Source: Kaistella sp. SH40-3
GTDB taxonomy: Bacteria > Bacteroidota > Bacteroidia > Flavobacteriales > Weeksellaceae
Direction: 5' to 3'
NCBI RefSeq assembly: GCF_030686865.1
Contig: NZ_JAQYUS010000003.1
Span: 1 to 64,000, forward strand
DNA: 64,000 nt
Part shown: positions 1-64,000 of the stretch, one piece after another
Position numbering within the stretch: position 1 is the stretch's first letter
Layout: each line of letters begins with the position of its first letter
The notes under the pieces: model-generated
Databases searched by the model: none
What the model saw: only the letters and a program-made list of their open reading frames with translations
What the model was told of the DNA's origin: nothing
Program-made: the position numbers and the translations under genes

Positions 1-326
1 TGATTGATATAACCAGGGATATTTAATGACCACCCTAATCCTACACTAGTAGCGACTTCATTTAATTTTATACCTCCTGTATTATATGAAACAGATAAAG
101 GAATAGTTAAGTTATCAACTTTTATAGTATACAAAGGGATAGAAACATTAACCTTTCCTCTAAATAAATCAATTGAATTCTGTCCTATTTTGGATATTCC
201 ATATGTTTCAGCAGTTACTGCAGTTGGAAATATATTTTGAACTGAATTTTCACTTCCATTTATTTGACAATCCGACCAAACACTTTGACATAGCATTAAT
301 ATAATAATACATAATTTTCTCATCAT
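1..326 (-). CDS. RHS-type secreted protein, N-terminal part only (runs off the window)
   Basis: An open frame of 108 codons begins at ATG 326 (a second ATG is at 323) and continues past the window edge without a stop. It opens with a hydrophobic signal-like segment (about residues 1-18). It then carries the motifs LFRGKVNVSIPLY, LSVSYNTGGIKL and VGLGWSLN, which are typical of the N-terminus of very large RHS/YD-repeat proteins of Bacteroidetes. The start overlaps the stop of the upstream T9SS gene as ATGA, so the two are probably translated as a coupled pair. The function of the full protein cannot be seen here. Large RHS proteins are usually surface or toxin-delivery polypeptides with variable C-termini, but that is family knowledge. 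Confidence 0.75.
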   Translation of the reverse strand, partial: MMRKLCIIILMLCQSVWSDCQINGSENSVQNIFPTAVTAETYGISKIGQNSIDLFRGKVNVSIPLYTIKVDNLTIPLSVSYNTGGIKLNEVATSVGLGWSLNIPGYIN

Positions 327-1990
327 TTCTTCACAATTTTACTATTCACAACTTTCTTTTCCGTCTTCGCACTCACCACATACACTCCCTGGGGTAAAGC
401 ACTTGTATTCATTTTCGTCACGCTATTTTTCGTTTTTATATTTTGAATTACTCTTCCTGTCATATCATGCAGCGCAATCTCAGCTTCGCCATTAAATTCA
501 AACCCAATCTCCACATAACAATAATCCTCCACAGGATTTGGGTAAATCCTTATGTCTTGTTTTTCAATGAGATTATCCAAATCTTTATCACCCAATTTCA
601 AGATCTTCCAGTTCTCTTGTCCCAGTTCTTCGGCACTTGTTCCAGCCAAAAGAAAAGTTCCATCGTTCTGTAATTTAGCAGATACTAAGCGTTCCTCTTT
701 CTTTTTAGATTTGCCCTCTACATGTTTGCGCCATTCTTCTTTCCCTTCATTATTAATATACAGCATCCAGAATTTTCCATCATCGGTTTGTATCTTTTCT
801 TCTGCCTGGGTATAACCGCCAACTAAAAAGCCTTTGGTTTTATTTTCTTTGTCCTTAATCGCATCCATGCTCATCAGGATGTCGCGATTACCAAAATTAT
901 AGGAGTATTGCGCCTTTTCACTTCCGTCTTCATTCAGTGCAATGAGCCACAAATCGGTTCCTTCTTTCAAAGAAGGTCTTTTGTTCCCGGATGATTCTGA
1001 ACGACTTTCTCCTCCAATCACATATCCGTCTTCAGTAAAAGAGAGTTGTCGCAAGTGATCATCGTTTTTGCCACCGAAATTCTGTTCCCATTCCACTTTT
1101 CCCGATCGATCTAGTTTTACGATCCAATAGTCGCCTACACCGTAATTCTCAGTCTGTTTTCCGTAAAAATCAACATCAACCGGTTTTGGTTGATCAGGAT
1201 TTTTGGGATTGTTTTGTGAATTGGAAGGTTTTTGAAGGATTTGTGAACTAATGGTTTGTTTTTTCTTTCCGTTATAGGTTCCGCTGTACGAATAGATTCC
1301 TATCAAGCATCCGCCGTCTTTGGTTGGAATCACTTTTTCCACTTCATCTCTATCACTACCACCCAACACTTTTTGGTAGATTAATTTTCCGTTTTTGTCG
1401 AGTTTAGAAAGCAGTACATCCGTTCCTCCAAACCCTTGTGAGGACAGATTGGTATTTCCAGCAACAACATAACCTAAATCCAAGGTCTGTATAACCGATC
1501 GGGCTTCGTCTCCATACTGAGTGCCGATGGTTTTCTGCCATTCTTCTTCTCCATTTTCATCAATTTTAATGATCCAAATATCCGATCTCCCAAACGACTT
1601 TTCTTTCTTATCGATTCCCAAAGTGGAATAAGAAGTCCCGGCAAGCAAAAAACCACCTTCTTTGGTCGCAGTAGTTGCAGCTAAATAATCATGTCGGTTT
1701 CCTGAAAAATATTTTTCCCAAACTTGCTGACCTTGCTGATTAAGTTTCATGACATGAAAATCATAACCGTTATTCTGATTAGCTGATCCGTCAGAACTTA
1801 CCGAAGATATTTTGGAAGGTTGTATCGAACTTCCCGAAACAAGGTATTGCCCATCAATAGTGATGGAAAGTTGGGTGAGAAAATCCTGAGTAGAAGATTT
1901 TATATCTTTTTGCCACAAGGTTTTGGTTTCTTGTGCGGAAACCGAGAGTATGGCGAAAAGAAATAACACCCCAATGTAAAGTTTTTTCAT
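323..1990 (-). CDS. T9SS type A sorting domain protein with beta-propeller-like repeats
   Basis: Predicted 555-residue secreted protein. The ATG at 1990 is preferred over a longer frame reaching 2131 because it begins directly with a signal peptide (MKKLYIGVLFLF...VSAQ). The body repeats a pattern of the type DxWIxKLDxxGxxxWxKxxGGxxxD, followed by xGGxLxAGxS, about six times, as in propeller-like flavobacterial surface proteins. The C-terminus (about 480-555) has IRIYPNPVEDY, a later GxVI segment and a Lys-rich end, a type A T9SS sorting domain, so export and surface attachment or release by T9SS is expected. A Pro/Asn/Lys-rich linker interrupts the repeats near residues 300-325. Its stop overlaps the start of the RHS-like gene. 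The ligand or role is unknown. Confidence 0.8.
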   Translation of the reverse strand: MKKLYIGVLFLFAILSVSAQETKTLWQKDIKSSTQDFLTQLSITIDGQYLVSGSSIQPSKISSVSSDGSANQNNGYDFHVMKLNQQGQQVWEKYFSGNRHDYLAATTATKEGGFLLAGTSYSTLGIDKKEKSFGRSDIWIIKIDENGEEEWQKTIGTQYGDEARSVIQTLDLGYVVAGNTNLSSQGFGGTDVLLSKLDKNGKLIYQKVLGGSDRDEVEKVIPTKDGGCLIGIYSYSGTYNGKKKQTISSQILQKPSNSQNNPKNPDQPKPVDVDFYGKQTENYGVGDYWIVKLDRSGKVEWEQNFGGKNDDHLRQLSFTEDGYVIGGESRSESSGNKRPSLKEGTDLWLIALNEDGSEKAQYSYNFGNRDILMSMDAIKDKENKTKGFLVGGYTQAEEKIQTDDGKFWMLYINNEGKEEWRKHVEGKSKKKEERLVSAKLQNDGTFLLAGTSAEELGQENWKILKLGDKDLDNLIEKQDIRIYPNPVEDYCYVEIGFEFNGEAEIALHDMTGRVIQNIKTKNSVTKMNTSALPQGVYVVSAKTEKKVVNSKIVKK

Positions 1991-2398
1991 AAATTGGTTT
2001 TTCAATGGAGAAAAAGTACAATAAATAGTAATACGAAAATCGGGGTATACGACCATTTTCTCTTTATTTCGAAAACAATAACTGAAAAGAGAAGTGTGAT
2101 TAAGCAGTAACAATCTGTTATTTAACCACATAAGAATGAAAAAAGAAAACCTTAATTTTTATCAGTTTTAAGAAATCCTTTTTATTTTTTATAAACTCCC
2201 GGTTGACAAATCAATTTAATTTCTTTTTTCAACCTCTTTAATTCGTTAAAACTCTACCTTTTAACAAAAAAAAGCAGTTAGTTCTAAATATATTTGAAAG
2301 AAAAAGAATCTATTGAATGATATGACATCACATAATTTGATATTTATCTGCATATGTAAATATGACTTTTAGAAATTTTAACTAATCGTTATTCTAAA
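1991..2398. other. AT-rich intergenic gap, nothing recognised
   Basis: About 400 bases separate the T9SS gene start from the relaxase stop. I see no convincing gene, no tRNA fragment and no clear copy of the tRNA 3' end that could mark an attachment site. The left boundary of the mobile module probably lies here or further left, but the sequence does not show it. Confidence 0.5.
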
Positions 2399-3568
2399 TC
2401 ATCGCCGAGATTTTTTCTTCTTCCTCCACCACTCATCTTCCTGCTGCGAAACATAATTAGGCTTCAGGAAATCTTCTATTGCTTCACTAGCAATTTCTTG
2501 TAAACTATCTATCGTTGTTGATTTTACAGTAGTAGTAAAATCGTCTTCTCTATTTCTTATTTCCGAAGGCGCAAATACAGGCTTCAGTAAACTACCAAAA
2601 ACATTATCAATTGTCGAAAGAGAAAAACCCTGATAGTTTTTAAAAAAGAACCCGTCTTTTTGTGGACCTGTTTGAGAGCGTCCAACTTTATTGATCCAAA
2701 TATCCTGAATTTCTTTCTTCTGATTTGGTTTAAATTCTCCTTTGTATTGAACTCTCATTTTAAAGCCATCTTGCTGCAATTTTTGTCTGAGATCATTCAA
2801 GCTAGTAGCATTTTGTAGATTTTTCCGAACCGTTTGTTTAACCTCAAAAAGCAATTTTATTTCCGAAATTCTCAATTTATTTGAAATTTGAGAAAGCGTG
2901 TAACCTGCTTTGTATTGTCGTTCTGTATAAGGATTCTTATCTTTCTCCAGAATGATTCGCATTCCAGAAATACCATCTTTGACATTGGAAGAAAGTTGCA
3001 CATCAAAACCTTTTGCTTTCATTTTTGAAATTAATTCTTCAAAATTATTGGATGTTCGCAAAGATTCTGTGAGGTTTTTCAACATTTCGGCTTTTTTCTC
3101 AATTCCAATTTCAACATCGGTTTTAAGATTTCGTTCCTGGCAAATTTGTCGGACTGCTTCACCAAACCTCTCTCCTATTTTGCGTGATTTTACTGTACAT
3201 TTCCCATGAATGTTCATTCTATTCACCACAAAATGAATGTGTTTCTGTTTTGTGCTATTATGAATATCCAAACGAAATTGATTTAAGTCCGTAACTCCAA
3301 CTTTCTTTAATGCTTCAATCGCAATGTCCGTCAATTCTTCATCGGAAAGAGATTTCCCAATTTCTTCCGGTGGAGAAATATATCCGGTTAATGCCCATTT
3401 TTCAACATTAGAATTCCGGTCGGCGACGATTTTCATTTCGTGAAATTGATCTTCTGGATTGCTGCTCAAAAGAAAATTTACTGCCGCAAGTTCCGCCATT
3501 CCTTTGTCGTTTCCGTTGTATTCCAAAGCGATTTTAGAAATTATTCTGGTTGTTGCTGAATTATTCAT
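2399..3568 (-). CDS. Relaxase / mobilization nuclease
   Basis: 389-residue protein of the MobA/VirD2-like relaxase family (Relaxase domain, about residues 10-250). Visible hallmarks are an early Tyr (Y17 in ALEYN), a likely nicking residue, and the metal-binding His cluster at 101-117 with H103, H110 and H112 in KQKHIHFVVNRMN. It would nick one strand at oriT, stay covalently attached to the 5' end and lead the DNA through a conjugative channel supplied by another element. The C-terminal part is less conserved and ends in a basic KKKKSRR tail. The start overlaps the mobC-like stop by 4 bases (ATGA), consistent with a mob operon. No coupling protein or type IV secretion genes are present, so the element would be mobilizable, not self-transmissible. 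Confidence 0.88.
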   Translation of the reverse strand: MNNSATTRIISKIALEYNGNDKGMAELAAVNFLLSSNPEDQFHEMKIVADRNSNVEKWALTGYISPPEEIGKSLSDEELTDIAIEALKKVGVTDLNQFRLDIHNSTKQKHIHFVVNRMNIHGKCTVKSRKIGERFGEAVRQICQERNLKTDVEIGIEKKAEMLKNLTESLRTSNNFEELISKMKAKGFDVQLSSNVKDGISGMRIILEKDKNPYTERQYKAGYTLSQISNKLRISEIKLLFEVKQTVRKNLQNATSLNDLRQKLQQDGFKMRVQYKGEFKPNQKKEIQDIWINKVGRSQTGPQKDGFFFKNYQGFSLSTIDNVFGSLLKPVFAPSEIRNREDDFTTTVKSTTIDSLQEIASEAIEDFLKPNYVSQQEDEWWRKKKKSRR

Positions 3569-4020
3569 TCTTTATTTTTATCATTCATTCTTGAATATAA
3601 ATATTGACGGATAAGGTCAATAACTTCTTGGATTTCCATCAAAATTCGCTTCTTATTTTGGAACATATTCCATTCTCTATTTCGCAAAAGATTAGTGATC
3701 CTGGCAAAATTATTTCCGTAATTTAACAGTGTTTTATCGATTTCAAATTCATTCACTTTTAGTTCTTTTTGCAGGTGAACCATTCTTGAATAGGACGATA
3801 ATTTCAGATTAAATTCTTTCGCTTTTTTCTGGCTATCTTCATATTCAAAATCCTTCAATCGAAACGAAATTACTTTAGATAATTGCTGTTCAGATTTTTT
3901 CCTTAAACCTCCTTTTCGTCCAATTTCTTGGAAGTGTTTTTTTCTTTTTTCAGCATTCATTTTTCGCTCATTTTCTTGAGCCATTTTATCTATAAAATTT
4001 TTCAAATTATCTGCTTTCAT
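3565..4020 (-). CDS. mobC: MobC-like relaxosome accessory protein
   Basis: 151-residue basic protein upstream of, and overlapping, the relaxase. It has the GRKGG/LRKK basic stretch, then a ribbon-helix-helix-like segment (VISFRLKDFEYEDSQKKAKEF) and a C-terminal helical region with NYGNNFARITNLLRNRE. This is the usual layout of bacterial mobilization protein MobC, which binds or melts oriT so that the relaxase can nick. The palindrome-rich region 4083-4200 lies just upstream of its start, where an oriT would be expected. The symbol is by family resemblance and the overall assignment is fairly secure. Confidence 0.78.
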   Translation of the reverse strand: MKADNLKNFIDKMAQENERKMNAEKRKKHFQEIGRKGGLRKKSEQQLSKVISFRLKDFEYEDSQKKAKEFNLKLSSYSRMVHLQKELKVNEFEIDKTLLNYGNNFARITNLLRNREWNMFQNKKRILMEIQEVIDLIRQYLYSRMNDKNKE

Positions 4021-4082
4021 CTTTTATTAATTTTTAATCTAATTGTATTTCTGACGATAGGAAGAAATCAAAAACTCCCATT

Positions 4083-4200
4083 TTTACGAAAAAGCAGCAC
4101 GCGCTTTTTGTAAACATTGGGTACTTTTTGCACTAGCATCCTACCATATTTCACCTGAATCTATTTTACGCACGTTGTTTCAGGTTGCACCTGCGTAAAA
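4083..4200. other. oriT-like region with interlaced inverted repeats
   Basis: Between mobC and the primase-like gene are nested dyads. TTTACGAAAAAGC (4083-4095) faces GCTTTTTGTAAA (4103-4114), with one base skipped. TTTTACGCA (4164-4172) faces TGCGTAAAA (4192-4200), a perfect 9-bp pair. ACCTGAA (4153-4159) faces TTCAGGT (4179-4185). CAGGT (4181-4185) faces ACCTG (4189-4193). Mobilization origins usually sit beside mobC and carry such dyads, so an origin of transfer is inferred; the nick site is not identified. Confidence 0.45.
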
Positions 4201-4261
4201 AGAACACAGGCAAAAACCTTTTAGAATTTTTTGAAATCATTTCTATATGCTTTTATTTTAA

Positions 4262-5128
4262 TCACCTTCTTCTATATTTTACTTGCCTTTCTTCTGTAGG
4301 ATTATTCTGGAGCAGCCAATCATTCAAGTCCTTAAAATCAGAATACAAAACCCGACAATCTTCTGCGTTTTTTAGATCATTTTTAATAATTTCAACGGCT
4401 CGAGTTCCGGCTTCGTCGTTATCAAAATAAAGTTCAATGTTTTTATAATTTCCGATCTCGTTTTTAATTTTATGAATCATCGAAACGGAATTCAAAATGA
4501 TATAATCAGAAGTTTCTTTTTCCAGATAATTTTCTACTTTTTTAAAGGAGAGAAAGTCAAAGAAGCCTTCGAAAATTCTTACATCTTTAGAATCGTTTTT
4601 TATCGATGTAATATCTTTTTTGTCCAGACAAATTTTTGAATAAGCATTCCTAATTTCATATCCACCAGAATCATTTTTGAAACCGATCCCGAAATAATTT
4701 TTATCGTTCATCCGATAATGAATTTCTTCAACCCATTTTTTTTGATCTTCAACATTTCGGCTTTTTAAATAATGTATTAAAGCAGGATGCTGAATTTCTT
4801 TGACGTCAATTATTTCATAACCTTTTGGAAGGTTTTCTAATTTTAGATTTTGCTTTTGAAAGGAAAAATTAAATTGTTCCAAATATTTTAATGCATCGCT
4901 TACTGAACACTTTTTCACTGCTTGAACAATTGAGATGCTATCATAACTTTTTCCAGTACCAAAATCAAACGCCGTATTCTTAATAAAATCGACTGATAAA
5001 CTTGGAGTTTTCTCTTCGCGGTCAAGTGCAAAATAAAATGCGGTTCGGGAATTTTCTTTACTCGGGAAAAAAGAAAAACTTTCCAATACTGCTTTGATTG
5101 ATATATTCTTTGCTTCTGAACAATTCAT
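4262..5128 (-). CDS. Toprim-domain primase-like protein
   Basis: 288 residues. The N-terminal ~75 residues resemble the DnaG-type region (TPSLSVDFIKNTAFDFGTGKSYDSISIV), but the CHC2 zinc-binding Cys/His set is not apparent. The Toprim fold follows, with E187 in VRIFEGFFDFLSF, D236 and D238 in YFDNDEAGT, and KDLNDWL at 266-272. Such proteins synthesise or support primers for replication of mobile elements. It is followed downstream by mobC and the relaxase on the same strand, and preceded by an iteron-like block and a VapE-type ATPase. Together they make up a plausible autonomous replication module. Primase activity is inferred from the family. Confidence 0.78.
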   Translation of the reverse strand: MNCSEAKNISIKAVLESFSFFPSKENSRTAFYFALDREEKTPSLSVDFIKNTAFDFGTGKSYDSISIVQAVKKCSVSDALKYLEQFNFSFQKQNLKLENLPKGYEIIDVKEIQHPALIHYLKSRNVEDQKKWVEEIHYRMNDKNYFGIGFKNDSGGYEIRNAYSKICLDKKDITSIKNDSKDVRIFEGFFDFLSFKKVENYLEKETSDYIILNSVSMIHKIKNEIGNYKNIELYFDNDEAGTRAVEIIKNDLKNAEDCRVLYSDFKDLNDWLLQNNPTEERQVKYRRR

Positions 5129-5159
5129 AATAGTTGTATATTTCTTCTATGTTTTTTGC

Positions 5160-5349
5160 TAAACTACCTACCTACTTACCAAGTGACTGTTAATCAATTA
5201 ATTAAAGGCGTTTTTCATGCTTACCTTGATTTACCTACTTACCCAATTTCTTTAAATAGGTAACTTTAGGTAACTTTATTTAATTCTACTTACCTTTATA
5301 ACAATCTGATATAGAATGATTTAAAACCGTTAGGTAAGTAGGTAGTTTA
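5160..5349. repeat. Iteron-like block, candidate replication origin or regulatory region of the mobile element
   Basis: This 190-bp AT-rich stretch carries repeated ACCTACTTACC-type motifs. CTACCTACTTACC occurs at 5168-5180 and inverted at 5333-5345. An 11-base direct copy lies at 5233-5243. ACTTACC occurs at 5288-5294. AGGTAACTTT is repeated perfectly in tandem at 5258-5267 and 5268-5277. The block lies between the primase-like and VapE-like genes, where iterons of a Rep-type origin or binding sites of a regulator could be expected. No protein is known to bind it; the role is inferred from spacing and context. Confidence 0.55.
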
Positions 5350-5365
5350 TTTTCTATTTTTAAAA

Positions 5366-6526
5366 TTAATCTGTGGTTTTCAACCGAATTAGGTAACCAT
5401 AGATTTGTCTTTGCGGATGTTTTACTCTGGGAAATTTGAAAGATGATAATGCTCTCCCGATTTTTAAATGATTTAATCGAATTCCCTGCGTGCTCAAATC
5501 TATCATCACTTCGGTCGCAGTCTTGAATTCTTCCAGATTATCGGATGGTTCATAAAACTTGTTGATCATTTCCTGTTCTAAAGTCATCTGCGTAAATCGC
5601 TCGTTCCGCTTTTCGTTTTCGGAAATATCTGCTAAAGTCAGTTCCGGATTAAAACCCTTTCTTTTAAAAGCATTGAAGTATGCTTGTGACCAAACTTTAT
5701 CAATATCGATTTCCATTGAATAATTGAAGTTGATTTTCTCGATCACTTCAAAAATAATCCAACGCACACTCCCCGATTCATCGGTTAGAAAATCCGTTTT
5801 GTTAGTAGAACCCACGAAACTGCAAATACGCTCCAAATACTCCGCTTTACGTGCATAGGGAAGCCTTTCGTTGATATGGGTTTTTGAGATAAATGCTTTC
5901 AATGAATTGATATCTGCTTTGGCTAAAATCGAGAGTTCATCTAAATTGATAATCAAATTTTTACACAGTTTAATTCTGCTGTCTTTATCCAATCCGATAT
6001 CTTCCGAGAGATAATTCATTAATTTTCTGGGAATGAAAAATCTTAAATAGGTTGATTTTCCGCTATTTTGAATCGTATTGGCGAGGACTAAACAATGTTT
6101 ATTTATTTTTTCTTTTTCTAAAGCACATAAAACCGCTCTCGTAAACCACTTCTCCATGTGATACAGAAAAGCATTATCATTATTGGTTTTTACGTAACTA
6201 CAAAGGTTTTTTATATGATCTTCTCCGTCCCACTGTTCCAGACTTTCAAAATATTCCGAAATGGGATTATATTGGTCAATCAGATGGCTTCTCACCAGGA
6301 TTTCTAATTTATTGACTGGAATATCAATTCCAGATTGAGCGAGTTCTATAAACAACGAATTCAAGTTGAGATCAGACCACTTTTTATCTGAAGTACGTTT
6401 AATTTCGAACTCCAGCGATATGGTATTAAATCTCAAAGAATACTTAGCATTTAGATATTTCAGCGTTCGATCAAATATAGTTTTGCCTACTGTACCAGTT
6501 TGATACAGCGTTTTATCTTCCTCCAT
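5366..6526 (-). CDS. VapE-type P-loop ATPase / primase-helicase-like protein
   Basis: 386 residues matching the virulence-associated E family (superfamily 3-like ATPase found on phages and mobile islands). The region DQYNPISEYFESLEQWDG near 84-101 is typical of the family. Walker A is QNSGKST (153-159), Walker B is LIINLDELS with D196 and E197, the sensor-like segment is FVGSTNKTDFL (237-247), and an Arg-finger-like SVRWIIFEV follows (about 253-261). It probably unwinds DNA or helps initiate replication of the element. It is on the same strand as the Toprim gene, separated by the iteron-like block, and its upstream side faces the candidate small RNA at 6579-6641. Confidence 0.85.
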   Translation of the reverse strand: MEEDKTLYQTGTVGKTIFDRTLKYLNAKYSLRFNTISLEFEIKRTSDKKWSDLNLNSLFIELAQSGIDIPVNKLEILVRSHLIDQYNPISEYFESLEQWDGEDHIKNLCSYVKTNNDNAFLYHMEKWFTRAVLCALEKEKINKHCLVLANTIQNSGKSTYLRFFIPRKLMNYLSEDIGLDKDSRIKLCKNLIINLDELSILAKADINSLKAFISKTHINERLPYARKAEYLERICSFVGSTNKTDFLTDESGSVRWIIFEVIEKINFNYSMEIDIDKVWSQAYFNAFKRKGFNPELTLADISENEKRNERFTQMTLEQEMINKFYEPSDNLEEFKTATEVMIDLSTQGIRLNHLKIGRALSSFKFPRVKHPQRQIYGYLIRLKTTD

Positions 6527-6539
6527 AAAAGATTAGGTA

Positions 6540-6573
6540 TTTGGGAAGTAGAAACAAATAATTACTATATTTG
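6540..6573 (+). promoter_or_regulatory. Bacteroidetes-type promoter reading away from the VapE gene
   Basis: TTTG at 6540-6543 is followed after 22 bases by TATATTTG at 6566-6573, an exact match to the Bacteroidetes -33 TTTG and -7 TAnnTTTG consensus. It points in the plus direction although all neighbouring genes are on the minus strand. Confidence 0.6.
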
Positions 6574-6576
6574 TAC

Positions 6577-6592
6577 TTCACTTCCAAGTGAA
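6577..6592. promoter_or_regulatory. Perfect 16-bp palindrome, operator-like
   Basis: TTCACTT-CC-AAGTGAA forms a perfect dyad at the expected start point of the plus-strand promoter 6540-6573, and upstream of the minus-strand VapE gene. Binding by the neighbouring HTH protein is a reasonable guess only. Confidence 0.45.
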
Positions 6593-6641
6593 ACAATAAA
6601 TTGAAGCCTGACTACTGCTATAGTTGGGCTTTATTTTTTCT
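6579..6641 (+). ncRNA. Candidate small regulatory RNA of the mobile element
   Basis: The promoter at 6540-6573 would start transcription near 6579. About 20 bases later an 11-bp hairpin (AAGCCTGACTA, loop CTGCTA, TAGTTGGGCTT; 6602-6629, two G-U pairs) is followed by TTATTTTTTCTT, an intrinsic-terminator arrangement on the plus strand. The result would be an RNA of about 60 bases whose 3' end is antisense to the stop-codon end of the HTH gene. Small counter-transcribed RNAs are common copy-number regulators on plasmids, but no target is proven here. Confidence 0.45.
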
Positions 6642-6918
6642 TATGGTTTATAATGAAAGCATCCGCCTCCTGATCGGAAAAAATCTTGTGTTCTGTGATC
6701 CAGTTTATAATTTCAGATTTTTTAAAGTAAAGGCTACCATTAGTAGGTTTATAGAATGGAATTGCTCCAGAAGACGTAAGTTTGGTGAGCTTAGAGTAAC
6801 TCATCCCAGTATACTTAATCAAGTCAGAAGAAGTCCACACTTCTTTAGCATTTAGCGCGCCTTGCTCAACGAGAGTTTTTATCTCGTGAAGTTGCATTTT
6901 GATTTCGATTGTGGTCAT
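6631..6918 (-). CDS. Helix-turn-helix (excisionase-like) DNA-binding protein
   Basis: 95 residues. After a short N-terminal helix (EIKTLVEQG), residues about 27-75 form a MerR/excisionase-type winged helix (VWTSSDLIKYTGMSYSKLTKL, then AIPFYKP, then LYFKKSEIINWI), the HTH_17 pattern frequent on Bacteroidetes mobile elements. It probably works as a recombination directionality factor or as a regulator of the replication and mob genes. A -7-like TACATTTG lies on the minus strand at 6938-6945 upstream of the start. The candidate sRNA terminator overlaps its 3' end. No integrase gene is nearby, so a regulatory role may be more likely than excision. Confidence 0.78.
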   Translation of the reverse strand: MTTIEIKMQLHEIKTLVEQGALNAKEVWTSSDLIKYTGMSYSKLTKLTSSGAIPFYKPTNGSLYFKKSEIINWITEHKIFSDQEADAFIINHKKK

Positions 6919-6937
6919 AATAAAAATTTTAATACCA

Positions 6938-6945
6938 CAAATGTA
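6938..6945 (-). promoter_or_regulatory. -7-like element for the HTH gene
   Basis: On the minus strand TACATTTG matches the TAnnTTTG consensus about 20 bases before the HTH start at 6918. A clear TTTG partner is not seen, so confidence is modest. Confidence 0.4.
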
Positions 6946-6984
6946 TTAGTGTGAAAGCCGATGAAAGGTACGATAGTTATGTTG

Positions 6985-7047
6985 CAGAACTTTTATAATT
7001 CAAATCAGAACTTTTACAAATCAGATCGGAACTTTGAGAGAAATGTA
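6985..7047. repeat. Three degenerate 21-bp tandem repeats
   Basis: Units begin at 6985, 7006 and 7027, each starting with CAGAACTTT or CGGAACTTT; the first two share CAGAACTTTTA. The array runs across the stop codon (7014-7016) of the membrane protein gene and encodes its last residues. It could be a binding-site array of the mobile element or simple duplication. Confidence 0.45.
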
Positions 7048-7934
7048 GGGAGAAATTTATGAGTTTGAAGATGTATACTTCTTTTACTGGGCGAAATTAT
7101 AGAATCATAATTGATCGGTTTAAAGCCGTTCTTAATTTGATAATAATAAAAGTACTCTGAAATTTTAGATACATCACGTTTCAAAATTGGTTTGAAAGCT
7201 TCAAATATTAAAAACCCAACAGTTTTTTGATCGGCAAATAAATAAAGATGGTTTGTTGTTTCCCCATTACTTCTTATATCATTTATAAATTCCTTAAAAT
7301 ATTCAAATTTAAATACGTGTTCAGTTTCTATATTTTGCAAATGAAGCTTCTCTCTAATTAAAGTAGTATCAAAAAAATTCTTATCCTTCAAATGCTCAAA
7401 TAAAACCTTAATTGATTCATCACTAGCTGGACGATATACAGCAACATTGATTTCCGCTGCATCGGTTATTTTAAAATCAACATCATACTTATCGTCAATT
7501 TGAAAAATTTCATTATCGGTCATTTTAGACTTTTCTATGATTTCCACAGAGTCAGTGATTTTATTGACCTTAATACATTCTTTACTTTTGACTGAATCAA
7601 AAGTTTCGACCTTATCAAACAATTGATTATTATTCTGTTTGGGTTTATCTTTAAGATCCCTCATATTCTTATAAATGTCTGTTCCACCAACTAAAAGAAA
7701 GCCCGGAAGTAAAACAGTGACTAAAATAAAAATTGTCGTTAATAGAAAAATAATCCAGAGAGGCTTAAATAATATTTCGTAAAAGAGGTAATTAAGATAG
7801 GTTAAGACGGCAATCATCACAACTAAAATTATCGCCAAAGTAACTTTTGACTTTAGTAAAAAAGTCCAAGCAGATATGCCCTGATATTTTAAATCAAGAA
7901 TTCGCGAATTAATTTTTGTCAAAAATTTCTCCAT
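7014..7934 (-). CDS. Hypothetical membrane protein of the mobile element
   Basis: 306 residues from ATG 7934; the frame also extends to a TTG at 7964, which is less likely. Two strong transmembrane helices are visible near the N-terminus (about residues 31-54 and 58-84 of this start). A charged, probably cytoplasmic domain of about 215 residues follows and has no motif I recognise. It includes EYFKEFINDIRSNG and DQKTVGFLIFEAFKP. The gene is the last on the module before the tRNA, at a place where an integrase would often be found, but it shows no tyrosine recombinase residues. Function unknown. Confidence 0.6.
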   Translation of the reverse strand: MEKFLTKINSRILDLKYQGISAWTFLLKSKVTLAIILVVMIAVLTYLNYLFYEILFKPLWIIFLLTTIFILVTVLLPGFLLVGGTDIYKNMRDLKDKPKQNNNQLFDKVETFDSVKSKECIKVNKITDSVEIIEKSKMTDNEIFQIDDKYDVDFKITDAAEINVAVYRPASDESIKVLFEHLKDKNFFDTTLIREKLHLQNIETEHVFKFEYFKEFINDIRSNGETTNHLYLFADQKTVGFLIFEAFKPILKRDVSKISEYFYYYQIKNGFKPINYDSIISPSKRSIHLQTHKFLPTFLSKFRSDL

Positions 7935-8001
7935 ATTACGGTCTAAAAATACAACTATTTGCAATTAAATGAAATAAAAATTATCTTTGAAAAAGTGAAT
8001 T

Positions 8002-8022
8002 TGTTGTACCTATGTTGTACCT
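8002..8022. repeat. Direct repeat TGTTGTACCT x2 next to the tRNA
   Basis: Two perfect 10-base copies (8002-8011 and 8013-8022), one base apart, lie about 65 bases from the tRNA 3' end. Closely spaced direct repeats near a tRNA can be arm-type sites of a recombinase or an attachment-site edge; this is only a suggestion. Confidence 0.4.
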
Positions 8023-8041
8023 AAGAGAAATTTGAACCCAT

Positions 8042-8071
8042 AAAAAAAGCACCTACATCGCTGTAAGTGCT
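8042..8071 (-). terminator. Intrinsic terminator of the tRNA transcript
   Basis: On the minus strand AGCACTTACA, loop GCGA, TGTAGGTGCT forms a 10-bp stem with one mismatch, followed by a run of T, directly downstream of the tRNA. Confidence 0.75.
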
Positions 8072-8086
8072 TGATTTCCAATGTTG

Positions 8087-8160
8087 TGGCCCCACCTGGG
8101 CTCGAACCAGGGACTTGCTGATTATGAGTCAGCTACTCTAACCAGCTGAGTTATAGGGCC
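8087..8160 (-). tRNA. tRNA with CAU anticodon (Ile2 or elongator Met)
   Basis: A complete 74-base cloverleaf reads on the minus strand. The acceptor GGCCCTA pairs with TGGGGCC, the D stem is ACTC/GAGT, the anticodon stem is GCTGA/TCAGC with loop CTCATAA, the T stem is CCTGG/CCAGG with TTCGAGC, and the discriminator is A. CCA is not encoded. The GGCCC acceptor and GACTCATAATC anticodon arm resemble tRNA-Ile(CAU), which needs lysidine at C34, but elongator Met cannot be excluded. The 3' side faces the mobile module, the usual side for integration. Confidence 0.92.
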
Positions 8161-8382
8161 TAACTTTATTTCCGAAGAAATACCGTCTCAATTGGTTTGC
8201 AAAAATAGCGTTTTTTATAAAAAAACAAAATTTATTTGAGGTTTTTCCTGAGAAAATTGAGATGTTAACTAAGTGAAAGATTTTTTTTAAACGCAAAGAC
8301 GCAAAAAATTCTTTTACAATTCGAATTTTTTGATTAAACTTCTAACGACGCAAAGACGTAAACTCAAAAAGGAAATTGGCTC

Positions 8383-8787
8383 TTAAACCGCAGGTTTCTC
8401 CTGACACAATTCGATTAAAATTCCGTTCGTAGATTTCGGGTGGAGGAAAACGATGAGTTTATTATCGGCACCGTCTTTGGGTTCTTCGGAAATAAAGATG
8501 AATCCGGCAGCTTTTAATCGCTCGATTTCTGCATAAATATTTTCGACCCCAAAAGCGATGTGGTGAATTCCTTCGCCGCGTTTGTCCAGAAATTTTGCGA
8601 TTGGACTTTCTGGATTGGTAGCTTTGAGCAATTCGATTTTGGATTCGCCTAGTTCGTAGAATGAAGTGGTGACGCCTTCTCTTTCTACAGATTCTTGTTT
8701 GTAGTTTTCTTTGCCTAATAATCTGGCGAATAAATCATCGGAAGTTTTTAAAGATTTTACGGCGATACCGAGATGTTCAATTTTCAT
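8383..8787 (-). CDS. mce: Methylmalonyl-CoA epimerase
   Basis: 134-residue glyoxalase/VOC-fold protein of typical family length. It has the paired beta-alpha-beta modules and likely metal ligands H5 (EHLGIAV), H76 (GIHHIAF) and E126 (GILIEL), with the family motif RGEGIHHIAFGVENI. It interconverts (R)- and (S)-methylmalonyl-CoA in propionate and odd-chain or branched-chain catabolism, or in the reverse direction. It stands alone between the tRNA and rbfA, with repeat-bearing gaps on both sides (AACGCAAAGACGC-type repeats at about 8289-8362; heptamers at 8824-8851). Confidence 0.9.
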   Translation of the reverse strand: MKIEHLGIAVKSLKTSDDLFARLLGKENYKQESVEREGVTTSFYELGESKIELLKATNPESPIAKFLDKRGEGIHHIAFGVENIYAEIERLKAAGFIFISEEPKDGADNKLIVFLHPKSTNGILIELCQEKPAV

Positions 8788-9100
8788 TATTTTTAGGTGT
8801 TAGGTGGTGGGTATTAGTTAATGGTTGATAGTTGATAGTTGATAGTTGATAAAAGTAGAACTTTAGTTTATGGATTACTAGTTTTTTGGTTCTTAGTTTC
8901 TATTTATACATGAATGAATTTTTAGACGGGGTTTGCGTGAGGGCGGAGTGCATTGTTGGAGCTCTTTTTCTGTGGCTGGTTTGGCGCTGGCGGAAAAAAG
9001 CGACTGCACGTAGACCGACCATTTTTTGTGTTGGCTTTATTGGTGCTGTAAAAAATGGGCACGCCCAAAATAATTCAAACAAAAGTAGTAAATTTGCGCC
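8788..9100. other. Repeat-bearing intergenic gap
   Basis: About 310 bases between mce and rbfA. It holds the GTTGATA heptamer array (8824-8851) and, at about 8960-9005, a GC-richer imperfect palindrome (GCTCTTTTTCTGTGGC facing CTGGCGGAAAAAAGCG). Short frames on both strands cross it, but none looks like a gene. Confidence 0.5.
8824..8851. repeat. Heptanucleotide array GTTGATA x4
   Basis: Four perfect consecutive GTTGATA units. The same heptamer family recurs at 39878-39912, 41083-41138, 42825-42852 and 43242-43269. Confidence 0.85.
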
Positions 9101-9463
9101 ATGAACGAAAGTAACAGACAAAGAAAAGTCGCCCAAATTATACAGGAAGATTTCGCTGAATATTTCCGCAAACAAGCGTCGGAAAGCAAACAAACTTTTT
9201 TAATCTCCGTTTCTGATGTGAAGGTAACGGCTGATTTAAGCATTGCAAAAATATATCTGAGCATTTTTCCGCCAGAATATCGCCAGTCGATTATGAAGGA
9301 AATATTGGTGAATAAAACCCAATACAGAAACTTCCTTGGTCAGAAAATGGGGAAACAGGTTCGGATTATTCCGGAATTGAATTTTTATCTGGACACCACT
9401 TTGGACGACGTGGAAAAAATTGAAAAAGAATTAAGAGGTGAAGGTGACAACCCGATTCTTTAA
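9101..9463 (+). CDS. rbfA: Ribosome-binding factor A
   Basis: 120 residues, the usual RbfA length, with a type II KH-like fold. Visible family features are NRQRKVAQIIQEDFAEYF at the N-terminus, VSDVKVTADLSIAKIYLS in the middle and the C-terminal PELNFYLDTTLDDVEKIE. RbfA assists 16S rRNA 5'-end maturation and late 30S assembly, including at low temperature. It is followed 24 bases later by a LolE-type permease, a frequent pairing in flavobacteria. The start ATG follows a TAAATTTG-like -7 box by only a few bases, so the transcript leader may be very short. Confidence 0.92.
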   Translation: MNESNRQRKVAQIIQEDFAEYFRKQASESKQTFLISVSDVKVTADLSIAKIYLSIFPPEYRQSIMKEILVNKTQYRNFLGQKMGKQVRIIPELNFYLDTTLDDVEKIEKELRGEGDNPIL

Positions 9464-9487
9464 CCTTTTATAATCCTTTATTTTCTT

Positions 9488-10699
9488 TTGAAAAACACCT
9501 CTTTTTATATCGCAACGCGCTATCTCCTGGCTCGAAAAGGAAGTACTGCGGTCACTTTTATTACGTGGCTGGCTGCCTTGGCGATGTTGGTTGCGGTAGC
9601 GGCAATGTTTATTATTATTTCCGTTTTCTCGGGTCTGGAGGATTTGAATCAGGATTTGATTGCGAATCTTCATGCTGATATTACTGTAAAAAGTAAAGAG
9701 GGGAAAACACTGCCGAATATTGTTAAAGCCACCAAAATTATCGGTGCGAATCAAGAGGTTGCGCATTTTTCAAAAGTGATTGAGGAGAAAGCCTATATCC
9801 GTTTTCGGGAAAATGGGGATATTGCTAATTTACGAGGAGTTGATTCTGCTTACATCTTCGTTAATCCCATTAACAAAAATATTTTCTACGGTACTTATCC
9901 GAGTTTTAAATATTCGAATGAAGTTTTAATGGAAAATAAACTGGACAACCGATTGGCGATTCCGGTTGGGGAAGGTGCAAATTACGCCACGATTCTGATG
10001 CCCAAACCCGGCACAGGAATGATCAGCAAAGAAGAAGATATTTTTACCACCAGGGAAATATTTGTCTCCGGAGTTTTCCCCGGAAATGATCAACTCGACA
10101 ATACCATTATTTCGCCGCTTGAATTAGCGCAGGAACTTTTGAACTTACCCAAAAATGCTGCCTATCAAATCGTCATTAAACTGAAAAACCCTGAAAATGC
10201 TGATCTGGTAAAAGCCGACCTTTCAAAATTACTGGGCAAAGACTACGATTTAAAAACCAAGAAAGAAGAAAATGCGGCTTTCTGGAAAATGATCAATACC
10301 GAAAAACTCTTCATTTATTTGATTTTTGCGTTAGTTATTTGCATCACTACTTTTAATCTTGCAGGTGCCATAATTATTTTACAACTCGATAAAAAAGAGC
10401 AGGCAAAATCGCTTATTTCTTTGGGAATGAATTTGAAATCTTTACGTAATATTTATTTCTATACCGGTATTTTAATTGTTTTCTTTGGAATTATATGTGG
10501 CTTGATTGTGGGAACGATAATGTGTTATATTCAGATTAACACAGGTTTTTTTAAAGCAGGTTCAAACACGGATTTGGCTTTCCCAGTTCGAATCATCCCA
10601 ATGAATTATCTTATCGTAAGTGCAACTGCCGGGGTTTTTGGAATTGTAGTGGCACGCCTTTTTTCAAAGGTTAACAAAAGTCATTTCAAAGCGGACTAA
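9488..10699 (+). CDS. lolE: Lipoprotein-releasing ABC transporter permease (LolC/LolE family)
   Basis: 403 residues starting at TTG; no upstream ATG fits and MKNTSFYIATRYLLARKG is the standard family N-terminus. One transmembrane helix (about 20-50) is followed by a large periplasmic MacB-like domain (about 50-265) and three C-terminal helices (about 275-300, 320-345, 365-390) of the FtsX fold, including LIFALVICITTFNLAGAI. With a LolD ATPase encoded elsewhere it would release outer-membrane lipoproteins from the inner membrane to LolA. It is co-directional with rbfA. A terminator-like hairpin follows at 10741-10772. The choice between LolC and LolE is uncertain, because many Bacteroidetes carry one or two such genes. 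Confidence 0.85.
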   Translation: MKNTSFYIATRYLLARKGSTAVTFITWLAALAMLVAVAAMFIIISVFSGLEDLNQDLIANLHADITVKSKEGKTLPNIVKATKIIGANQEVAHFSKVIEEKAYIRFRENGDIANLRGVDSAYIFVNPINKNIFYGTYPSFKYSNEVLMENKLDNRLAIPVGEGANYATILMPKPGTGMISKEEDIFTTREIFVSGVFPGNDQLDNTIISPLELAQELLNLPKNAAYQIVIKLKNPENADLVKADLSKLLGKDYDLKTKKEENAAFWKMINTEKLFIYLIFALVICITTFNLAGAIIILQLDKKEQAKSLISLGMNLKSLRNIYFYTGILIVFFGIICGLIVGTIMCYIQINTGFFKAGSNTDLAFPVRIIPMNYLIVSATAGVFGIVVARLFSKVNKSHFKAD

Positions 10700-10740
10700 A
10701 CTTCAGTTTATAATAATTAATTTTGAACGCTGAAATCTTT

Positions 10741-10772
10741 GATTCCTATTTTTAAATTAAGGAATCTTTTTT
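10741..10772 (+). terminator. Hairpin terminator after the LolE gene
   Basis: GATTCCT (10741-10747) faces AGGAATC (10760-10766), followed by TTTTTT. Confidence 0.6.
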
Positions 10773-10796
10773 CAGTTTACTTTAAAAAATGTCCAA

Positions 10797-11915
10797 ATGA
10801 AAAAATTCTTTACTTTTTTACTTGCCTTACCTATTTTTAGTTTTACAGTTGCTCAAATTCCTGCGGGTTACTATAACGGCACGGAAGGTAAAACTGGTTA
10901 TGTTTTAAAATCCAAACTTTATGAAATCATCAGCAGTGGCGCACTCGATTTAGGATACGGCAGCGGAACCGGTGGATTATGGACGACCTATTTCACTTCT
11001 GATGTTGATCATTATTATGAAAATAATGGAACTGTTCTGGATATGTATTCTGAAAACCCCACAGGACCAGATGCCTACGAATACAAACTGGGACAAGTTT
11101 ATGCGGGCGGAAACCAATGCTCAACTGTTGACTTCACTGTAGAAGGAGCTTGTTACAATAGAGAACACAGTTTACCCAAATCCTTTTTTGGCAATGCTGC
11201 ACCGATGGCGAATGATGCTCATTTTGTAATTCCCACCGATTATTTCGTAAATCAACAACGTTCTAATTATCCTTACGGAGAAACCGATTCTCCCAATTGG
11301 ACTTCTAAAAACGGAAGTAAAGTTGGCGGCTGCAGTTTCCCGGGATATTACGGAACGGTATTCGAACCTATTGACGAATTTAAAGGAGATTTTGCCAGAA
11401 TGCATTTTTACTTTGTGACAATGTATCAGGACAAGTTACAGAATTTCGATCGGTTTTATCCGGCAAGCAATCCGATTGATGGCTCTACGGATCGTGGTTT
11501 TAAACAATGGTACATTAATTTATTATTGAAGTGGGCAAATCAGGATCCAGTTTCTCAGAAGGAAATCGACCGCAACAATGCGATTTATGCCAGACAGAAA
11601 AACAGAAATCCGTTTATCGATCATCCAGAATGGGTAAATATGATTTGGAGTTCTACTCTTTCAAATGCGGAAGTTTCCAGTTTCAAAAAAACGGTTTCGA
11701 TTTATCCGAATCCGGTTAGAAATGGTCAACTGTTTCTTGCGGGCTATGGTTTAGAAGATCTTTCAACCTTTCAGATTTTTTCCATGGAAGGAAAATTAAT
11801 TCAAACAGTAAAACAAAATTTTAAAACTGCCAACAAAATCATTTTAAATAATGTACCGAAAGGAGTTTACATTTTGAAAACAGAAACGCAATCTATTAAA
11901 TTCATTGTTGAATAA
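10797..11915 (+). CDS. Secreted endonuclease I with T9SS sorting domain (copy 1)
   Basis: 372 residues: signal peptide (about 1-19, ending TVAQ), endonuclease I / EndA-type domain (about 20-285) and a T9SS type A sorting domain (about 300-372, SIYPNPVRNGQL...GVYILKTE). The beta-beta-alpha-metal core shows CYNREHSLPKSFFG, with the probable general base His in NREH, then DAHFVIPTDYFVNQQRSNYPYG, where the Asn in VNxxRSN is a likely metal ligand. It is probably a surface or released DNase used for nutrient or phosphate scavenging or remodelling of extracellular DNA. It is the first of three tandem paralogues and is followed by a strong terminator, so each copy may be transcribed on its own. Confidence 0.9.
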   Translation: MKKFFTFLLALPIFSFTVAQIPAGYYNGTEGKTGYVLKSKLYEIISSGALDLGYGSGTGGLWTTYFTSDVDHYYENNGTVLDMYSENPTGPDAYEYKLGQVYAGGNQCSTVDFTVEGACYNREHSLPKSFFGNAAPMANDAHFVIPTDYFVNQQRSNYPYGETDSPNWTSKNGSKVGGCSFPGYYGTVFEPIDEFKGDFARMHFYFVTMYQDKLQNFDRFYPASNPIDGSTDRGFKQWYINLLLKWANQDPVSQKEIDRNNAIYARQKNRNPFIDHPEWVNMIWSSTLSNAEVSSFKKTVSIYPNPVRNGQLFLAGYGLEDLSTFQIFSMEGKLIQTVKQNFKTANKIILNNVPKGVYILKTETQSIKFIVE

Positions 11916-11936
11916 TCTTTGAATCACGACCAATCA

Positions 11937-11972
11937 AACCGGCACTTTCTTTAAAGTAGCCGGTTTTTTTTT
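11937..11972 (+). terminator. Intrinsic terminator after endonuclease copy 1
   Basis: AACCGGC-ACTTT (11937-11948) pairs with AAAGT-A-GCCGGTT (11953-11965), with one bulge, followed by nine T. Confidence 0.88.
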
Positions 11973-12075
11973 AGATTTATTAATTATTAATTTTTCAACT
12001 TTAATGGTTGTTAAAATTAAATTTCTCCTGATTTTCATTAAATAATCTTAATCTAATAAGTTCAGAAGAATAATT

Positions 12076-12103
12076 TTTGAGCAGGTATTTTTCTTTAACT
12101 TTG
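12076..12103 (+). promoter_or_regulatory. Promoter of endonuclease copy 2
   Basis: TTTG at 12076-12079 and TAACTTTG at 12096-12103 are separated by 16 bases and lie about 20 bases before the start codon; they fit the Bacteroidetes consensus with a slightly short spacer. Confidence 0.55.
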
Positions 12104-12125
12104 CCCCCTCAATTATTTTATGATT

Positions 12126-13238
12126 ATGAAAACATTATTTACTTTTTTTCTTGCACTTACCATCGCAGGGACTTCGCTAGCACAAATTCCGACTGGATAT
12201 TATGCTGGAACAGACGGCTTAACTGGATATGACTTAAAAACAAAATTAAGCACGATCACTACCGATGGGTCACAGGATTTAGGTTACGGCGGATTGTGGG
12301 TGACTTACGCGACGTCAGATGTTGATAAATATTACGAAAACAACGGAACCCTACTGGATATGTATTCTGAAAGACCAGCGGGTCCAGATGCGTATGACTA
12401 TATCATCGGTTCCTCTGCTGATGGTGGAAACCAATGTGGATCTGCCAACCAAAACAACGAAGGTTTCTGTTATAACAGAGAACACTCTTTACCAAAAAGT
12501 TACTTTGGCGGAAAAGATGCGGTCCCTATGGCAAATGATGGTCACTTTGTAGTGCCTTCTGATTATTACGTTAACAGCAGACGTGGGAATTTCCCTTATG
12601 GAGAAACTGCGACACCAACTTGGACTTCCAGCAATGGTACTAAAATCGGAACTTCTAATTTCCCGGGATACAACGGAACGATCTTCGAACCGATTGATGA
12701 ATTTAAAGGAGATTTCGCAAGAATGCACCTTTACTTTATTACCAGATACCAAGATAAACTGACTTCATTTGAACCTTTTCACAGTGCTGAAAATCCATTA
12801 GACGGAACTGTTAACAGAGGCTATAAACAATGGTATATTAACTTATTATTAAAGTGGGCTGCACAAGATCCTGTTTCTCAAAAAGAGATTGACAGAAACA
12901 ACGCGGTCTACGCAAGACAGGGAAACAGAAACCCTTTCATCGATCATCCAGAATGGGTGGGTATGATTTGGACTTCTACTCTTTCCACGACTGAGGTTTC
13001 CTCCCTTAAGAAAACACTTTCAGTATATCCTAATCCGGTAAGAAACGGACAATTGCATGTTTCAGGTTATGGTTTAGAAGAGGTTTCAAATATTCAGATT
13101 TATTCAATGGATGGAAAATTAATTCAAACCGTAAATCAGAATTTTAAAAATTCAAAGAAGATTATTCTTAAAGATCAAACCAAAGGAGTTTATATTTTGA
13201 AAGCCAATAATCAATCTGTAAAATTCATCGTTGATTAA
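12126..13238 (+). CDS. Secreted endonuclease I with T9SS sorting domain (copy 2)
   Basis: 370 residues from ATG 12126 (an ATG two codons upstream at 12120 is also possible). It is strongly similar to copy 1 along its whole length: signal peptide ending SLAQ, core CYNREHSLPKSYFGGKD and DGHFVVPSDYYVNSRRGNFPYG, shared FKGDFARMH and RNPFIDHPEWV segments, and the sorting domain SVYPNPVRNGQL. The catalytic His and Asn are kept, so it should be active. The position and similarity indicate a local duplication. It has its own promoter and a hairpin after the gene, so expression may be independent of copies 1 and 3. Confidence 0.9.
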   Translation: MKTLFTFFLALTIAGTSLAQIPTGYYAGTDGLTGYDLKTKLSTITTDGSQDLGYGGLWVTYATSDVDKYYENNGTLLDMYSERPAGPDAYDYIIGSSADGGNQCGSANQNNEGFCYNREHSLPKSYFGGKDAVPMANDGHFVVPSDYYVNSRRGNFPYGETATPTWTSSNGTKIGTSNFPGYNGTIFEPIDEFKGDFARMHLYFITRYQDKLTSFEPFHSAENPLDGTVNRGYKQWYINLLLKWAAQDPVSQKEIDRNNAVYARQGNRNPFIDHPEWVGMIWTSTLSTTEVSSLKKTLSVYPNPVRNGQLHVSGYGLEEVSNIQIYSMDGKLIQTVNQNFKNSKKIILKDQTKGVYILKANNQSVKFIVD

Positions 13239-13258
13239 TTCAAAAATCTTTTAAATAC

Positions 13259-13296
13259 AAGCCGGCAATTATCTATAATGTGCCGGTTTATTATTT
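13259..13296 (+). terminator. Probable terminator after endonuclease copy 2
   Basis: CCGGCA (13262-13267) pairs with TGCCGG (13281-13286), extended by flanking A-T and G-U pairs, then a T-rich tail that is not uninterrupted. Confidence 0.6.
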
Positions 13297-13434
13297 TTAA
13301 AAAATGATTCTCATCAGTCTGTTAATCGATATAAATGAATTTTCTTTTTCTTTTTAACCTAACACTTATCATACCGCTATACTTTTAATTGAAGAAATTT
13401 TATCTAACTTTACCCTCCCAATTTAAATAAGAAT

Positions 13435-15492
13435 ATGAAAAAGATCACTACTTTATTGCTTGGCTTTTTGTTTTCACTAACACTAGCCCAAGTTCCTGCC
13501 AATTATTACGATGGCACAACTGGTTTAACCGGTGCCGCTTTAAAAACAAGACTCAGCACAATTATTTCAGCTGGAGCACAGGACAAAGGCTATGATGGCC
13601 TTTATGATGCTTATCCTACCACAGACAGCGATAGTTTTTATGAAAATGATGGTTCTGTTTTAGACATGTATTCGGAAAACCCGAATGGCAGCGATCCTTA
13701 CAATTACAAACATGGAATTAAAAAATGTGGAAATTACAAAAACGAAGGTGATTGTTATAATAGAGAACATGTAATTCCACAAAGTTTTTTTGGTTCAAAA
13801 GCACCAATGGTTTCAGACGTTCATTTTATCCGTCCAACCGACGGAAAAGTAAATGGAATGCGTAGCAACTACCCTTTTGGAATGGTTTCAAATCCAGCAT
13901 TTTTATCAAAAAACGGAACTAAAGTTGGTCCAAATACTACCCCTGGTTATACGGGAACTGTTTGTGAACCGATTGATGAATTTAAAGGGGATATCGCAAG
14001 AATGGTTTTCTATTTTGTAACCCGATATGAAAGCAGACTTTCAGGATTTTCTTCAGGAGGAATGTTAGGAAACACCGCATATCCAGGTTTAACAGAATGG
14101 GAAAAAAATATACTCTTAACTTGGGCTGCACAAGATCCAGTTTCGCCAGCAGAAATTGTAAGAAATAATGCCTCGTTCGTTTTCCAAAAAAACAGAAACC
14201 CTTTTATCGATCATCCAGAATGGGTTGCTGCAATTTGGGGAACTCAGGTTGTTGATACAGAAGCACCTTCTACCCCAACCAATTTGGTCTTAAACTCTAC
14301 TTCAACTGCTTCAGCAAATTTATCTTGGACTGCGTCAACAGATAATATCGCCGTAACGTATTACAAAATATTTGTAAATGGCGTATTCCATAGCAACTCG
14401 CCTACCACAACTGCGACTGTATCAGGTTTATTACAAGGCACAGCTTATAGTTTTTATGTAGTTGCTGCTGATGCTGCGGGAAATGTTTCAAATCCAAGCA
14501 ACACTGTTTCAGGAACGACATTAACTGATAATGAGGCTCCAACCAACCCAACTAATTTAAGCGTGACCTCGATTGGCACCAATAATATTGAAATTCAATG
14601 GACTGCCGCTACAGATAATATTGGTGTAGATTCTTATAATATTTATGTGAACAACCAGTTAATGGGTTCGACCAATACTACAACATCCAATGTTTCTAAT
14701 TTAGATCCTGCAACAACGTATTCAATTTATGTAGTAGCAAAAGATGCAGGTGGAAATGTTTCTGGACCAAGTAATACGGTTACAGCCACAACCAATAACA
14801 TTGGTTTAAATTGTGGTGATGAGAATTTCGATTCAATCCCAACAGGAACAACTTCTTACTCCACGTATAACTGGACGAGCAATGGTATTTCCTGGACTTC
14901 AGAAGATTCCAGAACAGACCAAACCCTTAATGGAAAAGCATTGATGATTAGAAATGGATCATTAACTGCACTATCTGCTCCAAACGGTATCGGAAGCCTT
15001 ACGGTTACTGTTCAACAAAAATTTAAAGGTTCCGCAGGAAAATTAAATGTTTTGGTAAATGATGTAATTGTAGGAACCGTTTCTTACACAGAATCAACTG
15101 GAACAGAAGGAACTGTTACAACCACAACCATTCCTAATATTAATATTGCAGGAAATGTAGAAATCTCCCTTGCGAACCAAAGCGCAAACACGAGAATTGT
15201 AATTGACGATTTGAAATGGACTTGTTACGCAGGATTAGCAACAGGGGAAAATACAGTTCCGAAATCTAACTTAACGATTTATCCAAACCCAGTGAAAAAT
15301 GGGGAATTGAATATCAACGGTAAAGATTTAAATAAAATAACCACCGTTCAGATTTTTGATTACAGCGGAAAAATGGTTCAAAGTATTTCTCAGCCTTTCA
15401 AAAACAGCAATAAGATCATGCTCAAAACTTTACCAAAAGGAGTTTATATTTTGAAAGCAAATCAGCAAACTGCAAAATTCATAATTCAATAA
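13435..15492 (+). CDS. Multidomain secreted endonuclease I with two fibronectin III domains (copy 3)
   Basis: 685 residues. After a signal peptide (about 1-19) comes the endonuclease I domain (about 20-275; CYNREHVIPQSFFG, DVHFIRPTDGKVNGMRSNYPFG). Two fibronectin type III domains follow (about 278-365 and 368-455), each with the pattern AP(S/T)xPTNL..W.A.TDNI.V..Y.I.VN..........Y...V.A.DA.GNVS.PSNTV. A beta-rich module (about 460-605, starting CGDENFDS) precedes a T9SS sorting domain (TIYPNPVKNGEL...GVYILKANQ). The extra domains are likely to bind carbohydrate or matrix and hold the nuclease at the surface. It is the most diverged member of the tandem trio and lacks the insertion between the early core strands found in copies 1 and 2. 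Confidence 0.88.
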   Translation: MKKITTLLLGFLFSLTLAQVPANYYDGTTGLTGAALKTRLSTIISAGAQDKGYDGLYDAYPTTDSDSFYENDGSVLDMYSENPNGSDPYNYKHGIKKCGNYKNEGDCYNREHVIPQSFFGSKAPMVSDVHFIRPTDGKVNGMRSNYPFGMVSNPAFLSKNGTKVGPNTTPGYTGTVCEPIDEFKGDIARMVFYFVTRYESRLSGFSSGGMLGNTAYPGLTEWEKNILLTWAAQDPVSPAEIVRNNASFVFQKNRNPFIDHPEWVAAIWGTQVVDTEAPSTPTNLVLNSTSTASANLSWTASTDNIAVTYYKIFVNGVFHSNSPTTTATVSGLLQGTAYSFYVVAADAAGNVSNPSNTVSGTTLTDNEAPTNPTNLSVTSIGTNNIEIQWTAATDNIGVDSYNIYVNNQLMGSTNTTTSNVSNLDPATTYSIYVVAKDAGGNVSGPSNTVTATTNNIGLNCGDENFDSIPTGTTSYSTYNWTSNGISWTSEDSRTDQTLNGKALMIRNGSLTALSAPNGIGSLTVTVQQKFKGSAGKLNVLVNDVIVGTVSYTESTGTEGTVTTTTIPNINIAGNVEISLANQSANTRIVIDDLKWTCYAGLATGENTVPKSNLTIYPNPVKNGELNINGKDLNKITTVQIFDYSGKMVQSISQPFKNSNKIMLKTLPKGVYILKANQQTAKFIIQ

Positions 15493-15513
15493 AAATCTTT
15501 TAAATACTTTTTT

Positions 15514-15545
15514 AAGACTGATGGTTTTCATCAGTCTTTTTTTTA
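15514..15545 (+). terminator. Intrinsic terminator after endonuclease copy 3
   Basis: AAGACTGATG (15514-15523), loop GTTTT, CATCAGTCTT (15529-15538), then a T run. Confidence 0.92.
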
Positions 15546-15600
15546 TTAAGAAATATTCATATTTGCAAAACTGATATTAGTCTTTAAAAACTCATTACAA

Positions 15601-16368
15601 ATGTTAAAGAAAGAGGTTTACGACTTCATTAATGAAGATTCTTGGTTTCAAAAGTTTATTTACACTTTAATTATTTTAAATGTATTCTCCCTACTTCTCG
15701 CTTCTTATAAAGAAATTTTTACGGAGTTTAAGGTGTTTTTTGAACTCTTCGAAATTTTTTCAGTGATTATATTTTCAATCGAATACGTCTTAAGATTGTG
15801 GACTGCAGAATTACATTTTGAAAAAGGAACAGGTTTTTCTAAGAGGTTAAGATTCAGTTTATCAACTTATGGTTTAATCGATTTAATTGCAATTCTACCA
15901 TTTTATCTTCCATTATTCTTTCCATTTGACTTGCGCGTTTTACGAATTCTGCGGTTATTCCGTTTGCTTAGAATATTCAAACTTGGTAGATTGTCTAAAT
16001 CTTTACAAACCATTATGAGCGTTCTGAAAGATTCAAGATCAGAATTATCACTCACTTTATTTGTCGCCTTTATCCTACTGATCTTATCATCTACCTTAAT
16101 GTTTTATGTTGAAAATGACGCACAACCAGACAAATTTGAAAACATTGGACAATCGCTTTGGTGGTCAGTCGCAACGCTAACAACTGTTGGTTATGGTGAC
16201 ATTTATCCGATTACTCCTTTAGGAAAACTATTAAGTTCCGTGATTGCCATTATCGGAATTGGGGTTCTTGCTTTACCTACAGGGATCATTAGTTCTGCAT
16301 TTATTAACAGGTTAGAAAAGGATAAAATCAAAGAATGTGAATGCCCAAAATGTGGCACTAAATTTTAA
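15601..16368 (+). CDS. Voltage-gated potassium channel (Kv-like)
   Basis: 255 residues with six predicted transmembrane helices of the ion_trans family. S4 carries regularly spaced Arg residues (R112, R115, R118, R121, R124 in LRVLRILRLFRLLRIF). The pore helix WWSVATL precedes the K+ selectivity filter TTVGYGD (194-200). It should form a tetrameric voltage-dependent K+ channel in the inner membrane. The C-terminus is short and ends in CECPKCGTKF (C246, C248, C251), a half zinc-ribbon that could take part in metal-dependent assembly or gating; that is inference. There is no cyclic-nucleotide domain. It is followed by aroE with a separate -7-like box, so it is probably monocistronic. Confidence 0.92.
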   Translation: MLKKEVYDFINEDSWFQKFIYTLIILNVFSLLLASYKEIFTEFKVFFELFEIFSVIIFSIEYVLRLWTAELHFEKGTGFSKRLRFSLSTYGLIDLIAILPFYLPLFFPFDLRVLRILRLFRLLRIFKLGRLSKSLQTIMSVLKDSRSELSLTLFVAFILLILSSTLMFYVENDAQPDKFENIGQSLWWSVATLTTVGYGDIYPITPLGKLLSSVIAIIGIGVLALPTGIISSAFINRLEKDKIKECECPKCGTKF

Positions 16369-16400
16369 AAATAAAATACACTCAAACCTCATTACTAATA

Positions 16401-16408
16401 TATCTTTG
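16401..16408 (+). promoter_or_regulatory. -7 element for aroE
   Basis: TATCTTTG matches TAnnTTTG and ends 14 bases before the aroE ATG. A -33 TTTG is not clear. Confidence 0.45.
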
Positions 16409-16422
16409 TTTAATTTTGAACC

Positions 16423-17160
16423 ATGGATCAACACCTCAAATTAGGACTCATCGGGAAAAATATTTCCTATTCTTTTTCTAAAAATTATTTCGAAAATAAG
16501 TTTAAAAAACTATTTCTAAAAAAAAACACTTACGATATTTTTGATCTGCAGGATATTGCTGAAGTGGAACAAATTTTCAACGATCCCAATATTAACGGTC
16601 TTAACGTAACCATTCCTTTTAAAGAAAAAATAATTCCCTACCTGGATGAGTTGAGTGACGAAGCCGAAAAAATTGGAGCAGTAAATACGATTCTCATTAA
16701 AGACAATATAAAGAAAGGTTTTAACACCGATGCTTTTGGTTTTGAGAAAACGCTTTTACTCCATAAAAAAAACCATCATCAATCCGCCTTAATATTAGGA
16801 AATGGCGGTGCGGCAAAAGCAGTAAAATATATTTTAGAAAAACACGGAATCTCATTTCAAACCGTAACCAGAAGTGGAGATTTGAATTTCGAAAACCTTA
16901 CCGAAGATATCGTACGAAAAAATCCATTGATTGTTCAGTGCACGCCAGTTGGGACCTTTCCAAATGTTGATAACTGCCTGCATTTTCCGTTTTCTGGTTT
17001 GACTTCGAAACATTTGGTTATCGATCTTATTTACAATCCAGAATATACATTATTCCTAAAGAGGGCGGCTGAAAATGAAGCAAAAACAGCGAATGGTTTT
17101 TATATGCTTGAACAACAAGCAGAAAAAGCCTGGGAAATTTGGAATGTTCAAAAAAAATAA
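16423..17160 (+). CDS. aroE: Shikimate dehydrogenase
   Basis: 245 residues, slightly short for the family. The N-terminal substrate domain has SYSFSKNYF and the shikimate-binding Lys in NVTIPFKEKI, with GAVNTI following. The NADP-binding Rossmann segment is ALILGNGGAAKAVKYIL. The segment NGFYMLEQQAEKAWEIW near the C-terminus is the usual Gln-containing closing helix. It reduces 3-dehydroshikimate to shikimate with NADPH for aromatic amino acid synthesis. It is followed within about 65 bases by the DUF349 protein gene, and the two may be co-transcribed. Confidence 0.92.
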   Translation: MDQHLKLGLIGKNISYSFSKNYFENKFKKLFLKKNTYDIFDLQDIAEVEQIFNDPNINGLNVTIPFKEKIIPYLDELSDEAEKIGAVNTILIKDNIKKGFNTDAFGFEKTLLLHKKNHHQSALILGNGGAAKAVKYILEKHGISFQTVTRSGDLNFENLTEDIVRKNPLIVQCTPVGTFPNVDNCLHFPFSGLTSKHLVIDLIYNPEYTLFLKRAAENEAKTANGFYMLEQQAEKAWEIWNVQKK

Positions 17161-17226
17161 GTTAATTTAGTGCACGGTTTATATGTGAAAATAAACCACC
17201 AAAAAAAACTTAATAAAAAGACTGCT

Positions 17227-19212
17227 ATGATTACAGAAGATTCACTTTCTGAGAACCACGAGAAAGAACCTATCAAACAGGAAATTCTAAACGAAACACC
17301 CTCTGAAAACCCAACTGCATCAAAGGAAGAAACTCCAGTAGATCCGGTTATAGAAGAGCCCCAGGAAACTGAAAACGTAGAAGAAACTCCGACAGACGAT
17401 GCACCAATTGTTGAAGAACAGCCTTCTGAAGAACCTAAGGTAAAAGTTGATGAGGTTTCTAAAACAGAATCTAAAAAAATTGTTTCAGAGAAACCAGCAG
17501 AAAAAGAAGAGGAAGAACATCATGAAGAGGAGTTAGAAAGTGTGAACAACCTATCGTTAAATGAAGTCTTAAGCGAAATGGAGGCCATTTTAAATAAAGA
17601 AGACGCTGGCGCACATTTCAGAAAATTCAATCAACTGAAAGAAGCAGCAAATCATTTGATCCATGATCAAACCGAAGATCTAAAAAATGAATTCGTAGCG
17701 GCAGAAAATCCGGTGGAACTTTTTACCCATCAACATCCTTCGCAAGCCAAACTTTCTGGCATCCTGAACATTTATCGTGAAAAGAACGATGAATACCACA
17801 AAAAGCTTGAAGAAAATCACCATAAAAACTTAGAGCATCGTCAGAATATTATTGATAATCTTAAAAATCTTTATACCAATACCGAACCTGGAACCAATCT
17901 TTTCAAAGCAATTCGAGAGATTAAAGAGGACTGGAAAAACGCCGGACAAGTTGCTAAATCTGAATTTAAATTACTGAATAACAACTACTTCCATCATTTA
18001 AATCAATTCTATCAAATGCTTGATTTGAACAAAGAATATATGGAGCAGGAATTTGCACATAATTTAGAAAAGAGACAGCATATTATAGAAAGAGCCAAAG
18101 TATTACAAACGGAACCTTCTGTGCAAAAAGCATTGAATGAGTTGCAATATTTGCATAAACTTTGGAAAGAAGAAGCGGAACCAGTGGCTGAAGAATTCAG
18201 AGAAAAAACTTGGGACGAATTCAAAGAAATCTCCAATAAAATTCACGATAGAAAGTCTGAACTGACCGAGCAAATCGAAAAAGAACAAAACGAAAATTTG
18301 ATTCGCAAGAATGAAATTATCGAGGAGATTAAAAAAATGGTTGTTGATGCCAAAGAAAGCAATCATAATTACTGGCAAAACGCCATTAAAAAAGTGGAAG
18401 GATTGCGTACGGAGTTTTTAAAACTCGGAAATGTACCAAGAAAAGTTTCTAATCAAAACTGGAACGAATTCAAAGAACATCTTCGTAATTTTAATGTTAA
18501 GAAAAATGAATTCTATAAAGGCTTAAAGAATTCGCAACAAACAAACCTGGACGAAAAATTGAATCTGATCAAAACAGCCAAAGACAATATGATGTCTGAA
18601 GAGTGGGAAATCACGGTTCCATTATTTAAAAAATTACAGGAAGACTGGAAAAAAATTGGACACGTACCAAGAAGTATGACCAATAAAGTTTGGGATGATT
18701 TCCGAGAAGCTTGCAATACTTTTTTCAATAATTACAGAGAGAAAAACAATACTGCAAACGATAACTGGAAAGAAAACTTTAAGAATAAAAAACAACTTCT
18801 TGAAGAATTGAAAGAAATCGGTAACGAAGAAGGAAGCGTTGAAAAAATCGAGAAGATCAAAACAAAATGGAATAATATCGGTAAAGTTCCGAGAGAAAAA
18901 ATTACCATTAATACGGAGTTTAATAAAGTACTTCGGGATAAACTGAAACTGAACAAAATTCATGAATACGACTTGAGAGAAGAAGGACTTTCTGAAAATC
19001 AAGTCACTGATAAAGCGAGAAAAATTAAAAATCAGATTGCTGATCTCGAGGCTGAAATCGTGAAAATGGAAAACAACCTTGGATTCTTTAGCAATCCTTC
19101 TCGTGAAAATCCATTGCTTAGAGAAACGTACGAGAAAATCGATGATAAAAAATCACAACTCGAAAGCATGAAACACAGTTTGCACAGTATCCTCATTGGC
19201 GAAAATCAATAA
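17227..19212 (+). CDS. DUF349 repeat protein
   Basis: 661 residues from ATG 17227; the frame extends upstream to 17170, but that part looks non-coding. The first ~115 residues are acidic and Pro/Glu-rich, predicted disordered. The rest is a long helical series of several DUF349 repeats (about 75 residues each), each with a pattern like W..LK.EWK..G.VPR....WNEFK.....F.....F. The protein is probably cytoplasmic and elongated. No enzymatic motif is visible and the role of the family is not established. The next gene starts immediately after its stop codon, suggesting one transcript. Confidence 0.85.
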   Translation: MITEDSLSENHEKEPIKQEILNETPSENPTASKEETPVDPVIEEPQETENVEETPTDDAPIVEEQPSEEPKVKVDEVSKTESKKIVSEKPAEKEEEEHHEEELESVNNLSLNEVLSEMEAILNKEDAGAHFRKFNQLKEAANHLIHDQTEDLKNEFVAAENPVELFTHQHPSQAKLSGILNIYREKNDEYHKKLEENHHKNLEHRQNIIDNLKNLYTNTEPGTNLFKAIREIKEDWKNAGQVAKSEFKLLNNNYFHHLNQFYQMLDLNKEYMEQEFAHNLEKRQHIIERAKVLQTEPSVQKALNELQYLHKLWKEEAEPVAEEFREKTWDEFKEISNKIHDRKSELTEQIEKEQNENLIRKNEIIEEIKKMVVDAKESNHNYWQNAIKKVEGLRTEFLKLGNVPRKVSNQNWNEFKEHLRNFNVKKNEFYKGLKNSQQTNLDEKLNLIKTAKDNMMSEEWEITVPLFKKLQEDWKKIGHVPRSMTNKVWDDFREACNTFFNNYREKNNTANDNWKENFKNKKQLLEELKEIGNEEGSVEKIEKIKTKWNNIGKVPREKITINTEFNKVLRDKLKLNKIHEYDLREEGLSENQVTDKARKIKNQIADLEAEIVKMENNLGFFSNPSRENPLLRETYEKIDDKKSQLESMKHSLHSILIGENQ

Positions 19213-19806
19213 ATGATGTTTAAAAAAATATTCCTTCTCCTATTCATAAGCACTTTATCTTTTGTTAAAGCGCAGGACAACGTTCCGGATTTGTTATCAA
19301 TTCCCGGTCCGATTGAATATGACGGTACAGAATATTTTTTATCATGGAGCAAACCAATGTCGAAAACGCTTTTTCGCCAGCAATACTTGCCAGCCGATGA
19401 AAGAATTGAAGATTTTGTACAACTTTTAGATTTCTCTTTTTTCAATAAAGAAATAGAAATGGAATTGGCGGTTCGTCAAAAAGTGGAAGGAATTCAACAA
19501 AGAGCAAAAACTGATAAATTTGCGAAAGTAAACGTTATTGAAAGTCCCGACGGTTCAGAATATATCGTGGATTATTTTATATCTGAAAGTCCTGAAAAAG
19601 GAGATTCTTTTGTAGAATATAATGTTTACCGTTTCAAAAATTACAATACCGGTACTGCAAAAAGTTTCTTGATTTTAGCCCATTCAAAAAGAATGTATGG
19701 TGATTTAAAATCCTCCGCAAAATCATTGGCAAGACAAAGAGATCATTTGCTTACAACCATGATTGAATTCAAAATTCCAGAGATTAAAGTTGCCGTTACC
19801 AATTAA
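19213..19806 (+). CDS. Secreted hypothetical protein
   Basis: 197 residues beginning with an N-terminal signal peptide (MMFKKIFLLLFISTLSFVKAQ; about 1-21, an alternative Met is at residue 2). The mature part is mixed alpha/beta with PIEYDGTEYFLSWSKPMSKTLFRQQYLPADER and SFVEYNVYRFKNY segments, which I do not recognise as a named domain. Expected location is periplasm or outer surface. It starts directly after the DUF349 stop codon and ends at a good terminator, so it belongs to that operon. Function unknown. Confidence 0.7.
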   Translation: MMFKKIFLLLFISTLSFVKAQDNVPDLLSIPGPIEYDGTEYFLSWSKPMSKTLFRQQYLPADERIEDFVQLLDFSFFNKEIEMELAVRQKVEGIQQRAKTDKFAKVNVIESPDGSEYIVDYFISESPEKGDSFVEYNVYRFKNYNTGTAKSFLILAHSKRMYGDLKSSAKSLARQRDHLLTTMIEFKIPEIKVAVTN

Positions 19807-19824
19807 TTTATAATTATAAAAAAT

Positions 19825-19856
19825 AAAACACTCGGCAATTTGTTGAGTGTTTTTTA
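19825..19856 (+). terminator. Intrinsic terminator before ribD
   Basis: AAAACACTC (19825-19833) pairs with GAGTGTTTT (19845-19853), followed by T residues. Confidence 0.8.
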
Positions 19857-19862
19857 ATTCAA

Positions 19863-20885
19863 ATGAACCACGAAACTTACATGCAACGCTGCCTTGACCT
19901 GGCACAAAAAGCTTTAGGCAAAACCTATCCAAATCCTTTGGTGGGTTGTGTTATTGTTCATAACGATGTAATTATTGGTGAGGGCTTTCACAAAAAAGCA
20001 GGAGAAAATCACGCCGAAATCAACGCGATTAACAGTGTGAAAAATCCTGAATTACTGAAGGAATCTACGATTTATGTTTCGCTGGAACCCTGTGCTCATT
20101 TTGGCAAAACTCCGCCTTGTGCAAATAAAATCGTGCAAATCGGTTTTGAAAAAGTGGTCATCGGAACATTAGACTCACACGATAAAGTCAATGGGAAAGG
20201 GAAACAGATTATAGAAAACGCAAGAATAGAAGTTGTTTCTGGAATCTTAGAAAAAGAATGTCAGGAAATAAACAAAAGATTTTTTACTTTTCACCAAAAG
20301 AAAAGGCCTTTTATTATTTTGAAATGGGCAGAATCAGGTGATGGATTTCTAGATAAAGATTATGAACCAACGCAAATTGGAAATCCTTTGACCAAGCAAT
20401 TCGTACATGAATTAAGATGTCAGGAACATGCTATTTTGGTTGGAACAAAAACCGCTTTAATTGATAATCCAAGTTTGACCACGCGGGAAATTGTGGGTCG
20501 AAATCCGGTCAGAATTCTAATTGATTTTGATTTAAAAGTTCCTGCAACTTTCAATTTATATAATAATGAAACGGAAACGATTATTTTCAATTCTGTTAAA
20601 GAAACCATTGAAGGAACTATCAAATTCATTAAAATAGAAAAAGAAAATTTCTTAAAAACTTTAATGCAAAAATTATTTGAACTCCAGATTCAATCAGTTA
20701 TTATTGAAGGTGGAAGTTTTACTTTGCAACAGTTCATTGATTCTAAACTTTGGGATGAAGCGATCATCATTAAAAATGAAAATTTACAATTACTCAACGG
20801 AACCAAAGCCCCGAAACTGAATGCTGAAAAAATCGAAACGAAAGAATTTCGAGACAATACTATTGAGTTCTATACAAATCCTTAA
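19863..20885 (+). CDS. ribD: Bifunctional diaminohydroxyphosphoribosylaminopyrimidine deaminase / reductase
   Basis: 340 residues with the two riboflavin-pathway domains. The N-terminal cytidine-deaminase-like domain has zinc ligands H50 (ENHAEINA), C77 and C86 in PCAHFGKTPPC. The C-terminal reductase domain (about 145-340) has FIILKWAESGDGFL and SVIIEGGSFTLQQFI. It deaminates and then reduces the GTP cyclohydrolase II product towards lumazine synthesis. It is followed 2 bases later by the YigZ-family gene. No FMN riboswitch is recognised upstream; only the preceding terminator hairpin lies there. Confidence 0.93.
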   Translation: MNHETYMQRCLDLAQKALGKTYPNPLVGCVIVHNDVIIGEGFHKKAGENHAEINAINSVKNPELLKESTIYVSLEPCAHFGKTPPCANKIVQIGFEKVVIGTLDSHDKVNGKGKQIIENARIEVVSGILEKECQEINKRFFTFHQKKRPFIILKWAESGDGFLDKDYEPTQIGNPLTKQFVHELRCQEHAILVGTKTALIDNPSLTTREIVGRNPVRILIDFDLKVPATFNLYNNETETIIFNSVKETIEGTIKFIKIEKENFLKTLMQKLFELQIQSVIIEGGSFTLQQFIDSKLWDEAIIIKNENLQLLNGTKAPKLNAEKIETKEFRDNTIEFYTNP

Positions 20886-20887
20886 TT

Positions 20888-21493
20888 ATGGAGTTTTCAT
20901 TTGACACCATAAAATCTCCTGTCGAAAATATTCTTCTGAAAGAAAAAGGAAGCAAATTCATCGGCTTTGCCTATCCTGTAGAAAATGAAAAAGAAGTGAA
21001 AGATGCTTTGGGAAAAGTGAAAGATGACCACCCAAAAGCGACCCATCATTGTTATGCTTTTCGCTTAGGAATCACGGGTGAAAATTACCGTGCTAATGAT
21101 GACGGAGAACCTTCTGGAAGTGCTGGTTTACCAATTTACAATCAATTGCTCGCAAACAACGTTACGCAAATTTTAGTCATCGTTGTTCGATATTACGGTG
21201 GTACGAAATTAGGCGTTTCGGGACTGGTAAAAACATATAAAGAAACCGCAAAATTCACTTTAGAACAGTGCGAAATTATCACCAAAGAATTACAATCTGA
21301 GTTGGAAATTCATTTTTATTTTAATCAACAGAATGTAATTTTCACCTTGTTTAATAGATTCGGCGCGAAAATTATCGATTTTAGAACTGAGGAAAAATGC
21401 ACGATTTTAGCAAAACTGAAAACCTCTGAAAAAGAAAACATCTCAGAGCAATTGTCTGAGATGCAAAATATTTCTTTTGAATTTTTCGATTGA
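20888..21493 (+). CDS. IMPACT/YigZ family protein
   Basis: 201 residues. The N-terminal UPF0029 (IMPACT) domain shows KGSKFIGFAYPVENE, HHCYAFRLG, DDGEPSGSAGLPIYNQL and VVRYYGGTKLGVSGLVKTYKETA, the signature of YigZ proteins. The C-terminal ~70 residues match the small ferredoxin-like domain of the family. The biochemical role is unclear; relatives are linked to translation control in eukaryotes, and the bacterial protein may bind nucleic acid. It is likely cotranscribed with ribD. Confidence 0.88.
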   Translation: MEFSFDTIKSPVENILLKEKGSKFIGFAYPVENEKEVKDALGKVKDDHPKATHHCYAFRLGITGENYRANDDGEPSGSAGLPIYNQLLANNVTQILVIVVRYYGGTKLGVSGLVKTYKETAKFTLEQCEIITKELQSELEIHFYFNQQNVIFTLFNRFGAKIIDFRTEEKCTILAKLKTSEKENISEQLSEMQNISFEFFD

Positions 21494-21569
21494 GAGGATT
21501 AAACCTCCATCGTAATCAATAAATCGTTCAAACTGAACTTGGTTCTTTTTACTTTATACCTGGCTTTTT

Positions 21570-22277
21570 TTAATCGCGTCTTCCCATTAACATAGAAGCC
21601 CAATAAAGAAGTTGTGCTAATGAACCCAAAGCCGCAACCACATACGTTCTGGCCGCCCAAGTTAATGAATCTTTTACACCAACATATTCTTCTGCTGTAA
21701 CTGTTCCTGTATCCTTTAACCATTTCATAGCGCGGTTACTTGCGTCATATTCTACTGGTAAAGTGACAAAAGCGAAAAGAGTCGTCATTGCAAACATCGC
21801 AACACCAATTGCCAGAACAGTAGTATTACCATTTGGATTTTCGAAAGTTCTGGTTGCCCCCATTAATACGATACCTCCAATTAAAACAAACTGCATTAAG
21901 CGAGAACTGATATTCACCACGGGAACTAATTTTGAACGCAATTGCAACATTGCATATCCGCGGGCATGTTGAACCGCATGTCCACATTCATGAGCTGCAA
22001 CCGCAGCAGCCGCAGCATTTCTTTGCATATAAACTCCTTCTGATAAATTAACTGTTTTGTTTGCTGGATTATAGTGATCGGTCAACTGACCTGGAACTGA
22101 AATTACCTGAACATCATTAATACCATTATCTCTCAACATTTTTTCTGCGACTTCTTTACCCGACATTCCGTTTCGCAAATGTACTTGCGAATAATGCTCG
22201 AATTTCGCTTTTAATCTGACTGAAACCAACCAACTCACAAGCATCGAAAGCCCAATAATTACATAATAACCTGTCAT
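21570..22277 (-). CDS. Neutral zinc metallopeptidase (YugP family)
   Basis: 235 residues with an N-terminal transmembrane anchor (about 3-20) and the zincin motif AAHECGHAVQHARG (H96, E97, H100). The following helices (FVLIGGIVLMGA, LAIGVAMFAMTTLFAFVTLPVEYDAS) are membrane segments, and a conserved ExxASxRAxxWL-type segment lies after them. It is a membrane-bound metallopeptidase of the PF04298 family whose substrate is not known. Transcription converges with ribD and the YigZ gene and diverges from the GNAT-like gene. Confidence 0.88.
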   Translation of the reverse strand: MTGYYVIIGLSMLVSWLVSVRLKAKFEHYSQVHLRNGMSGKEVAEKMLRDNGINDVQVISVPGQLTDHYNPANKTVNLSEGVYMQRNAAAAAVAAHECGHAVQHARGYAMLQLRSKLVPVVNISSRLMQFVLIGGIVLMGATRTFENPNGNTTVLAIGVAMFAMTTLFAFVTLPVEYDASNRAMKWLKDTGTVTAEEYVGVKDSLTWAARTYVVAALGSLAQLLYWASMLMGRRD

Positions 22278-22359
22278 TTTTTTATACTTTATATATTTTA
22301 ATAAACGTCTTTACACTAATAAAAAGCGTGCCAAAGTTTTTAGTTTTGGCCGAATGAAT

Positions 22360-22367
22360 TATCTTTG
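22360..22367 (+). promoter_or_regulatory. -7 element for the GNAT-like gene
   Basis: TATCTTTG fits TAnnTTTG and lies 20 bases before ATG 22387. Its position downstream of the longer frame start at 22354 argues for the later ATG. Confidence 0.5.
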
Positions 22368-22386
22368 TTTTTTCAAACTAAAATTG

Positions 22387-23526
22387 ATGAAAGAGATTAC
22401 GATTCTTGAAGTAAAAACCGCTGATGATTTAAAAAAATTCATCAGATTCCCGATGGAACTCTACAAAAATAACAAAAATTATGTTCCACCATTAATTAAT
22501 GATGAAAAAAACATTTGGAACCCTAAAGAAAATGCGGCTTTAGACTATTCTGAATTCCGAAAATTTCTTGCTTATAAAGACGGAAAAGTCGCAGGCAGAA
22601 TTGCGGTGATGATTAATCATAAGGAAGTAAAGGAATTGGGAATCAGCAAGGTTCGATTCGGATGGCTGGATTTTATTGATGATCTGAATGTTTCAAAAGC
22701 CTTGATTCAAAAAGCCATTGACTACGCCAAAGAAAAAAAAATGTCTCAAATTGAAGGCCCAATGGGATTTACCAATTTAGATAAATCTGGAATGCTGACA
22801 ATGGGTTTTGACAAAATTGCAACCATGATTGGTTTGTATAATTTCGAATATTACCCGCAACATTTAGAGAAATTAGGTTTAGTAAAAGAAAAAGAATGGG
22901 TAGAATTTGAACTGGACTTTCCGGAAGTTCTTTCTGAAAAAGTTCTGAAATTCAGCAGCCTGATTGCTGAAAAATATAAATTACGTGTTTTAGAATTTAA
23001 GACCAAAAAAGAGATTCTTCCTTATGTAGAACCTATGTTTAGGTTATTGGATGAAACGTATAGAACGCTTTCGACCTACACGCCAATTACCGATGAGCAA
23101 ATTAAAACGTATCGGGAAAAATATTTCAGTTTCATTGATAAAGATTATATCGTATGTATTGTTGATGAACATAATGAACTTATTTCTTTTGCCATCACCA
23201 TGCCTTCTTACTCGAAAGCATTACAGAAAGCAAATGGCAAATTATTCCCTTTTGGATGGTATCATTTTTTACAAGCCGGCAAGAAAAATTTACGGGCCAA
23301 TTTTTACCTGATCGGAATTCATCCAGATTATCAAAGACGTGGTGTAACTTCACTTATTTTTAAAGAAATCTGGCGAAACTTCAGTAAAAAAGGCGTAAAA
23401 ATTCTGGAAACAAATCCGGAGTTGGAGGAAAACAAAAGTGTGCAGGTTCTATGGCAAGATTACAATCCTGTAAATCACAAACGCCGTAGAACGTATTCGA
23501 TGGAAATTTCGAATGACGAAAACTAG
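22387..23526 (+). CDS. GNAT-fold protein, possibly N-acetyltransferase
   Basis: 379 residues from ATG 22387 (MKEITILEV). It belongs to a Bacteroidetes family often labelled GNAT or, by transfer, GTP cyclohydrolase. The N-terminal half has FPMELYKNNKNYVPPLINDE and IEGPMGFTNLDKSGML. The C-terminal part shows the acetyl-CoA-binding pattern LIGIHPDYQRRGVTSLIFKEIW. A CoA-dependent transfer is plausible but the substrate is unknown. The small membrane gene at 23533 follows at 6 bases. Confidence 0.75.
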   Translation: MKEITILEVKTADDLKKFIRFPMELYKNNKNYVPPLINDEKNIWNPKENAALDYSEFRKFLAYKDGKVAGRIAVMINHKEVKELGISKVRFGWLDFIDDLNVSKALIQKAIDYAKEKKMSQIEGPMGFTNLDKSGMLTMGFDKIATMIGLYNFEYYPQHLEKLGLVKEKEWVEFELDFPEVLSEKVLKFSSLIAEKYKLRVLEFKTKKEILPYVEPMFRLLDETYRTLSTYTPITDEQIKTYREKYFSFIDKDYIVCIVDEHNELISFAITMPSYSKALQKANGKLFPFGWYHFLQAGKKNLRANFYLIGIHPDYQRRGVTSLIFKEIWRNFSKKGVKILETNPELEENKSVQVLWQDYNPVNHKRRRTYSMEISNDEN

Positions 23527-23532
23527 TAGACC

Positions 23533-23709
23533 ATGAAGAAACAACTTTATATTTACGCAGCGCTGATCATAATATTCATCGTTTACAACCAGTTCTTTCA
23601 ACTGACAGACAATCGATTGAACGAAGCGATTAACATCCTGTTTGCGAGTGTCTTATTTTTATACATTGGCTACCTGGCTTATTTACTTTTAAAAAAACTA
23701 AAAAAATAG
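23533..23709 (+). CDS. Small two-helix membrane protein (58 residues)
   Basis: A 58-codon frame from ATG 23533 to TAG 23709 directly follows the GNAT-like gene. It encodes MKKQLYIYAALIIIFIV, a short polar loop (LTDNRLNEAIN) and a second hydrophobic helix (ILFASVLFLYIGYLAYLLL), ending in KKLKK. The two clear membrane helices, the positive ends and the tight spacing support a real gene. Function unknown. Confidence 0.65.
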   Translation: MKKQLYIYAALIIIFIVYNQFFQLTDNRLNEAINILFASVLFLYIGYLAYLLLKKLKK

Positions 23710-23808
23710 CAGTCAAAAATAGTTGTTTTTACTAATTCTAAATTAGAAAATTAAAACCTTTAGATCACATTTCAAGGATTGAAATTTCACACTTACATCT
23801 TAATTCAT

Positions 23809-23816
23809 TAAATTTG
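23809..23816 (+). promoter_or_regulatory. -7 element of the nuo operon
   Basis: TAAATTTG matches TAnnTTTG and lies 24 bases before the nuoA ATG. No exact TTTG is present at the matching upstream distance. Confidence 0.5.
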
Positions 23817-23840
23817 CATGATTAAGAAAATAATGTAAAG

Positions 23841-24212
23841 ATGAATCTTCCCGAAAATTATATCCCGATTATTATTCAGATAGCAGTTTCTGCAGGTTTT
23901 GTTTTGCTTTCCATCTTAGGAACTCATTTTTTAGGGCCAAGACAAAAGTCGACCTCCACCAAAAAGAATGAAAGTTTTGAATGTGGTGTAGAAGTAGAAG
24001 GAAATGCAAGAACTCCCTTTTCTGTTAAGTATTTTTTAACTGCAGTACTCTTTGTATTGTTCGATATCGAGATTGTTTTCTTCTATCCTTACGCGGTTAA
24101 TATCCGCGAATTTGGAGTTGAAGGTTTCTACGCAGTGCTTACCTTTATCTCTGTGTTTTTCATCGCTTTCATCTACGTATGGAAACGCGGTGCACTCGAT
24201 TGGGATAAATAG
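23841..24212 (+). CDS. nuoA: NADH-quinone oxidoreductase subunit A
   Basis: 123 residues with three transmembrane helices. The family segments are FECGVE (in the first loop), PFSVKYFLTAVLFVLFDIEIVFFYPYA in the second helix and GALDWDK at the end. NuoA lies in the membrane arm near the quinone site and joins the arms of complex I. It is the first gene of the nuo operon, preceded by a plausible promoter. nuoB follows after 40 bases. Confidence 0.95.
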   Translation: MNLPENYIPIIIQIAVSAGFVLLSILGTHFLGPRQKSTSTKKNESFECGVEVEGNARTPFSVKYFLTAVLFVLFDIEIVFFYPYAVNIREFGVEGFYAVLTFISVFFIAFIYVWKRGALDWDK

Positions 24213-24252
24213 CCCAAAAATTAAGTCTTTAGTAACTTTAAGAAAAATTAAA

Positions 24253-24810
24253 ATGTCTGATAATAAACCAGTAATTAGAATGGATGCGGAAGCACCAGAA
24301 GGTTTTGAAGGAGAAGGATTTTTCGCCACCAAACTCAGCAGTGTGATTGGTTTGGCAAGAAAATTCTCACTTTGGCCATTGCCTTTTGCAACTTCATGCT
24401 GTGGAATTGAATTCATGGCAACACTTAATCCAACTTTCGATGCGTCAAGATTTGGGATGGAAAGAAACTCTTTCTCCCCAAGACAAGCAGATATGTTAAT
24501 GGTTTGCGGAACCATTTCAAAAAAATTAGGTCCTGTTTTAAAACAAGTATATACCCAAATGGCAGAACCAAAATGGGTTGTGGCAGTTGGTGCATGTGCT
24601 TCAAGCGGTGGTATTTTCGACACGTACTCGGTTTTACAAGGAATTGATAAAATCATTCCAGTTGACGTTTACGTTCCTGGTTGCCCGCCAAGACCTGAAC
24701 AAATTATTGAAGGTGTAATGCAAGTTCAAGCACTTTGTGAAGGTGAAAGTATTCGCAGAAGAGACCTTCCAGAATACCAACAATTATTAGCATCTTACGA
24801 TATAGATTAA
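24253..24810 (+). CDS. nuoB: NADH-quinone oxidoreductase subunit B
   Basis: 185 residues from ATG 24253; the same frame is open back to 24052 but that part overlaps nuoA and is not coding. The four ligands of cluster N2 are visible: C49 and C50 (ATSCCGIEFMA), C115 (VGACASSGG) and C144 (VPGCPPRPE). It passes electrons from the peripheral arm to quinone. It is followed 5 bases later by nuoC. Confidence 0.96.
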   Translation: MSDNKPVIRMDAEAPEGFEGEGFFATKLSSVIGLARKFSLWPLPFATSCCGIEFMATLNPTFDASRFGMERNSFSPRQADMLMVCGTISKKLGPVLKQVYTQMAEPKWVVAVGACASSGGIFDTYSVLQGIDKIIPVDVYVPGCPPRPEQIIEGVMQVQALCEGESIRRRDLPEYQQLLASYDID

Positions 24811-24815
24811 TAGAA

Positions 24816-25310
24816 ATGACGAACGAATTTGTTTTAGAAGCAATTACCAGAGAGTTTCCGGAATCTGTAATTTCGCATGATACCCCTTATGATTTTTTAA
24901 CTTTAGAAATAAAGAAGGAAGATATAAAAAAAGTGATTCATCATTTAAGAGATTCTTCACTGCAAATCAATTTCCTAACGGACATCTGTGGAATCCACTA
25001 TCCTGAAACTCCAGAAAAAGAAATCGGTGTGATTTATCATCTTCATAACATGATGACTAATTTCAGAATTCGTTTGAAAGTTTTTATGACCCGAGAAAAT
25101 GCAGAAGTAGATTCTATGACCGACTTGTACGCTGGTGCAAACTGGATGGAAAGAGAAACTTTTGATTTTTACGGAATTAAATTTAAAGGACATCCGGATT
25201 TACGAGTAATCTTAAATATGGAAGATTTGGGATATCACCCAATGTTGAAAGAATATCGTTTGGAAGATGGTACCAGAACCGATAAAGACGATAAAATGTT
25301 CGGAAGATAA
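24816..25310 (+). CDS. nuoC: NADH-quinone oxidoreductase subunit C
   Basis: 164 residues matching the 30-kDa subunit. The signature ANWMERETFDFYGIKFKGHPDLRVILN is present near 107-133, and the C-terminal YRLEDGTRTD tail follows. It is a separate polypeptide, not fused to NuoD as in E. coli. It belongs to the peripheral arm near the quinone-binding site, between nuoB and nuoD. Confidence 0.95.
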   Translation: MTNEFVLEAITREFPESVISHDTPYDFLTLEIKKEDIKKVIHHLRDSSLQINFLTDICGIHYPETPEKEIGVIYHLHNMMTNFRIRLKVFMTRENAEVDSMTDLYAGANWMERETFDFYGIKFKGHPDLRVILNMEDLGYHPMLKEYRLEDGTRTDKDDKMFGR

Positions 25311-25351
25311 TTAGTTTAAAGGAAATCCTTTTTACTTAAAGTCAAAAAATT

Positions 25352-26575
25352 ATGAAAGACAACGCACTCTCAAATATACTGAACCAACACGATTCTAAGG
25401 AACAAATTGACGGTCAATTATACACCTTAAATCTTGGTCCAACTCACCCGGCGACCCACGGAATTTTCCAGAACGTCCTTACGATGGATGGGGAAAGAAT
25501 TCTTCATGCCGAACAGACCATAGGATACATTCACCGTGCTTTTGAAAAAATTTCTGAAAGAAGAAACTTTACTCAGATTACGACTTTAACGGATCGAATG
25601 AATTACTGTTCCTCTCCTATTAATAATATCGGATGGCATTTAACTGTTGAGAAACTCTTAGGTTGCGAAATTCCAAAACGTGTAGATTATATGCGAGTGA
25701 TTATGATGGAGTTGGCAAGAATTGCAGATCACTTGATTTGTAACGGAGTTATTGCAATGGATGCTGGAGCGATTACAGGATTAACCTATCTTTTCCAAGA
25801 GAGAGAGAGAATCTACGAAATGTACGAAGAAGTATGCGGAGCAAGATTGACCACCAATATGGGAAGAATCGGAGGTTTCGAAAGAGACTTTAGTCCAAAA
25901 TTTCATGAATTAATGGACACTTGGTTGAAAAAATTCCCAGCAGTTTGGAAAGACTTCTGTAATTTGAATGAAAGAAACAGAATCTTTATGGATCGAACAA
26001 TTAACGCCGGACCTATTTCTGCGGAAAGAGCTTTAAGTTACGGATTTACTGGTCCTAACTTACGTGCAACAGGAGTAGACTATGATGTACGTGTTGCCAG
26101 TCCATATTGCTCTTATGAAGATTTCGATTTTATTATTCCAGTAGGAACTTCGGGAGACACTTATGACCGATTTATGGTTCGTCAACAGGAAGTTTGGGAA
26201 AGTTTTAAAATTATCCAGCAAGCATATAAAAATTTACCAGAAGGACCTTTCCATGCTGATCTTCCAGAATTTTATCTTCCGGAAAAAGCAGATGTTTATA
26301 ACAATATGGAAGCTTTAATTTATCACTTTAAAATTGTAATGGCAGAAACTGAAGTTCCGAAAGGGGAAGTTTACAATGCTGTTGAAGGTGGGAATGGTGA
26401 ATTAGGATTTTACTTGGTAAGCGATGGCGGAAGAACGCCTTATCGATTACACTTTAGAAGACCGTGCTTTATTTACTATCAGGCATATCCTGAGATGATT
26501 CAAGGGAGTTTGATTTCCGATGCAATTGTTACGTTATGCAGTATGAACGTAATAGCAGGTGAACTCGATGCCTAG
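25352..26575 (+). CDS. nuoD: NADH-quinone oxidoreductase subunit D
   Basis: 407 residues, full-length 49-kDa subunit. The family motif LGPTHPATHGIFQ carries the quinone-site His region, followed by IGYIHRAFEK, MNYCSSPINN and the C-terminal DAIVTLCSMNVIAGELD. It forms the quinone-reducing chamber with NuoB. A 69-base gap with a TTAAATGTA/TACATTTAA dyad separates it from nuoE. Confidence 0.96.
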   Translation: MKDNALSNILNQHDSKEQIDGQLYTLNLGPTHPATHGIFQNVLTMDGERILHAEQTIGYIHRAFEKISERRNFTQITTLTDRMNYCSSPINNIGWHLTVEKLLGCEIPKRVDYMRVIMMELARIADHLICNGVIAMDAGAITGLTYLFQERERIYEMYEEVCGARLTTNMGRIGGFERDFSPKFHELMDTWLKKFPAVWKDFCNLNERNRIFMDRTINAGPISAERALSYGFTGPNLRATGVDYDVRVASPYCSYEDFDFIIPVGTSGDTYDRFMVRQQEVWESFKIIQQAYKNLPEGPFHADLPEFYLPEKADVYNNMEALIYHFKIVMAETEVPKGEVYNAVEGGNGELGFYLVSDGGRTPYRLHFRRPCFIYYQAYPEMIQGSLISDAIVTLCSMNVIAGELDA

Positions 26576-26644
26576 TTAAATGTATAGAATATAAATTAGA
26601 GAGTACATTTTCATCATGCATTGTACATTTAAGAAAAAAATAAA

Positions 26645-27154
26645 ATGAGCGAAACGATTGCTTTTAAACCTGAAACACTAACTCAGGTTCATAAAATTAC
26701 CGCAAGATATCCGGCTGAAAGAAAAAAATCAGCACTGATTCCAGTGCTTCATTTGGCACAAAAAGAATTTGGTGGATGGTTGCAAGTCCCAGTAATGGAT
26801 TATGTTGCAGAACTTCTGGAAATTACACCTATTGAGGTTTATGAAGTAGCGACATTCTACAGCATGTTCAATATGAAACCTGTTGGGAAATACGTTTTAG
26901 AAGTTTGCCAAACTGGACCTTGCATGCTCAAAGGCAGCGATGAAATTATTCAATATATTAAGGAAAAATTGAATATCAATGCTGGTGAAACTTCTGCCGA
27001 TGGTTTATTTACTTTAAAAACAGTAGAATGCCTTGGCGCTTGCGGATACGCTCCCATGATGCAACTTGGGAAATTTTATCATGAACATTTAACAAAAGAA
27101 AAAGTAGACGAAATCCTGGAACTTTGCAGACAGGGAACGCTTGCTTTGGATTAA
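26645..27154 (+). CDS. nuoE: NADH-quinone oxidoreductase subunit E
   Basis: 169 residues of the thioredoxin-like 24-kDa subunit. The [2Fe-2S] cluster N1a ligands are the Cys pair in VCQTGPCMLKG and the Cys pair in ECLGACGYAPM. The N-terminal helical region AERKKSALIPVLHLAQKEFGGW is typical. It pairs with NuoF in the NADH-oxidising module and lies directly before nuoF. Confidence 0.95.
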   Translation: MSETIAFKPETLTQVHKITARYPAERKKSALIPVLHLAQKEFGGWLQVPVMDYVAELLEITPIEVYEVATFYSMFNMKPVGKYVLEVCQTGPCMLKGSDEIIQYIKEKLNINAGETSADGLFTLKTVECLGACGYAPMMQLGKFYHEHLTKEKVDEILELCRQGTLALD

Positions 27155-27166
27155 TTTATAAAAATA

Positions 27167-28522
27167 ATGAGTAAAAAACTTTTACTTAAAGACGCGCATG
27201 TAGAAGGAATTCGCACGTTCGAAGTGTACCGAAAACAAGGTGGCTACGAGGCTGTGGAAAAAGCCTTTAAAATGACTCCCGACGAAATCACCGAAGAAGT
27301 AAAAACTTCTGGCCTAAGAGGTCGTGGTGGTGCAGGATTTCCAACTGGAATGAAATGGAGTTTCTTGGCAAAACCAGAAGGTGTACCAAGATATTTGGTG
27401 GTGAATGCAGATGAATCCGAACCAGGTACTTTCAAGGACCGTTATTTGATGGAACATATTCCCCATCTGTTAATCGAAGGAATGATCATTTCTGCTTTCG
27501 CTTTGGGTGCTCACACAGGATATATTTATATTCGTGGCGAGTTTGCCTGGATTCCGGATATTCTGGAACAAGCCATTGAAGAAGCAAAAGCCGCTGGATT
27601 TTTAGGAAAAAATGTTTTAGGAACTGGTTTCGATTTAGAAATCTATGTTCATCGTGGTGCTGGTGCTTATATCTGTGGTGAAGAAACTGCCCTTCTAGAA
27701 TCACTGGAAGGCAAAAGAGGAAACCCGCGTTTAAAACCACCCTTCCCTGCTGTTAAAGGACTTTGGGAATCTCCAACCGTTGTAAATAATGTGGAAACTA
27801 TTGCAGCAGTTGTTCCAATTATTAATATTACTGGAGCAGAATATGCGAAAATTGGTGTTGGTCGTTCTACAGGTACTAAATTAATTTCTGCGTGTGGCAA
27901 CATTAACAAACCGGGAGTTTACGAAATAGACATGACTATTACTGTAGAAGAATTCATTTATTCTGATGAATATTGTGGCGGTATTCCTAATGGTAAAAGA
28001 TTAAAAGCCTGTATTCCAGGTGGAAGTTCTGTACCAATTGTTCCAGCAAATTTATTGCTGAAAACGATTAATGGTGAACCTCGTTACATGAATTACGAAT
28101 CCCTTTCTGATGGTGGTTTTGCAACTGGAACAATGATGGGTTCAGGTGGATTCATCGTTTTAGATGAAGACCAGTCTGTAGTTAAACACACCATGACTTT
28201 AGCCCATTTCTACGCGCACGAAAGTTGTGGACAATGTACACCGTGTCGTGAAGGAACGCCTTGGCTTTATAAGATTTTGAAAAAAATTCACAGCGGACAA
28301 GGAACATTAAACGATATCGATTTATTGTGGGACGTTCAAAGAAAAATTGAAGGAAATACAATTTGTCCTTTGGGTGATGCTGCTGCTTGGCCAGTAGCCG
28401 CAGCGATTCGTCATTTCCGTGATGAGTTTGAGTGGTACATCGACAATCCTGAAAGTCAAACAAGAAATTATGGTTTAGCACATTATGCTGATCCAATTCC
28501 TGTGCCTGCAAAAGCAGAATAA
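27167..28522 (+). CDS. nuoF: NADH-quinone oxidoreductase subunit F
   Basis: 451 residues. The Gly-rich NADH/FMN site reads GLRGRGGAGFPTGMKW, with the FMN-binding NADESEPGTFKDR and the middle segment GAYICGEETALLESLEG. The N3 [4Fe-4S] ligands are ESCGQCTPCREGT and a later Cys in NTICPLGDA. It oxidises NADH. The following gene is not a nuo gene; nuoG comes after it. Confidence 0.96.
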   Translation: MSKKLLLKDAHVEGIRTFEVYRKQGGYEAVEKAFKMTPDEITEEVKTSGLRGRGGAGFPTGMKWSFLAKPEGVPRYLVVNADESEPGTFKDRYLMEHIPHLLIEGMIISAFALGAHTGYIYIRGEFAWIPDILEQAIEEAKAAGFLGKNVLGTGFDLEIYVHRGAGAYICGEETALLESLEGKRGNPRLKPPFPAVKGLWESPTVVNNVETIAAVVPIINITGAEYAKIGVGRSTGTKLISACGNINKPGVYEIDMTITVEEFIYSDEYCGGIPNGKRLKACIPGGSSVPIVPANLLLKTINGEPRYMNYESLSDGGFATGTMMGSGGFIVLDEDQSVVKHTMTLAHFYAHESCGQCTPCREGTPWLYKILKKIHSGQGTLNDIDLLWDVQRKIEGNTICPLGDAAAWPVAAAIRHFRDEFEWYIDNPESQTRNYGLAHYADPIPVPAKAE

Positions 28523-28569
28523 GAAGAAGTTTTATTTAGAAGATATAAAGAGTGTACGCTCTTTGAGAC

Positions 28570-29397
28570 ATGAAGAAAGTAATAGTTTTAGCAGCGTTGT
28601 TTTTAGGATTTGGTTTTGGCTTTGGTCAAGATGTAAAACCAAAAAAAGAACCTTTAACCCAGAAAGGACAAATGCTTATTTTTTGGGGTTGGAATCGAGC
28701 AGCATTTACCAATTCCGACATTCACTTTAAAGGAAATGGTTATGATTTTACACTGAAAAATGTGGTCGCACATGATCGGCCGTCAGATTTTTCTTATCAT
28801 AATTATTTTCAGTTAGATCGAGTAACGATACCCCAAACCAACCAAAGATTTGCGTATTTCATTAAAGATAATGTTGCATTTGTATTAGGAATTGACCACA
28901 TGAAATATGTTATGGATCAAGACCAAACAGTAAAATTCTCAGGAAACATAAGCGATCCGGCTTATGCTGCAATGGTACAAAACGGACAGGTTGATTTAAC
29001 GAATGGAGAATTTTTAACATTTGAACATACCGATGGGTTAAATTATATTAACTTCGGTTTAGAAAAATATAAGAATATTTATAACAAAGAAAAATTTGAT
29101 ATTGTTTGGAGTTACGGTGCCGGTTTAGGCCCAATGTTTCCTAAAAGTAATGTGAAATTATTCGGTAACGAAAGAAGCGACCGATTCCATGTAGCGGGTT
29201 TTGGTTTGGACGGTAGAACCAGTTTAAATTTTGTATTCTGGAAACATGTTGTAGCAAGAGTCGAAGCAAAAGCAGGCTATATCAATATGTGGGACATAAA
29301 AACCACCTTAAATAACAAACCCGATAAAGCGTCACAGGATTTCGTGTTCGGACAAGTTAATTTCGGAATTGGATATACCTTTAACACGAAAAAATAA
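28570..29397 (+). CDS. Outer-membrane beta-barrel-like protein inserted in the nuo operon
   Basis: 275 residues with a signal peptide (MKKVIVLAALFLGFGFGFGQ). The body alternates aromatic and polar residues in strand-like segments (FWGWNRAAFTNSDIHFKG, DFTLKNVVAHDRPSDFSYHNYFQ, VVARVEAKAGYINMW). It ends FGQVNFGIGYTFNTKK, like an outer-membrane barrel end with an aromatic near the C-terminus. I do not recognise the family, and it has no complex I subunit features. It sits between nuoF and nuoG in the same direction with short gaps (47 and 26 bases), so it is probably co-transcribed. A role in the complex is not implied. Confidence 0.7.
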   Translation: MKKVIVLAALFLGFGFGFGQDVKPKKEPLTQKGQMLIFWGWNRAAFTNSDIHFKGNGYDFTLKNVVAHDRPSDFSYHNYFQLDRVTIPQTNQRFAYFIKDNVAFVLGIDHMKYVMDQDQTVKFSGNISDPAYAAMVQNGQVDLTNGEFLTFEHTDGLNYINFGLEKYKNIYNKEKFDIVWSYGAGLGPMFPKSNVKLFGNERSDRFHVAGFGLDGRTSLNFVFWKHVVARVEAKAGYINMWDIKTTLNNKPDKASQDFVFGQVNFGIGYTFNTKK

Positions 29398-29423
29398 TTA
29401 ATTCACTTTTGAATTCATCTATA

Positions 29424-30422
29424 ATGAGCGAAGAAATTAAAAAATTTAAGATAACCATCGACGGACAAACAACCGAAGTTTTGCCTGGTACTTCTATTTT
29501 AGAAGCAGCAAGACAAATTGGTGGTAAATCTGTTCCGCCCGCAATGTGTTATTACAAACCATTGGAATCAAGTGGTGGACGATGCCGAACTTGTTTGGTA
29601 GAAGTCTCCAAAGGGTCTGATGCCGATACACGACCAATGCCAAAATTGGTAGCAAGTTGTAGAACTAGCGTAATGGACGGAATGGAAGTAAAAAATCTTA
29701 CTTCTGAAAAAACACAGGAAGCAAGACATGCTGTAACCGAATTTCTATTGATCAATCACCCACTCGATTGCCCAATTTGTGATCAGGCAGGAGAATGTCA
29801 TTTGCAGGATTTAAGTTACGAACATGGTTTAGAAAGAACCCGAACTGAATTCGAGCGAAGAACTTTCGAGCCAGAAGATATTGGTCCCAATATTAAATTG
29901 AATATGAACCGTTGTATCTTGTGTGCAAGATGCGTTTTGGTGGCAAATCAATTAACAGAGAACAGAGAACATGGGATTTTGTTCCGTGGCGAACATGCAG
30001 AAATTTCGACCAATCTAAATAAAGCCTTAGAAAGTGATTTCATCGGAAACGTAATCGATGTTTGCCCAGTTGGTGCTTTAACAGACAGAACTGCGAGATT
30101 TGCAAGCAGAGTTTGGTTTACAAAACCGTTGAACGGAACTTGCGAATGTTCAAAATGTGCAGGTAAAGCAGTCGTTTGGATGAAAGGTGAAGAAGTCATC
30201 AGAGTAACTGCAAGAAAAGATCAATACGATGAAGTTCAGGATTGGATCTGTGATGATTGTAGATTCCATAAAAAAGATTTGAAATTTTGGACCATAGAAG
30301 GTCCACGTCATATTGATCGCCATTCGGTGATTTCACTGAACCATTACGAAAAACCTAAAAATATGATTAGTCTTTTGGATAATCCAGATGCAAAAGAACT
30401 AAGCGATAAAGACGAGAAATAA
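29424..30422 (+). CDS. nuoG: NADH-quinone oxidoreductase subunit G, short form
   Basis: 332 residues from ATG 29424 (the frame also runs to a TTG at 29409). The [2Fe-2S] N1b ligands are C42, C54, C57 and C79. N5 is H112, C116, C119 and C125 (INHPLDCPICDQAGEC), and N4 is C164, C167, C170 and C214. A further Cys group (C240, C242, C245 and C276, C279) follows. The protein stops there, so it lacks the roughly 500-600-residue molybdopterin-oxidoreductase-like domain of the E. coli type, a short form seen in flavobacteria. It links the NADH module to the quinone arm. Confidence 0.93.
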   Translation: MSEEIKKFKITIDGQTTEVLPGTSILEAARQIGGKSVPPAMCYYKPLESSGGRCRTCLVEVSKGSDADTRPMPKLVASCRTSVMDGMEVKNLTSEKTQEARHAVTEFLLINHPLDCPICDQAGECHLQDLSYEHGLERTRTEFERRTFEPEDIGPNIKLNMNRCILCARCVLVANQLTENREHGILFRGEHAEISTNLNKALESDFIGNVIDVCPVGALTDRTARFASRVWFTKPLNGTCECSKCAGKAVVWMKGEEVIRVTARKDQYDEVQDWICDDCRFHKKDLKFWTIEGPRHIDRHSVISLNHYEKPKNMISLLDNPDAKELSDKDEK

Positions 30423-30424
30423 TT

Positions 30425-31489
30425 ATGGAGTTAATTACTTTTAAAATAATATTAGTTGTTGCACTTTTCGTAGTATCATTGGGTGTTGCCGCCTATTCAA
30501 CATGGGGCGAAAGAAAAGTGGCTGCGATTCTTCAAGATAGAATTGGTCCTAACAGAGCCGGTCCTTTTGGGATTTTGCAACCTTTAGCAGATGGTGGAAA
30601 ACTATTTTTCAAAGAAGGATTTGTACCACAAGGAGCAGATCGTTTTCTCTTCTACATCGGGCCCGCAATAACCATGTTCATTTCACTTATTACAGGAGCA
30701 GTTATTCCTTGGGGGAAAAGTTTGAACATCGGTGGAAATTCTTTTGACATACAAGTTGCTAATATTGATGTTGGCGTTTTGTATTTGATCGCAATGGTTT
30801 CTATCGGAGTTTACGGAATGATGATTGGTGGTTGGGCTTCTAACAATAAGTATTCATTGATCGGAGCAATTCGTGCTTCATCACAAATGATTTCTTATGA
30901 ATTGGCTATGGGCCTTTCCCTTCTTTCTATTATTTTAATGGCGGGGAGTTTAGATTTACATTACATCACCTCTTCACAAGGAGTAGGAAAAATCTGGGGT
31001 TTCATTCCTGCAGATGGTATGAACTGGAATATCTTTTACCAACCTTTAGCATTTATTATTTTCTTCGTTGCAGCAATGGCAGAAACAGGTCGTGCACCTT
31101 TTGATTTACCTGAGTGTGAATCGGAATTGGTCAATGGTTTTATGACCGAATACTCTTCGATGAACTTCGGACAATATATGTTTGGTGAATATGTGAACAT
31201 GTTTATTTCTAATGCTTTAATCGCTACTTTGTTTTTCGGTGGATTTAATTATCCTGGAATTAACTGGGTTTCGGAAAACTGGGGCGAAAATATTGCCGGT
31301 ATTTTAAGTATTGTCGCCATTTTAGGAAAAACGGTGATCGGAATTTTAATCTTTATGTGGATTCGTTGGACGATCCCAAGATTTAGATATGACCAACTAA
31401 TGCACTTAGGATGGAAGAAATTGATTCCCCTGGCATTGTTGAATTTAGTAGTTACGGCTGCCGTAATTGTTTTCTTCGCAAATAAATAA
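30425..31489 (+). CDS. nuoH: NADH-quinone oxidoreductase subunit H
   Basis: 354 residues with about eight transmembrane helices. The conserved cytoplasmic loop reads AETGRAPFDLPECESELVNGFMTEYS, which lines the quinone channel; a Cys stands where PEAE is more common. The early segment ERKVAAILQDRIGPNRAGPFGILQPLADG is the other family signature. It links the quinone site with the membrane arm. Its start follows the nuoG stop at 2 bases. Confidence 0.95.
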   Translation: MELITFKIILVVALFVVSLGVAAYSTWGERKVAAILQDRIGPNRAGPFGILQPLADGGKLFFKEGFVPQGADRFLFYIGPAITMFISLITGAVIPWGKSLNIGGNSFDIQVANIDVGVLYLIAMVSIGVYGMMIGGWASNNKYSLIGAIRASSQMISYELAMGLSLLSIILMAGSLDLHYITSSQGVGKIWGFIPADGMNWNIFYQPLAFIIFFVAAMAETGRAPFDLPECESELVNGFMTEYSSMNFGQYMFGEYVNMFISNALIATLFFGGFNYPGINWVSENWGENIAGILSIVAILGKTVIGILIFMWIRWTIPRFRYDQLMHLGWKKLIPLALLNLVVTAAVIVFFANK

Positions 31490-31539
31490 AAAAAGAAGTT
31501 TTAATGCAACACTGAAAAGTGCGGCTAAAACCCATCAAT

Positions 31540-32088
31540 ATGAAACTGACAAACAGATCAAAAGTAGTCTCGAATAAAGAGATGACTTTTATGGAAAAAT
31601 TATACCTCCCAGAAATTTTCAAGGGAATGTCTATTACTTTAAAGCATGCGATAGCAGGTCCGAAAGGAAAAGTATGGTCTTACCCAGAGCAAATTAAACC
31701 AAGAGCCAAAGTTTGGCGTGGACTTCACGTCTTGAAGCGTGATGAAGAAGGTAGAGAAAGATGTACTGCTTGTGGACTTTGCGCAGTAACTTGTCCAGCA
31801 GAAGCAATCACGATGACAAGTGCTGAACGTACAAAAGACGAAAAAGATTTGTATCGTGAAGAAAAATATGCATCGGTTTATGAAATCAATATGCTGAGAT
31901 GTATTTTCTGTGGTCTTTGTGAAGAGGCTTGTCCGAAATCAGCAATCTATTTAACCGACCGTTTGGTTGATGTAGAAACCAATCGTGGAAGTTTCATTTA
32001 CGGAAAAGATAAATTGGTGGAAAAAATCAACGAAAGAATTGATATTACAGACCGCCAAAGTGAATTACAAAAAAAAGCAGTAAAATAG
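31540..32088 (+). CDS. nuoI: NADH-quinone oxidoreductase subunit I
   Basis: 182 residues from ATG 31540 (the frame also runs to a GTG at 31519). Two ferredoxin motifs bind [4Fe-4S] clusters N6a and N6b: CTACGLCAVTCPAEA and CIFCGLCEEACPKSA. The N-terminus LPEIFKGMSITLKHAIAGPKG is typical. It transfers electrons between NuoG and NuoB and is followed by nuoJ after 1 base. Confidence 0.95.
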   Translation: MKLTNRSKVVSNKEMTFMEKLYLPEIFKGMSITLKHAIAGPKGKVWSYPEQIKPRAKVWRGLHVLKRDEEGRERCTACGLCAVTCPAEAITMTSAERTKDEKDLYREEKYASVYEINMLRCIFCGLCEEACPKSAIYLTDRLVDVETNRGSFIYGKDKLVEKINERIDITDRQSELQKKAVK

Positions 32089-32089
32089 T

Positions 32090-32584
32090 ATGGAACAAAT
32101 CATATTTTTCTTCGTGGCATTTTTGGCTTTGGTAAGCGGGGCTTATTTTGTTTTTGCAAAAAATGCACTCTACTCTATTCTATCACTGATTGTGACTTTC
32201 TTTTCGATCGCTGCCTTATATATTTTGCTCAATGCGCAGTTCCTTGGGATTGTACAGATCATTGTGTATGCTGGTGCAATCATGGTATTGTTCCTTTATA
32301 TTTTGATGATGTTGAATTTGAATAAAGAAGATGAAAGCAGAAAGAAAAATCTGCCAAAATTCATTGGAGTATTTACTTCAGGATTATTATTGGTAGGGAT
32401 TTTAGGTGCTTTCAAAGGAATCAATCAAAAAACCTTTGGAACTGATGTCGATACGTCTGTTGGTTTAACCAAAAACCTTGGTAGATTATTGTTTAACGAA
32501 TATGTTTTGCCATTTGAATTGGCTTCTATCCTTATTCTTGCGGGAATTGTTGGAGCAGTATTAATTGGTAAAAAAGATTTATAG
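32090..32584 (+). CDS. nuoJ: NADH-quinone oxidoreductase subunit J
   Basis: 164 residues and five predicted transmembrane helices, with YSILSLIVTFFSIAALYILLNAQFLGIVQIIVYAGAIMVLFLYILMML in the central helices (the usual NuoJ signature, including the YAGAIMVLFLF-like helix). It is a membrane-arm subunit near the NuoA/H/K junction. The nuoK start lies 4 bases after its stop. Confidence 0.94.
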   Translation: MEQIIFFFVAFLALVSGAYFVFAKNALYSILSLIVTFFSIAALYILLNAQFLGIVQIIVYAGAIMVLFLYILMMLNLNKEDESRKKNLPKFIGVFTSGLLLVGILGAFKGINQKTFGTDVDTSVGLTKNLGRLLFNEYVLPFELASILILAGIVGAVLIGKKDL

Positions 32585-32588
32585 AATT

Positions 32589-32918
32589 ATGGGAGAAGTA
32601 AATTCATTTATACAAGTAGTTCCTTTAGAATATTTTATTATTCTAAGTTCTGTTTTGTTTTGCCTTGGTGTTTTGGGAGTTTTAATCCGCAAAAATGCCA
32701 TCATTATTTTAGGATGTGTAGAGTTAATGCTGAATTCTGTAAACCTTTTACTCGCAGCATTTTCATCTTATAAAGGGGACGGAAATGGACAGATCCTGGT
32801 GTTCTTCATCATGGTTGTTGCCGCTGCAGAAGTTGCTGTAGGTTTAGCAATTATCGCAATGTTGTACAGAAATACCAAATCGGTAGACATTAGTATTTTT
32901 AATAAATTAAGAGGATAA
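32589..32918 (+). CDS. nuoK: NADH-quinone oxidoreductase subunit K
   Basis: 109 residues from ATG 32589 (the frame extends back into nuoJ, but that is not used). Three helices contain the family segments FCLGVLGVLIRKNAIIILGCVELMLNSVNLLL and FFIMVVAAAEVAVGLAIIAMLYR, which hold the conserved Glu residues of the proton path. It is an antiporter-like connecting subunit. nuoL follows after 6 bases. Confidence 0.94.
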   Translation: MGEVNSFIQVVPLEYFIILSSVLFCLGVLGVLIRKNAIIILGCVELMLNSVNLLLAAFSSYKGDGNGQILVFFIMVVAAAEVAVGLAIIAMLYRNTKSVDISIFNKLRG

Positions 32919-32924
32919 TAAAGG

Positions 32925-34820
32925 ATGGAAAATTTAGTTTACGCGATTATACTTTTACCACTGGCTGGCTTTCTGATCAACGGATTATTCGGGAAAAAAC
33001 TTCCGAAGTTATTCGTAGGCGGATTAGCAACAGCAGTAGTTTTTGCGTCGTTCTGTATCGCTTTAAGTTTATTTTTAAAGTTTAATGCAGATTCGCAAGC
33101 AGTGATTGTAAGAGCATTTGAATGGTTTAGAATTAATGGTGTTCAAGTGAATTTTGGTTTTCAAATCGACCAACTTTCATTAATGATGATCATGATTATT
33201 ACCGGGATTGGTTCTTTAATTCACCTCTACTCTATTGGCTACATGAGCACTGATAAGGGTTTTCATAAATTCTTTTCTTACCTGAATTTATTCATCTTTA
33301 TGATGTTACTTTTGGTAATGGGAAGCAATTATCTAATTCTTTTCATCGGATGGGAAGGTGTTGGACTATGCTCCTATTTACTTATTGGTTTCTGGTATGA
33401 AAACAGGAAATTTGATGCTGCTGCAAGAAAAGCCTTCATCATGAACCGCATTGGTGACTTGGGAATGATCATCGGAATATTAATGATTGCTTACCAAACC
33501 AATGCTGTAGATTACCTTTCGGTTGCACAGAATTCAGGTAAATTTGAATTAGATTCAACAATTATCATCTTCATCACGGCAAGTTTATTTATTGGAGCAG
33601 TAGGGAAATCTGCACAGATTCCTTTATTTACCTGGCTTCCGGATGCAATGGCTGGACCAACTCCAGTTTCGGCATTAATCCACGCAGCAACCATGGTAAC
33701 TGCCGGAGTTTATTTAGTAGTTCGTTCTAACTTCTTATTCTCCCTGGCTCCAACTACAATGGATGCAATCCTTTTCATCGGATTATTAACTGCTTTAGTT
33801 GCCGCATTTATCGGACTTCGACAAAATGACATTAAAAAAGTATTAGCATATTCTACCGTTTCTCAATTGGGCTTTATGTTCGTAGCAGTTGGTACTGGTG
33901 CTTATACCGTAGCCATGTTCCACTTAATGACGCACGCATTTTTCAAAGCTTTGTTATTCTTAGGTTCAGGTTCTGTAATTCACGCAATGAGCGGAGAACA
34001 GGATATGAGAATGATGGGAGGTTTAAAGAAAAAAATTCCAATTACGCATATCACTTTCTTAATCGGAACACTGGCAATTTCAGGATTTCCTTTCCTTTCC
34101 GGAATGATTTCTAAAGACGAAATCTTAGCAAGTGCCTTTGGTAAAAACCCAATGGTTTGGGTGATTCTTTTTGCAGTTGCAGCAATGACGGCGATTTATA
34201 TGTTCAGAGCGTATTACCTTACTTTCCACGGAGAGTTTAGAGGAACTGAAGAACAGAAAAAACACCTTCATGAAAGTCCTTTGAATATGACGTTGCCATT
34301 AATCGTTTTGGCTGTTTTATCAGTTGTTGGTGGTTTCATCAATCTACCACATTTCATTGGTCATGGTGAATTTGCGAACTTAGATAAATGGTTGAATAAC
34401 CTTTATGTTTATGATTTAGAATTGGCAGAAGTTCCTTTTGCAACAGAAATGATTTTGCTTGGTTTAACGGTTTTAATGTTCTTCGTAGTGTGGTTCATTG
34501 TTAAAAACATTTACGTTAACAAGAAAAAAATGGCGCTACCAGACGAGCAATATACTGGCTGGCAAAGACTCTCAAATAGAAAGTTATTTATCGACGAATT
34601 ATACAATGTCACTTTTATTAAAATGACAGAAGGATTAGGAGTTGGTGGTAATATGTTTGAAAAAAGCGTATTAACCAAATTCACAGACTTTATCGGTTGG
34701 GGAGCTGAAGATTCTGGTAGAGCAGCAAAAAAACTACAGAACGGAAATGTAGAGAATTACGTTCTCATCATGTCTCTGGCGATCGGAATTATTTTAATTG
34801 TTAACTTTATATTACAATAG
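32925..34820 (+). CDS. nuoL: NADH-quinone oxidoreductase subunit L
   Basis: 631 residues, the largest antiporter-like proton pump subunit. The conserved segments are FIGWEGVGLCSYLLIGFWYENRK, TPVSALIHAATMVTAGVYLVVR and VLAYSTVSQLGFMF, with LMTHAFFKALLFLGSGSVIH following. The C-terminal long amphipathic helix region is present (about 500-600). Proton translocation is family knowledge. nuoM follows after 3 bases. Confidence 0.95.
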   Translation: MENLVYAIILLPLAGFLINGLFGKKLPKLFVGGLATAVVFASFCIALSLFLKFNADSQAVIVRAFEWFRINGVQVNFGFQIDQLSLMMIMIITGIGSLIHLYSIGYMSTDKGFHKFFSYLNLFIFMMLLLVMGSNYLILFIGWEGVGLCSYLLIGFWYENRKFDAAARKAFIMNRIGDLGMIIGILMIAYQTNAVDYLSVAQNSGKFELDSTIIIFITASLFIGAVGKSAQIPLFTWLPDAMAGPTPVSALIHAATMVTAGVYLVVRSNFLFSLAPTTMDAILFIGLLTALVAAFIGLRQNDIKKVLAYSTVSQLGFMFVAVGTGAYTVAMFHLMTHAFFKALLFLGSGSVIHAMSGEQDMRMMGGLKKKIPITHITFLIGTLAISGFPFLSGMISKDEILASAFGKNPMVWVILFAVAAMTAIYMFRAYYLTFHGEFRGTEEQKKHLHESPLNMTLPLIVLAVLSVVGGFINLPHFIGHGEFANLDKWLNNLYVYDLELAEVPFATEMILLGLTVLMFFVVWFIVKNIYVNKKKMALPDEQYTGWQRLSNRKLFIDELYNVTFIKMTEGLGVGGNMFEKSVLTKFTDFIGWGAEDSGRAAKKLQNGNVENYVLIMSLAIGIILIVNFILQ

Positions 34821-34823
34821 TAA

Positions 34824-36317
34824 ATGTCATACTTATTACTACTAGTACTACTATTACCTCTCGTAGGTTCAGGATTGGTGTTCGCGTGGAAAAATCCCGC
34901 CAGTAAATATCTTGCATTAGGAATTGCATTTGCACAAATGTTATTGACCTTTTATATGCTGTCAAATTTCGATTTCAAACCTACCGTTGATGGTGTTTTG
35001 CAATATGAAATTAATTATCCTTGGTCCAATTACATCAAGAGTAATCTGCATTTCGGGATCGATGGAATGAGCATGTTGATGTTGTTACTAACCAACATTT
35101 TAACACCAATCATTATTCTTTCTTCCTTTAATGAAAAACCAGCATACAGCAATTCGTTCTACGGATTAATTCTGTTAATGCAATTCGGATTGGTAGGAGT
35201 TTTCACTTCTTTAGATGGATTATTATTCTATATCTTCTGGGAAGTTACTTTAATTCCAATCTGGTTAATCGCTGGAATATGGGGTCAGGAAAACAAGAAA
35301 ATTCAATTTACCACAAGGTTCTTTGTTTACACATTTGTAGGTTCTCTATTTATGTTGATCGGATTAATTTACGTTTACAACCACTCTGCATCATTTGCAT
35401 TAACGGATTTATATAATGCAGATTTAACTTCAGGAGCGCAAATCGTAATTTTCTGGTTTATTTTCTTTGCTTTTGCAGTGAAGTTGCCGATTTTCCCTTT
35501 CCACTCTTGGCAACCAGATACCTATACCTATTCACCAACACAAGGGTCCATGCTGCTTTCAGGGATTATGTTGAAGATGGCCGTGTATGGTTTACTAAGA
35601 TGGTTACTTCCGGTTGTACCAGAACCTATTCTAGGAATTTCAGGACAGATCGTATTAGTTCTTGCAATTATTGGCGTCGTTCATGGAGCATTAATTGCCA
35701 TTATTCAGAATGACTCCAAACGACTCATCGCCTACTCTTCTTTATCTCACGTTGGATTAATGACTGCAGGGATTATGGCTTCAGCAATCTTAACAATGAA
35801 AGGAACATTAATGATTGAAGGTGGTGAAGGTGCTTTAGTTCAAGCATTCGCGCACGGTATTAACGTGGTAGGTTTGTTTTATTGTGCTGATATTCTTTAC
35901 AAAAGATTCAAAACAAGAGACCTAAGACAAATGGGCGGTTTCGCAAAAGTTGCCCCAAAATTCGCCGTATTATTCCTAATCATTTTATTAGGATCAATTG
36001 CACTTCCTTTAACTAATGGTTTTGTTGGAGAGTTTATTTTGATAAAATCAATTTTCGATTACAGTATACTTGCTGCGGTAATTGGTGGAACGACTATGAT
36101 CTTCTCTTCCGTCTACATGTTTAGATTTTATGGTAAAGCAATGTTTGGCCCTGGAGACGAGCAAGTTTTAGCCTCTGCAAAAGATGTGAACAATGTTGAG
36201 TTTTCAGTCTTGGCAAGTTTGGCAGTTTTTGTAATTCTGATGGGAGTTTTCCCACAGCCAATTTTAGATATGGTCAACAGTTCACTGAAGTTTATTTTCA
36301 CTTCAATGATGAATTAA
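34824..36317 (+). CDS. nuoM: NADH-quinone oxidoreductase subunit M
   Basis: 497 residues and about 14 helices. Family segments include FWEVTLIPIWLIAGIWG, LPIFPFHSWQPDTYTYSPTQGSMLLSGIMLKMAVYGLLRWLLP, LIAYSSLSHVGLM and FAHGINVVGLFYCADILYKR, which carry the key Lys and Glu residues. It is the middle proton-pumping subunit. An 85-base gap with a tandem repeat separates it from nuoN. Confidence 0.95.
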   Translation: MSYLLLLVLLLPLVGSGLVFAWKNPASKYLALGIAFAQMLLTFYMLSNFDFKPTVDGVLQYEINYPWSNYIKSNLHFGIDGMSMLMLLLTNILTPIIILSSFNEKPAYSNSFYGLILLMQFGLVGVFTSLDGLLFYIFWEVTLIPIWLIAGIWGQENKKIQFTTRFFVYTFVGSLFMLIGLIYVYNHSASFALTDLYNADLTSGAQIVIFWFIFFAFAVKLPIFPFHSWQPDTYTYSPTQGSMLLSGIMLKMAVYGLLRWLLPVVPEPILGISGQIVLVLAIIGVVHGALIAIIQNDSKRLIAYSSLSHVGLMTAGIMASAILTMKGTLMIEGGEGALVQAFAHGINVVGLFYCADILYKRFKTRDLRQMGGFAKVAPKFAVLFLIILLGSIALPLTNGFVGEFILIKSIFDYSILAAVIGGTTMIFSSVYMFRFYGKAMFGPGDEQVLASAKDVNNVEFSVLASLAVFVILMGVFPQPILDMVNSSLKFIFTSMMN

Positions 36318-36368
36318 TAAAAATAATAATTAAGAAATAAAGAGATCGAGACCACGAGTAAAATCTGA

Positions 36369-36397
36369 AATCTCAAATCTATCAATCTCAAATCTAT
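36369..36397. repeat. Tandem repeat AATCTCAAATCTAT x2 before nuoN
   Basis: Two 14-base copies at 36369-36382 and 36384-36397 with one base between, ending 5 bases before the nuoN ATG. It resembles the short repeats frequent in the intergenic regions of this chromosome. Confidence 0.6.
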
Positions 36398-36402
36398 ACT
36401 AA

Positions 36403-37782
36403 ATGAGCGTTTTAATAATTATATTCCTTACCGCAATTGTCGCATTATTTGCGGGGGTGTTTGAACAGGGGAAATTTTCCAGATATATCGGTATTCTGGG
36501 ATTGATGATTGCTTTTTATGTCAGTTTCTTACCGGAACTTTCATTCTTCAATCAGTATCAACACATGTATGAATTTGGAGCCAACGCTGCCTTATTCACC
36601 AGAATCGCCATTGTAACAACTGTTCTAATATTCTTCATTGCTGGTTTTGCATTCAGTAATCACCGCAATCACCAATCAGAATTATATGCATTAATGCTAT
36701 TTTCATTGGCTGGAGGTGTCATCTTATTTGGTTTCCAAAACCTGGTAACTTTATTTTTAGGAATTGAAATCCTTTCTATTCCATTATACGTTTTAGCAGG
36801 AAGCAACAAAACCGATTTGCGTTCTAACGAAGCCTCAATTAAGTATTTCTTGATGGGAGCATTCGCCACCGGATTTCTTTTATTCGGAGTTGCCTTAATC
36901 TACGGAAGCAGCGGAAGTTTTGATTTATATAAAATCCACGAATTCGCAGTGAATGATCCTAAGAATTTAATGTTCAATTTAGGAGCAGTTTTAATGTTGG
37001 TTGCCTTGGCATTTAAAGTTTCCTTAGCACCGTTCCACATGTGGAGTCCAGATGTTTATCAAGGTTCACCTTCCCTCATTACAGCATTTATGATGTCTGT
37101 TGTGAAGATTTCAGCCTTCTTCGCTTTCTTTAAATTAATGACGATTGGCTTCATCGGAATCACCGGAGAATGGATTAATATTATGGGTGTATTAATCATC
37201 ATCACTTTATTCCTGGCAAATGTTATGGGTCTTGCTCAAAGCAACGCAAAACGAATGTTAGCCTACTCTTCCGTTTCTCATGTTGGATATTTATCCTTAA
37301 TTTTTTACGGAATGAACAGTCTGTCAAGTTATAACCTAGCGTTCTATTTATTCGCTTATTCTCTTGCAACCGTTGGAGTAATGATGTGTTTGATCTGGGT
37401 AGAAAAACTGAAAAGAGAAACTTCTTACAACGCTTTCAAAGGATTAGCACACACGGAACCGATTTTGGCAGTAACAGCAACAGTTTCATTATTATCAATG
37501 GCTGGGATTCCTTTAACTGCAGGTTTCATGGGGAAATTTGCCATCTTCGCCCAGGCGATCGACAAATCACCCTTCTTAGTTTTAGTCGCTGTTTTAGGAT
37601 CTGCAATTTCAATCGCTTATTACTTACGATTAATCATGGCGATGTTTTTCCCAAAAGAAAGCAGTTTCAAAACTTCAGAAAAAGTTTCGTTAACTTACAA
37701 TATTGTAGCGGTCTTCATTATCTTCGCTTTAGTTGCGATGGGTGTTTTCCCTGATTTGTTTGCGAAACAGTTTGGTTTGTAA
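36403..37782 (+). CDS. nuoN: NADH-quinone oxidoreductase subunit N
   Basis: 459 residues and about 14 helices. Segments LVTLFLGIEILSIPLYVLAGS, FKVSLAPFHMWSPDVYQGSPSLITAFMMSVVKISAFFAFF and RMLAYSSVSHVGYL are the antiporter-like core. It is the last gene of the nuo operon and is followed by a terminator at 37803-37832. Confidence 0.95.
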   Translation: MSVLIIIFLTAIVALFAGVFEQGKFSRYIGILGLMIAFYVSFLPELSFFNQYQHMYEFGANAALFTRIAIVTTVLIFFIAGFAFSNHRNHQSELYALMLFSLAGGVILFGFQNLVTLFLGIEILSIPLYVLAGSNKTDLRSNEASIKYFLMGAFATGFLLFGVALIYGSSGSFDLYKIHEFAVNDPKNLMFNLGAVLMLVALAFKVSLAPFHMWSPDVYQGSPSLITAFMMSVVKISAFFAFFKLMTIGFIGITGEWINIMGVLIIITLFLANVMGLAQSNAKRMLAYSSVSHVGYLSLIFYGMNSLSSYNLAFYLFAYSLATVGVMMCLIWVEKLKRETSYNAFKGLAHTEPILAVTATVSLLSMAGIPLTAGFMGKFAIFAQAIDKSPFLVLVAVLGSAISIAYYLRLIMAMFFPKESSFKTSEKVSLTYNIVAVFIIFALVAMGVFPDLFAKQFGL

Positions 37783-37802
37783 TTACCATTTTTAAATAGA
37801 CT

Positions 37803-37832
37803 AAAAACGCATTTCTTTGATTTGCGTTTTTT
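37803..37832 (+). terminator. Terminator of the nuo operon
   Basis: AAAAACGCA (37803-37811) pairs with TGCGTTTTT (37823-37831), followed by T; it ends the nuo operon before the TetR gene. Confidence 0.8.
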
Positions 37833-37844
37833 AAAAAATTAAAT

Positions 37845-37860
37845 TTAATCATTTGATTAA
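37845..37860. promoter_or_regulatory. Palindrome, candidate TetR operator
   Basis: TTAATCA-TT-TGATTAA is a perfect dyad 20 bases upstream of TTTG at 37865-37868. A second dyad, TTTGATT (37852-37858) facing AATCAAA (37873-37879), overlaps the promoter. Autoregulation by the TetR protein encoded downstream is plausible, not shown. Confidence 0.5.
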
Positions 37861-37864
37861 TTCA

Positions 37865-37897
37865 TTTGTTTAAATCAAAAAATTAATCTTAATTTTA
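37865..37897 (+). promoter_or_regulatory. Promoter of the tetR-efflux operon
   Basis: TTTG (37865-37868), 21-base spacer, TAATTTTA (37890-37897), an almost consensus Bacteroidetes promoter 16 bases before the ATG. Confidence 0.55.
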
Positions 37898-37913
37898 CTT
37901 AAGAATTAAAAAA

Positions 37914-38510
37914 ATGAATACCGAAGAACTTTCAACAGAAGATAAAATCCTGATCGCTGCCTCAAAAGTTTTCACTGAAAAAGGTTTTTCAGGCACGCGA
38001 ACACGCGACATTGCGGAGGAAGCCGGAATTAATTTGGCGCTTCTCAATTACTATTTTCGAACCAAAGAAAAACTGTTTGAACAGGTGATGAAAGTAAAAA
38101 TCGTTTTACTTTTCGGACAAATTATTCCAATTGTTACCAATGAGAAAACGTCTTTAGATGAAAAAATAGATTTAGCGAGTGTAAAATACTTTGAAATTCT
38201 ATCAAAAAATCCAAATCTTCCAATTTTTGTTTTAAGTGAAATTCAGAAGAAAACCTCGGATGTGAAATCGATTCTTCCTTTTGAAAAAGTATTGAATAAT
38301 TCCTATTTAATGAAACAGATTAAAGAAAGAAAACCCGACGTTAATCCTTTTCACTTTTTATTGAATTTTCTAAGCATGACCGTATTTCCCTTTTTAGGAA
38401 AACCCATTCTTCAATCATTTGATTTAATGAATGATGAAGAATTTCAAAAATTCGTAGAAGAAAGAAAAACGATGGTTCCAATGTGGATTAAGATGATGCT
38501 GAATAATTAA
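37914..38510 (+). CDS. TetR-family transcriptional regulator
   Basis: 198 residues. The N-terminal HTH reads AASKVFTEKGFSGTRTRDIAEEAGINLALLNYYFRTKEKLFEQV (about 14-57), the classic TetR_N pattern. The C-terminal helical domain (about 70-198) would bind an inducer. It is the first gene of a cluster with TolC-, HlyD- and ABC-type export genes, so it probably represses that pump and its own promoter. Palindromes at 37845-37860 and around the promoter are candidate operators. A repeat hairpin follows the gene and may partly terminate transcription. Confidence 0.88.
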   Translation: MNTEELSTEDKILIAASKVFTEKGFSGTRTRDIAEEAGINLALLNYYFRTKEKLFEQVMKVKIVLLFGQIIPIVTNEKTSLDEKIDLASVKYFEILSKNPNLPIFVLSEIQKKTSDVKSILPFEKVLNNSYLMKQIKERKPDVNPFHFLLNFLSMTVFPFLGKPILQSFDLMNDEEFQKFVEERKTMVPMWIKMMLNN

Positions 38511-38528
38511 CTTTTTAAAAACGACGAT

Positions 38529-38615
38529 TGTCATGCTGAATGGAACAAAGTGAAATGAAGCATCTCTTCAAATAATAAAGATTCTTCATTCCGTTTCACT
38601 TCATTCAGAATGACA
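38529..38615. repeat. Long imperfect inverted repeat TGTCATnCTGAATG...ATCT
   Basis: A 37-base left arm (38529-38565, beginning TGTCATGCTGAATGG and ending GAAGCATCT) faces a right arm at 38579-38615 with 28 of 37 complementary positions. It is a REP-like element between tetR and the TolC gene. Similar TGTCATTCTGAA elements are widespread in Bacteroidetes. Its right arm covers the upstream frame start of the TolC gene, so the ATG at 38631 is preferred. Confidence 0.75.
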
Positions 38616-38630
38616 AAAACACATAAGAAA

Positions 38631-39878
38631 ATGAAAATTTTAAAATATCTTTTCCTCCTCCTCTTCTTCTCCGGCAATGCTCAAACATTGAACTTAGAAG
38701 AATGTTACAATTTGGCCAAGCAAAATTACCCGCTCATTAAAAGACACGATTTAATTGCGAAGACCAAAGAATACAATTTACAAAATGCGGCGAAAGGTTG
38801 GCTTCCACAAATTCAAATTGTAGGACAGGCAACTTATCAAAATGATGTCATCCAGTTTCCAATTCAACTGCCTAATATGACCATCGAACCGGTGAGCAAA
38901 GATCAGTATAAAGTATATGCCGACGTTCAGCAAAACATTTACGATGGCGGAATGATTGCCAATCAAAAGAAAATGGCAACCATCAATTCTGAAATAGAAC
39001 TTCAAAAAACAGAAGTTGAAACCAATCAGTTAGAAATGAGAATCAACCAAATTTATTTCGGAATTCTACAAACCGATGAACAACTTCAACAAACAGAATT
39101 AACCAAATCTGACTTATCAAGCGGATTGAAAAAAGCCGAAGCACAATTAGAAAACGGCGTTATCTTTCGAAGTAATGTTGATGTTTTGAAAGCACAAATC
39201 GTCAATCTCGAACAAAAACAAATGGAACTTCAATCGACTAAAAAAAGTTTCCTGCAAATGCTTTCTCTTTTCATTAATAAAAATATTGACGAAAATACTA
39301 CATTAGAAAAACCTGAAAAAATTCTGATTCAAGATGAAAATAAACGTGCAGAACTGAAACTCTTTGACTTGCAAAAACAAGGTTTAGAACAGCAGAAAGC
39401 GAACATCAACTCGAAAAATCTTCCAAAAATCGGAGCCTTCTTTCAAGGTGGTTATGGAAAACCAGGTTTCAATATGTTAAAAAATGAATTCGATATTTTC
39501 TACATCGGCGGTTTGCGTTTAAATATTCCAATCTCTGGATTTTACACCAGGAAGAGTGACTTGGCTTTGGTCGAAACCCAACAGCAGGAAATCGACGTTC
39601 TTAAAGAAAACTTCCTTTTCAATCAGCAGTTTCAAACCATTCAGAACAACAGCGACCTCGATAAAATCCAGCAATTGATTAATAAAGACAATGAACTCAT
39701 CGAATTGCGGGAAAGCATTAAGAAAGCCTCTTTAGCACAGTTGGAAAACGGTGTTATTACCACCAATGACTATCTGCGAGAAGTGAATGAACTCGACCGC
39801 GCAAAAAATCAAAAAATCATCCACGAGATACAGTATCTTTTAACACAATATAATTTGAAAGCACAACTTAATCAGTAG
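38631..39878 (+). CDS. TolC-family outer-membrane efflux protein
   Basis: 415 residues from ATG 38631, starting with a signal peptide (MKILKYLFLLLFFSGNAQ). The domain begins LNLEECYNLAKQNYPLIKR, the TolC/OEP pattern, and contains two long helical repeats with GWLPQIQIVGQATY and NLPKIGAFFQGGYG. It would form a trimeric outer-membrane exit duct for the HlyD- and ABC-type partners encoded downstream. Its stop codon TAG is the first part of the heptamer array at 39878-39912. Confidence 0.88.
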   Translation: MKILKYLFLLLFFSGNAQTLNLEECYNLAKQNYPLIKRHDLIAKTKEYNLQNAAKGWLPQIQIVGQATYQNDVIQFPIQLPNMTIEPVSKDQYKVYADVQQNIYDGGMIANQKKMATINSEIELQKTEVETNQLEMRINQIYFGILQTDEQLQQTELTKSDLSSGLKKAEAQLENGVIFRSNVDVLKAQIVNLEQKQMELQSTKKSFLQMLSLFINKNIDENTTLEKPEKILIQDENKRAELKLFDLQKQGLEQQKANINSKNLPKIGAFFQGGYGKPGFNMLKNEFDIFYIGGLRLNIPISGFYTRKSDLALVETQQQEIDVLKENFLFNQQFQTIQNNSDLDKIQQLINKDNELIELRESIKKASLAQLENGVITTNDYLREVNELDRAKNQKIIHEIQYLLTQYNLKAQLNQ

Positions 39879-39912
39879 TTGATAGTTGATAGTTGATAGT
39901 TGATAGTTGAAA
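39878..39912. repeat. Heptanucleotide array GTTGATA x4 plus GTTGAAA
   Basis: Five heptamers follow one another; the first base is the G of the TolC stop codon TAG. Same family as 8824-8851, with the array beginning exactly at the end of the gene. Confidence 0.85.
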
Positions 39913-39944
39913 ATTAAATACAGAACTCTTTTAAAAAACTTCTG

Positions 39945-40916
39945 ATGAAAAAATATATTTTATTTGCAGCCCTACTTTCCCTCGCTGCCTGCAATAATTC
40001 AGATAATTCCTACGACGCATCGGGAACTTTCGAAGCCGATGAACTCATGGTCACTGCCAAAGCCAATGGGACGATTCTGCAACTTAATGTAGAAGAAGGT
40101 CAGCAATTGTCAATCAATGAAAAAGTAGGCGAAATAGATCCAAAGAATGTAGAACTTCAAAAGGAACAGGTGATCGCAAGCATGGATGCAATCGAGCAAA
40201 AAACGAATTCTGCTCTTCCGCAAATTCAGGTCTTGCAATCTCAGATATCCGGACAGTCTGCGAATGTTTCCGTTTTACAGGAACAACTTCAAAATGCAAT
40301 TCGGGAAAGAAACAGAACTGCAAATTTAGTGGCCAAAGATGCCGCAACAAAAAAGCAACTCGATGATGCGAACGGACAAATAAAAGTGATTCAGAAACAG
40401 ATTGCTGCGGCTCAAAGTCAGTTGAATATTTTACAGCAACAGATTTCCACCACCAAAGAAAATGTCTCGATTCAAAACCGCGCGATTTTAAGTGAAAGAA
40501 AACCAACCGAGAAAAAGGTGGCGCAAATCGATGAACAGTTAAAAAATAATACGATTGAAAGTCCGATCTCCGGAATGGTTTTAACGAAATACCTGAATCA
40601 AGGTGAGTTTGCGACGGTTGGAAAACCTATTTTTAAAATGGCAAATTTAGAAGTGATGACTTTAAAAACCTTCGTGACCGGAGATCAATTGCCACAGATA
40701 AAAATCGGACAACAGGTGAAAGTTCTCATCGATGCGGGTGAAACGAAAACCAAAGAACTTCCAGGAACAATTTACTGGATCAGTTCAAAAGCCGAGTTCA
40801 CACCGAAAACCATTCAGACCAAAAACGAACGAGCCAATTTAGTATACGCTGTAAAAATCCATGTGAAAAATGATGGCTACCTCAAAATCGGAATGTACGG
40901 CGACGTGAAATTTTAA
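39945..40916 (+). CDS. HlyD-family membrane fusion lipoprotein
   Basis: 323 residues with a lipoprotein signal (MKKYILFAALLSLAAC, Cys16). A barrel-sandwich/biotinyl-lipoyl-like half-motif (VTAKANGTILQLNVEEGQQLSINEKVGEID) and its partner near 205-235 (IESPISGMVLTKYLNQGEFATVGKPI) flank a coiled-coil hairpin (about 70-190). It would couple the inner-membrane ABC permeases to the TolC duct. The C-terminal barrel follows. It is in the same operon as the TolC and ABC genes, of the YbhGFSR type. Confidence 0.88.
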   Translation: MKKYILFAALLSLAACNNSDNSYDASGTFEADELMVTAKANGTILQLNVEEGQQLSINEKVGEIDPKNVELQKEQVIASMDAIEQKTNSALPQIQVLQSQISGQSANVSVLQEQLQNAIRERNRTANLVAKDAATKKQLDDANGQIKVIQKQIAAAQSQLNILQQQISTTKENVSIQNRAILSERKPTEKKVAQIDEQLKNNTIESPISGMVLTKYLNQGEFATVGKPIFKMANLEVMTLKTFVTGDQLPQIKIGQQVKVLIDAGETKTKELPGTIYWISSKAEFTPKTIQTKNERANLVYAVKIHVKNDGYLKIGMYGDVKF

Positions 40917-40939
40917 AATAAAAAAAACGAAAGAATTCA

Positions 40940-41073
40940 ACCACAAAGTCACAAAAGATTAAGGGAAATTATTGGAAATAAAAGATCACAAAATGGAGAG
41001 ATATAAACACTCAAACTTTTACGGTCTTTTGATTAACTAAAAAATTGCAGTTAACTTTTGTCTCTTTTGCGGT
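40940..41073. repeat. Imperfect inverted repeat ACCACAAAGTCACAAAAG / CTTTTGTCTCTTTTGCGGT
   Basis: The left arm near 40940-40962 and the right arm at 41050-41073 are imperfectly complementary (ACCrCAAArnnACAAAAGnTTAA). It fills the gap between the HlyD gene and the ATPase A gene. Confidence 0.55.
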
Positions 41074-41082
41074 AAAAAATCC

Positions 41083-41138
41083 TTCAACTGTTAACTGTTA
41101 ACCGTCAACTGTCAACTGTCAACTGTCAACTTTCAACT
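41083..41138. repeat. Heptanucleotide array, eight units (TTCAACT/GTCAACT family)
   Basis: Eight consecutive heptamers on the plus strand: TTCAACT, GTTAACT, GTTAACC, four GTCAACT, TTCAACT. The array ends 7 bases before the ATPase A start and is the inverted orientation of the GTTGATA arrays. Confidence 0.85.
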
Positions 41139-41145
41139 AAAAAAA

Positions 41146-42069
41146 ATGAAACCAATCATCGTCAACAATCTCACTAAAACCTACGGCAAGAAAACTGAAA
41201 AAGTGCTTGCAGTGGATGACGTGAGTTTCGACGTGAATCCTGGAGAAATATTCGGATTAATTGGACCCGACGGTGCAGGGAAAACTTCCATCTTCAGAAT
41301 GCTGACCACGGTACTTCTACCCGATTCTGGTTCTGCTTCAATTGAGGGTTTTGATATGGTGAAAGATTATAAAGAAATTCGGAAAATTTTGGGTTATATG
41401 CCGGGACGATTTTCACTCTATCAGGATTTAACGATTGAAGAAAATCTGGAATTTTTTGCGAGTGTTTTTAATACGACCATTGCAGAAAATTACAAATTGA
41501 TCAAAAACATCTATATTCAAATTGAACCTTTTAAAGATCGAAGAGCCGGAAAATTATCAGGCGGAATGAAACAGAAACTGGCTTTATGCTGCGCCTTAAT
41601 TCACAAGCCGAAAGTTTTATTTCTGGACGAACCCACAACTGGTGTTGATCCCGTTTCGAGAAAAGAATTCTGGGAAATGCTCCGGCGTTTAAAGTTACAG
41701 GGAATCACCATGGTCGTCGCCACACCTTATATGGATGAAGCGGCTTTGTGTGACCGAATCGCTTTAATGCAACACGGAAAAATTCTTTCAATCAATACTC
41801 CGGAAAAAATCAGCAATTCCTATCCTGATTTACTTTTCGAAGTAAAAGCCGGACGAACTGCAAATGTATTGCGTGCTTTGGAAAACTTCGACCAAAAGAA
41901 AAATGTCTATGCATACGGAGAATTTGTGCATTTAAGTGTGGAACAGTCTGATAATTTTAACATCGAAAGCATTACAGAATATTTGAAAAAAGAAGGATTT
42001 GAAAATATTGAAATTAATCCCATCAAAGCCAGTATAGAAGACAGTTTTATTCGCTTATTATCCAATTAA
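41146..42069 (+). CDS. ABC transporter ATP-binding protein A (YbhF N-half-like)
   Basis: 307 residues. Walker A is GPDGAGKTS (a Asp instead of the usual Asn), the signature is LSGGMKQKL, and Walker B is VLFLDEPTTGVDP. The H-loop reads MVVATPYMDEAALC, so the switch His is replaced by Pro. This degenerate-His, canonical-signature form is the counterpart of ATPase B. The C-terminal ~75 residues (EVKAGRTANVL) are an accessory domain. With ATPase B it should energise export by the two permeases. It is preceded by an array of heptamers and followed after 1 base by ATPase B. Confidence 0.9.
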   Translation: MKPIIVNNLTKTYGKKTEKVLAVDDVSFDVNPGEIFGLIGPDGAGKTSIFRMLTTVLLPDSGSASIEGFDMVKDYKEIRKILGYMPGRFSLYQDLTIEENLEFFASVFNTTIAENYKLIKNIYIQIEPFKDRRAGKLSGGMKQKLALCCALIHKPKVLFLDEPTTGVDPVSRKEFWEMLRRLKLQGITMVVATPYMDEAALCDRIALMQHGKILSINTPEKISNSYPDLLFEVKAGRTANVLRALENFDQKKNVYAYGEFVHLSVEQSDNFNIESITEYLKKEGFENIEINPIKASIEDSFIRLLSN

Positions 42070-42070
42070 C

Positions 42071-42826
42071 ATGATGACTTCAGACAACCATAATATCGCT
42101 ATAAAAGCAGAAAACATTACCAAAACTTTTGGTGATTTTACGGCGGTTGATCACATCAGTTTTGAAGTAACCAAAGGGGAAATCTTCGGTTTCCTGGGAG
42201 CGAATGGTGCCGGAAAAACTACAGCGATGCGGATGTTCAGCGGACTTTCCATTCCGACTTCCGGAACTGCGACGGTCGCGGGCTTTGATGTTTATAAAGA
42301 ACCGGAGAAGATTAAAAAGAACATTGGTTATATGAGTCAGAAATTTTCTTTGTATGGAAATTTAACGGTGAAAGAAAACCTCAATTTCTTCGGCGGAATC
42401 TACCGAATACCGAGAAAAGACTTAAAAATAAAACGCGATGAACTCATCAAAGAACTGGGTTTAGAAAATGAAAAAAATAAACTGGTTTCTCAACTTCCTT
42501 TGGGCTGGAAACAGAAACTCGCTTTCTCAGTTGCTATTTTTCATGAGCCACAAATTGTATTTTTAGATGAACCCACGGGCGGCGTAGATCCTGTTACCCG
42601 ACGTCAGTTCTGGAATATGATTTATGATGCTTCAGATCGTGGAATTACGATTTTCGTCACGACTCATTATATGGATGAAGCCGAATATTGCGATCGCGTT
42701 TCGATTATGGTTGACGGAAAAATTGCCGCCTTAGAAACTCCAGCACAATTGAAAAAACAATTCAATGCGCAAAATATGGACGACGTTTTTTATGAATTAG
42801 CACGCGGAGCGAAACGATCAGAATAG
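42071..42826 (+). CDS. ABC transporter ATP-binding protein B (YbhF C-half-like)
   Basis: 251 residues (MMTSDNHN; the second Met at 42074 is possible). Walker A is GANGAGKTT, Walker B is IVFLDEPTGGVDP and the H-loop His is present (FVTTHYMDEAEYC). The signature is degenerate: SQLPLGWKQKLA instead of LSGGQ. It pairs with ATPase A so that only one composite site is complete. The stop codon TAG at 42824-42826 lies inside the left heptamer array, and the four-helix-bundle gene separates it from its permeases. Confidence 0.9.
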   Translation: MMTSDNHNIAIKAENITKTFGDFTAVDHISFEVTKGEIFGFLGANGAGKTTAMRMFSGLSIPTSGTATVAGFDVYKEPEKIKKNIGYMSQKFSLYGNLTVKENLNFFGGIYRIPRKDLKIKRDELIKELGLENEKNKLVSQLPLGWKQKLAFSVAIFHEPQIVFLDEPTGGVDPVTRRQFWNMIYDASDRGITIFVTTHYMDEAEYCDRVSIMVDGKIAALETPAQLKKQFNAQNMDDVFYELARGAKRSE

Positions 42827-42852
42827 TTGACAGTTGATAGTGGAAAGTTGAT
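42825..42852. repeat. Left heptamer array flanking the four-helix-bundle gene
   Basis: Four heptamers (AGTTGAC, AGTTGAT, AGTGGAA, AGTTGAT). Bases 42831-42851 are perfectly complementary to 43250-43270 (21 bp), so the two arrays form a terminal inverted repeat around the small gene. Confidence 0.9.
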
Positions 42853-42883
42853 AGCGAAAACCAAAACGATAAAATTTTAAAAT

Positions 42884-43246
42884 ATGGAAAATAATACGGC
42901 AGCCGAAAAATCAATAGCATTTTCAATTCGACTGATTAAAATTTACAAAATATTGACCCAAGATAGAAAAGAATATATTCTATCAAAACAATTATTGCGC
43001 AGCGGAACTGCTATTGGTGCGTTAATTAGAGAGGCAGAACACGGTCAATCCAAAGCAGATTTTCTAAACAAAATGAACATCGCTTTGAAAGAAGCAAATG
43101 AAACTGATTATTGGTTACTCCTCCTCTACAAAGGCGAATTCTTAAATGAAAAAGAATATCAATCAATTATAGAAGACTGCACAGAACTATTAAAAATGCT
43201 CATAAAAATAGTAAAAACAACTAAAGAAAATTTAGGCAGACAGTAA
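42884..43246 (+). CDS. Four-helix-bundle protein (23S rRNA intervening-sequence / bAvd family)
   Basis: 120 residues, one compact helical bundle. The family hallmarks are LIKIYKIL, LSKQLLRSGTAIGALIREAEHGQSKADFLNKMNIALKEANETDYWLLLL and ILKMLIK-type C-terminal helices. Related proteins are encoded by intervening sequences inside 23S rRNA genes and are homologous to the bAvd protein of diversity-generating retroelements; they are thought to bind nucleic acid. Here it lies within an ABC-transporter operon between 21-bp inverted repeats, and its stop codon is part of the right array. Function is unknown in this setting. The domain call is secure. Confidence 0.9.
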   Translation: MENNTAAEKSIAFSIRLIKIYKILTQDRKEYILSKQLLRSGTAIGALIREAEHGQSKADFLNKMNIALKEANETDYWLLLLYKGEFLNEKEYQSIIEDCTELLKMLIKIVKTTKENLGRQ

Positions 43247-43269
43247 CTGTCAACTTTCCACTATCAACT
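43242..43269. repeat. Right heptamer array flanking the four-helix-bundle gene
   Basis: Four heptamers AGTAACT, GTCAACT, TTCCACT, ATCAACT; the stop codon TAA of the small gene is inside the first. Bases 43250-43270 are perfectly complementary to 42831-42851. The permease ATG follows at 43276. Confidence 0.9.
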
Positions 43270-43275
43270 GAAGAA

Positions 43276-44376
43276 ATGAAACAGTTAATCACTTTTGTTA
43301 AAAAAGAATTCTGGCACGTACTGCGTGACAAAAGAACTTTGTTGGTTCTTTTCGGAATGCCAGTTGTGCAGGTTCTGCTCTTTGGTTTTGCTTTAAGTAC
43401 TGAAGTGAAAAACACTAAAATCGGTGTTTTAGATCAGGACAAATCCCAAAATTCCATCGAACTCATTTCGAAAATTAAGGCCAACCAATATTTTGATGTT
43501 GACAAAAATTTGAAATCGATCGACGAAGCAGAAGACGCTTTCAAAGGCGGAAAAATAAAAATGATTTTGGTAATTCCGGCGCAATTTTCCCAAGATATAA
43601 ACAGTGGCAAAAAAGCGCAACTGCAACTCATCACCGATGGAACTGATATTAATTTGGCGAACCAAATCTATAATTTCATGTCGAATATTATAATAGATTT
43701 TTACGGTCAGAAAACACTGCAGCCCAAGTCCGGCGTACAACCGGAAATCCGCATGCTCTATAATCCGCAACTGAAAGGCGCACCCAATTTCGTTCCCGGC
43801 GTCATGGCTTTAATTCTTTTGATTATTTGTGTTTTGATGACCGCCATCGCCATCGTGCGCGAAAAGGAAATGGGCACCCTGGAAGTATTACTCGTATCGC
43901 CCATGAAACCGTACATTATTATTTTAGCCAAAGCAATTCCGTACTTTATTTTATCGATGATCATTTTGGTTTCAATCCTGATTTTGAGCGTCACCGTCCT
44001 CGATTTACCCATCAAAGGAAGTCTGCTTTTGCTTTTCGGAATCAGCATTATTTTCATTATCACCAATCTGCTTTTAGGAATTGTAATCTCAATCGTCACC
44101 GACAGTCAGCAAACCGCCATGCTTATTGCCTTGGTGGGAACTATGCTGCCAACAATTATGCTGAGTGGCTTTATGTTTCCCGTCGAAAATATGCCGCTTC
44201 CTTTACAAATGATTGGCAACGTAATCCCGGCAAAATGGTATTATGAAATCGTCAAAAACATCATGATCAAAGGAACCGGCCTGGAAGTCATCTGGAAACA
44301 CGTGCTCGTCCTCATCGGAATGATGATGGTTTTATTCGTCATCGCCGTGAAAAAATTTAAAATAAGATTAGAATAG
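43276..44376 (+). CDS. ABC transporter permease (YbhS/YbhR type), first
   Basis: 366 residues of the ABC2 membrane type 3 family. One transmembrane helix near residues 20-40 (VLFGMPVVQVLLFGFALS) is followed by a large extracytoplasmic domain (about 45-165) and five more helices, with IVREKEMGTLEVLLVSPMKPY as the conserved coupling segment. It is an inner-membrane half-transporter that works with ATPases A and B and a second permease gene, separated by 400 bases. Confidence 0.9.
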   Translation: MKQLITFVKKEFWHVLRDKRTLLVLFGMPVVQVLLFGFALSTEVKNTKIGVLDQDKSQNSIELISKIKANQYFDVDKNLKSIDEAEDAFKGGKIKMILVIPAQFSQDINSGKKAQLQLITDGTDINLANQIYNFMSNIIIDFYGQKTLQPKSGVQPEIRMLYNPQLKGAPNFVPGVMALILLIICVLMTAIAIVREKEMGTLEVLLVSPMKPYIIILAKAIPYFILSMIILVSILILSVTVLDLPIKGSLLLLFGISIIFIITNLLLGIVISIVTDSQQTAMLIALVGTMLPTIMLSGFMFPVENMPLPLQMIGNVIPAKWYYEIVKNIMIKGTGLEVIWKHVLVLIGMMMVLFVIAVKKFKIRLE

Positions 44377-44779
44377 AAAAATGATAATAGACCGCTTCGC
44401 TGATAGATAAAAGATAATAGACAGGATTTGAAAATGTATAAAAATGAAAATAATTATTTGGGCAGACATTTCCGCCTGAGTCTACCCTGAGCCTGTCGAA
44501 GGGCTCCCGCTTTTTTTATTGGTGGCTTCGACAGGCTCAGCCATCAAAAATAAAAGGATTTCCGCTCAAATCACGAATGTGATTCGACGATTCAATTAAA
44601 AAATATAAATAAGAGAGTCAAGTCGGGCTGCAGGTTTTTTATAAATTGAAAAGTACAATAAAACGTAGGAAAGTTGCAAAAGCCTTTGCTAAGCGAAGCG
44701 CCGTTGTGCCCATAAAAAAAGGACTACAAAAAGTATAAAACCCTTTGCGGACTTTGCGTTTAAATAGATTTAAAATAAA
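44377..44779. other. Repeat-rich gap between two permease genes
   Basis: The gap contains GATAATAGAC-type repeats near 44385-44435, the REPIN-like pair at 44485-44542, and an ACTTTGCG-type repeat near 44745-44760. I see no gene. The other permease of the same transporter follows, so the gap is a later insertion of repeats rather than an operon boundary, as far as can be inferred. Confidence 0.55.
44485..44542. repeat. REPIN-like pair of palindromes (TGAGCCTGTCGAAG / CTTCGACAGGCTCA)
   Basis: CCCTGAGCCTGTCGAAGGG (44485-44503) and GGCTTCGACAGGCTCAGCC (44524-44542) face each other; 14 bases (44488-44501) are perfectly complementary to 44526-44539. The sequence resembles REP elements seen in many bacteria. 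Confidence 0.75.
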
Positions 44780-45904
44780 ATGTTTAGAACATTATTCATA
44801 TTAATCAAAAAAGAATTCCTGCAGATATTCAGGAACAAATCCATATTGGCCATCATTTTCGTGATGCCGGTGATTCAGTTGGTGATTCTTCCTTTGGCCG
44901 CAAACTATGAAATAAAAGATATTAAAATCGCCGTCGTCGATCACGATAAATCAACCCAATCCCGCGAACTCATTCGGATAATTACGGCGTCGGGATATTT
45001 TAAAATTATGGATTACGGCGAGAATTACAACGACGCCTATCAGGAAGTTGAAAAAGACAAAATAGATTTAATCCTTGAGATCCCGAATAATTTCGAAAAA
45101 GATCTGGTGCGCGAAAACAATGAAAAAGTAGTAATCGCCATCAATGCTATCAATGGAACAAAAGCCGGACTTTCCGCCAGTTATCTTGGACAAATTCTGC
45201 AGAATTACAATCAGCAAATTCAGTTAGAAATGAATCCGGAACTGGAAACGGTGAAGAAAAATTCTGGCTTAGAAATCGTGCCGAAATTCTGGTTTAATGA
45301 AACCTATAATTACCGACTTTCATTGGTTCCCGGCATCCTGGCATTTCTGGTGACTTTAATCGGTGGCTATTTGACCGCATTGAATATCGTAGAAGAAAAA
45401 GAAATCGGAACCATCGAACAGATTAATGTGTCGCCAATTAAGAAAAGAGATTTCATTTTAGGAAAATTAATTCCGTTCTGGATCTTATCAATGGTTGCTT
45501 TTACCATCGGACTTTTGGTCACGATATTCGTTTACAAAATTCAAATGCAGGGAAGTTATCTCCTCCTCTATGCTTTCATTTCCGTTTACCTCATCGCGAT
45601 TTTGGGCATGGGACTTTTGGCTTCAGTTTATAGTGATACGCAACAACAATCAATGTTTATGGTCTTCTTTTTTATGATGATTTTCATCCTAATGAGCGGA
45701 CTTTTCACGCCGACAGAAAGCATGACCGACTGGGCAAAATATATCGCCTATTTAAATCCGGTCACTTATGGTGTCGATGGTGTACGTTTAATAATGTTGA
45801 AAGACAGTGGTTTTATGGATCTGCTTCCGCACTTTGGATTTATTATCGGACTGGCTATTGTGGTTATTTCGTGGTCTGTTTTGCGCTATCACAAAACAAG
45901 TTAG
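44780..45904 (+). CDS. ABC transporter permease (YbhS/YbhR type), second
   Basis: 374 residues. As in the first permease there is one N-terminal helix (SILAIIFVMPVIQLVILPLAANY), a large extracytoplasmic domain (about 45-170) with SGLEIVPKFWFNETYNYR, then five helices and the coupling segment IVEEKEIGTIEQINVSPIKKRDF. It would heterodimerise with the first permease. Although 400 bases of repeats separate them, both belong to the tetR-tolC-hlyD-ATPase cluster. Confidence 0.9.
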   Translation: MFRTLFILIKKEFLQIFRNKSILAIIFVMPVIQLVILPLAANYEIKDIKIAVVDHDKSTQSRELIRIITASGYFKIMDYGENYNDAYQEVEKDKIDLILEIPNNFEKDLVRENNEKVVIAINAINGTKAGLSASYLGQILQNYNQQIQLEMNPELETVKKNSGLEIVPKFWFNETYNYRLSLVPGILAFLVTLIGGYLTALNIVEEKEIGTIEQINVSPIKKRDFILGKLIPFWILSMVAFTIGLLVTIFVYKIQMQGSYLLLYAFISVYLIAILGMGLLASVYSDTQQQSMFMVFFFMMIFILMSGLFTPTESMTDWAKYIAYLNPVTYGVDGVRLIMLKDSGFMDLLPHFGFIIGLAIVVISWSVLRYHKTS

Positions 45905-46003
45905 AAAGCAGAAGTTAGATGGTAGAGAAAGAGCATTGATTTCTTAATGATTCAAATCATAAGAAAATGTATTTATAAACCTTATCTTTAAATATTTACA
46001 AAA

Positions 46004-46375
46004 ATGAAAAAAACAATACTTCTTATCATCCTCGTTCTCTTCGGAGCCGTAACGGTTTTCATGAGCAGTTCGGTGCTTTTCGACTGGTTTGGAATTCGGG
46101 CAAAAGAGGGCAATTACGTTCCCGGAATTGTCTGGGCAAATTTTGTTTGTGGAATTCTTTATCTGGTTGCAGCCTACGGAATTTTCCGTAATCAAATATG
46201 GGCCAGATTTCCTTTAACAATAGCATTAATCATTTTAATTCTCGCTTATATTGGTTTATTTATTCACATCAATAATGGTGGATTATATGAAACAAAAACT
46301 GTCGGAGCCATGGCTTTCCGCATTGGAGTAACCGCACTATTTTTATATGCAACAACAAAAAGTTTTAATAAATGA
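46004..46375 (+). CDS. Small four-helix membrane protein
   Basis: 123 residues with four predicted membrane helices (about 4-27, 43-62, 70-88 and 100-118), with FDWFGIRAKEGNYVPGIVWANF and RNQIWARFPL in the loops. I do not recognise a domain. Its stop overlaps the following lipoprotein gene start (ATGA), so the two are made together. Function unknown. Confidence 0.65.
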   Translation: MKKTILLIILVLFGAVTVFMSSSVLFDWFGIRAKEGNYVPGIVWANFVCGILYLVAAYGIFRNQIWARFPLTIALIILILAYIGLFIHINNGGLYETKTVGAMAFRIGVTALFLYATTKSFNK

Positions 46376-46860
46376 AAAAGATTATTTTATCAGCCCTGTT
46401 GGCCTTAGCAATCGTAATTTCTTGTGATAAAAAACAAGAATCAAAAACGGAACTCTCAACGACAGAAGAAATTGCGGCAGAAGGGCACTCAGATCATGAT
46501 GCTGCAGAAAAATCAGATGAGCATGATGAGTCCGTGAAATTAGAACTCAATAACGGTGCAAAATGGGCGATGAATGCCGAAATGAAACCGTTCATCAATG
46601 AAATGGAAAGTCAGGTAAAAGCCTACGATCCGGTAAACGGTGATTTCAAAATGCTGGGCAAAAACCTGAGTGAAACCAATGAAAATTTAATAAAAAGTTG
46701 TACCATAAAAGGAACGCCGCACGATGTTTTGCACGCTTGGTTAATGCCGCACATGGAGTTAATCGATGATTTAAAGAAAGCAGAAAATAAAGAAGCGGGA
46801 AATAAAATTGTAGAAGAATTAAAAGAATCTATGGAGAAATACCACGAGTATTTTAACTAA
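46372..46860 (+). CDS. His-rich lipoprotein
   Basis: 162 residues with a lipobox (ALAIVISC, Cys18). After a Glu/Lys-rich linker comes a His-rich stretch (EGHSDHDAAEKSDEHDES), then a helical domain with KLELNNGAKWAMNAEMKPFINEM and SCTIKGTPHDVLHAWLMPHMELIDDL. It is probably an envelope lipoprotein able to bind metal ions (Zn or Cu), inferred only from the His residues. It overlaps the upstream membrane gene by four bases; no metal-transport genes are adjacent. Confidence 0.7.
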   Translation: MKKIILSALLALAIVISCDKKQESKTELSTTEEIAAEGHSDHDAAEKSDEHDESVKLELNNGAKWAMNAEMKPFINEMESQVKAYDPVNGDFKMLGKNLSETNENLIKSCTIKGTPHDVLHAWLMPHMELIDDLKKAENKEAGNKIVEELKESMEKYHEYFN

Positions 46861-46869
46861 ATAATTAAT

Positions 46870-46899
46870 AATAAACCTTCAGAAATCTGGCGGTTTATT
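46870..46899. terminator. Hairpin between convergent genes
   Basis: AATAAACC (46870-46877) faces GGTTTATT (46892-46899), with CAG/CTG pairing inside. It lies between the lipoprotein gene and mazG, which converge, so it may stop both; it overlaps the mazG stop. Confidence 0.55.
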
Positions 46900-47662
46900 C
46901 ATTTTTCTTTGCTTCTTCCCACAATTGATCCATTTGCTCTAAATTCAAATCTGCCAAATTTAGATTTTTATTCAAAGCCAGATTTTCCATTTTCTGGAAT
47001 CTGTTGATGAATTTGTTATTGGTTCTTTCTAAAGCCGTGTCGGGATTGATGCCGGAAATTCGCGCATAATTAACAAGAGAAAAGAAAACGTCTCCCAATT
47101 CCTGCTCCTTTTTATCCAAGTTGGTTTCGGCGTGAAACTCGGTTAATTCTTCTTCTACTTTTTTCCAGGCATCTTCAGCATTGGCAAATTCAAATCCGAT
47201 TCCTTTTACTTTGTCCTGAATTCTGTAGGCTTTAATCAAACTCGGAGTTCCTTTCGTCACGCCGGAAAGAATCGATTTATTACCTTCCTTTAATTTCAGT
47301 TGCTCCCAATTTTGCTTAACCTCTTCTTCATCTTTCACCTCAACATCACCATAAATATGTGGATGGCGGAAAATTAATTTTTCATTTAAAGAATTGATGA
47401 CATCGGCAATATCAAAACTTCCTTTTTCGGACCCAATTTTCGCATAGAAAACCAGATGCAGTAAAACGTCGCCTAATTCTTTTTTAATCTCCTGTAAATC
47501 TTCTTCCAGCAAAGCATCTGAAAGCTCATACACTTCTTCCAAAGTTAAATGCCGAAGGGTTTGCAAAGTCTGTTTCTGGTCCCACGGGCATTTTTCCCGC
47601 AGATCATTCATAATGTCGAGTAAACGGTTGAAAGCATCGAGTTGTTCTTGTCTGGAGTTCAT
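46895..47662 (-). CDS. mazG: Nucleoside triphosphate pyrophosphohydrolase MazG
   Basis: 255 residues with two MazG halves. The first has CPWDQKQTLQTLRHLTLEEVYELSDALLEEDLQEIKKELGDVLLHLVFYAKIG, with Glu/Asp metal ligands. The second half has VEEELTEFHAE and KEQELGDVFFSLVNYARI. It hydrolyses NTPs to NMP and pyrophosphate, cleaning the nucleotide pool. A terminator hairpin separates it from the DUF5606 gene upstream, and it converges with the lipoprotein gene. Confidence 0.93.
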   Translation of the reverse strand: MNSRQEQLDAFNRLLDIMNDLREKCPWDQKQTLQTLRHLTLEEVYELSDALLEEDLQEIKKELGDVLLHLVFYAKIGSEKGSFDIADVINSLNEKLIFRHPHIYGDVEVKDEEEVKQNWEQLKLKEGNKSILSGVTKGTPSLIKAYRIQDKVKGIGFEFANAEDAWKKVEEELTEFHAETNLDKKEQELGDVFFSLVNYARISGINPDTALERTNNKFINRFQKMENLALNKNLNLADLNLEQMDQLWEEAKKNE

Positions 47663-47724
47663 AGATTGTTAGGTGTTTGATGTTTGACGATGGAAGCGAA
47701 ATGCAAATTTAGTTGAAATAAAAA

Positions 47725-47754
47725 ACCTTGTCAATCTTTTAAATTTGACAAGGT
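47725..47754 (-). terminator. Terminator after the DUF5606 gene
   Basis: On the minus strand ACCTTGTCAA (47754-47745) pairs with TTGACAAGGT (47734-47725), followed by TTTTT. Confidence 0.8.
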
Positions 47755-47776
47755 AATTTTATAAGAGAATAGGAAT

Positions 47777-48325
47777 TTATCCCATTTTTCTATGCGTACT
47801 TTTCGGTGCCGATTTCGCAGCAGTCGATGCTTTTGCTTTTGGAGTCGTTGTTTTTTCTTTTTTCGGAGCAGTTTTTTTAGCGTCTTTCGTATCTACAATT
47901 GCAGGTTCTTCTTCCGTTATTTCTTCTGTTTTTACAAAACTTTCTGGCGTTATATAACCAGCTTTGTGAAGGATATTATACCATTGCGCCAATTTTTTGA
48001 TATCAGAAACATATACCCTTTCATGATCATAATCAGGTAAAGATTTTGTCATAAATTCTCTCAATTCTGCATCAGTTGATTTGTGCGAAACCGTTTCTTT
48101 ATAATCACTGTTTTTAGCAACATTTTCAAAAACCTGAAACAAAGGAACCTCCTTGTCAAAAGTAAACATCGCGATATTATCAAGTAAACTCACCTGTGAA
48201 GAATTAGAAATACTAACTTTTTTCTTTGTTAATACATCTTCGATGATGAAACCATTTTTCAACTGTGAAATCAATTTGTAAAGACCTGGTTTCCCAGAAA
48301 TTGAAATTATCTTTTCTAACTGCAT
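47777..48325 (-). CDS. DUF5606 domain protein
   Basis: 182 residues. The N-terminal domain (about 1-75, MQLEKIISISGKPGLYKLISQLKNG, then VSISNSSQVSLLDNIAMF) is the flavobacterial DUF5606 pattern, with a second region (about 75-125, ELREFMTKSLPDYDHERVYVSDIKKLAQWYNIL). The rest is a low-complexity basic tail rich in Lys, Ala, Pro and Thr. Function unknown; the tail could bind nucleic acid. It lies between mazG and def on the same strand, with spacing of about 55 bases to def. Confidence 0.8.
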   Translation of the reverse strand: MQLEKIISISGKPGLYKLISQLKNGFIIEDVLTKKKVSISNSSQVSLLDNIAMFTFDKEVPLFQVFENVAKNSDYKETVSHKSTDAELREFMTKSLPDYDHERVYVSDIKKLAQWYNILHKAGYITPESFVKTEEITEEEPAIVDTKDAKKTAPKKEKTTTPKAKASTAAKSAPKSTHRKMG

Positions 48326-48380
48326 TTTTTTATTGTTTGTTTGAATTTAATATAATTTTATACTCCAAATTGAATTGGAT

Positions 48381-48953
48381 TTATTTCGGAAATCTCATTT
48401 TGTAATTCACAGAAACATCTCCCTGTGAAATTTTCATTAATTTTCCTTTGACTAATTTTTTCTTTAATGAACTTAAGTGATCAGTAAATAAAACCCCTTC
48501 GATGTGATCATATTCATGCTGAATCACTCTGGCTCGAATATCGGAAAAAGTGTCGGTATGTTTAACGAAATTTTCGTCATAATATTCGATGAGAATGGTT
48601 TCTTTTCTTTTCACATCTTCGCGAACATCGGGAATCGACAAACAACCTTCGTTGAATTTCCATTCTTCACCAGACTCTTCTAAAATTTTCGCATTGATGA
48701 AAACCTTTTTAAAATCTTTTAATTCGTCTGCGATATCAGCATAATCTTCATCTTCGGCCAAAGGGGAAACATCAACTACAAATAATCGAATATCCAAACC
48801 CACTTGTGGTGCTGCTAAACCAATACCATTCGCGCTGTGCATGGTTTCAAATAAATTATCAACCAAGGTTTTCAACTCAGGATAATCTTTATCGATTTCG
48901 TGGCAATGTTTTCTTAAAATAGCATCTCCAAATGCTCTAATCGGTAATATCAT
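48381..48953 (-). CDS. def: Peptide deformylase
   Basis: 190 residues with the three motifs: GIGLAAPQVG (motif 1), EGCLSIP (motif 2, metal Cys) and QHEYDHIEG (motif 3, HExxH-type metal ligands). It removes the formyl group from N-formyl-Met of new proteins. Its start overlaps the stop of ruvX/yqgF by four bases (48950-48953), so the two are translationally coupled. Confidence 0.95.
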   Translation of the reverse strand: MILPIRAFGDAILRKHCHEIDKDYPELKTLVDNLFETMHSANGIGLAAPQVGLDIRLFVVDVSPLAEDEDYADIADELKDFKKVFINAKILEESGEEWKFNEGCLSIPDVREDVKRKETILIEYYDENFVKHTDTFSDIRARVIQHEYDHIEGVLFTDHLSSLKKKLVKGKLMKISQGDVSVNYKMRFPK

Positions 48954-49366
48954 TTTTGTTTTTGCTCTAAATAATTTTGCAATATGAGCGTTGCGCTCAC
49001 TTTATCAATCAATCCTTTTTCTTCGCGTTTCTTTTTGCTTTTCCCACTTTGGGAGATAAAAAACGAAGCCATCTTGGAGGTAAACCTTTCATCAAAACGG
49101 GCTACTTCCACCGTTGGAAATTCGGATTTGAATTTTTCTATAAACTTTAAAATATGAACTTCCACTTCATTTAAATTTCCTTTTAAATCAGTCGGAAGCC
49201 CTATTACAATCTGCTCTACTTTATTCTCACTAAAATATTTTTTTAAAAAAGGAAAAATATCTTTATTGGGAACAGTATCCAAACCACTCGCAATGATTTG
49301 CATATCATCGGTGACTGCAATACCGCACCGCGCTTTTCCATAATCAATTGCTAAAATCTGTGACAT
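48950..49366 (-). CDS. ruvX: Putative Holliday junction resolvase / pre-16S rRNA nuclease
   Basis: 138 residues from ATG 49366; the frame also extends to a TTG at 49375. RNase H-like fold with ILAIDYGKARCGIAVTD (first metal Asp), VIGLPTDLKGN in the middle and DERFTSKMA, followed by DKVSATLILQNYLEQ. The family (YqgF/RuvX) processes the 5' end of 16S rRNA or resolves junctions. It lies directly before def. Confidence 0.9.
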   Translation of the reverse strand: MSQILAIDYGKARCGIAVTDDMQIIASGLDTVPNKDIFPFLKKYFSENKVEQIVIGLPTDLKGNLNEVEVHILKFIEKFKSEFPTVEVARFDERFTSKMASFFISQSGKSKKKREEKGLIDKVSATLILQNYLEQKQK

Positions 49367-49603
49367 CGTTTGCAAATTTAATAAAATTTTGTTGAAATGA
49401 TTTTGAGTGGGAATATATTTTCATTTCATTACATAAGAAAAAATTATAGCCTTATTAAACACCTCTATTTTTCTTCAAATACATTCTCTAGATTTCGGGA
49501 TTGCAGATAAAAGTTTTGTCTAAATGATTTTAAGCAGTTTTCTATTTTTTTGCAAGGTGGTTAATAAAATAATTTATAATTTTAATGTTTTAAAGATTTC
49601 AGC

Positions 49604-50080
49604 ATGAAAACATTAATTCTCGTAAGACACGCAAAAAGCGACTGGCCAGAAAACACCGATGACTTCGATCGACCTCTTGCTGAAAAAGGCCTACACGATG
49701 CGGAAAAAATGTCTCACTTTTTAAAAGAAAAAAATATCGAAATCGAAAAATTCTTTTCGAGTCCTGCATTACGTGCGCTTTCTACGTGTGAAATTTTCAA
49801 TAAAGAATATCAAATAGAAATCGAAACGATTCAAAAGTTGTACAATGCCTCTGATACAAATTTTGAAAATATTACTGTGGGTTTAGATGATGAGTTAAAT
49901 TCGGTGGCTATGTTTTCTCACAACAACGGAATCTCTAATTTCGCAAATAGCATGTCCGATGATATGTTTATGTTCCCAACGTGCGGTGTTGCTGGTTTTG
50001 AAATCGACTGTGATTCTTGGTCAGATTTTCATATCGCGAATAAAAAATTAATTTTCTTTTATGAACCAAAGAATATTTAA
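49604..50080 (+). CDS. SixA-like histidine phosphatase
   Basis: 158 residues with the phosphohistidine motif LVRHAKSDWPENTDDFDRPLAEKGLHDA (catalytic His within RHA) and SSPALRALSTCEIF. The later His of the family is in MFSHNNGISNF. Like SixA it may remove phosphate from His-phosphotransfer proteins; the two-component cluster downstream (51875-58754) makes that an attractive but unproven link. It is flanked by a bidirectional terminator. Confidence 0.85.
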   Translation: MKTLILVRHAKSDWPENTDDFDRPLAEKGLHDAEKMSHFLKEKNIEIEKFFSSPALRALSTCEIFNKEYQIEIETIQKLYNASDTNFENITVGLDDELNSVAMFSHNNGISNFANSMSDDMFMFPTCGVAGFEIDCDSWSDFHIANKKLIFFYEPKNI

Positions 50081-50097
50081 ATTTTATATCTATAAAA

Positions 50098-50129
50098 AAA
50101 TCCTCACTAAATTAAATTGGTGAGGATTT
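50098..50129. terminator. Bidirectional terminator
   Basis: AAATCCTCAC (50098-50107) pairs with GTGAGGATTT (50120-50129), with a T-run on the plus side and an A-run on the other. It lies between convergent genes. Confidence 0.85.
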
Positions 50130-50149
50130 TCATTTTATAATCAATCAAA

Positions 50150-51700
50150 TTATTTCGTTCTCTGCAAATCTAAGTCTGCAAAATCAAAACTGAAATCGGT
50201 AACATCTGAAATTGGTTTTAATTTCATGCCTTCTGCTTTTCCGTTTTCATTTAAATTAAAATTTACAAAAGCGTCTGCATCATAACTTCTGTCATCCCAT
50301 TTTGCAATCATTACATTGGGTGAATAAGGCAACAACTCCCCTTTTAACCTCGGAGAATTTTTGCAGAAAATACGCAAACTATTTCCTTCTTTAGAAATCG
50401 TAACATCTCCAAACCATGGATCAGTATAAGTTCCTACAATTTGTTCTGTTTTAATCTGGCTGTTTTTATCTTTTTTAAAGGCCTCAGATTTTGCGAATAT
50501 TTCCTTTTTTTCTTTTGCATATTCCGCATTTACTTTCATCATTCTGTCGCCATACGTTTTAAGCCAGTTTCTATCGGCAACTCCTAAGTAAGAATCTTTT
50601 ATGGTATTGGTAATTGCGCTAAATGCTGCTCCACTCTGTTGATTGGTCAAAACTACAATTCCTAATTTCATATCCGGAATTAAAGTGAATTGCGTTACTG
50701 TACCAATTAATCCACCAGTATGATAAACTTGTTTGTGACCCTTTACATCCGTAATAAACCAACCAAGACCATAACCATTAAAATTAGTGTCATACGGGTT
50801 TTTTAAGGCAACTGGTGTGGAGATCTGAAGATTCCACAATTGCTGAATCTGTTTATCGGTTACGAGTTTCTTACCATCTTTGGTTGTAAAACCATTTATT
50901 AAAAATTCTGCCCAAGTGTTCATGTCTTTAATGTTACTCATGATTCCACCGGCAGCATTTCCAGTTTCATTCCAGTCGTGAGGGACAGCAACTACTTTCC
51001 CATCAACCGGCGCGTGAGCATCGATGATGTTGGGAACGTTGGCAGCTTTTGCACGGTTATAACTGCCATAACTTGAAGTCATGCCAACGGGTTTCAAAAT
51101 TCGTTGTTCGATGAATTCTGCCCAACTTAAACCAGAAACCCTATGAATAACTTCTCCAGCAACGATAAACATTACATTATTATATTCCAAAGTGGTACGG
51201 AATGAATGGTTGGGTTTCAAGTATCTTATATTATAAACAATATCATTAACAGTTAATGGTCCGCCTTCTGGGAAAAACATCAAATCACCTTGACCTAAAC
51301 CAAGACCAGCACGGTGTGTAATTAAATCTTTGATGGTTACTTCCTGAGAAACGTACGCATCATTCATTTGAAATTCGGGAATATATTTCGAAACTTTATC
51401 ATCGAATTTCAATTTTCCCTCATCTGCCAACATTGCTAAAGCGGTCGCCGTAAAACCTTTAGAATTTGAGGCGATTCCAACCAAAGTTTCATCGGTCATT
51501 TTTTGATTTGAGGTAAGTGATCTTACGCCAAACCCTTTTGAATAAATTACTTTTCCATCTTTAATAATTCCTACTGACATTCCGGGAACATCAAAAGTTT
51601 TTAAAGTATTCTGAATAAGTTCGTCGAGTTTCTTTTCTTCAATCTGCGAAAAAGCAAAGAATGAAATAAGGATTAAAAAAAATGAGAATTTTGTTTTCAT
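50150..51700 (-). CDS. Serine hydrolase of the beta-lactamase/DD-peptidase fold (class C-like)
   Basis: 516 residues from ATG 51700, which begins the signal peptide (MKTKFSFFLILISFFAFSQ); upstream in-frame codons to 51718 are not needed. The catalytic motifs are SNSK (SxxK, in LVGIASNSKGFTATAL), Tyr-x-Asn in LEYNNVMFI and HTGG (in QVYHTGGLIGT), typical of class C-like esterases/peptidases. The C-terminal DUF3471 domain (about 410-516) follows. Likely periplasmic; substrate unknown. It diverges from the phosphorelay cluster. Confidence 0.9.
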   Translation of the reverse strand: MKTKFSFFLILISFFAFSQIEEKKLDELIQNTLKTFDVPGMSVGIIKDGKVIYSKGFGVRSLTSNQKMTDETLVGIASNSKGFTATALAMLADEGKLKFDDKVSKYIPEFQMNDAYVSQEVTIKDLITHRAGLGLGQGDLMFFPEGGPLTVNDIVYNIRYLKPNHSFRTTLEYNNVMFIVAGEVIHRVSGLSWAEFIEQRILKPVGMTSSYGSYNRAKAANVPNIIDAHAPVDGKVVAVPHDWNETGNAAGGIMSNIKDMNTWAEFLINGFTTKDGKKLVTDKQIQQLWNLQISTPVALKNPYDTNFNGYGLGWFITDVKGHKQVYHTGGLIGTVTQFTLIPDMKLGIVVLTNQQSGAAFSAITNTIKDSYLGVADRNWLKTYGDRMMKVNAEYAKEKKEIFAKSEAFKKDKNSQIKTEQIVGTYTDPWFGDVTISKEGNSLRIFCKNSPRLKGELLPYSPNVMIAKWDDRSYDADAFVNFNLNENGKAEGMKLKPISDVTDFSFDFADLDLQRTK

Positions 51701-51811
51701 TGAAATTTTGATTTGCACGAAGATAGAAAATTTAAAAAAGATTTCCTCATACTTGATTTAAAAGAGCCGAAATTTTCACCGTAAAATAGAGATAAACAGA
51801 CCTTTCTAATT

Positions 51812-51842
51812 ATTGCGAGAATGATCAAAATTATTATATTTG
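51812..51842 (+). promoter_or_regulatory. Promoter of the phosphorelay cluster
   Basis: ATTG (51812-51815), 19-base spacer, TATATTTG (51835-51842), a good Bacteroidetes consensus match 32 bases before the ATG. Confidence 0.6.
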
Positions 51843-51874
51843 TTATCTTTTGTGCTTAAATTTAAATATACCGA

Positions 51875-53017
51875 ATGATTTTAATTGTAGATGATTCTCC
51901 AGAAAACATTATTTCTCTAAAAAAAGTTCTCGAAAAAAACGATTTCGAGGTTGATACTGCAGCATCCGGAGAGGAAGCCTTAAAAAAAATTCTGAAGAAG
52001 TCTTACGTTTTAATCATCTTAGATGTTCAGATGCCGGGCATGGATGGTTTTGAAGTTGCAGAAGCAATTTCGGGCTACAGCAAAGCCAAAGAAACTGCGA
52101 TTATTTTCCTTTCTGCCGCCACTGCCAACGTAAAATTGATTACACGTGGTTATTCTTCTGGTGGTCTCGATTATATCAGTAAACCGGTTGATATGAATAT
52201 TCTACTTTTAAAAGTAAAAACATTTTACCGAATTTACGAACAAAGCCGTGCATTAAATGAAATGCAAATGGCCTTGCGCGAAGAAATTGAGTTCCGGAAA
52301 GAAGCCGAAAGAAAAAAAGACGAATTCATAAGTATTGCAAGCCATGAACTGAAAACTCCGATGACCAGTATTAAAGGTTACATACAATTGCTGGAAAGAA
52401 GTCTGGATAAAGACGACAAAGAGACCATTCGAAAACGTCTGCATAAGGTTCAAAATCAGATTGATAAATTAAATATTCTTATCGCTGATCTTTTGGATAT
52501 TTCTAAAATTGAAAGCGGTAAACTCAAGTTCAACAAAAAACATTTTCAGTTTGATGATTTGCTCGATCATCTTATTGAGATTATGCAGCAATCAAACCCT
52601 CAAGTCAAAATTTTAAAAAACGCAAACGTTAATGGAACTATTTTTGGAGATGAGATGCGATTAGAACAAGTGATCATAAATTTCATCACCAATGCGATTA
52701 AATATGGTCCCGATGGTAAAGAAATTCAAATCACATCTGAAATTCGTGGCAATGAAGTTTATTTTTCTGTTCGAGATTACGGAATCGGAATGTCGAATGA
52801 ACATTTGCAAAAGGTTTTCGATAAATTTTATCGGATTGAGGAAACCTCTGAACGTTTTCAGGGATTGGGAATCGGATTGTATATCTGCAAGGAAATTATA
52901 GAACGTCACCACGGAGAAATTGGTGTAGATAGTACAATTGGAGAAGGTTCCGAGTTTTATTTTAAAATACCACTAAATCCTAAAGAGGGAAAAAACAAAA
53001 AACAATATGACATTTAA
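51875..53017 (+). CDS. Response regulator-histidine kinase hybrid (REC-HisKA-HATPase)
   Basis: 380 residues: N-terminal receiver (about 2-118; phosphoacceptor D50 in LIILDVQMPGMDG, with Lys in SKPVD), a linker helix and a histidine kinase. The HisKA His is H157 (FISIASHELKTPMTS), and the HATPase has NAIKYGPDG, DYGIGM and GLGIGLYICKEI. An inverted order (receiver first) lets an upstream signal control the kinase. No transmembrane segment. It overlaps the next kinase gene by 11 bases, so the two are translated together. Confidence 0.9.
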   Translation: MILIVDDSPENIISLKKVLEKNDFEVDTAASGEEALKKILKKSYVLIILDVQMPGMDGFEVAEAISGYSKAKETAIIFLSAATANVKLITRGYSSGGLDYISKPVDMNILLLKVKTFYRIYEQSRALNEMQMALREEIEFRKEAERKKDEFISIASHELKTPMTSIKGYIQLLERSLDKDDKETIRKRLHKVQNQIDKLNILIADLLDISKIESGKLKFNKKHFQFDDLLDHLIEIMQQSNPQVKILKNANVNGTIFGDEMRLEQVIINFITNAIKYGPDGKEIQITSEIRGNEVYFSVRDYGIGMSNEHLQKVFDKFYRIEETSERFQGLGIGLYICKEIIERHHGEIGVDSTIGEGSEFYFKIPLNPKEGKNKKQYDI

Positions 53018-56000
53018 AAGAAATTTACTCTTTGGATTAGGAATAGCTCTCGTTCTTTTATTTATAAGTTCTTTAGCATCCTACCTCAGCATAAAAAATC
53101 TGATCAACAACTCACAGATGGTGCACAACAGCAACCGCATCATTAAAGATTTGGATCATGTTTTCTCTTTGGTAAAAGATGCCGAAACCGGACAGCGCGG
53201 ATACCTTTTAACGAATGACGAAGTATTCCTGGAACCTTATAAAAAAGCAAAGGAAGACATTTCGGGAGTGATAAATCAATTGTCATCTGAGATGACCAAT
53301 ACCGATAGTCAAAATAAGAATTTCGAAAAATTAAAGGAAAACATTGACGCAAGGTTAGAAATATTGGACCATAACCTCTTTGAGAAGAAAAAAAACAATA
53401 TTGTAACCACGGAGCAATTATTATCGGGTAAAAAGCATATGGATGAAATCCGTACTTCGATTGCCAATATGCAAAACGAAGAAAAAGCCATCCTGAAAGA
53501 TCGTACAGAAAATGTGGACGAACTCGCTTCTTACACGCCTTTGCTTATTATTCTTTCATCGCTTCTCGCAATAATCATTACACTCGTTTTTTTCCGAAAA
53601 GTCTCTGAAGATTACAATGAGAAAAATAAACTGACGGAGAAACTGGAACTCAAAAATGCTGAAACCGAAAACCGTCTGATAGCCATTGAAAATGTCGCCG
53701 CACAGATTTCCGGCGGAGATTATAATATTCTTCAAAATCAACAGGTGAAAGATGGCCTGGGCTCTGTAGCAGAACCGCTGAATAAAATGGCAGCAGCCCT
53801 TCAGAACTCTTTTAAGTCTTTAGAAGAAAAAGAATGGATGAGTTCTGCAATCGCAGAGTTAAATCAACGTACCATCGGCGAAAAGAGCATGGAAATATTG
53901 GCTCGCGAAATTTTAGAAAACATCATCGATCATACCAAAAGCAGTGTTGGTGTAATTTATCTGCAAGATGACAGCAATCATCTTCAACTTATAGAGAGTT
54001 ATGCGCTAGACGTTAGTTCCCTTAAAAAAACCTTAAAGGTTGGCCAGGGAATTGTGGGTGAAGCTTTCCGCTCGGCGAAAGAAATAAGCATTCAAAACAT
54101 AGTAAATGATGAATCAACCATTACTTACGCCTCTGGAAATACACGGCCAAAGCACATCATTGCGTTCCCTATTACAAGATATAATATTCCACTGGGTGTT
54201 ATTGAGTTAGGAACAACTGGAACTTATTCACAATTGCAACTAGAATTCCTACAGGCGGTTGCCAGTATTATCGGTTTAACTTTTTATGGAGCCCAAAGCA
54301 GAATTAAAATGCAGGAACTTCTGGAGGAAACACAGGCACAATCAGAAGAACTGCAAACTCAGCATTCAGAATTGGAAAACATCAATGCTGAACTGGAAGC
54401 ACAGTCACAAAAATTATTGGCTTCGGAGGAAGAATTACGAGTGCAGCAAGAAGAATTAATGCAAAGCAACCAGGAATTAGAAGAAAGAACCGGTTTACTG
54501 GAAGAAAAAAATGCACTAATCGAACAACACAACATTGAGATTCAACAAAAATCCCTTGAACTTGAACAAAGTACCAAATACAAATCTGAGTTTCTGGCGA
54601 ATATGTCGCACGAACTGAGAACCCCTTTGAATTCGATCTTACTTCTCTCTAAACTCATGACTGAAAGTGAAGATTTAGATGAACAATATGTTGAATTTGC
54701 TTCCGTAATGCAGAGTTCTGGTCAAGGTCTGTTAACATTAATAGATGAAATTTTGGATCTCTCGAAAATAGAATCCGGGAAAATGACTTTGGATCTTAAC
54801 GAAGTTCCGTTACAAGAAATAACAACTGATATGAAGATGTTATTTAATCCTGTAGCGAAAGACAAAAATCTTGCTTTGAATATAGAAATCGAAGATGAAA
54901 CATCAACCTTCTTAAAAACTGATAAACTGCGGTTAGAGCAAGTATTGAAAAACCTGCTTTCCAATGCGATCAAATTTACTTCGGAAGGAAGTGTGACCTT
55001 GGACGTTTCTAATGACGCTACCAGAGAAAAAATACTTTTTAAAGTTAGTGACACAGGAATTGGAATTCCGAAAGACAAATTAAGAATGGTATTTGAAGCC
55101 TTTCAACAAGCAGATGGTTCGACCCAAAGAAAATATGGTGGCACTGGCTTAGGTCTTTCAATAAGTCGTGAACTCTCCCGTTTATTAGGTGGAGAAATAA
55201 CTTTGGAAAGCACTGAAGGAGAAGGAAGTGTATTTACTTTAACACTTCCAGTTGATGCTGAAGAAACGGTAGTTGAACCAATTAAACCTCAAGTAGAAAA
55301 AACGATATACCCTACTATTGAAGTAGAAAAACAGCCGGAACGATTTATTGCAGATCATATTCCACAGCCGATTCAAGATGACCGTGACGATATTCAAGAG
55401 GGCGACAAAGTAATATTGATTATTGAAGATGACACCAATTTTGCAAAAATACTGCGAGATTTTTCCCGTACAAAAAATTACAAAGTCATTGTTGCTGTTC
55501 GTGGAGACGTCGGTTTAGAAATGGCAGATACTTTCAAACCCCTTGCAATTTTATTAGATATTCAATTGCCGATTATGGATGGTTGGCAAGTGATGGAAGC
55601 CTTAAAATCAAACCCAGAAACGAAACCTATTCCAGTCCACATCATGTCATCCATGAAATTTAAACAGGAAAGTTTGTTGAGAGGTGCAGTTGATTTTATT
55701 AATAAACCTTTTGCTTTGGAACAAATGCAGGAAGTTTTCACAAAACTTGAAAATGCCTTAAATCGTTCGCCCAAAAAAGTATTAATTGTAGAGGAAAATG
55801 AACAACATGCCAAAGCGTTAAGTTACTTTTTAAGTGCGAACAATATCACCACGAATATTGTGAGCAATGTCAGCCAAAGTATTGATTCTCTTCACAACAA
55901 AGAAATAGATTGTGTAATTCTGGATATGGGAATGCCTGGTAAAAATGCCTACGATACTTTAGAGACCATTAAACAAAATAAAGGATTAGAGCATCTTCCA

Positions 56001-56591
56001 ATTATTGTATTTACAGGTAAAAGCCTTTCTCAGGGAGAAGAAAGTCGCATCAAAAAATATGCAGATTCTATCGTGGTGAAGACCGCATATTCCTACCAAC
56101 GTATTTTAGATGAAGCTGGTTTATTCCTTCATCTGGTAGAAGAAAAGCAGAAAAAAAATAAAGATAAACCGGGAGGTTTTGAAAATTTGGGTGAATTAAG
56201 AAATATCCTGAAAAACAAAACAGTGCTTCTGGCAGATGATGATGTGCGGAATATCTTTTCGCTTACCAAAGCCCTAGAAATTCAAGGCATGAAAGTAATT
56301 CCCGCCATGGACGGTAAAGAAGCTATGAAAATATTAAAAGAAGAAAAATCCAACATTGACATTGTTTTGATGGATATGATGATGCCGGAAATGGACGGGT
56401 ACGAAACCATCCGCGAAATCAGATCTTCCTCCCAATTTAAAAATTTACCTGTTTTAGCAGTAACTTCAAAAGCCATGATGGGTGATCGCGAAAAATGTAT
56501 CGCAGTTGGTGCCTCAGATTATATTTCAAAACCTGTAGATATTGACCAGTTGGTTTCCTTACTGAGAGTTTGGTTATACGACAAAATTTAA
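53007..56591 (+). CDS. CHASE3-GAF-histidine kinase with three receivers
   Basis: 1194 residues. Helix 1 (about 8-30), a periplasmic CHASE3-like helical sensor (about 35-175, with DAETGQRGYLLTNDE), helix 2 (about 177-197) and a HAMP-like linker are followed by a GAF domain (about 285-425). A coiled coil precedes the kinase (H535 in ANMSHELRTPLNS; ATP-binding NAIKFTSEG, DTGIGIP, GTGLGLSIS). Three receivers follow with phosphoacceptor Asp at D851, D973 and D1123. The GAF region may sense a small ligand. It feeds the downstream RR, CheR and CheB genes, starting a multistep phosphorelay. Confidence 0.9.
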   Translation: MTFKRNLLFGLGIALVLLFISSLASYLSIKNLINNSQMVHNSNRIIKDLDHVFSLVKDAETGQRGYLLTNDEVFLEPYKKAKEDISGVINQLSSEMTNTDSQNKNFEKLKENIDARLEILDHNLFEKKKNNIVTTEQLLSGKKHMDEIRTSIANMQNEEKAILKDRTENVDELASYTPLLIILSSLLAIIITLVFFRKVSEDYNEKNKLTEKLELKNAETENRLIAIENVAAQISGGDYNILQNQQVKDGLGSVAEPLNKMAAALQNSFKSLEEKEWMSSAIAELNQRTIGEKSMEILAREILENIIDHTKSSVGVIYLQDDSNHLQLIESYALDVSSLKKTLKVGQGIVGEAFRSAKEISIQNIVNDESTITYASGNTRPKHIIAFPITRYNIPLGVIELGTTGTYSQLQLEFLQAVASIIGLTFYGAQSRIKMQELLEETQAQSEELQTQHSELENINAELEAQSQKLLASEEELRVQQEELMQSNQELEERTGLLEEKNALIEQHNIEIQQKSLELEQSTKYKSEFLANMSHELRTPLNSILLLSKLMTESEDLDEQYVEFASVMQSSGQGLLTLIDEILDLSKIESGKMTLDLNEVPLQEITTDMKMLFNPVAKDKNLALNIEIEDETSTFLKTDKLRLEQVLKNLLSNAIKFTSEGSVTLDVSNDATREKILFKVSDTGIGIPKDKLRMVFEAFQQADGSTQRKYGGTGLGLSISRELSRLLGGEITLESTEGEGSVFTLTLPVDAEETVVEPIKPQVEKTIYPTIEVEKQPERFIADHIPQPIQDDRDDIQEGDKVILIIEDDTNFAKILRDFSRTKNYKVIVAVRGDVGLEMADTFKPLAILLDIQLPIMDGWQVMEALKSNPETKPIPVHIMSSMKFKQESLLRGAVDFINKPFALEQMQEVFTKLENALNRSPKKVLIVEENEQHAKALSYFLSANNITTNIVSNVSQSIDSLHNKEIDCVILDMGMPGKNAYDTLETIKQNKGLEHLPIIVFTGKSLSQGEESRIKKYADSIVVKTAYSYQRILDEAGLFLHLVEEKQKKNKDKPGGFENLGELRNILKNKTVLLADDDVRNIFSLTKALEIQGMKVIPAMDGKEAMKILKEEKSNIDIVLMDMMMPEMDGYETIREIRSSSQFKNLPVLAVTSKAMMGDREKCIAVGASDYISKPVDIDQLVSLLRVWLYDKI

Positions 56592-56602
56592 AATTTGAGT
56601 TT

Positions 56603-56977
56603 ATGAAAAACGCAAAAGAAATTCTCATCATCGATGATGACAGCAAAAACATATTTGCTTTAAGCGCGGTTTTAAAAGCAAAAAAATTCCAGTGCGTATC
56701 AGCGATTAGTGCAGGACAAGGCTTACAGATGCTGTCATCTAATAAAAACATCGGTGTGGTTTTAATGGATATGATGATGCCGGAAATGGATGGCTATGAA
56801 GCAATTGGCAAAATAAAAAACGATGAACATTTGAAAAACATTCCCGTTATCGCAATTACGGCGCAAGCCATGACTGGAGATCGCGAAAAATGTATAGAAG
56901 CAGGTGCTGACGGATATATTTCTAAGCCTGTAGATGTAAATGAACTGCTTTTACTACTCAACCAATTAATCGACTAA
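56603..56977 (+). CDS. Single-domain response regulator
   Basis: 124 residues from ATG 56603 (the frame extends upstream into the preceding kinase gene). It is a lone receiver: acidic DDD at 11-13, phosphoacceptor D56 in VVLMDMMMPEMDG, and SKPVD near the end. It has no output domain, so it may relay phosphate between the big kinase and other partners, or act by protein contact. It closely resembles the third receiver of the preceding kinase, suggesting duplication of that domain. Confidence 0.88.
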   Translation: MKNAKEILIIDDDSKNIFALSAVLKAKKFQCVSAISAGQGLQMLSSNKNIGVVLMDMMMPEMDGYEAIGKIKNDEHLKNIPVIAITAQAMTGDREKCIEAGADGYISKPVDVNELLLLLNQLID

Positions 56978-56981
56978 AAAA

Positions 56982-57803
56982 GTGAATTCCACCGAAAATA
57001 ATGATGAACTGGTTGAAACCCTTCTTTCGGATGTGCTCGAAGTATACGGTTATGATTTCACTGGTTATTCCCGAGCATCGCTGAAACGCAGAATTATCCG
57101 ACTTTACGAGATGGATGGTTTTGTGAGTTTTGCGGAATACAGATATAAAATCCGCACAGACCCTGGATTTTTTAAACGTTTCCTGGAGCAAATCACCATC
57201 AACGTTACGGAGATGTTCCGAGATCCAGAATTTTACCGCGTTCTAAGAAGTGACATTCTGCCACGCTTGGGAACCTATCCTTTTATCAGGATTTGGGTTG
57301 CCGGTTGCAGTACGGGTGAAGAAGCGTATTCGGTCGCCATCTTTTTAAAAGAACTCAATCTTCTTCACAAATCGCTCATCTACGCAACCGACATTAACAG
57401 TGCAGTTTTAGAAAATGCTGCGCACTCACTAATTCCATTAAGTAAAATAAAACTTTACACCGAAAATTATATTGCTGCAGGCGGAAGCGAACAGTTTTCT
57501 GATTATTACACGGCCAATTATTCTTTGGGAAAATTGAATGATGAACTTAAATCAAAGATTATATTTTCTACTCATAATTTAGTTTCAGATAATTCTTTTA
57601 ATGAATTTCAATTGATATTGTGTCGGAATGTTATTATTTATTTTGACCGGGAACTCCAGACAAAAGTCTTCGAATTATTTGATAACAGTTTGGATAAGTT
57701 TGGTTATCTTGCTTTGGGGACAAAGGAAACCTTAGACTTTTCAACGGTTTCTAAAAACTTCGAAAGATTAAATACCGGAAAAATCTGGCGTAAAATTCAG
57801 TAA
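56982..57803 (+). CDS. cheR: CheR-type protein glutamate methyltransferase
   Basis: 273 residues from a GTG start. The N-terminal helical domain (LVETLLSDVLEVYGYDFTGYSRASLKRRI) is followed by the SAM-binding motif IWVAGCSTGEEAYSVAI and CRNVIIYFDRELQ, the CheR signature. It would methylate Glu residues in chemoreceptor-like proteins, but none is encoded here. It lies between the RR and cheB genes with almost no gaps. Confidence 0.9.
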   Translation: MNSTENNDELVETLLSDVLEVYGYDFTGYSRASLKRRIIRLYEMDGFVSFAEYRYKIRTDPGFFKRFLEQITINVTEMFRDPEFYRVLRSDILPRLGTYPFIRIWVAGCSTGEEAYSVAIFLKELNLLHKSLIYATDINSAVLENAAHSLIPLSKIKLYTENYIAAGGSEQFSDYYTANYSLGKLNDELKSKIIFSTHNLVSDNSFNEFQLILCRNVIIYFDRELQTKVFELFDNSLDKFGYLALGTKETLDFSTVSKNFERLNTGKIWRKIQ

Positions 57804-57804
57804 T

Positions 57805-58365
57805 ATGAACAATTGTAAAGCTTTGATTATCGGTGGTTCAGCGGGCAGTTTAGATGTACTTCTAAAACTTTTGCCAGATATTGATTCTTCACTTCACTTT
57901 CCGATAATCATCGTTCTGCATCGCAAATCTGGAAAAGAAAGTCTCCTGACCGATCTGTTAAGCAATAAAACAACAATGCGCGTAAAAGAAATTGAGGAAA
58001 AAGAAGAAATAAAGCCAGCCGTCATTTATCTGGCGCCACCAAACTATCATCTGCTTCTTGAAAAAAATGAAACCTTTTCTCTCGATGCGTCCGAGAAAAT
58101 AAATTTCTCCCGGCCTTCCATCGATGTTACTTTTGAGAGCGCTGCCGAAGTTTATAGGGAAAATCTCGTATGTTTGCTTTTATCTGGTGCCAATAGTGAC
58201 GGAACAAAAGGTTTACAAAAAGTTAAAAAAAAAGGTGGTCGCGCAATCATTCAAAATCCTGATTCTGCCATTGTACCTTTTATGCCGGAATACGCTTTGG
58301 ATCATTTAGAAATCGATGCCGTTCTTGATTTAAAAGACATGGCTCAGTATATTAATCAACTATAA
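57805..58365 (+). CDS. cheB: CheB-type methylesterase, catalytic domain only
   Basis: 186 residues without a receiver. The catalytic triad is visible as S12 (GGSAGS), H39 (IVLHRKSG) and D132 (LSGANSDGT). The C-terminal EYALDHLEIDAVLDLKDMA is typical. It would remove methyl groups put on by CheR. It follows cheR after one base and precedes a further receiver gene. Confidence 0.9.
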   Translation: MNNCKALIIGGSAGSLDVLLKLLPDIDSSLHFPIIIVLHRKSGKESLLTDLLSNKTTMRVKEIEEKEEIKPAVIYLAPPNYHLLLEKNETFSLDASEKINFSRPSIDVTFESAAEVYRENLVCLLLSGANSDGTKGLQKVKKKGGRAIIQNPDSAIVPFMPEYALDHLEIDAVLDLKDMAQYINQL

Positions 58366-58391
58366 AATTAACCGAAAATACATTTAGAGCA

Positions 58392-58754
58392 GTGAATAAA
58401 AAAATATTTATTTTTGATGACAATCTGGAAATCCTGGAATTGTGCACCGAAATTTTAGAAGATCTGGGATGTGAAGTAAAAACCTCGCCCACCACCAATA
58501 ATGTGGAGCAACAGGTAAATGAATTTATGCCTGATCTTATTTTTATGGATAATTGGCTGCCCGACATTAGTGGAATTGAAGCCACGAGAATGATTAAAGC
58601 CAATGACGATTTAAAAAACATTCCCGTGATTTATTTTTCAGCCAACAGCAATATTAGTGAACTGGCCCAGGAGGCCCAAGCCGATGATTTTCTGGCGAAA
58701 CCATTTGATCTTGATAATTTCGAAGATATTGTACAGAAATATATTAAAGAATAA
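58392..58754 (+). CDS. Single-domain response regulator
   Basis: 120 residues from a GTG start (58392). Receiver fold: FDDN (9-12) acidic pocket, D53 in LIFMDNWLPDISG, and AKPFD near the C-terminus. Like the 124-residue regulator it has no output domain. As the last gene of the cluster it may be the output or a phosphate sink. Confidence 0.87.
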   Translation: MNKKIFIFDDNLEILELCTEILEDLGCEVKTSPTTNNVEQQVNEFMPDLIFMDNWLPDISGIEATRMIKANDDLKNIPVIYFSANSNISELAQEAQADDFLAKPFDLDNFEDIVQKYIKE

Positions 58755-58849
58755 ATTGATATTTTAAAAATTCAAAAAAATTCTCATATTCACTTTCCTT
58801 TTTCCCTTTTTTAACCCTTCATCATTAGTTAAAATTTACTTGAAAACAT

Positions 58850-58857
58850 TAACTTTG
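58850..58857 (+). promoter_or_regulatory. -7 element of the pyrE-pyrF gene
   Basis: TAACTTTG matches TAnnTTTG and ends 18 bases before the start; the -33 part is not clear. Confidence 0.45.
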
Positions 58858-58875
58858 TGATAAAGTAAAAAGTAA

Positions 58876-60234
58876 ATGGAAACTAAGAAAGAATTTTTTC
58901 TGGAGTGTTATAAACTCGGCATCATTAAGTTTGGGCGATTTACCCTGAAATCGGGAATTGAAAGCCCATTTTATGTGGATTTACGTCCGCTCTCTTCTGA
59001 TCCAAAAATCCTGAAATTACTCGCAAATTATTTATTGGATATGCTTCCATTAGATAATTTCGACTTGATTTGTGGCGTTCCTTACGCAGCACTTCCCATG
59101 GCGACCGCAATGTCTCTGGAGAGTTACATCCCATTAATCATTAAAAGAAAAGAAGCCAAACAATACGGTACAAAAAAAATACTGGAAGGTATTTTCACCA
59201 CTGGTCAAAACTGTCTGTTGGTAGAAGATGTGATTACTTCCGGCGCTTCTTTGTTGGAGACAATTCCGGAAATTGAAAACGAAGGAATAACTGTTTCTGA
59301 TATCGTGGTTGTTTTGGACCGTCAGCAAGGTGGAAAACAAATTTTAGAAAATAAAGGTTTCCGTGTTCATACCCTTTTTACGATTTCTGAAGTTTGTTCT
59401 ATTTTAAAAGAAGAAGGTCATCTAGTCGATGAGGAAGTACAAAGAATCAACGATTTTCTGGCCGGAAACGTGGTAAAATTCAAAGAAGAGAAAAGAATTT
59501 CTTACGAAGATAAACTTAATGTTTGCGATCATTCTGTCGCCCAAAAATTACTGGAAATTGCGATTGAAAAAAAATCAAATCTAATTGTTTCCGCTGATGT
59601 CACGACAACTCAGGAACTTTTGGCGTTGGCTGAAAAAGTCGGTCCACACATCGTTGCCCTAAAAACGCACATGGACATCATAATGGATTTTGATCCTGAT
59701 GGAACCATTTTACCACTGAAAGATTTAGCGACGAAATACAATTTCCTTTTAATGGAAGACCGCAAGTTTGCCGATATAGGAAATACACAGGAATTGCAGT
59801 TCTCTTACGGGATGTACAAAATCTCAAACTGGGCAGATTTCGTTACTGCACAGGTAATTGCGGGTTATGATTCACTCGACTGTTTCAGAAATGTGGGCGT
59901 AGTTGCGATCTTGGGAATGTCGTCTAAAGGAACATTAACCAATACTGATTACCGCGAAGAAGCGACGAAAATCGCCCTTTCTCATCCGAATGTTTTTGGT
60001 GGAGTTTGCCAAAATAAAATTCCAAACGAACTGCTTTTATTTACGCCCGGAATTAATCTGGCCGATGAAGGCGACGGAAAAGGTCAGCAATATAATACGC
60101 CGGAACACGCTTTCACCCAACTCGAAACCGATTTTATTATTGTAGGACGTGGAATTTACAAATCTGATGATGCTGAAAAATCTGCTTTAAGTTATAAGAT
60201 CGCAGGTTGGAATGCGTACGAATCCAGTTTATAA
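58876..60234 (+). CDS. pyrEF: Orotate phosphoribosyltransferase-orotidine 5'-phosphate decarboxylase fusion (UMP synthase)
   Basis: 452 residues. The N-terminal ~200 residues are orotate phosphoribosyltransferase (GIIKFGRFTLKSGIESPFYVDLRPL; PRPP loop LVEDVITSGASL). The C-terminal ~245 are orotidine 5'-phosphate decarboxylase, with LKTHMDIIMDFD, MEDRKFADIGNT and DFIIVGRGIY, the eukaryotic-like catalytic Lys/Asp/Asp arrangement. It makes UMP in one polypeptide, in the same domain order as the animal enzyme. Preceded by a -7-like element; the single-domain genes are not present nearby. Confidence 0.93.
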   Translation: METKKEFFLECYKLGIIKFGRFTLKSGIESPFYVDLRPLSSDPKILKLLANYLLDMLPLDNFDLICGVPYAALPMATAMSLESYIPLIIKRKEAKQYGTKKILEGIFTTGQNCLLVEDVITSGASLLETIPEIENEGITVSDIVVVLDRQQGGKQILENKGFRVHTLFTISEVCSILKEEGHLVDEEVQRINDFLAGNVVKFKEEKRISYEDKLNVCDHSVAQKLLEIAIEKKSNLIVSADVTTTQELLALAEKVGPHIVALKTHMDIIMDFDPDGTILPLKDLATKYNFLLMEDRKFADIGNTQELQFSYGMYKISNWADFVTAQVIAGYDSLDCFRNVGVVAILGMSSKGTLTNTDYREEATKIALSHPNVFGGVCQNKIPNELLLFTPGINLADEGDGKGQQYNTPEHAFTQLETDFIIVGRGIYKSDDAEKSALSYKIAGWNAYESSL

Positions 60235-60261
60235 ATTACTTTAAATTTCATAAAATATGCT

Positions 60262-60331
60262 CTCACAGATTAGGCAGATAACGCAGATAAACATTATTGA
60301 AAATCTGCAGGATCTACTTAATCTGCGGGAG
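60262..60331. repeat. Imperfect palindrome CTCACAGATTA...TAATCTGCGGGAG
   Basis: The left arm (about 60262-60290, CTCACAGATTAGGCAGAT) and right arm (about 60301-60331) are imperfectly complementary over about 28 bases, followed by a T-run. It could act as the terminator of pyrEF or be a repeat element. Confidence 0.6.
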
Positions 60332-60390
60332 TTTTTAATTAACTGCTCTTGCTTATTTTTAGATAAAGTCTTCCTTAAATAAATCAAAAC

Positions 60391-61317
60391 TTGTCGAATA
60401 TCATTTTACTTTTCCTTTGTTTATTTCTGGGATTTTTTCTGCGGAAAACAAAACTGTTCCCCGAAAACGGGCATCTCGCCCTGAATTCTTTTGTGATTAA
60501 TATTTCACTCTCTGCCTTGTCATTGTATTATATTCCAAAGATTACCCTCAATCTACAGGTGATTTTCCCGGTGATGGTTCCGTGGATTAATGTAGGTTTA
60601 GCGATTCTTTTTTTTACTTTTTTAGGCAAGAAAATGAACGGGTCGAAAACACTGATTGGCGCATTAATTATGTGTGCAGGTTTCGGAAATACTTCTTTTG
60701 TTGGAATTCCGGTCATACAATCTTTGTACGGCGAAAGTGGTTTGCAAACGGTAATGCTCGTTGATCAACCGGGTTCGTTTGTTGCACTTTCAACTTTGGG
60801 AATTACGATTGCCAGTTTTTATTCGGGTGAAAAAGTTGCGATTTCCGAAATCATCAAAAAAATCTTGAAATTTCCGCCTTTTATTGCTTTTTGTGTGGCT
60901 GTACTTTTAAATGTACTTGATGTAAATATTCCTTTACAGATTGATGATGTCTTTGCTAAATTAGGAGCGACAACCGTTCCGCTGGCTTTGGTTTCAGTCG
61001 GAAGCCAACTGCGCTGGCAGAAATTGGATCATGATGCGAAACCTTTATTCTGGGCACTTTTATTCAAACTTGTTTTATTTCCCGCCGTAATTTTCATTCT
61101 TTATTTTTTGATTTTAAAGCAAAGAGGAGAAATGATCGAAGTCGCTTTTTTAGAATCCGCCATGGGACCAATGGTGACGGCGGTAATTATTGCGGCGGCA
61201 CATAAATTAGAACCCAAACTTTGTAATTTAATTTTGGGTGTCGGAATTCCATTATCATTTGTGACGTTGACTGTCTGGTATTTAATTTTGAAATATTCTG
61301 GAATGCTCGGGATCTGA
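60391..61317 (+). CDS. AEC-family (auxin efflux carrier type) transporter
   Basis: 308 residues starting at TTG (60391). About ten transmembrane helices; LPFLLRKTKLFPENGHLALNSFVINISLSALSLYYIPK-like first half, CAGFGNTSFVGIPVIQSLYGE and the second-half helix VGIPLSFVTLTVWYLIL. Family members move dicarboxylates or organic anions; the substrate here is not known. It follows pyrEF but has an independent direction of promoter signals that I cannot fix. Confidence 0.85.
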   Translation: MSNIILLFLCLFLGFFLRKTKLFPENGHLALNSFVINISLSALSLYYIPKITLNLQVIFPVMVPWINVGLAILFFTFLGKKMNGSKTLIGALIMCAGFGNTSFVGIPVIQSLYGESGLQTVMLVDQPGSFVALSTLGITIASFYSGEKVAISEIIKKILKFPPFIAFCVAVLLNVLDVNIPLQIDDVFAKLGATTVPLALVSVGSQLRWQKLDHDAKPLFWALLFKLVLFPAVIFILYFLILKQRGEMIEVAFLESAMGPMVTAVIIAAAHKLEPKLCNLILGVGIPLSFVTLTVWYLILKYSGMLGI

Positions 61318-61445
61318 TTTCTATAGACTAATTTTTCGCCAAGAATCAACCAATATTCAAAAGCCGATATTGGTGCATTCGTCGCAATAGTTATTGATTT
61401 TGTCTCTTCTTATCTTACCTCAAGTACATTCCTTTCTAACTTCCC

Positions 61446-61453
61446 TATCTTTG
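61446..61453 (+). promoter_or_regulatory. -7 element of the DsbA-family gene
   Basis: TATCTTTG matches TAnnTTTG, 20 bases before the ATG; the -33 part is not clear. Confidence 0.5.
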
Positions 61454-61473
61454 TATTTATAAATTTAAAAGTT

Positions 61474-62178
61474 ATGAAAGTAGATATTTGGAGCGACATT
61501 CGTTGCCCTTTTTGTTATGTAGGAAAAAAGAATTTTGAAAAAGCGCTGGAACAGTTTCCAGACAAAGATAAAATTGAAGTCACCTGGCATAGTTTTCAAC
61601 TGGATCCAAACTTAAAAACGCAGCCTGAAAAAAGTTCTTTTGAATATTTTTCAGAAGCAAAAGGAGTTCCTGTTTCGCAGGCAAAAGAAATGTACGAGCA
61701 CGTTTACAAAGCCGGAAAAGCAGCCGGAATTGATTTTAATTTCGATCACCAAAAAGTGGCCAATTCTTATAGAGCACATCTTTTACTGCAACTGGCAGCC
61801 ACAAAAAATTTAGCCAACGAAACTGAAGAAGCCTTATTTAAAGCACAGTTAGTCGATGGTAAAAACATTGATGATCAAGCGACTTTAATTGAAATCGGGA
61901 AATCGGTTTCTTTAGAAGAAGATGAAATAAAGGCGGCTTTGGAATCAGACGATTTCGGAATGGAGGTAACTCGCGATATGATGATGGCCAGTCAAATGGG
62001 AATCAGCGGCGTGCCGTTTTTTGTTATTAATGATAAATACGGAGTTTCAGGCGCACAACCTCCGGCAACATTTTCAGAAGTATTAGAAAGTTCCTGGAAA
62101 GAGTTTTCTGCGGGCGATAAAGGTTTGCAAATTATTCACAGCGGAGAAAGTTGTGATGTTGATGGAAATTGTGACTAA
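61474..62178 (+). CDS. DsbA-family (FrnE-like) thiol oxidoreductase
   Basis: 234 residues of the FrnE/polyketide-associated DsbA group. The active site CPFC is at 11-14 (SDIRCPFCYVG), and the cis-Pro loop is GISGVPFFVIND. A helical insertion (about 65-160) holds the conserved FDHQKVANSYRAHLLLQL. No signal peptide, so probably cytoplasmic. The last residues CDVDGNCD add a second Cys pair. A role in redox stress is family knowledge. Confidence 0.9.
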   Translation: MKVDIWSDIRCPFCYVGKKNFEKALEQFPDKDKIEVTWHSFQLDPNLKTQPEKSSFEYFSEAKGVPVSQAKEMYEHVYKAGKAAGIDFNFDHQKVANSYRAHLLLQLAATKNLANETEEALFKAQLVDGKNIDDQATLIEIGKSVSLEEDEIKAALESDDFGMEVTRDMMMASQMGISGVPFFVINDKYGVSGAQPPATFSEVLESSWKEFSAGDKGLQIIHSGESCDVDGNCD

Positions 62179-62202
62179 AGGTTTTTCTCAAGAAAATTTT
62201 AC

Positions 62203-62237
62203 AAACTTCCAAAGTCGCAGATTTTGGAAGTTTTTTT
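62203..62237 (+). terminator. Intrinsic terminator after the DsbA-family gene
   Basis: AAACTTCCAAA (62203-62213) pairs with TTTGGAAGTTT (62223-62233), followed by a run of T. Confidence 0.88.
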
Positions 62238-62297
62238 ACTTTATAAATAACCAACTCAAGGTCTGGTAATTGCATTAATTCTACTTAAATTTAAATT

Positions 62298-62798
62298 ATG
62301 AGCAGAGGATTTGTAAAAGAAGATGATCAGGAAGAAGTTCCGTTGGTTCCACCAAGAGCCGATTTACCGACTGGAACCGAAAATTTCGTCACGCAAAAAG
62401 GAATGGATTCTTTACTCAAAGAAAAAGAAGAATTGCTGAGGGAACAGGAAAATTTAGATTCTTCTCAAGAGAAAGAATACCGAATTGCCTTTAATCATCT
62501 CAACGCAAAACTCCAGTTATTGAATGAAAGAATTGGGTCTGCAAAAATTGTGAATTCTACAAAACTACCTCAAGATGAAGTTCATTTTGGCGCAACAGTT
62601 ACCTTTAAAAATGTAGAAAATAATGCGACTCAAACTTTTCAATTGGTTGGTGTGGATGAAGCCAATATTTCGCAAAAGAAAATTTCTTTCATTACGCCTT
62701 TAGCAAAAGCATTGATGCATAAGAAAGTAGGCGAACAGGCAATTTTAAATTTGGGTGAAAGGAAAAGTATTTTTGAAATTTTGAAAATAGAATATTAA
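62298..62798 (+). CDS. GreA/GreB-family elongation factor-like protein
   Basis: 166 residues. After a conserved start (MSRGFVKEDDQEEVPLVPPRADLP) comes a helical region with TKGMDSLLKEKEELL-type coiled coil, then the C-terminal FKBP-like Gre domain (VHFGATVTFKNVE, QTFQLVGVDEAN, SFITPLAKALMHKKVGEQA). It probably binds RNA polymerase and rescues or regulates stalled complexes. The acidic tip residues of true GreA/B are not clear, so it may be a Gre-related regulator (Rnk-like) rather than a cleavage factor. It stands convergent to the MFS gene. Confidence 0.83.
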   Translation: MSRGFVKEDDQEEVPLVPPRADLPTGTENFVTQKGMDSLLKEKEELLREQENLDSSQEKEYRIAFNHLNAKLQLLNERIGSAKIVNSTKLPQDEVHFGATVTFKNVENNATQTFQLVGVDEANISQKKISFITPLAKALMHKKVGEQAILNLGERKSIFEILKIEY

Positions 62799-62808
62799 AT
62801 CTCTTTAC

Positions 62809-63972
62809 TTAAATCGTCTTCTTATTGGTCAACAATTGAACAATCAAAATAATCCCGGAAAATAACAGACCGACAACTGAAACTCCGGTCCAGCCGAAAT
62901 AATTCCAGGCGAGTGAACCGAAACTTGTTCCTGCTGCTCCACCAATGAAAAACCCAACCATATAAATGGTATTCACCCGATTTCTGGCTTCTGTGTTTTT
63001 TGAAAAGACAATGTTTTGATTCGTGATATGAACGCCTTGCACTCCCAAATCAATCAGAATAACACCGATAATTAATCCAACAATTGAATGAGGAGAAACT
63101 AAAAATATCAACCAGGAAACGATAATTAATAGTGTTCCGGCGATGATCAATTTACTTTTTTTAACTCTGTTATTCAACTTTCCAACGACGGTTGCTCCGA
63201 GTGCTCCGGCAATTCCGAACAACCCGAATCCGCCGGCAACTGCGCTTCCGTAACCAAAAGAATCTTGCATCAGAAAGACAAAGGTCGTCCAGAACGCGCT
63301 TAAACTTCCGAAAGCCAACGCACCACGCAAAGTTGCTAATCGTAAGGTTGGTTCGGTCTTTAAATAAAACCAAAGAGATTTCATCAACTTCGCATAACTC
63401 TCTCCAAATTTGGGTTGAATGACAGGTAACTTCGCATTTAATAAAAAGAAAAGCATCGTCATTAAACCGGCTGCTCCAAAGAAAACACTTCGCCAGCCAA
63501 AATATTCGCCGACCAAACCGCTCAAAACCCGGCTTCCTAAAATACCGATCAGCAATCCGCTCATCACAATTCCAATCGCCCGTCCGCGACCTTCATCATT
63601 GCTGAGATGAGCAACCATTGGTACAAATAATTGCGGCAATGTAGAAGTAAACCCAATTAAAAAACTGCTGAAAATCAATAAAGGCAAAGACTGCGAAAGC
63701 GCCGCTCCTAAAAGGGAAAGGACCAGAATTAGAAAATTTAATCTAATGATTTTCAAATTGCTGACTTTATCGCCGAGCGGAATAATAAACAGCAAACCCA
63801 ACGCATAACCGATCTGCGTAGAAAGCGCAATATTGCTCACCTCCGCATCTTTAACATGAAGACTTAGCGCAATATCGTGTAGCAACGGTTGGTTGTAATA
63901 TAAATTTGCGACCACCAAACCTGCCGAAACGCTCAGGAGATAGAGTAACGAATTAGGTAATTTATTTTTCAT
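62809..63972 (-). CDS. MFS transporter
   Basis: 387 residues with twelve predicted helices. Features include LALSTQIGYALGLLFIIPLGDKVSNLKIIR (the helix 2-3 loop motif A-like Gly-Asp region), GRGRAIGIVMSGLLIGILGSRVLSGLVGEYFGWRSVFF and the later NTIYMVGFFIGGAAGTSFGSLAW. The family exports small molecules or drugs by proton exchange; no substrate can be named. It is on the minus strand and convergent to the Gre-like gene. Confidence 0.88.
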   Translation of the reverse strand: MKNKLPNSLLYLLSVSAGLVVANLYYNQPLLHDIALSLHVKDAEVSNIALSTQIGYALGLLFIIPLGDKVSNLKIIRLNFLILVLSLLGAALSQSLPLLIFSSFLIGFTSTLPQLFVPMVAHLSNDEGRGRAIGIVMSGLLIGILGSRVLSGLVGEYFGWRSVFFGAAGLMTMLFFLLNAKLPVIQPKFGESYAKLMKSLWFYLKTEPTLRLATLRGALAFGSLSAFWTTFVFLMQDSFGYGSAVAGGFGLFGIAGALGATVVGKLNNRVKKSKLIIAGTLLIIVSWLIFLVSPHSIVGLIIGVILIDLGVQGVHITNQNIVFSKNTEARNRVNTIYMVGFFIGGAAGTSFGSLAWNYFGWTGVSVVGLLFSGIILIVQLLTNKKTI

Positions 63973-64000
63973 AGAATGTTTTGCAGAAGGATTTTTAAGG

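Follow-up and report, generated by a model that had tools for sequence, protein, structure and literature searches.

A gene of the 23S rRNA intervening-sequence protein family between opposed heptamer arrays in an ABC-efflux operon of Kaistella: one case of a widespread class of probably slow-moving units

Results

The IVP gene, its arms and its host operon

The window analysed here, a stretch of 64,000 nucleotides from Kaistella sp. SH40-3, carries on its forward strand an ABC-efflux operon in which the genes for ATPase B (42071–42826; Pfam PF00005) and for an ABC-2 permease (43276–44376; PF12698) are separated by a small forward-strand gene (42884–43246) encoding 120 amino acids. An earlier note on this DNA had placed the small gene between the ATPase and the permease of one efflux pump and in the protein family encoded by 23S rRNA intervening sequences (IVSs), and both assignments are borne out by the domain matches of the neighbours and by those of the protein itself, which exceeds the curated cut-offs of both Pfam PF05635 (E 5.9e-27, 94.4 bits against 33.8) and NCBIfam TIGR02436 (102.9 against 24). 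PF05635, a family of four-helix bundles, takes its name from proteins encoded in 23S rRNA intervening sequences, here called IVPs. Among solved structures, sequence comparison found a single relative, PDB 2rld (E 1e-40), an entry of five chains for a protein of Bacteroides thetaiotaomicron. Solved members of the family are pentamers according to a reference title cited in the available portions of PMC3936711 and PMC10053308, with which the five chains of 2rld agree. The PADLOC defence-system search with the IVP protein returned no match.

The gene is enclosed by two arrays of AGTTGAT-type heptamers. The left arm (42825–42854, forward strand) runs in tandem from the ATPase stop codon as AGTTGAC, AGTTGAT, AGTGGAA, AGTTGAT and a final AG, its paired part being 42831–42854; the right arm (43247–43270, forward strand) is the reverse complement of the left over 24 nt with one mismatch, so that 23 of 24 positions pair (96%), 21 of them in one uninterrupted run. 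The perfect 21-nt complementarity between 42831–42851 and 43250–43270 claimed in the earlier note was recomputed and is correct. Both flanking stop codons had been described as parts of the repeat units: by eye, the ATPase stop TAG (42824–42826) does overlap the first left unit, whereas the IVP stop TAA (43244–43246) belongs to an additional, degenerate repeat of the right array, just outside the paired 24 nt. Between the arms lies the IVP ORF alone, with no transposase. No Rfam family matches in 38500–46500 and no terminator-like site was found in 42700–43400, while promoter-like matches number 3 against 2.1 expected; one of these (10/12), at 42848–42875, falls within the left arm and upstream of the IVP gene, given which the gene may also be transcribed from a promoter of its own. 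In the predicted minimum-energy RNA fold, computed for a stretch picked because the repeat was already known, the arms pair in a 24-pair stem that closes over the IVP gene (z -4.57 against 100 shuffles). The IVS-like unit of the earlier note, an IVP gene with inverted ends between co-directional protein genes, is thus seen as such, its stem being predicted.

Inverted flanks are a property of IVP genes

Arms were scored throughout by one fixed gapped local alignment of the left flank against the reverse complement of the right flank, with a threshold of at least 14. At random positions of the window, scored in this way and equally spaced, the threshold is reached in 11 of 4000 draws and the maximum is 21.5, a value equal to the score of our locus, which may itself be among the draws; none of 21 other small ORFs of the window reaches the threshold. 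In five relatives the arms at the same ABC junction score 16.0, 14.0, 10.5, 15.5 and 17.5, and pairing of a species' own two arms tops its row in only two of six species. The perfect 21-bp pairing is particular to our genome, and its perfection is not conserved.

Our genome holds seven PF05635 matches, all seven between co-directional genes, and five of them have inverted flanks (17.0, 16.0, 24.5, 21.5 and 29.5), each with its own repeat as judged by eye; the other two score 12.5 and 12.0, the latter being a decayed gene with five stops. By profile search all 36 Kaistella genomes contain IVP matches, 209 in total, of which 116 were analysed (7 from our genome and 29 + 80 from relatives); since these are mostly the better-scoring matches, weak or decayed genes are under-sampled. 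Among them 68 of 116 (58.6%) reach 14, as does at least one locus in 30 of 42 groups defined by junction, compared with 2.7% of 3000 mispaired flanks and 2.6% of the 116 loci when only the right flank is reversed; direct repeats reach the threshold in 13.8%. Beyond the genus, an IVP match is found in 193 of 247 Bacteroidota genomes (183 over the cut-off). Loci among the best matches of the other Bacteroidota reach 14 in 41 of 69 cases (one of 70, L316, was cut by a contig end and omitted) against 2.3% for mispaired flanks, and loci of our own IVP subfamily do so in 20 of 29, which leaves 48 of 116, 28 of 69 and 9 of 29 loci of the three sets below the threshold. In plasmids, for which 12 of 26 records were taken (nine cyanobacterial, a Treponema, a Monoglobus and a Bernardetia), 12 of 12 loci score at least 19 with a wider flank of 250 bp; one of them has a perfect 39-bp inverted repeat of TAATTCG units, and direct repeats outscore inverted ones in three of the 12. 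Within two 50-kb stretches of Nostoc plasmids the IVP genes score 39.0 and 28.0, and the only other genes reaching 14 (1 of 56 and 1 of 37) are both annotated as IS630 transposases. The IVP gene with inverted arms is a widespread class, of which our locus is one case.

Orientation and host junctions

In Kaistella the IVP gene reads with both neighbours at 110 of 116 loci (++), the other six lying at divergent or convergent junctions and none being antisense to both (--); grouped by junction to allow for kinship, the counts are 37 of 42 and none. As background, 53 of 61 adjacent ORF pairs of the window are on the same strand. The phylum set gives 56 ++, 3 +- and 5 --, with a neighbour missing at 5 (n = 69); our subfamily gives 18 ++, 5 +- and 2 --, with a neighbour missing at 4 (n = 29); and on plasmids 7 of 12 genes read with both neighbours, 2 are antisense to both and 3 lie at divergent junctions. 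All five +- loci of the subfamily are downstream of a presumed hypF and may be shadow ORFs, on the strand opposite to a presumed hypD. The host junctions of Kaistella presumably include groES–groEL, carA–carB, trpE–trpG, sufC–sufD and thiolase–acyl-CoA dehydrogenase, among others. The units sit in operons and read with them, with exceptions.

Occupancy of the ABC junction and selection on the gene

A permease match identified the ABC junction in 28 Kaistella genomes, of which G022 (50% identical) was left out; among the remaining 27, three carry the intact IVP gene, two only a 3' fragment and three repeat arrays without the gene, while 12 have a short junction (12–18 nt including the stop), six have 38–176 nt without the gene and one (L050) was unscored. 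The earlier note had proposed to look for exact empty sites in relatives, and short empty sites do exist in the form of these 12 junctions; the presence of the unit at the same place in all relatives, which the note had named as counting against its idea, is not what is found, the intact gene being in just 3 of 27. The IVP gene of this junction also occurs in Halpernia humi, a Weeksellaceae MAG and a Chitinophagaceae MAG, in the last of these with an internal stop, and the IVP genes of the ABC junction group together in the tree (support 90). By eye no target-site duplication was seen at the junction, for which the nearest clean empty site is in a relative with a 92% identical permease and too diverged in the intergenic part. 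A proposal that looping out restores the spacing of an empty site fits the ABC junction (4 + 5 nt against 9 nt from stop to start in relatives with a 12-nt gap) and is not general, the corresponding values at the thiolase junction being 35 nt and about 18–20 nt.

The ratio dN/dS of the IVP gene is about 0.05, like the 0.03–0.05 of the neighbouring ATPase, a degree of purifying selection which shows that the protein is used. Between our genome and G014 the dS of the IVP gene is 0.28 against 0.82 for the ATPase, which hints at exchange or at an extra constraint on DNA or RNA.

The arms follow the lineage of the gene

The linkage of gene and arms was analysed in 138 loci with an arm score of at least 14, giving 8856 non-orthologous pairs; non-orthology was judged from our own ORF calls, so that a few orthologous pairs may have slipped through. 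The overlap of arm 5-mers rises with IVP identity, from 0.07–0.08 below 50% through 0.10 at 50–55%, 0.17 at 55–60% and 0.21 at 60–70% to 0.245 above that. The corresponding Spearman correlation between arm alignment similarity and IVP identity is weak (0.12) and is reached by none of 500 permutations; below 50% IVP identity it is absent. The earlier note had asked for IVP genes between like heptamers in other genomes, and such loci exist: arms of the AGTTGAT/AGTGGAA kind recur at the presumed hypF–hypD junctions of distant Bacteroidota, with IVPs 56–58% identical to ours. The 138 arm-bearing loci showed no pair of near-identical copies at different sites; outside the plasmid set their closest non-orthologous pair is 78% identical. 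One gene without arms (L154) shares 83% identity with a type B gene (see below) located elsewhere. In the IVP tree, 14 labelled junctions require 14 changes, the minimum being 13 and the mean after shuffling 60.6, which suggests mostly one arrival per junction followed by inheritance and loss. This tree has 105 columns and many unresolved forks; it is built from Kaistella and own-subfamily genes other than those with internal stops, without the other phylum loci, and the type C genes described next are not a labelled group in it.

The junction between thiolase and acyl-CoA dehydrogenase, scored in 30 of 36 Kaistella genomes, presents three types of IVP gene, A in nine genomes, B in five and C in seven, alongside three empty sites (21–23 nt), four pairs of opposed arms without a gene (two C-like and two B-like) and two sites with something else. 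Identity is 43–55% between A and B and 14–26% between C and either, against 58–97% within a type, and each type has by eye distinct arms, those of type C being A+T-rich (at one type C locus, L399, the right arm alone is clear). Type C falls in another part of the IVP tree than A and B, so that the junction has been colonised at least twice. That the arms follow the IVP lineage, and that three types, empty sites and remnants are found at one junction, indicates that gene and arms form one unit that has been inserted, inherited and lost. The mobility proposed by the earlier note thus gains support from the states of this junction and from related gene-plus-arm units at non-orthologous sites; presence and absence at one site, several independent insertions, and related gene and ends elsewhere are what was found of the features of a mobile element. 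In genome G011 some 13 kb separate the armless type B gene L154 from a thiolase junction (L395) with B-like arms and no gene.

Solo arrays

Arrays of the AGTTGAT type also occur without an IVP gene. Two in the window lie on the forward strand, at 8816–8852 and at 39877–39913, the second beginning at the stop of the ORF 38610–39878 in the same operon as our unit; an arm-like array of opposite orientation (41093–41138, reverse strand; 41108–41138 when delimited more narrowly) immediately precedes the ATPase A start (41146). The ORF 38610–39878 has the look of an outer-membrane efflux gene, and the ORF 39945–40916 of the same operon, which we likewise assume from its look to be a membrane-fusion gene, is enclosed by the arrays 39877–39913 and 41093–41138, opposed and of the same heptamer. 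Pairing between these two, over a distance of 1.2 kb, is conceivable, as is competition with the stem around the IVP gene.

Allowing up to two mismatches, AGTTGAT arrays are found at 13 other places in our genome. Ten clear solo arrays lie nearer to one gene end and have a fixed outward polarity, five in sense after a stop and five antisense before a start (at L013 the gene in question is a short ORF). The unit's own arms share this polarity, which agrees with an origin of the solo arrays as remnants without proving it. Similar operon junctions hold intergenic repeats of other types, such as ACGCAATGGCGCAA with its complement at L040 (genome G003) and, in the window at 40935–41090, CACAAAGTCACAAAAGA with CTCTTTTGCGGT.

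Mismatches and co-variation in the arms

Two analyses of the arms bear on selection for pairing as RNA. Among the arm mismatches of 109 loci there is no enrichment of G-U pairs, 84 being of the G-U type and 142 of the A-C type; the bias on the sense strand is the reverse of the expectation for an RNA stem and may be an effect of base composition. Within a gene lineage the arms of 89 loci do not co-vary, 41 pairing better with their own partner than across loci and 43 worse. A first pass had suggested compensatory co-evolution, with 54 of 81 loci favouring their own partner and 26 the reverse, and was withdrawn: the signal came only from partners below 60% IVP identity (42 against 5, n = 48), that is, from different element types. 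Neither analysis supports selection for RNA pairing.

Discussion

The structure of the unit, its orientation bias, the linkage of arms to gene, the sites found empty or with remnants, the two or more independent insertions at a single junction and the purifying selection acting on the gene are the directly supported elements of what we consider, with fair though far from full confidence, to be a small, slow-moving cassette, in which an IVP gene is combined with two ends of its own and which has settled in operons. The ends would be opposed arrays of a repeat of about 7–9 nt whose sequence belongs to the IVP lineage, and the cassette would settle between co-directional genes, typically close after a stop and before the next start, where its expression would come probably mainly by read-through from the host operon. 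Long vertical inheritance with frequent loss would follow, sometimes leaving arms or gene fragments behind. In such a scheme the IVP would recognise the repeat arrays of its own ends, and the opposed arms would pair in the host mRNA, with the cassette looped out by the resulting stem and perhaps cut away by RNase III as in rRNA IVSs, so that a mostly selfish element is tolerated. The parts of this scheme differ in strength. That the arms serve mainly as recognition ends for mobility seems to us reasonably probable, as this fits the linkage between gene and arms better than RNA pairing does; true excision of the cassette by RNase III, suggested by analogy with rRNA IVSs, is possible and rather to be doubted.

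The rival that we take most seriously, while judging it somewhat improbable, is a plain element of the DNA transposon kind, whose arms would be terminal inverted repeats read as DNA and moved in trans, with the RNA stem a by-product and the co-orientation a need for read-through. It would account for arms that act as element ends tied to gene lineage, for the arms-only remnants (4 of 30 at the thiolase junction), which resemble MITEs, for the sharing of such flanks in the two Nostoc plasmid stretches by IS630 transposases only, and for the failure to detect RNA-level selection in the G-U and co-variation analyses. However, the unit has no transposase, its arms are variable tandem arrays rather than fixed termini, its strong sense bias would be unusual for a DNA transposon, and no target-site duplication was visible by eye, the intergenic sequence being too diverged at the nearest clean empty site.

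Retention as a domesticated operon module, in which the IVP and the stem tune the host operon in its processing, stability or subunit ratio, appears unlikely. Strong purifying selection (dN/dS about 0.05) is what it would predict, as is the filling of the same junctions in several species, many of these junctions, such as the presumed groES–groEL, carA–carB, trpE–trpG and sufC–sufD, joining genes that belong to a single complex or pathway, but the distribution is patchy (intact at 3 of 27 ABC junctions, cleanly absent from 3 of 30 thiolase junctions) and unrelated IVP types fill the same thiolase junction. A chance placement of IVP genes between two heptamer arrays, in which the intergenic DNA of Bacteroidota would abound, could appeal to the 13 other AGTTGAT places in our genome and to the arrays at the ABC junction in 3 of 27 genomes without the gene; this is very improbable and was rejected, as the pattern is lacking in mispaired flanks, in other small ORFs (0 of 21) and in other plasmid genes (2 of 93, both transposases), and the arms go with the lineage of the gene. 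Bacteroidota commonly undergo DNA inversion at inverted repeats, and an invertible switch that flips the gene between its own was considered for that arrangement and is rejected in Kaistella as next to impossible, both orientations being expected where 110 of 116 are ++ and none is --.

The closest known counterpart of the cassette proposed here is the 23S rRNA IVS with its IVP/S23p ORF, as in Coxiella and Leptospira (and the IVS of Salmonella), with a protein of the same family, a similar size and complementary stem ends. The Coxiella IVS measures 428 nt, has a stem of 28 bp with one mismatch and a bulge and is cut by RNase III in vitro, and older suggestions hold that IVSs are or were mobile (available text of PMC4990558). 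In contrast, the host here is a protein-coding operon, without an Rfam match in 38500–46500, and the arms are tandem heptamers; the stem around the ORF is present by prediction, and excision is putative. MITEs and insertion sequences likewise have shared inverted ends, presence or absence at a site and gene-less derivatives, from which our unit differs in the lack of a transposase, in array ends that vary by lineage and in its sense orientation in operons. Avd, the accessory protein of diversity-generating retroelements (DGRs), belongs to a related four-helix bundle family, whereas here the IVP ORF stands alone between its arms; PF05635 is said to resemble Avd, and IVP genes to occur in DGR surroundings, in the available text of PMC10053308.

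Intergenic heptamer repeats are a further point of comparison. Arrays of this kind, among them the TAACTGA repeats and the cyanobacterial short tandem heptamer repeats, which are presumably those termed STRRs, are also found in intergenic DNA, many near gene starts and in the same phyla, and the arms of Nostoc-type plasmid IVPs are such arrays. TAACTGA arrays are reported from Beggiatoaceae, Cyanobacteria and Bacteroidetes, with the comment that for their spread 'no mechanism is evident' and that the distribution of XisH/XisI resembles that of the heptamer repeats (available text of PMC4679880), and the main text of that paper contains no match for S23, 23S rRNA or intervening. On our plasmid set, the IVP genes at L358 and L359 of Nostoc adjoin XisI, and that at L359 also XisH. 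The cassette may offer a direct hypothesis for these long-puzzling repeats, as cassette ends and their remnants. Genes that often bear only the annotation 'four helix bundle protein' become parts of a defined unit, one that has ends of its own, prefers certain sites and can be followed through its history.

IVP genes are recorded in several other settings: 18 in cas loci (PMC3936711), in a figure legend on associations of the CRISPR adaptation module (PMC10910872), in rRNA insertions of CPR bacteria (PMC11270868), adjoining transporter genes in a UCYN-A assembly (PMC11637426) and in an expression table of Flavobacterium (PMC5787105). The available portions of these five papers and of PMC10053308 make no mention of repeat arms outside rRNA, and a search of the open-access literature, with few subscription papers and no bioRxiv preprints, likewise found none described for IVP genes outside rRNA in the text available; this kind of cassette is apparently undescribed. 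In its widest form, which we put forward tentatively and with our doubts slightly the heavier, the proposal would be that IVP genes with lineage-specific heptamer arms constitute a large unrecognised class of minimal, operon-specialised mobile elements, that the pentamer of each IVP is specific for the 7-mer array of its own element, in DNA or in RNA, that the host mRNA has the element either looped out or excised, and that the heptamer arrays of Bacteroidota and Cyanobacteria are its ends and remnants, with hitch-hiking as a possible cause of the association with CRISPR and defence operons. The guilt by association of IVPs in CRISPR loci may then reflect cassettes lodged in operons. Three of the plasmid loci have the IVP unit inside a defence operon, flanked by drmD and pglX at L365 (Planktothrix), by hsdS and hsdR at L362 (Monoglobus) and, in antisense, by cas2 and cas1 at L367 (Anabaena).
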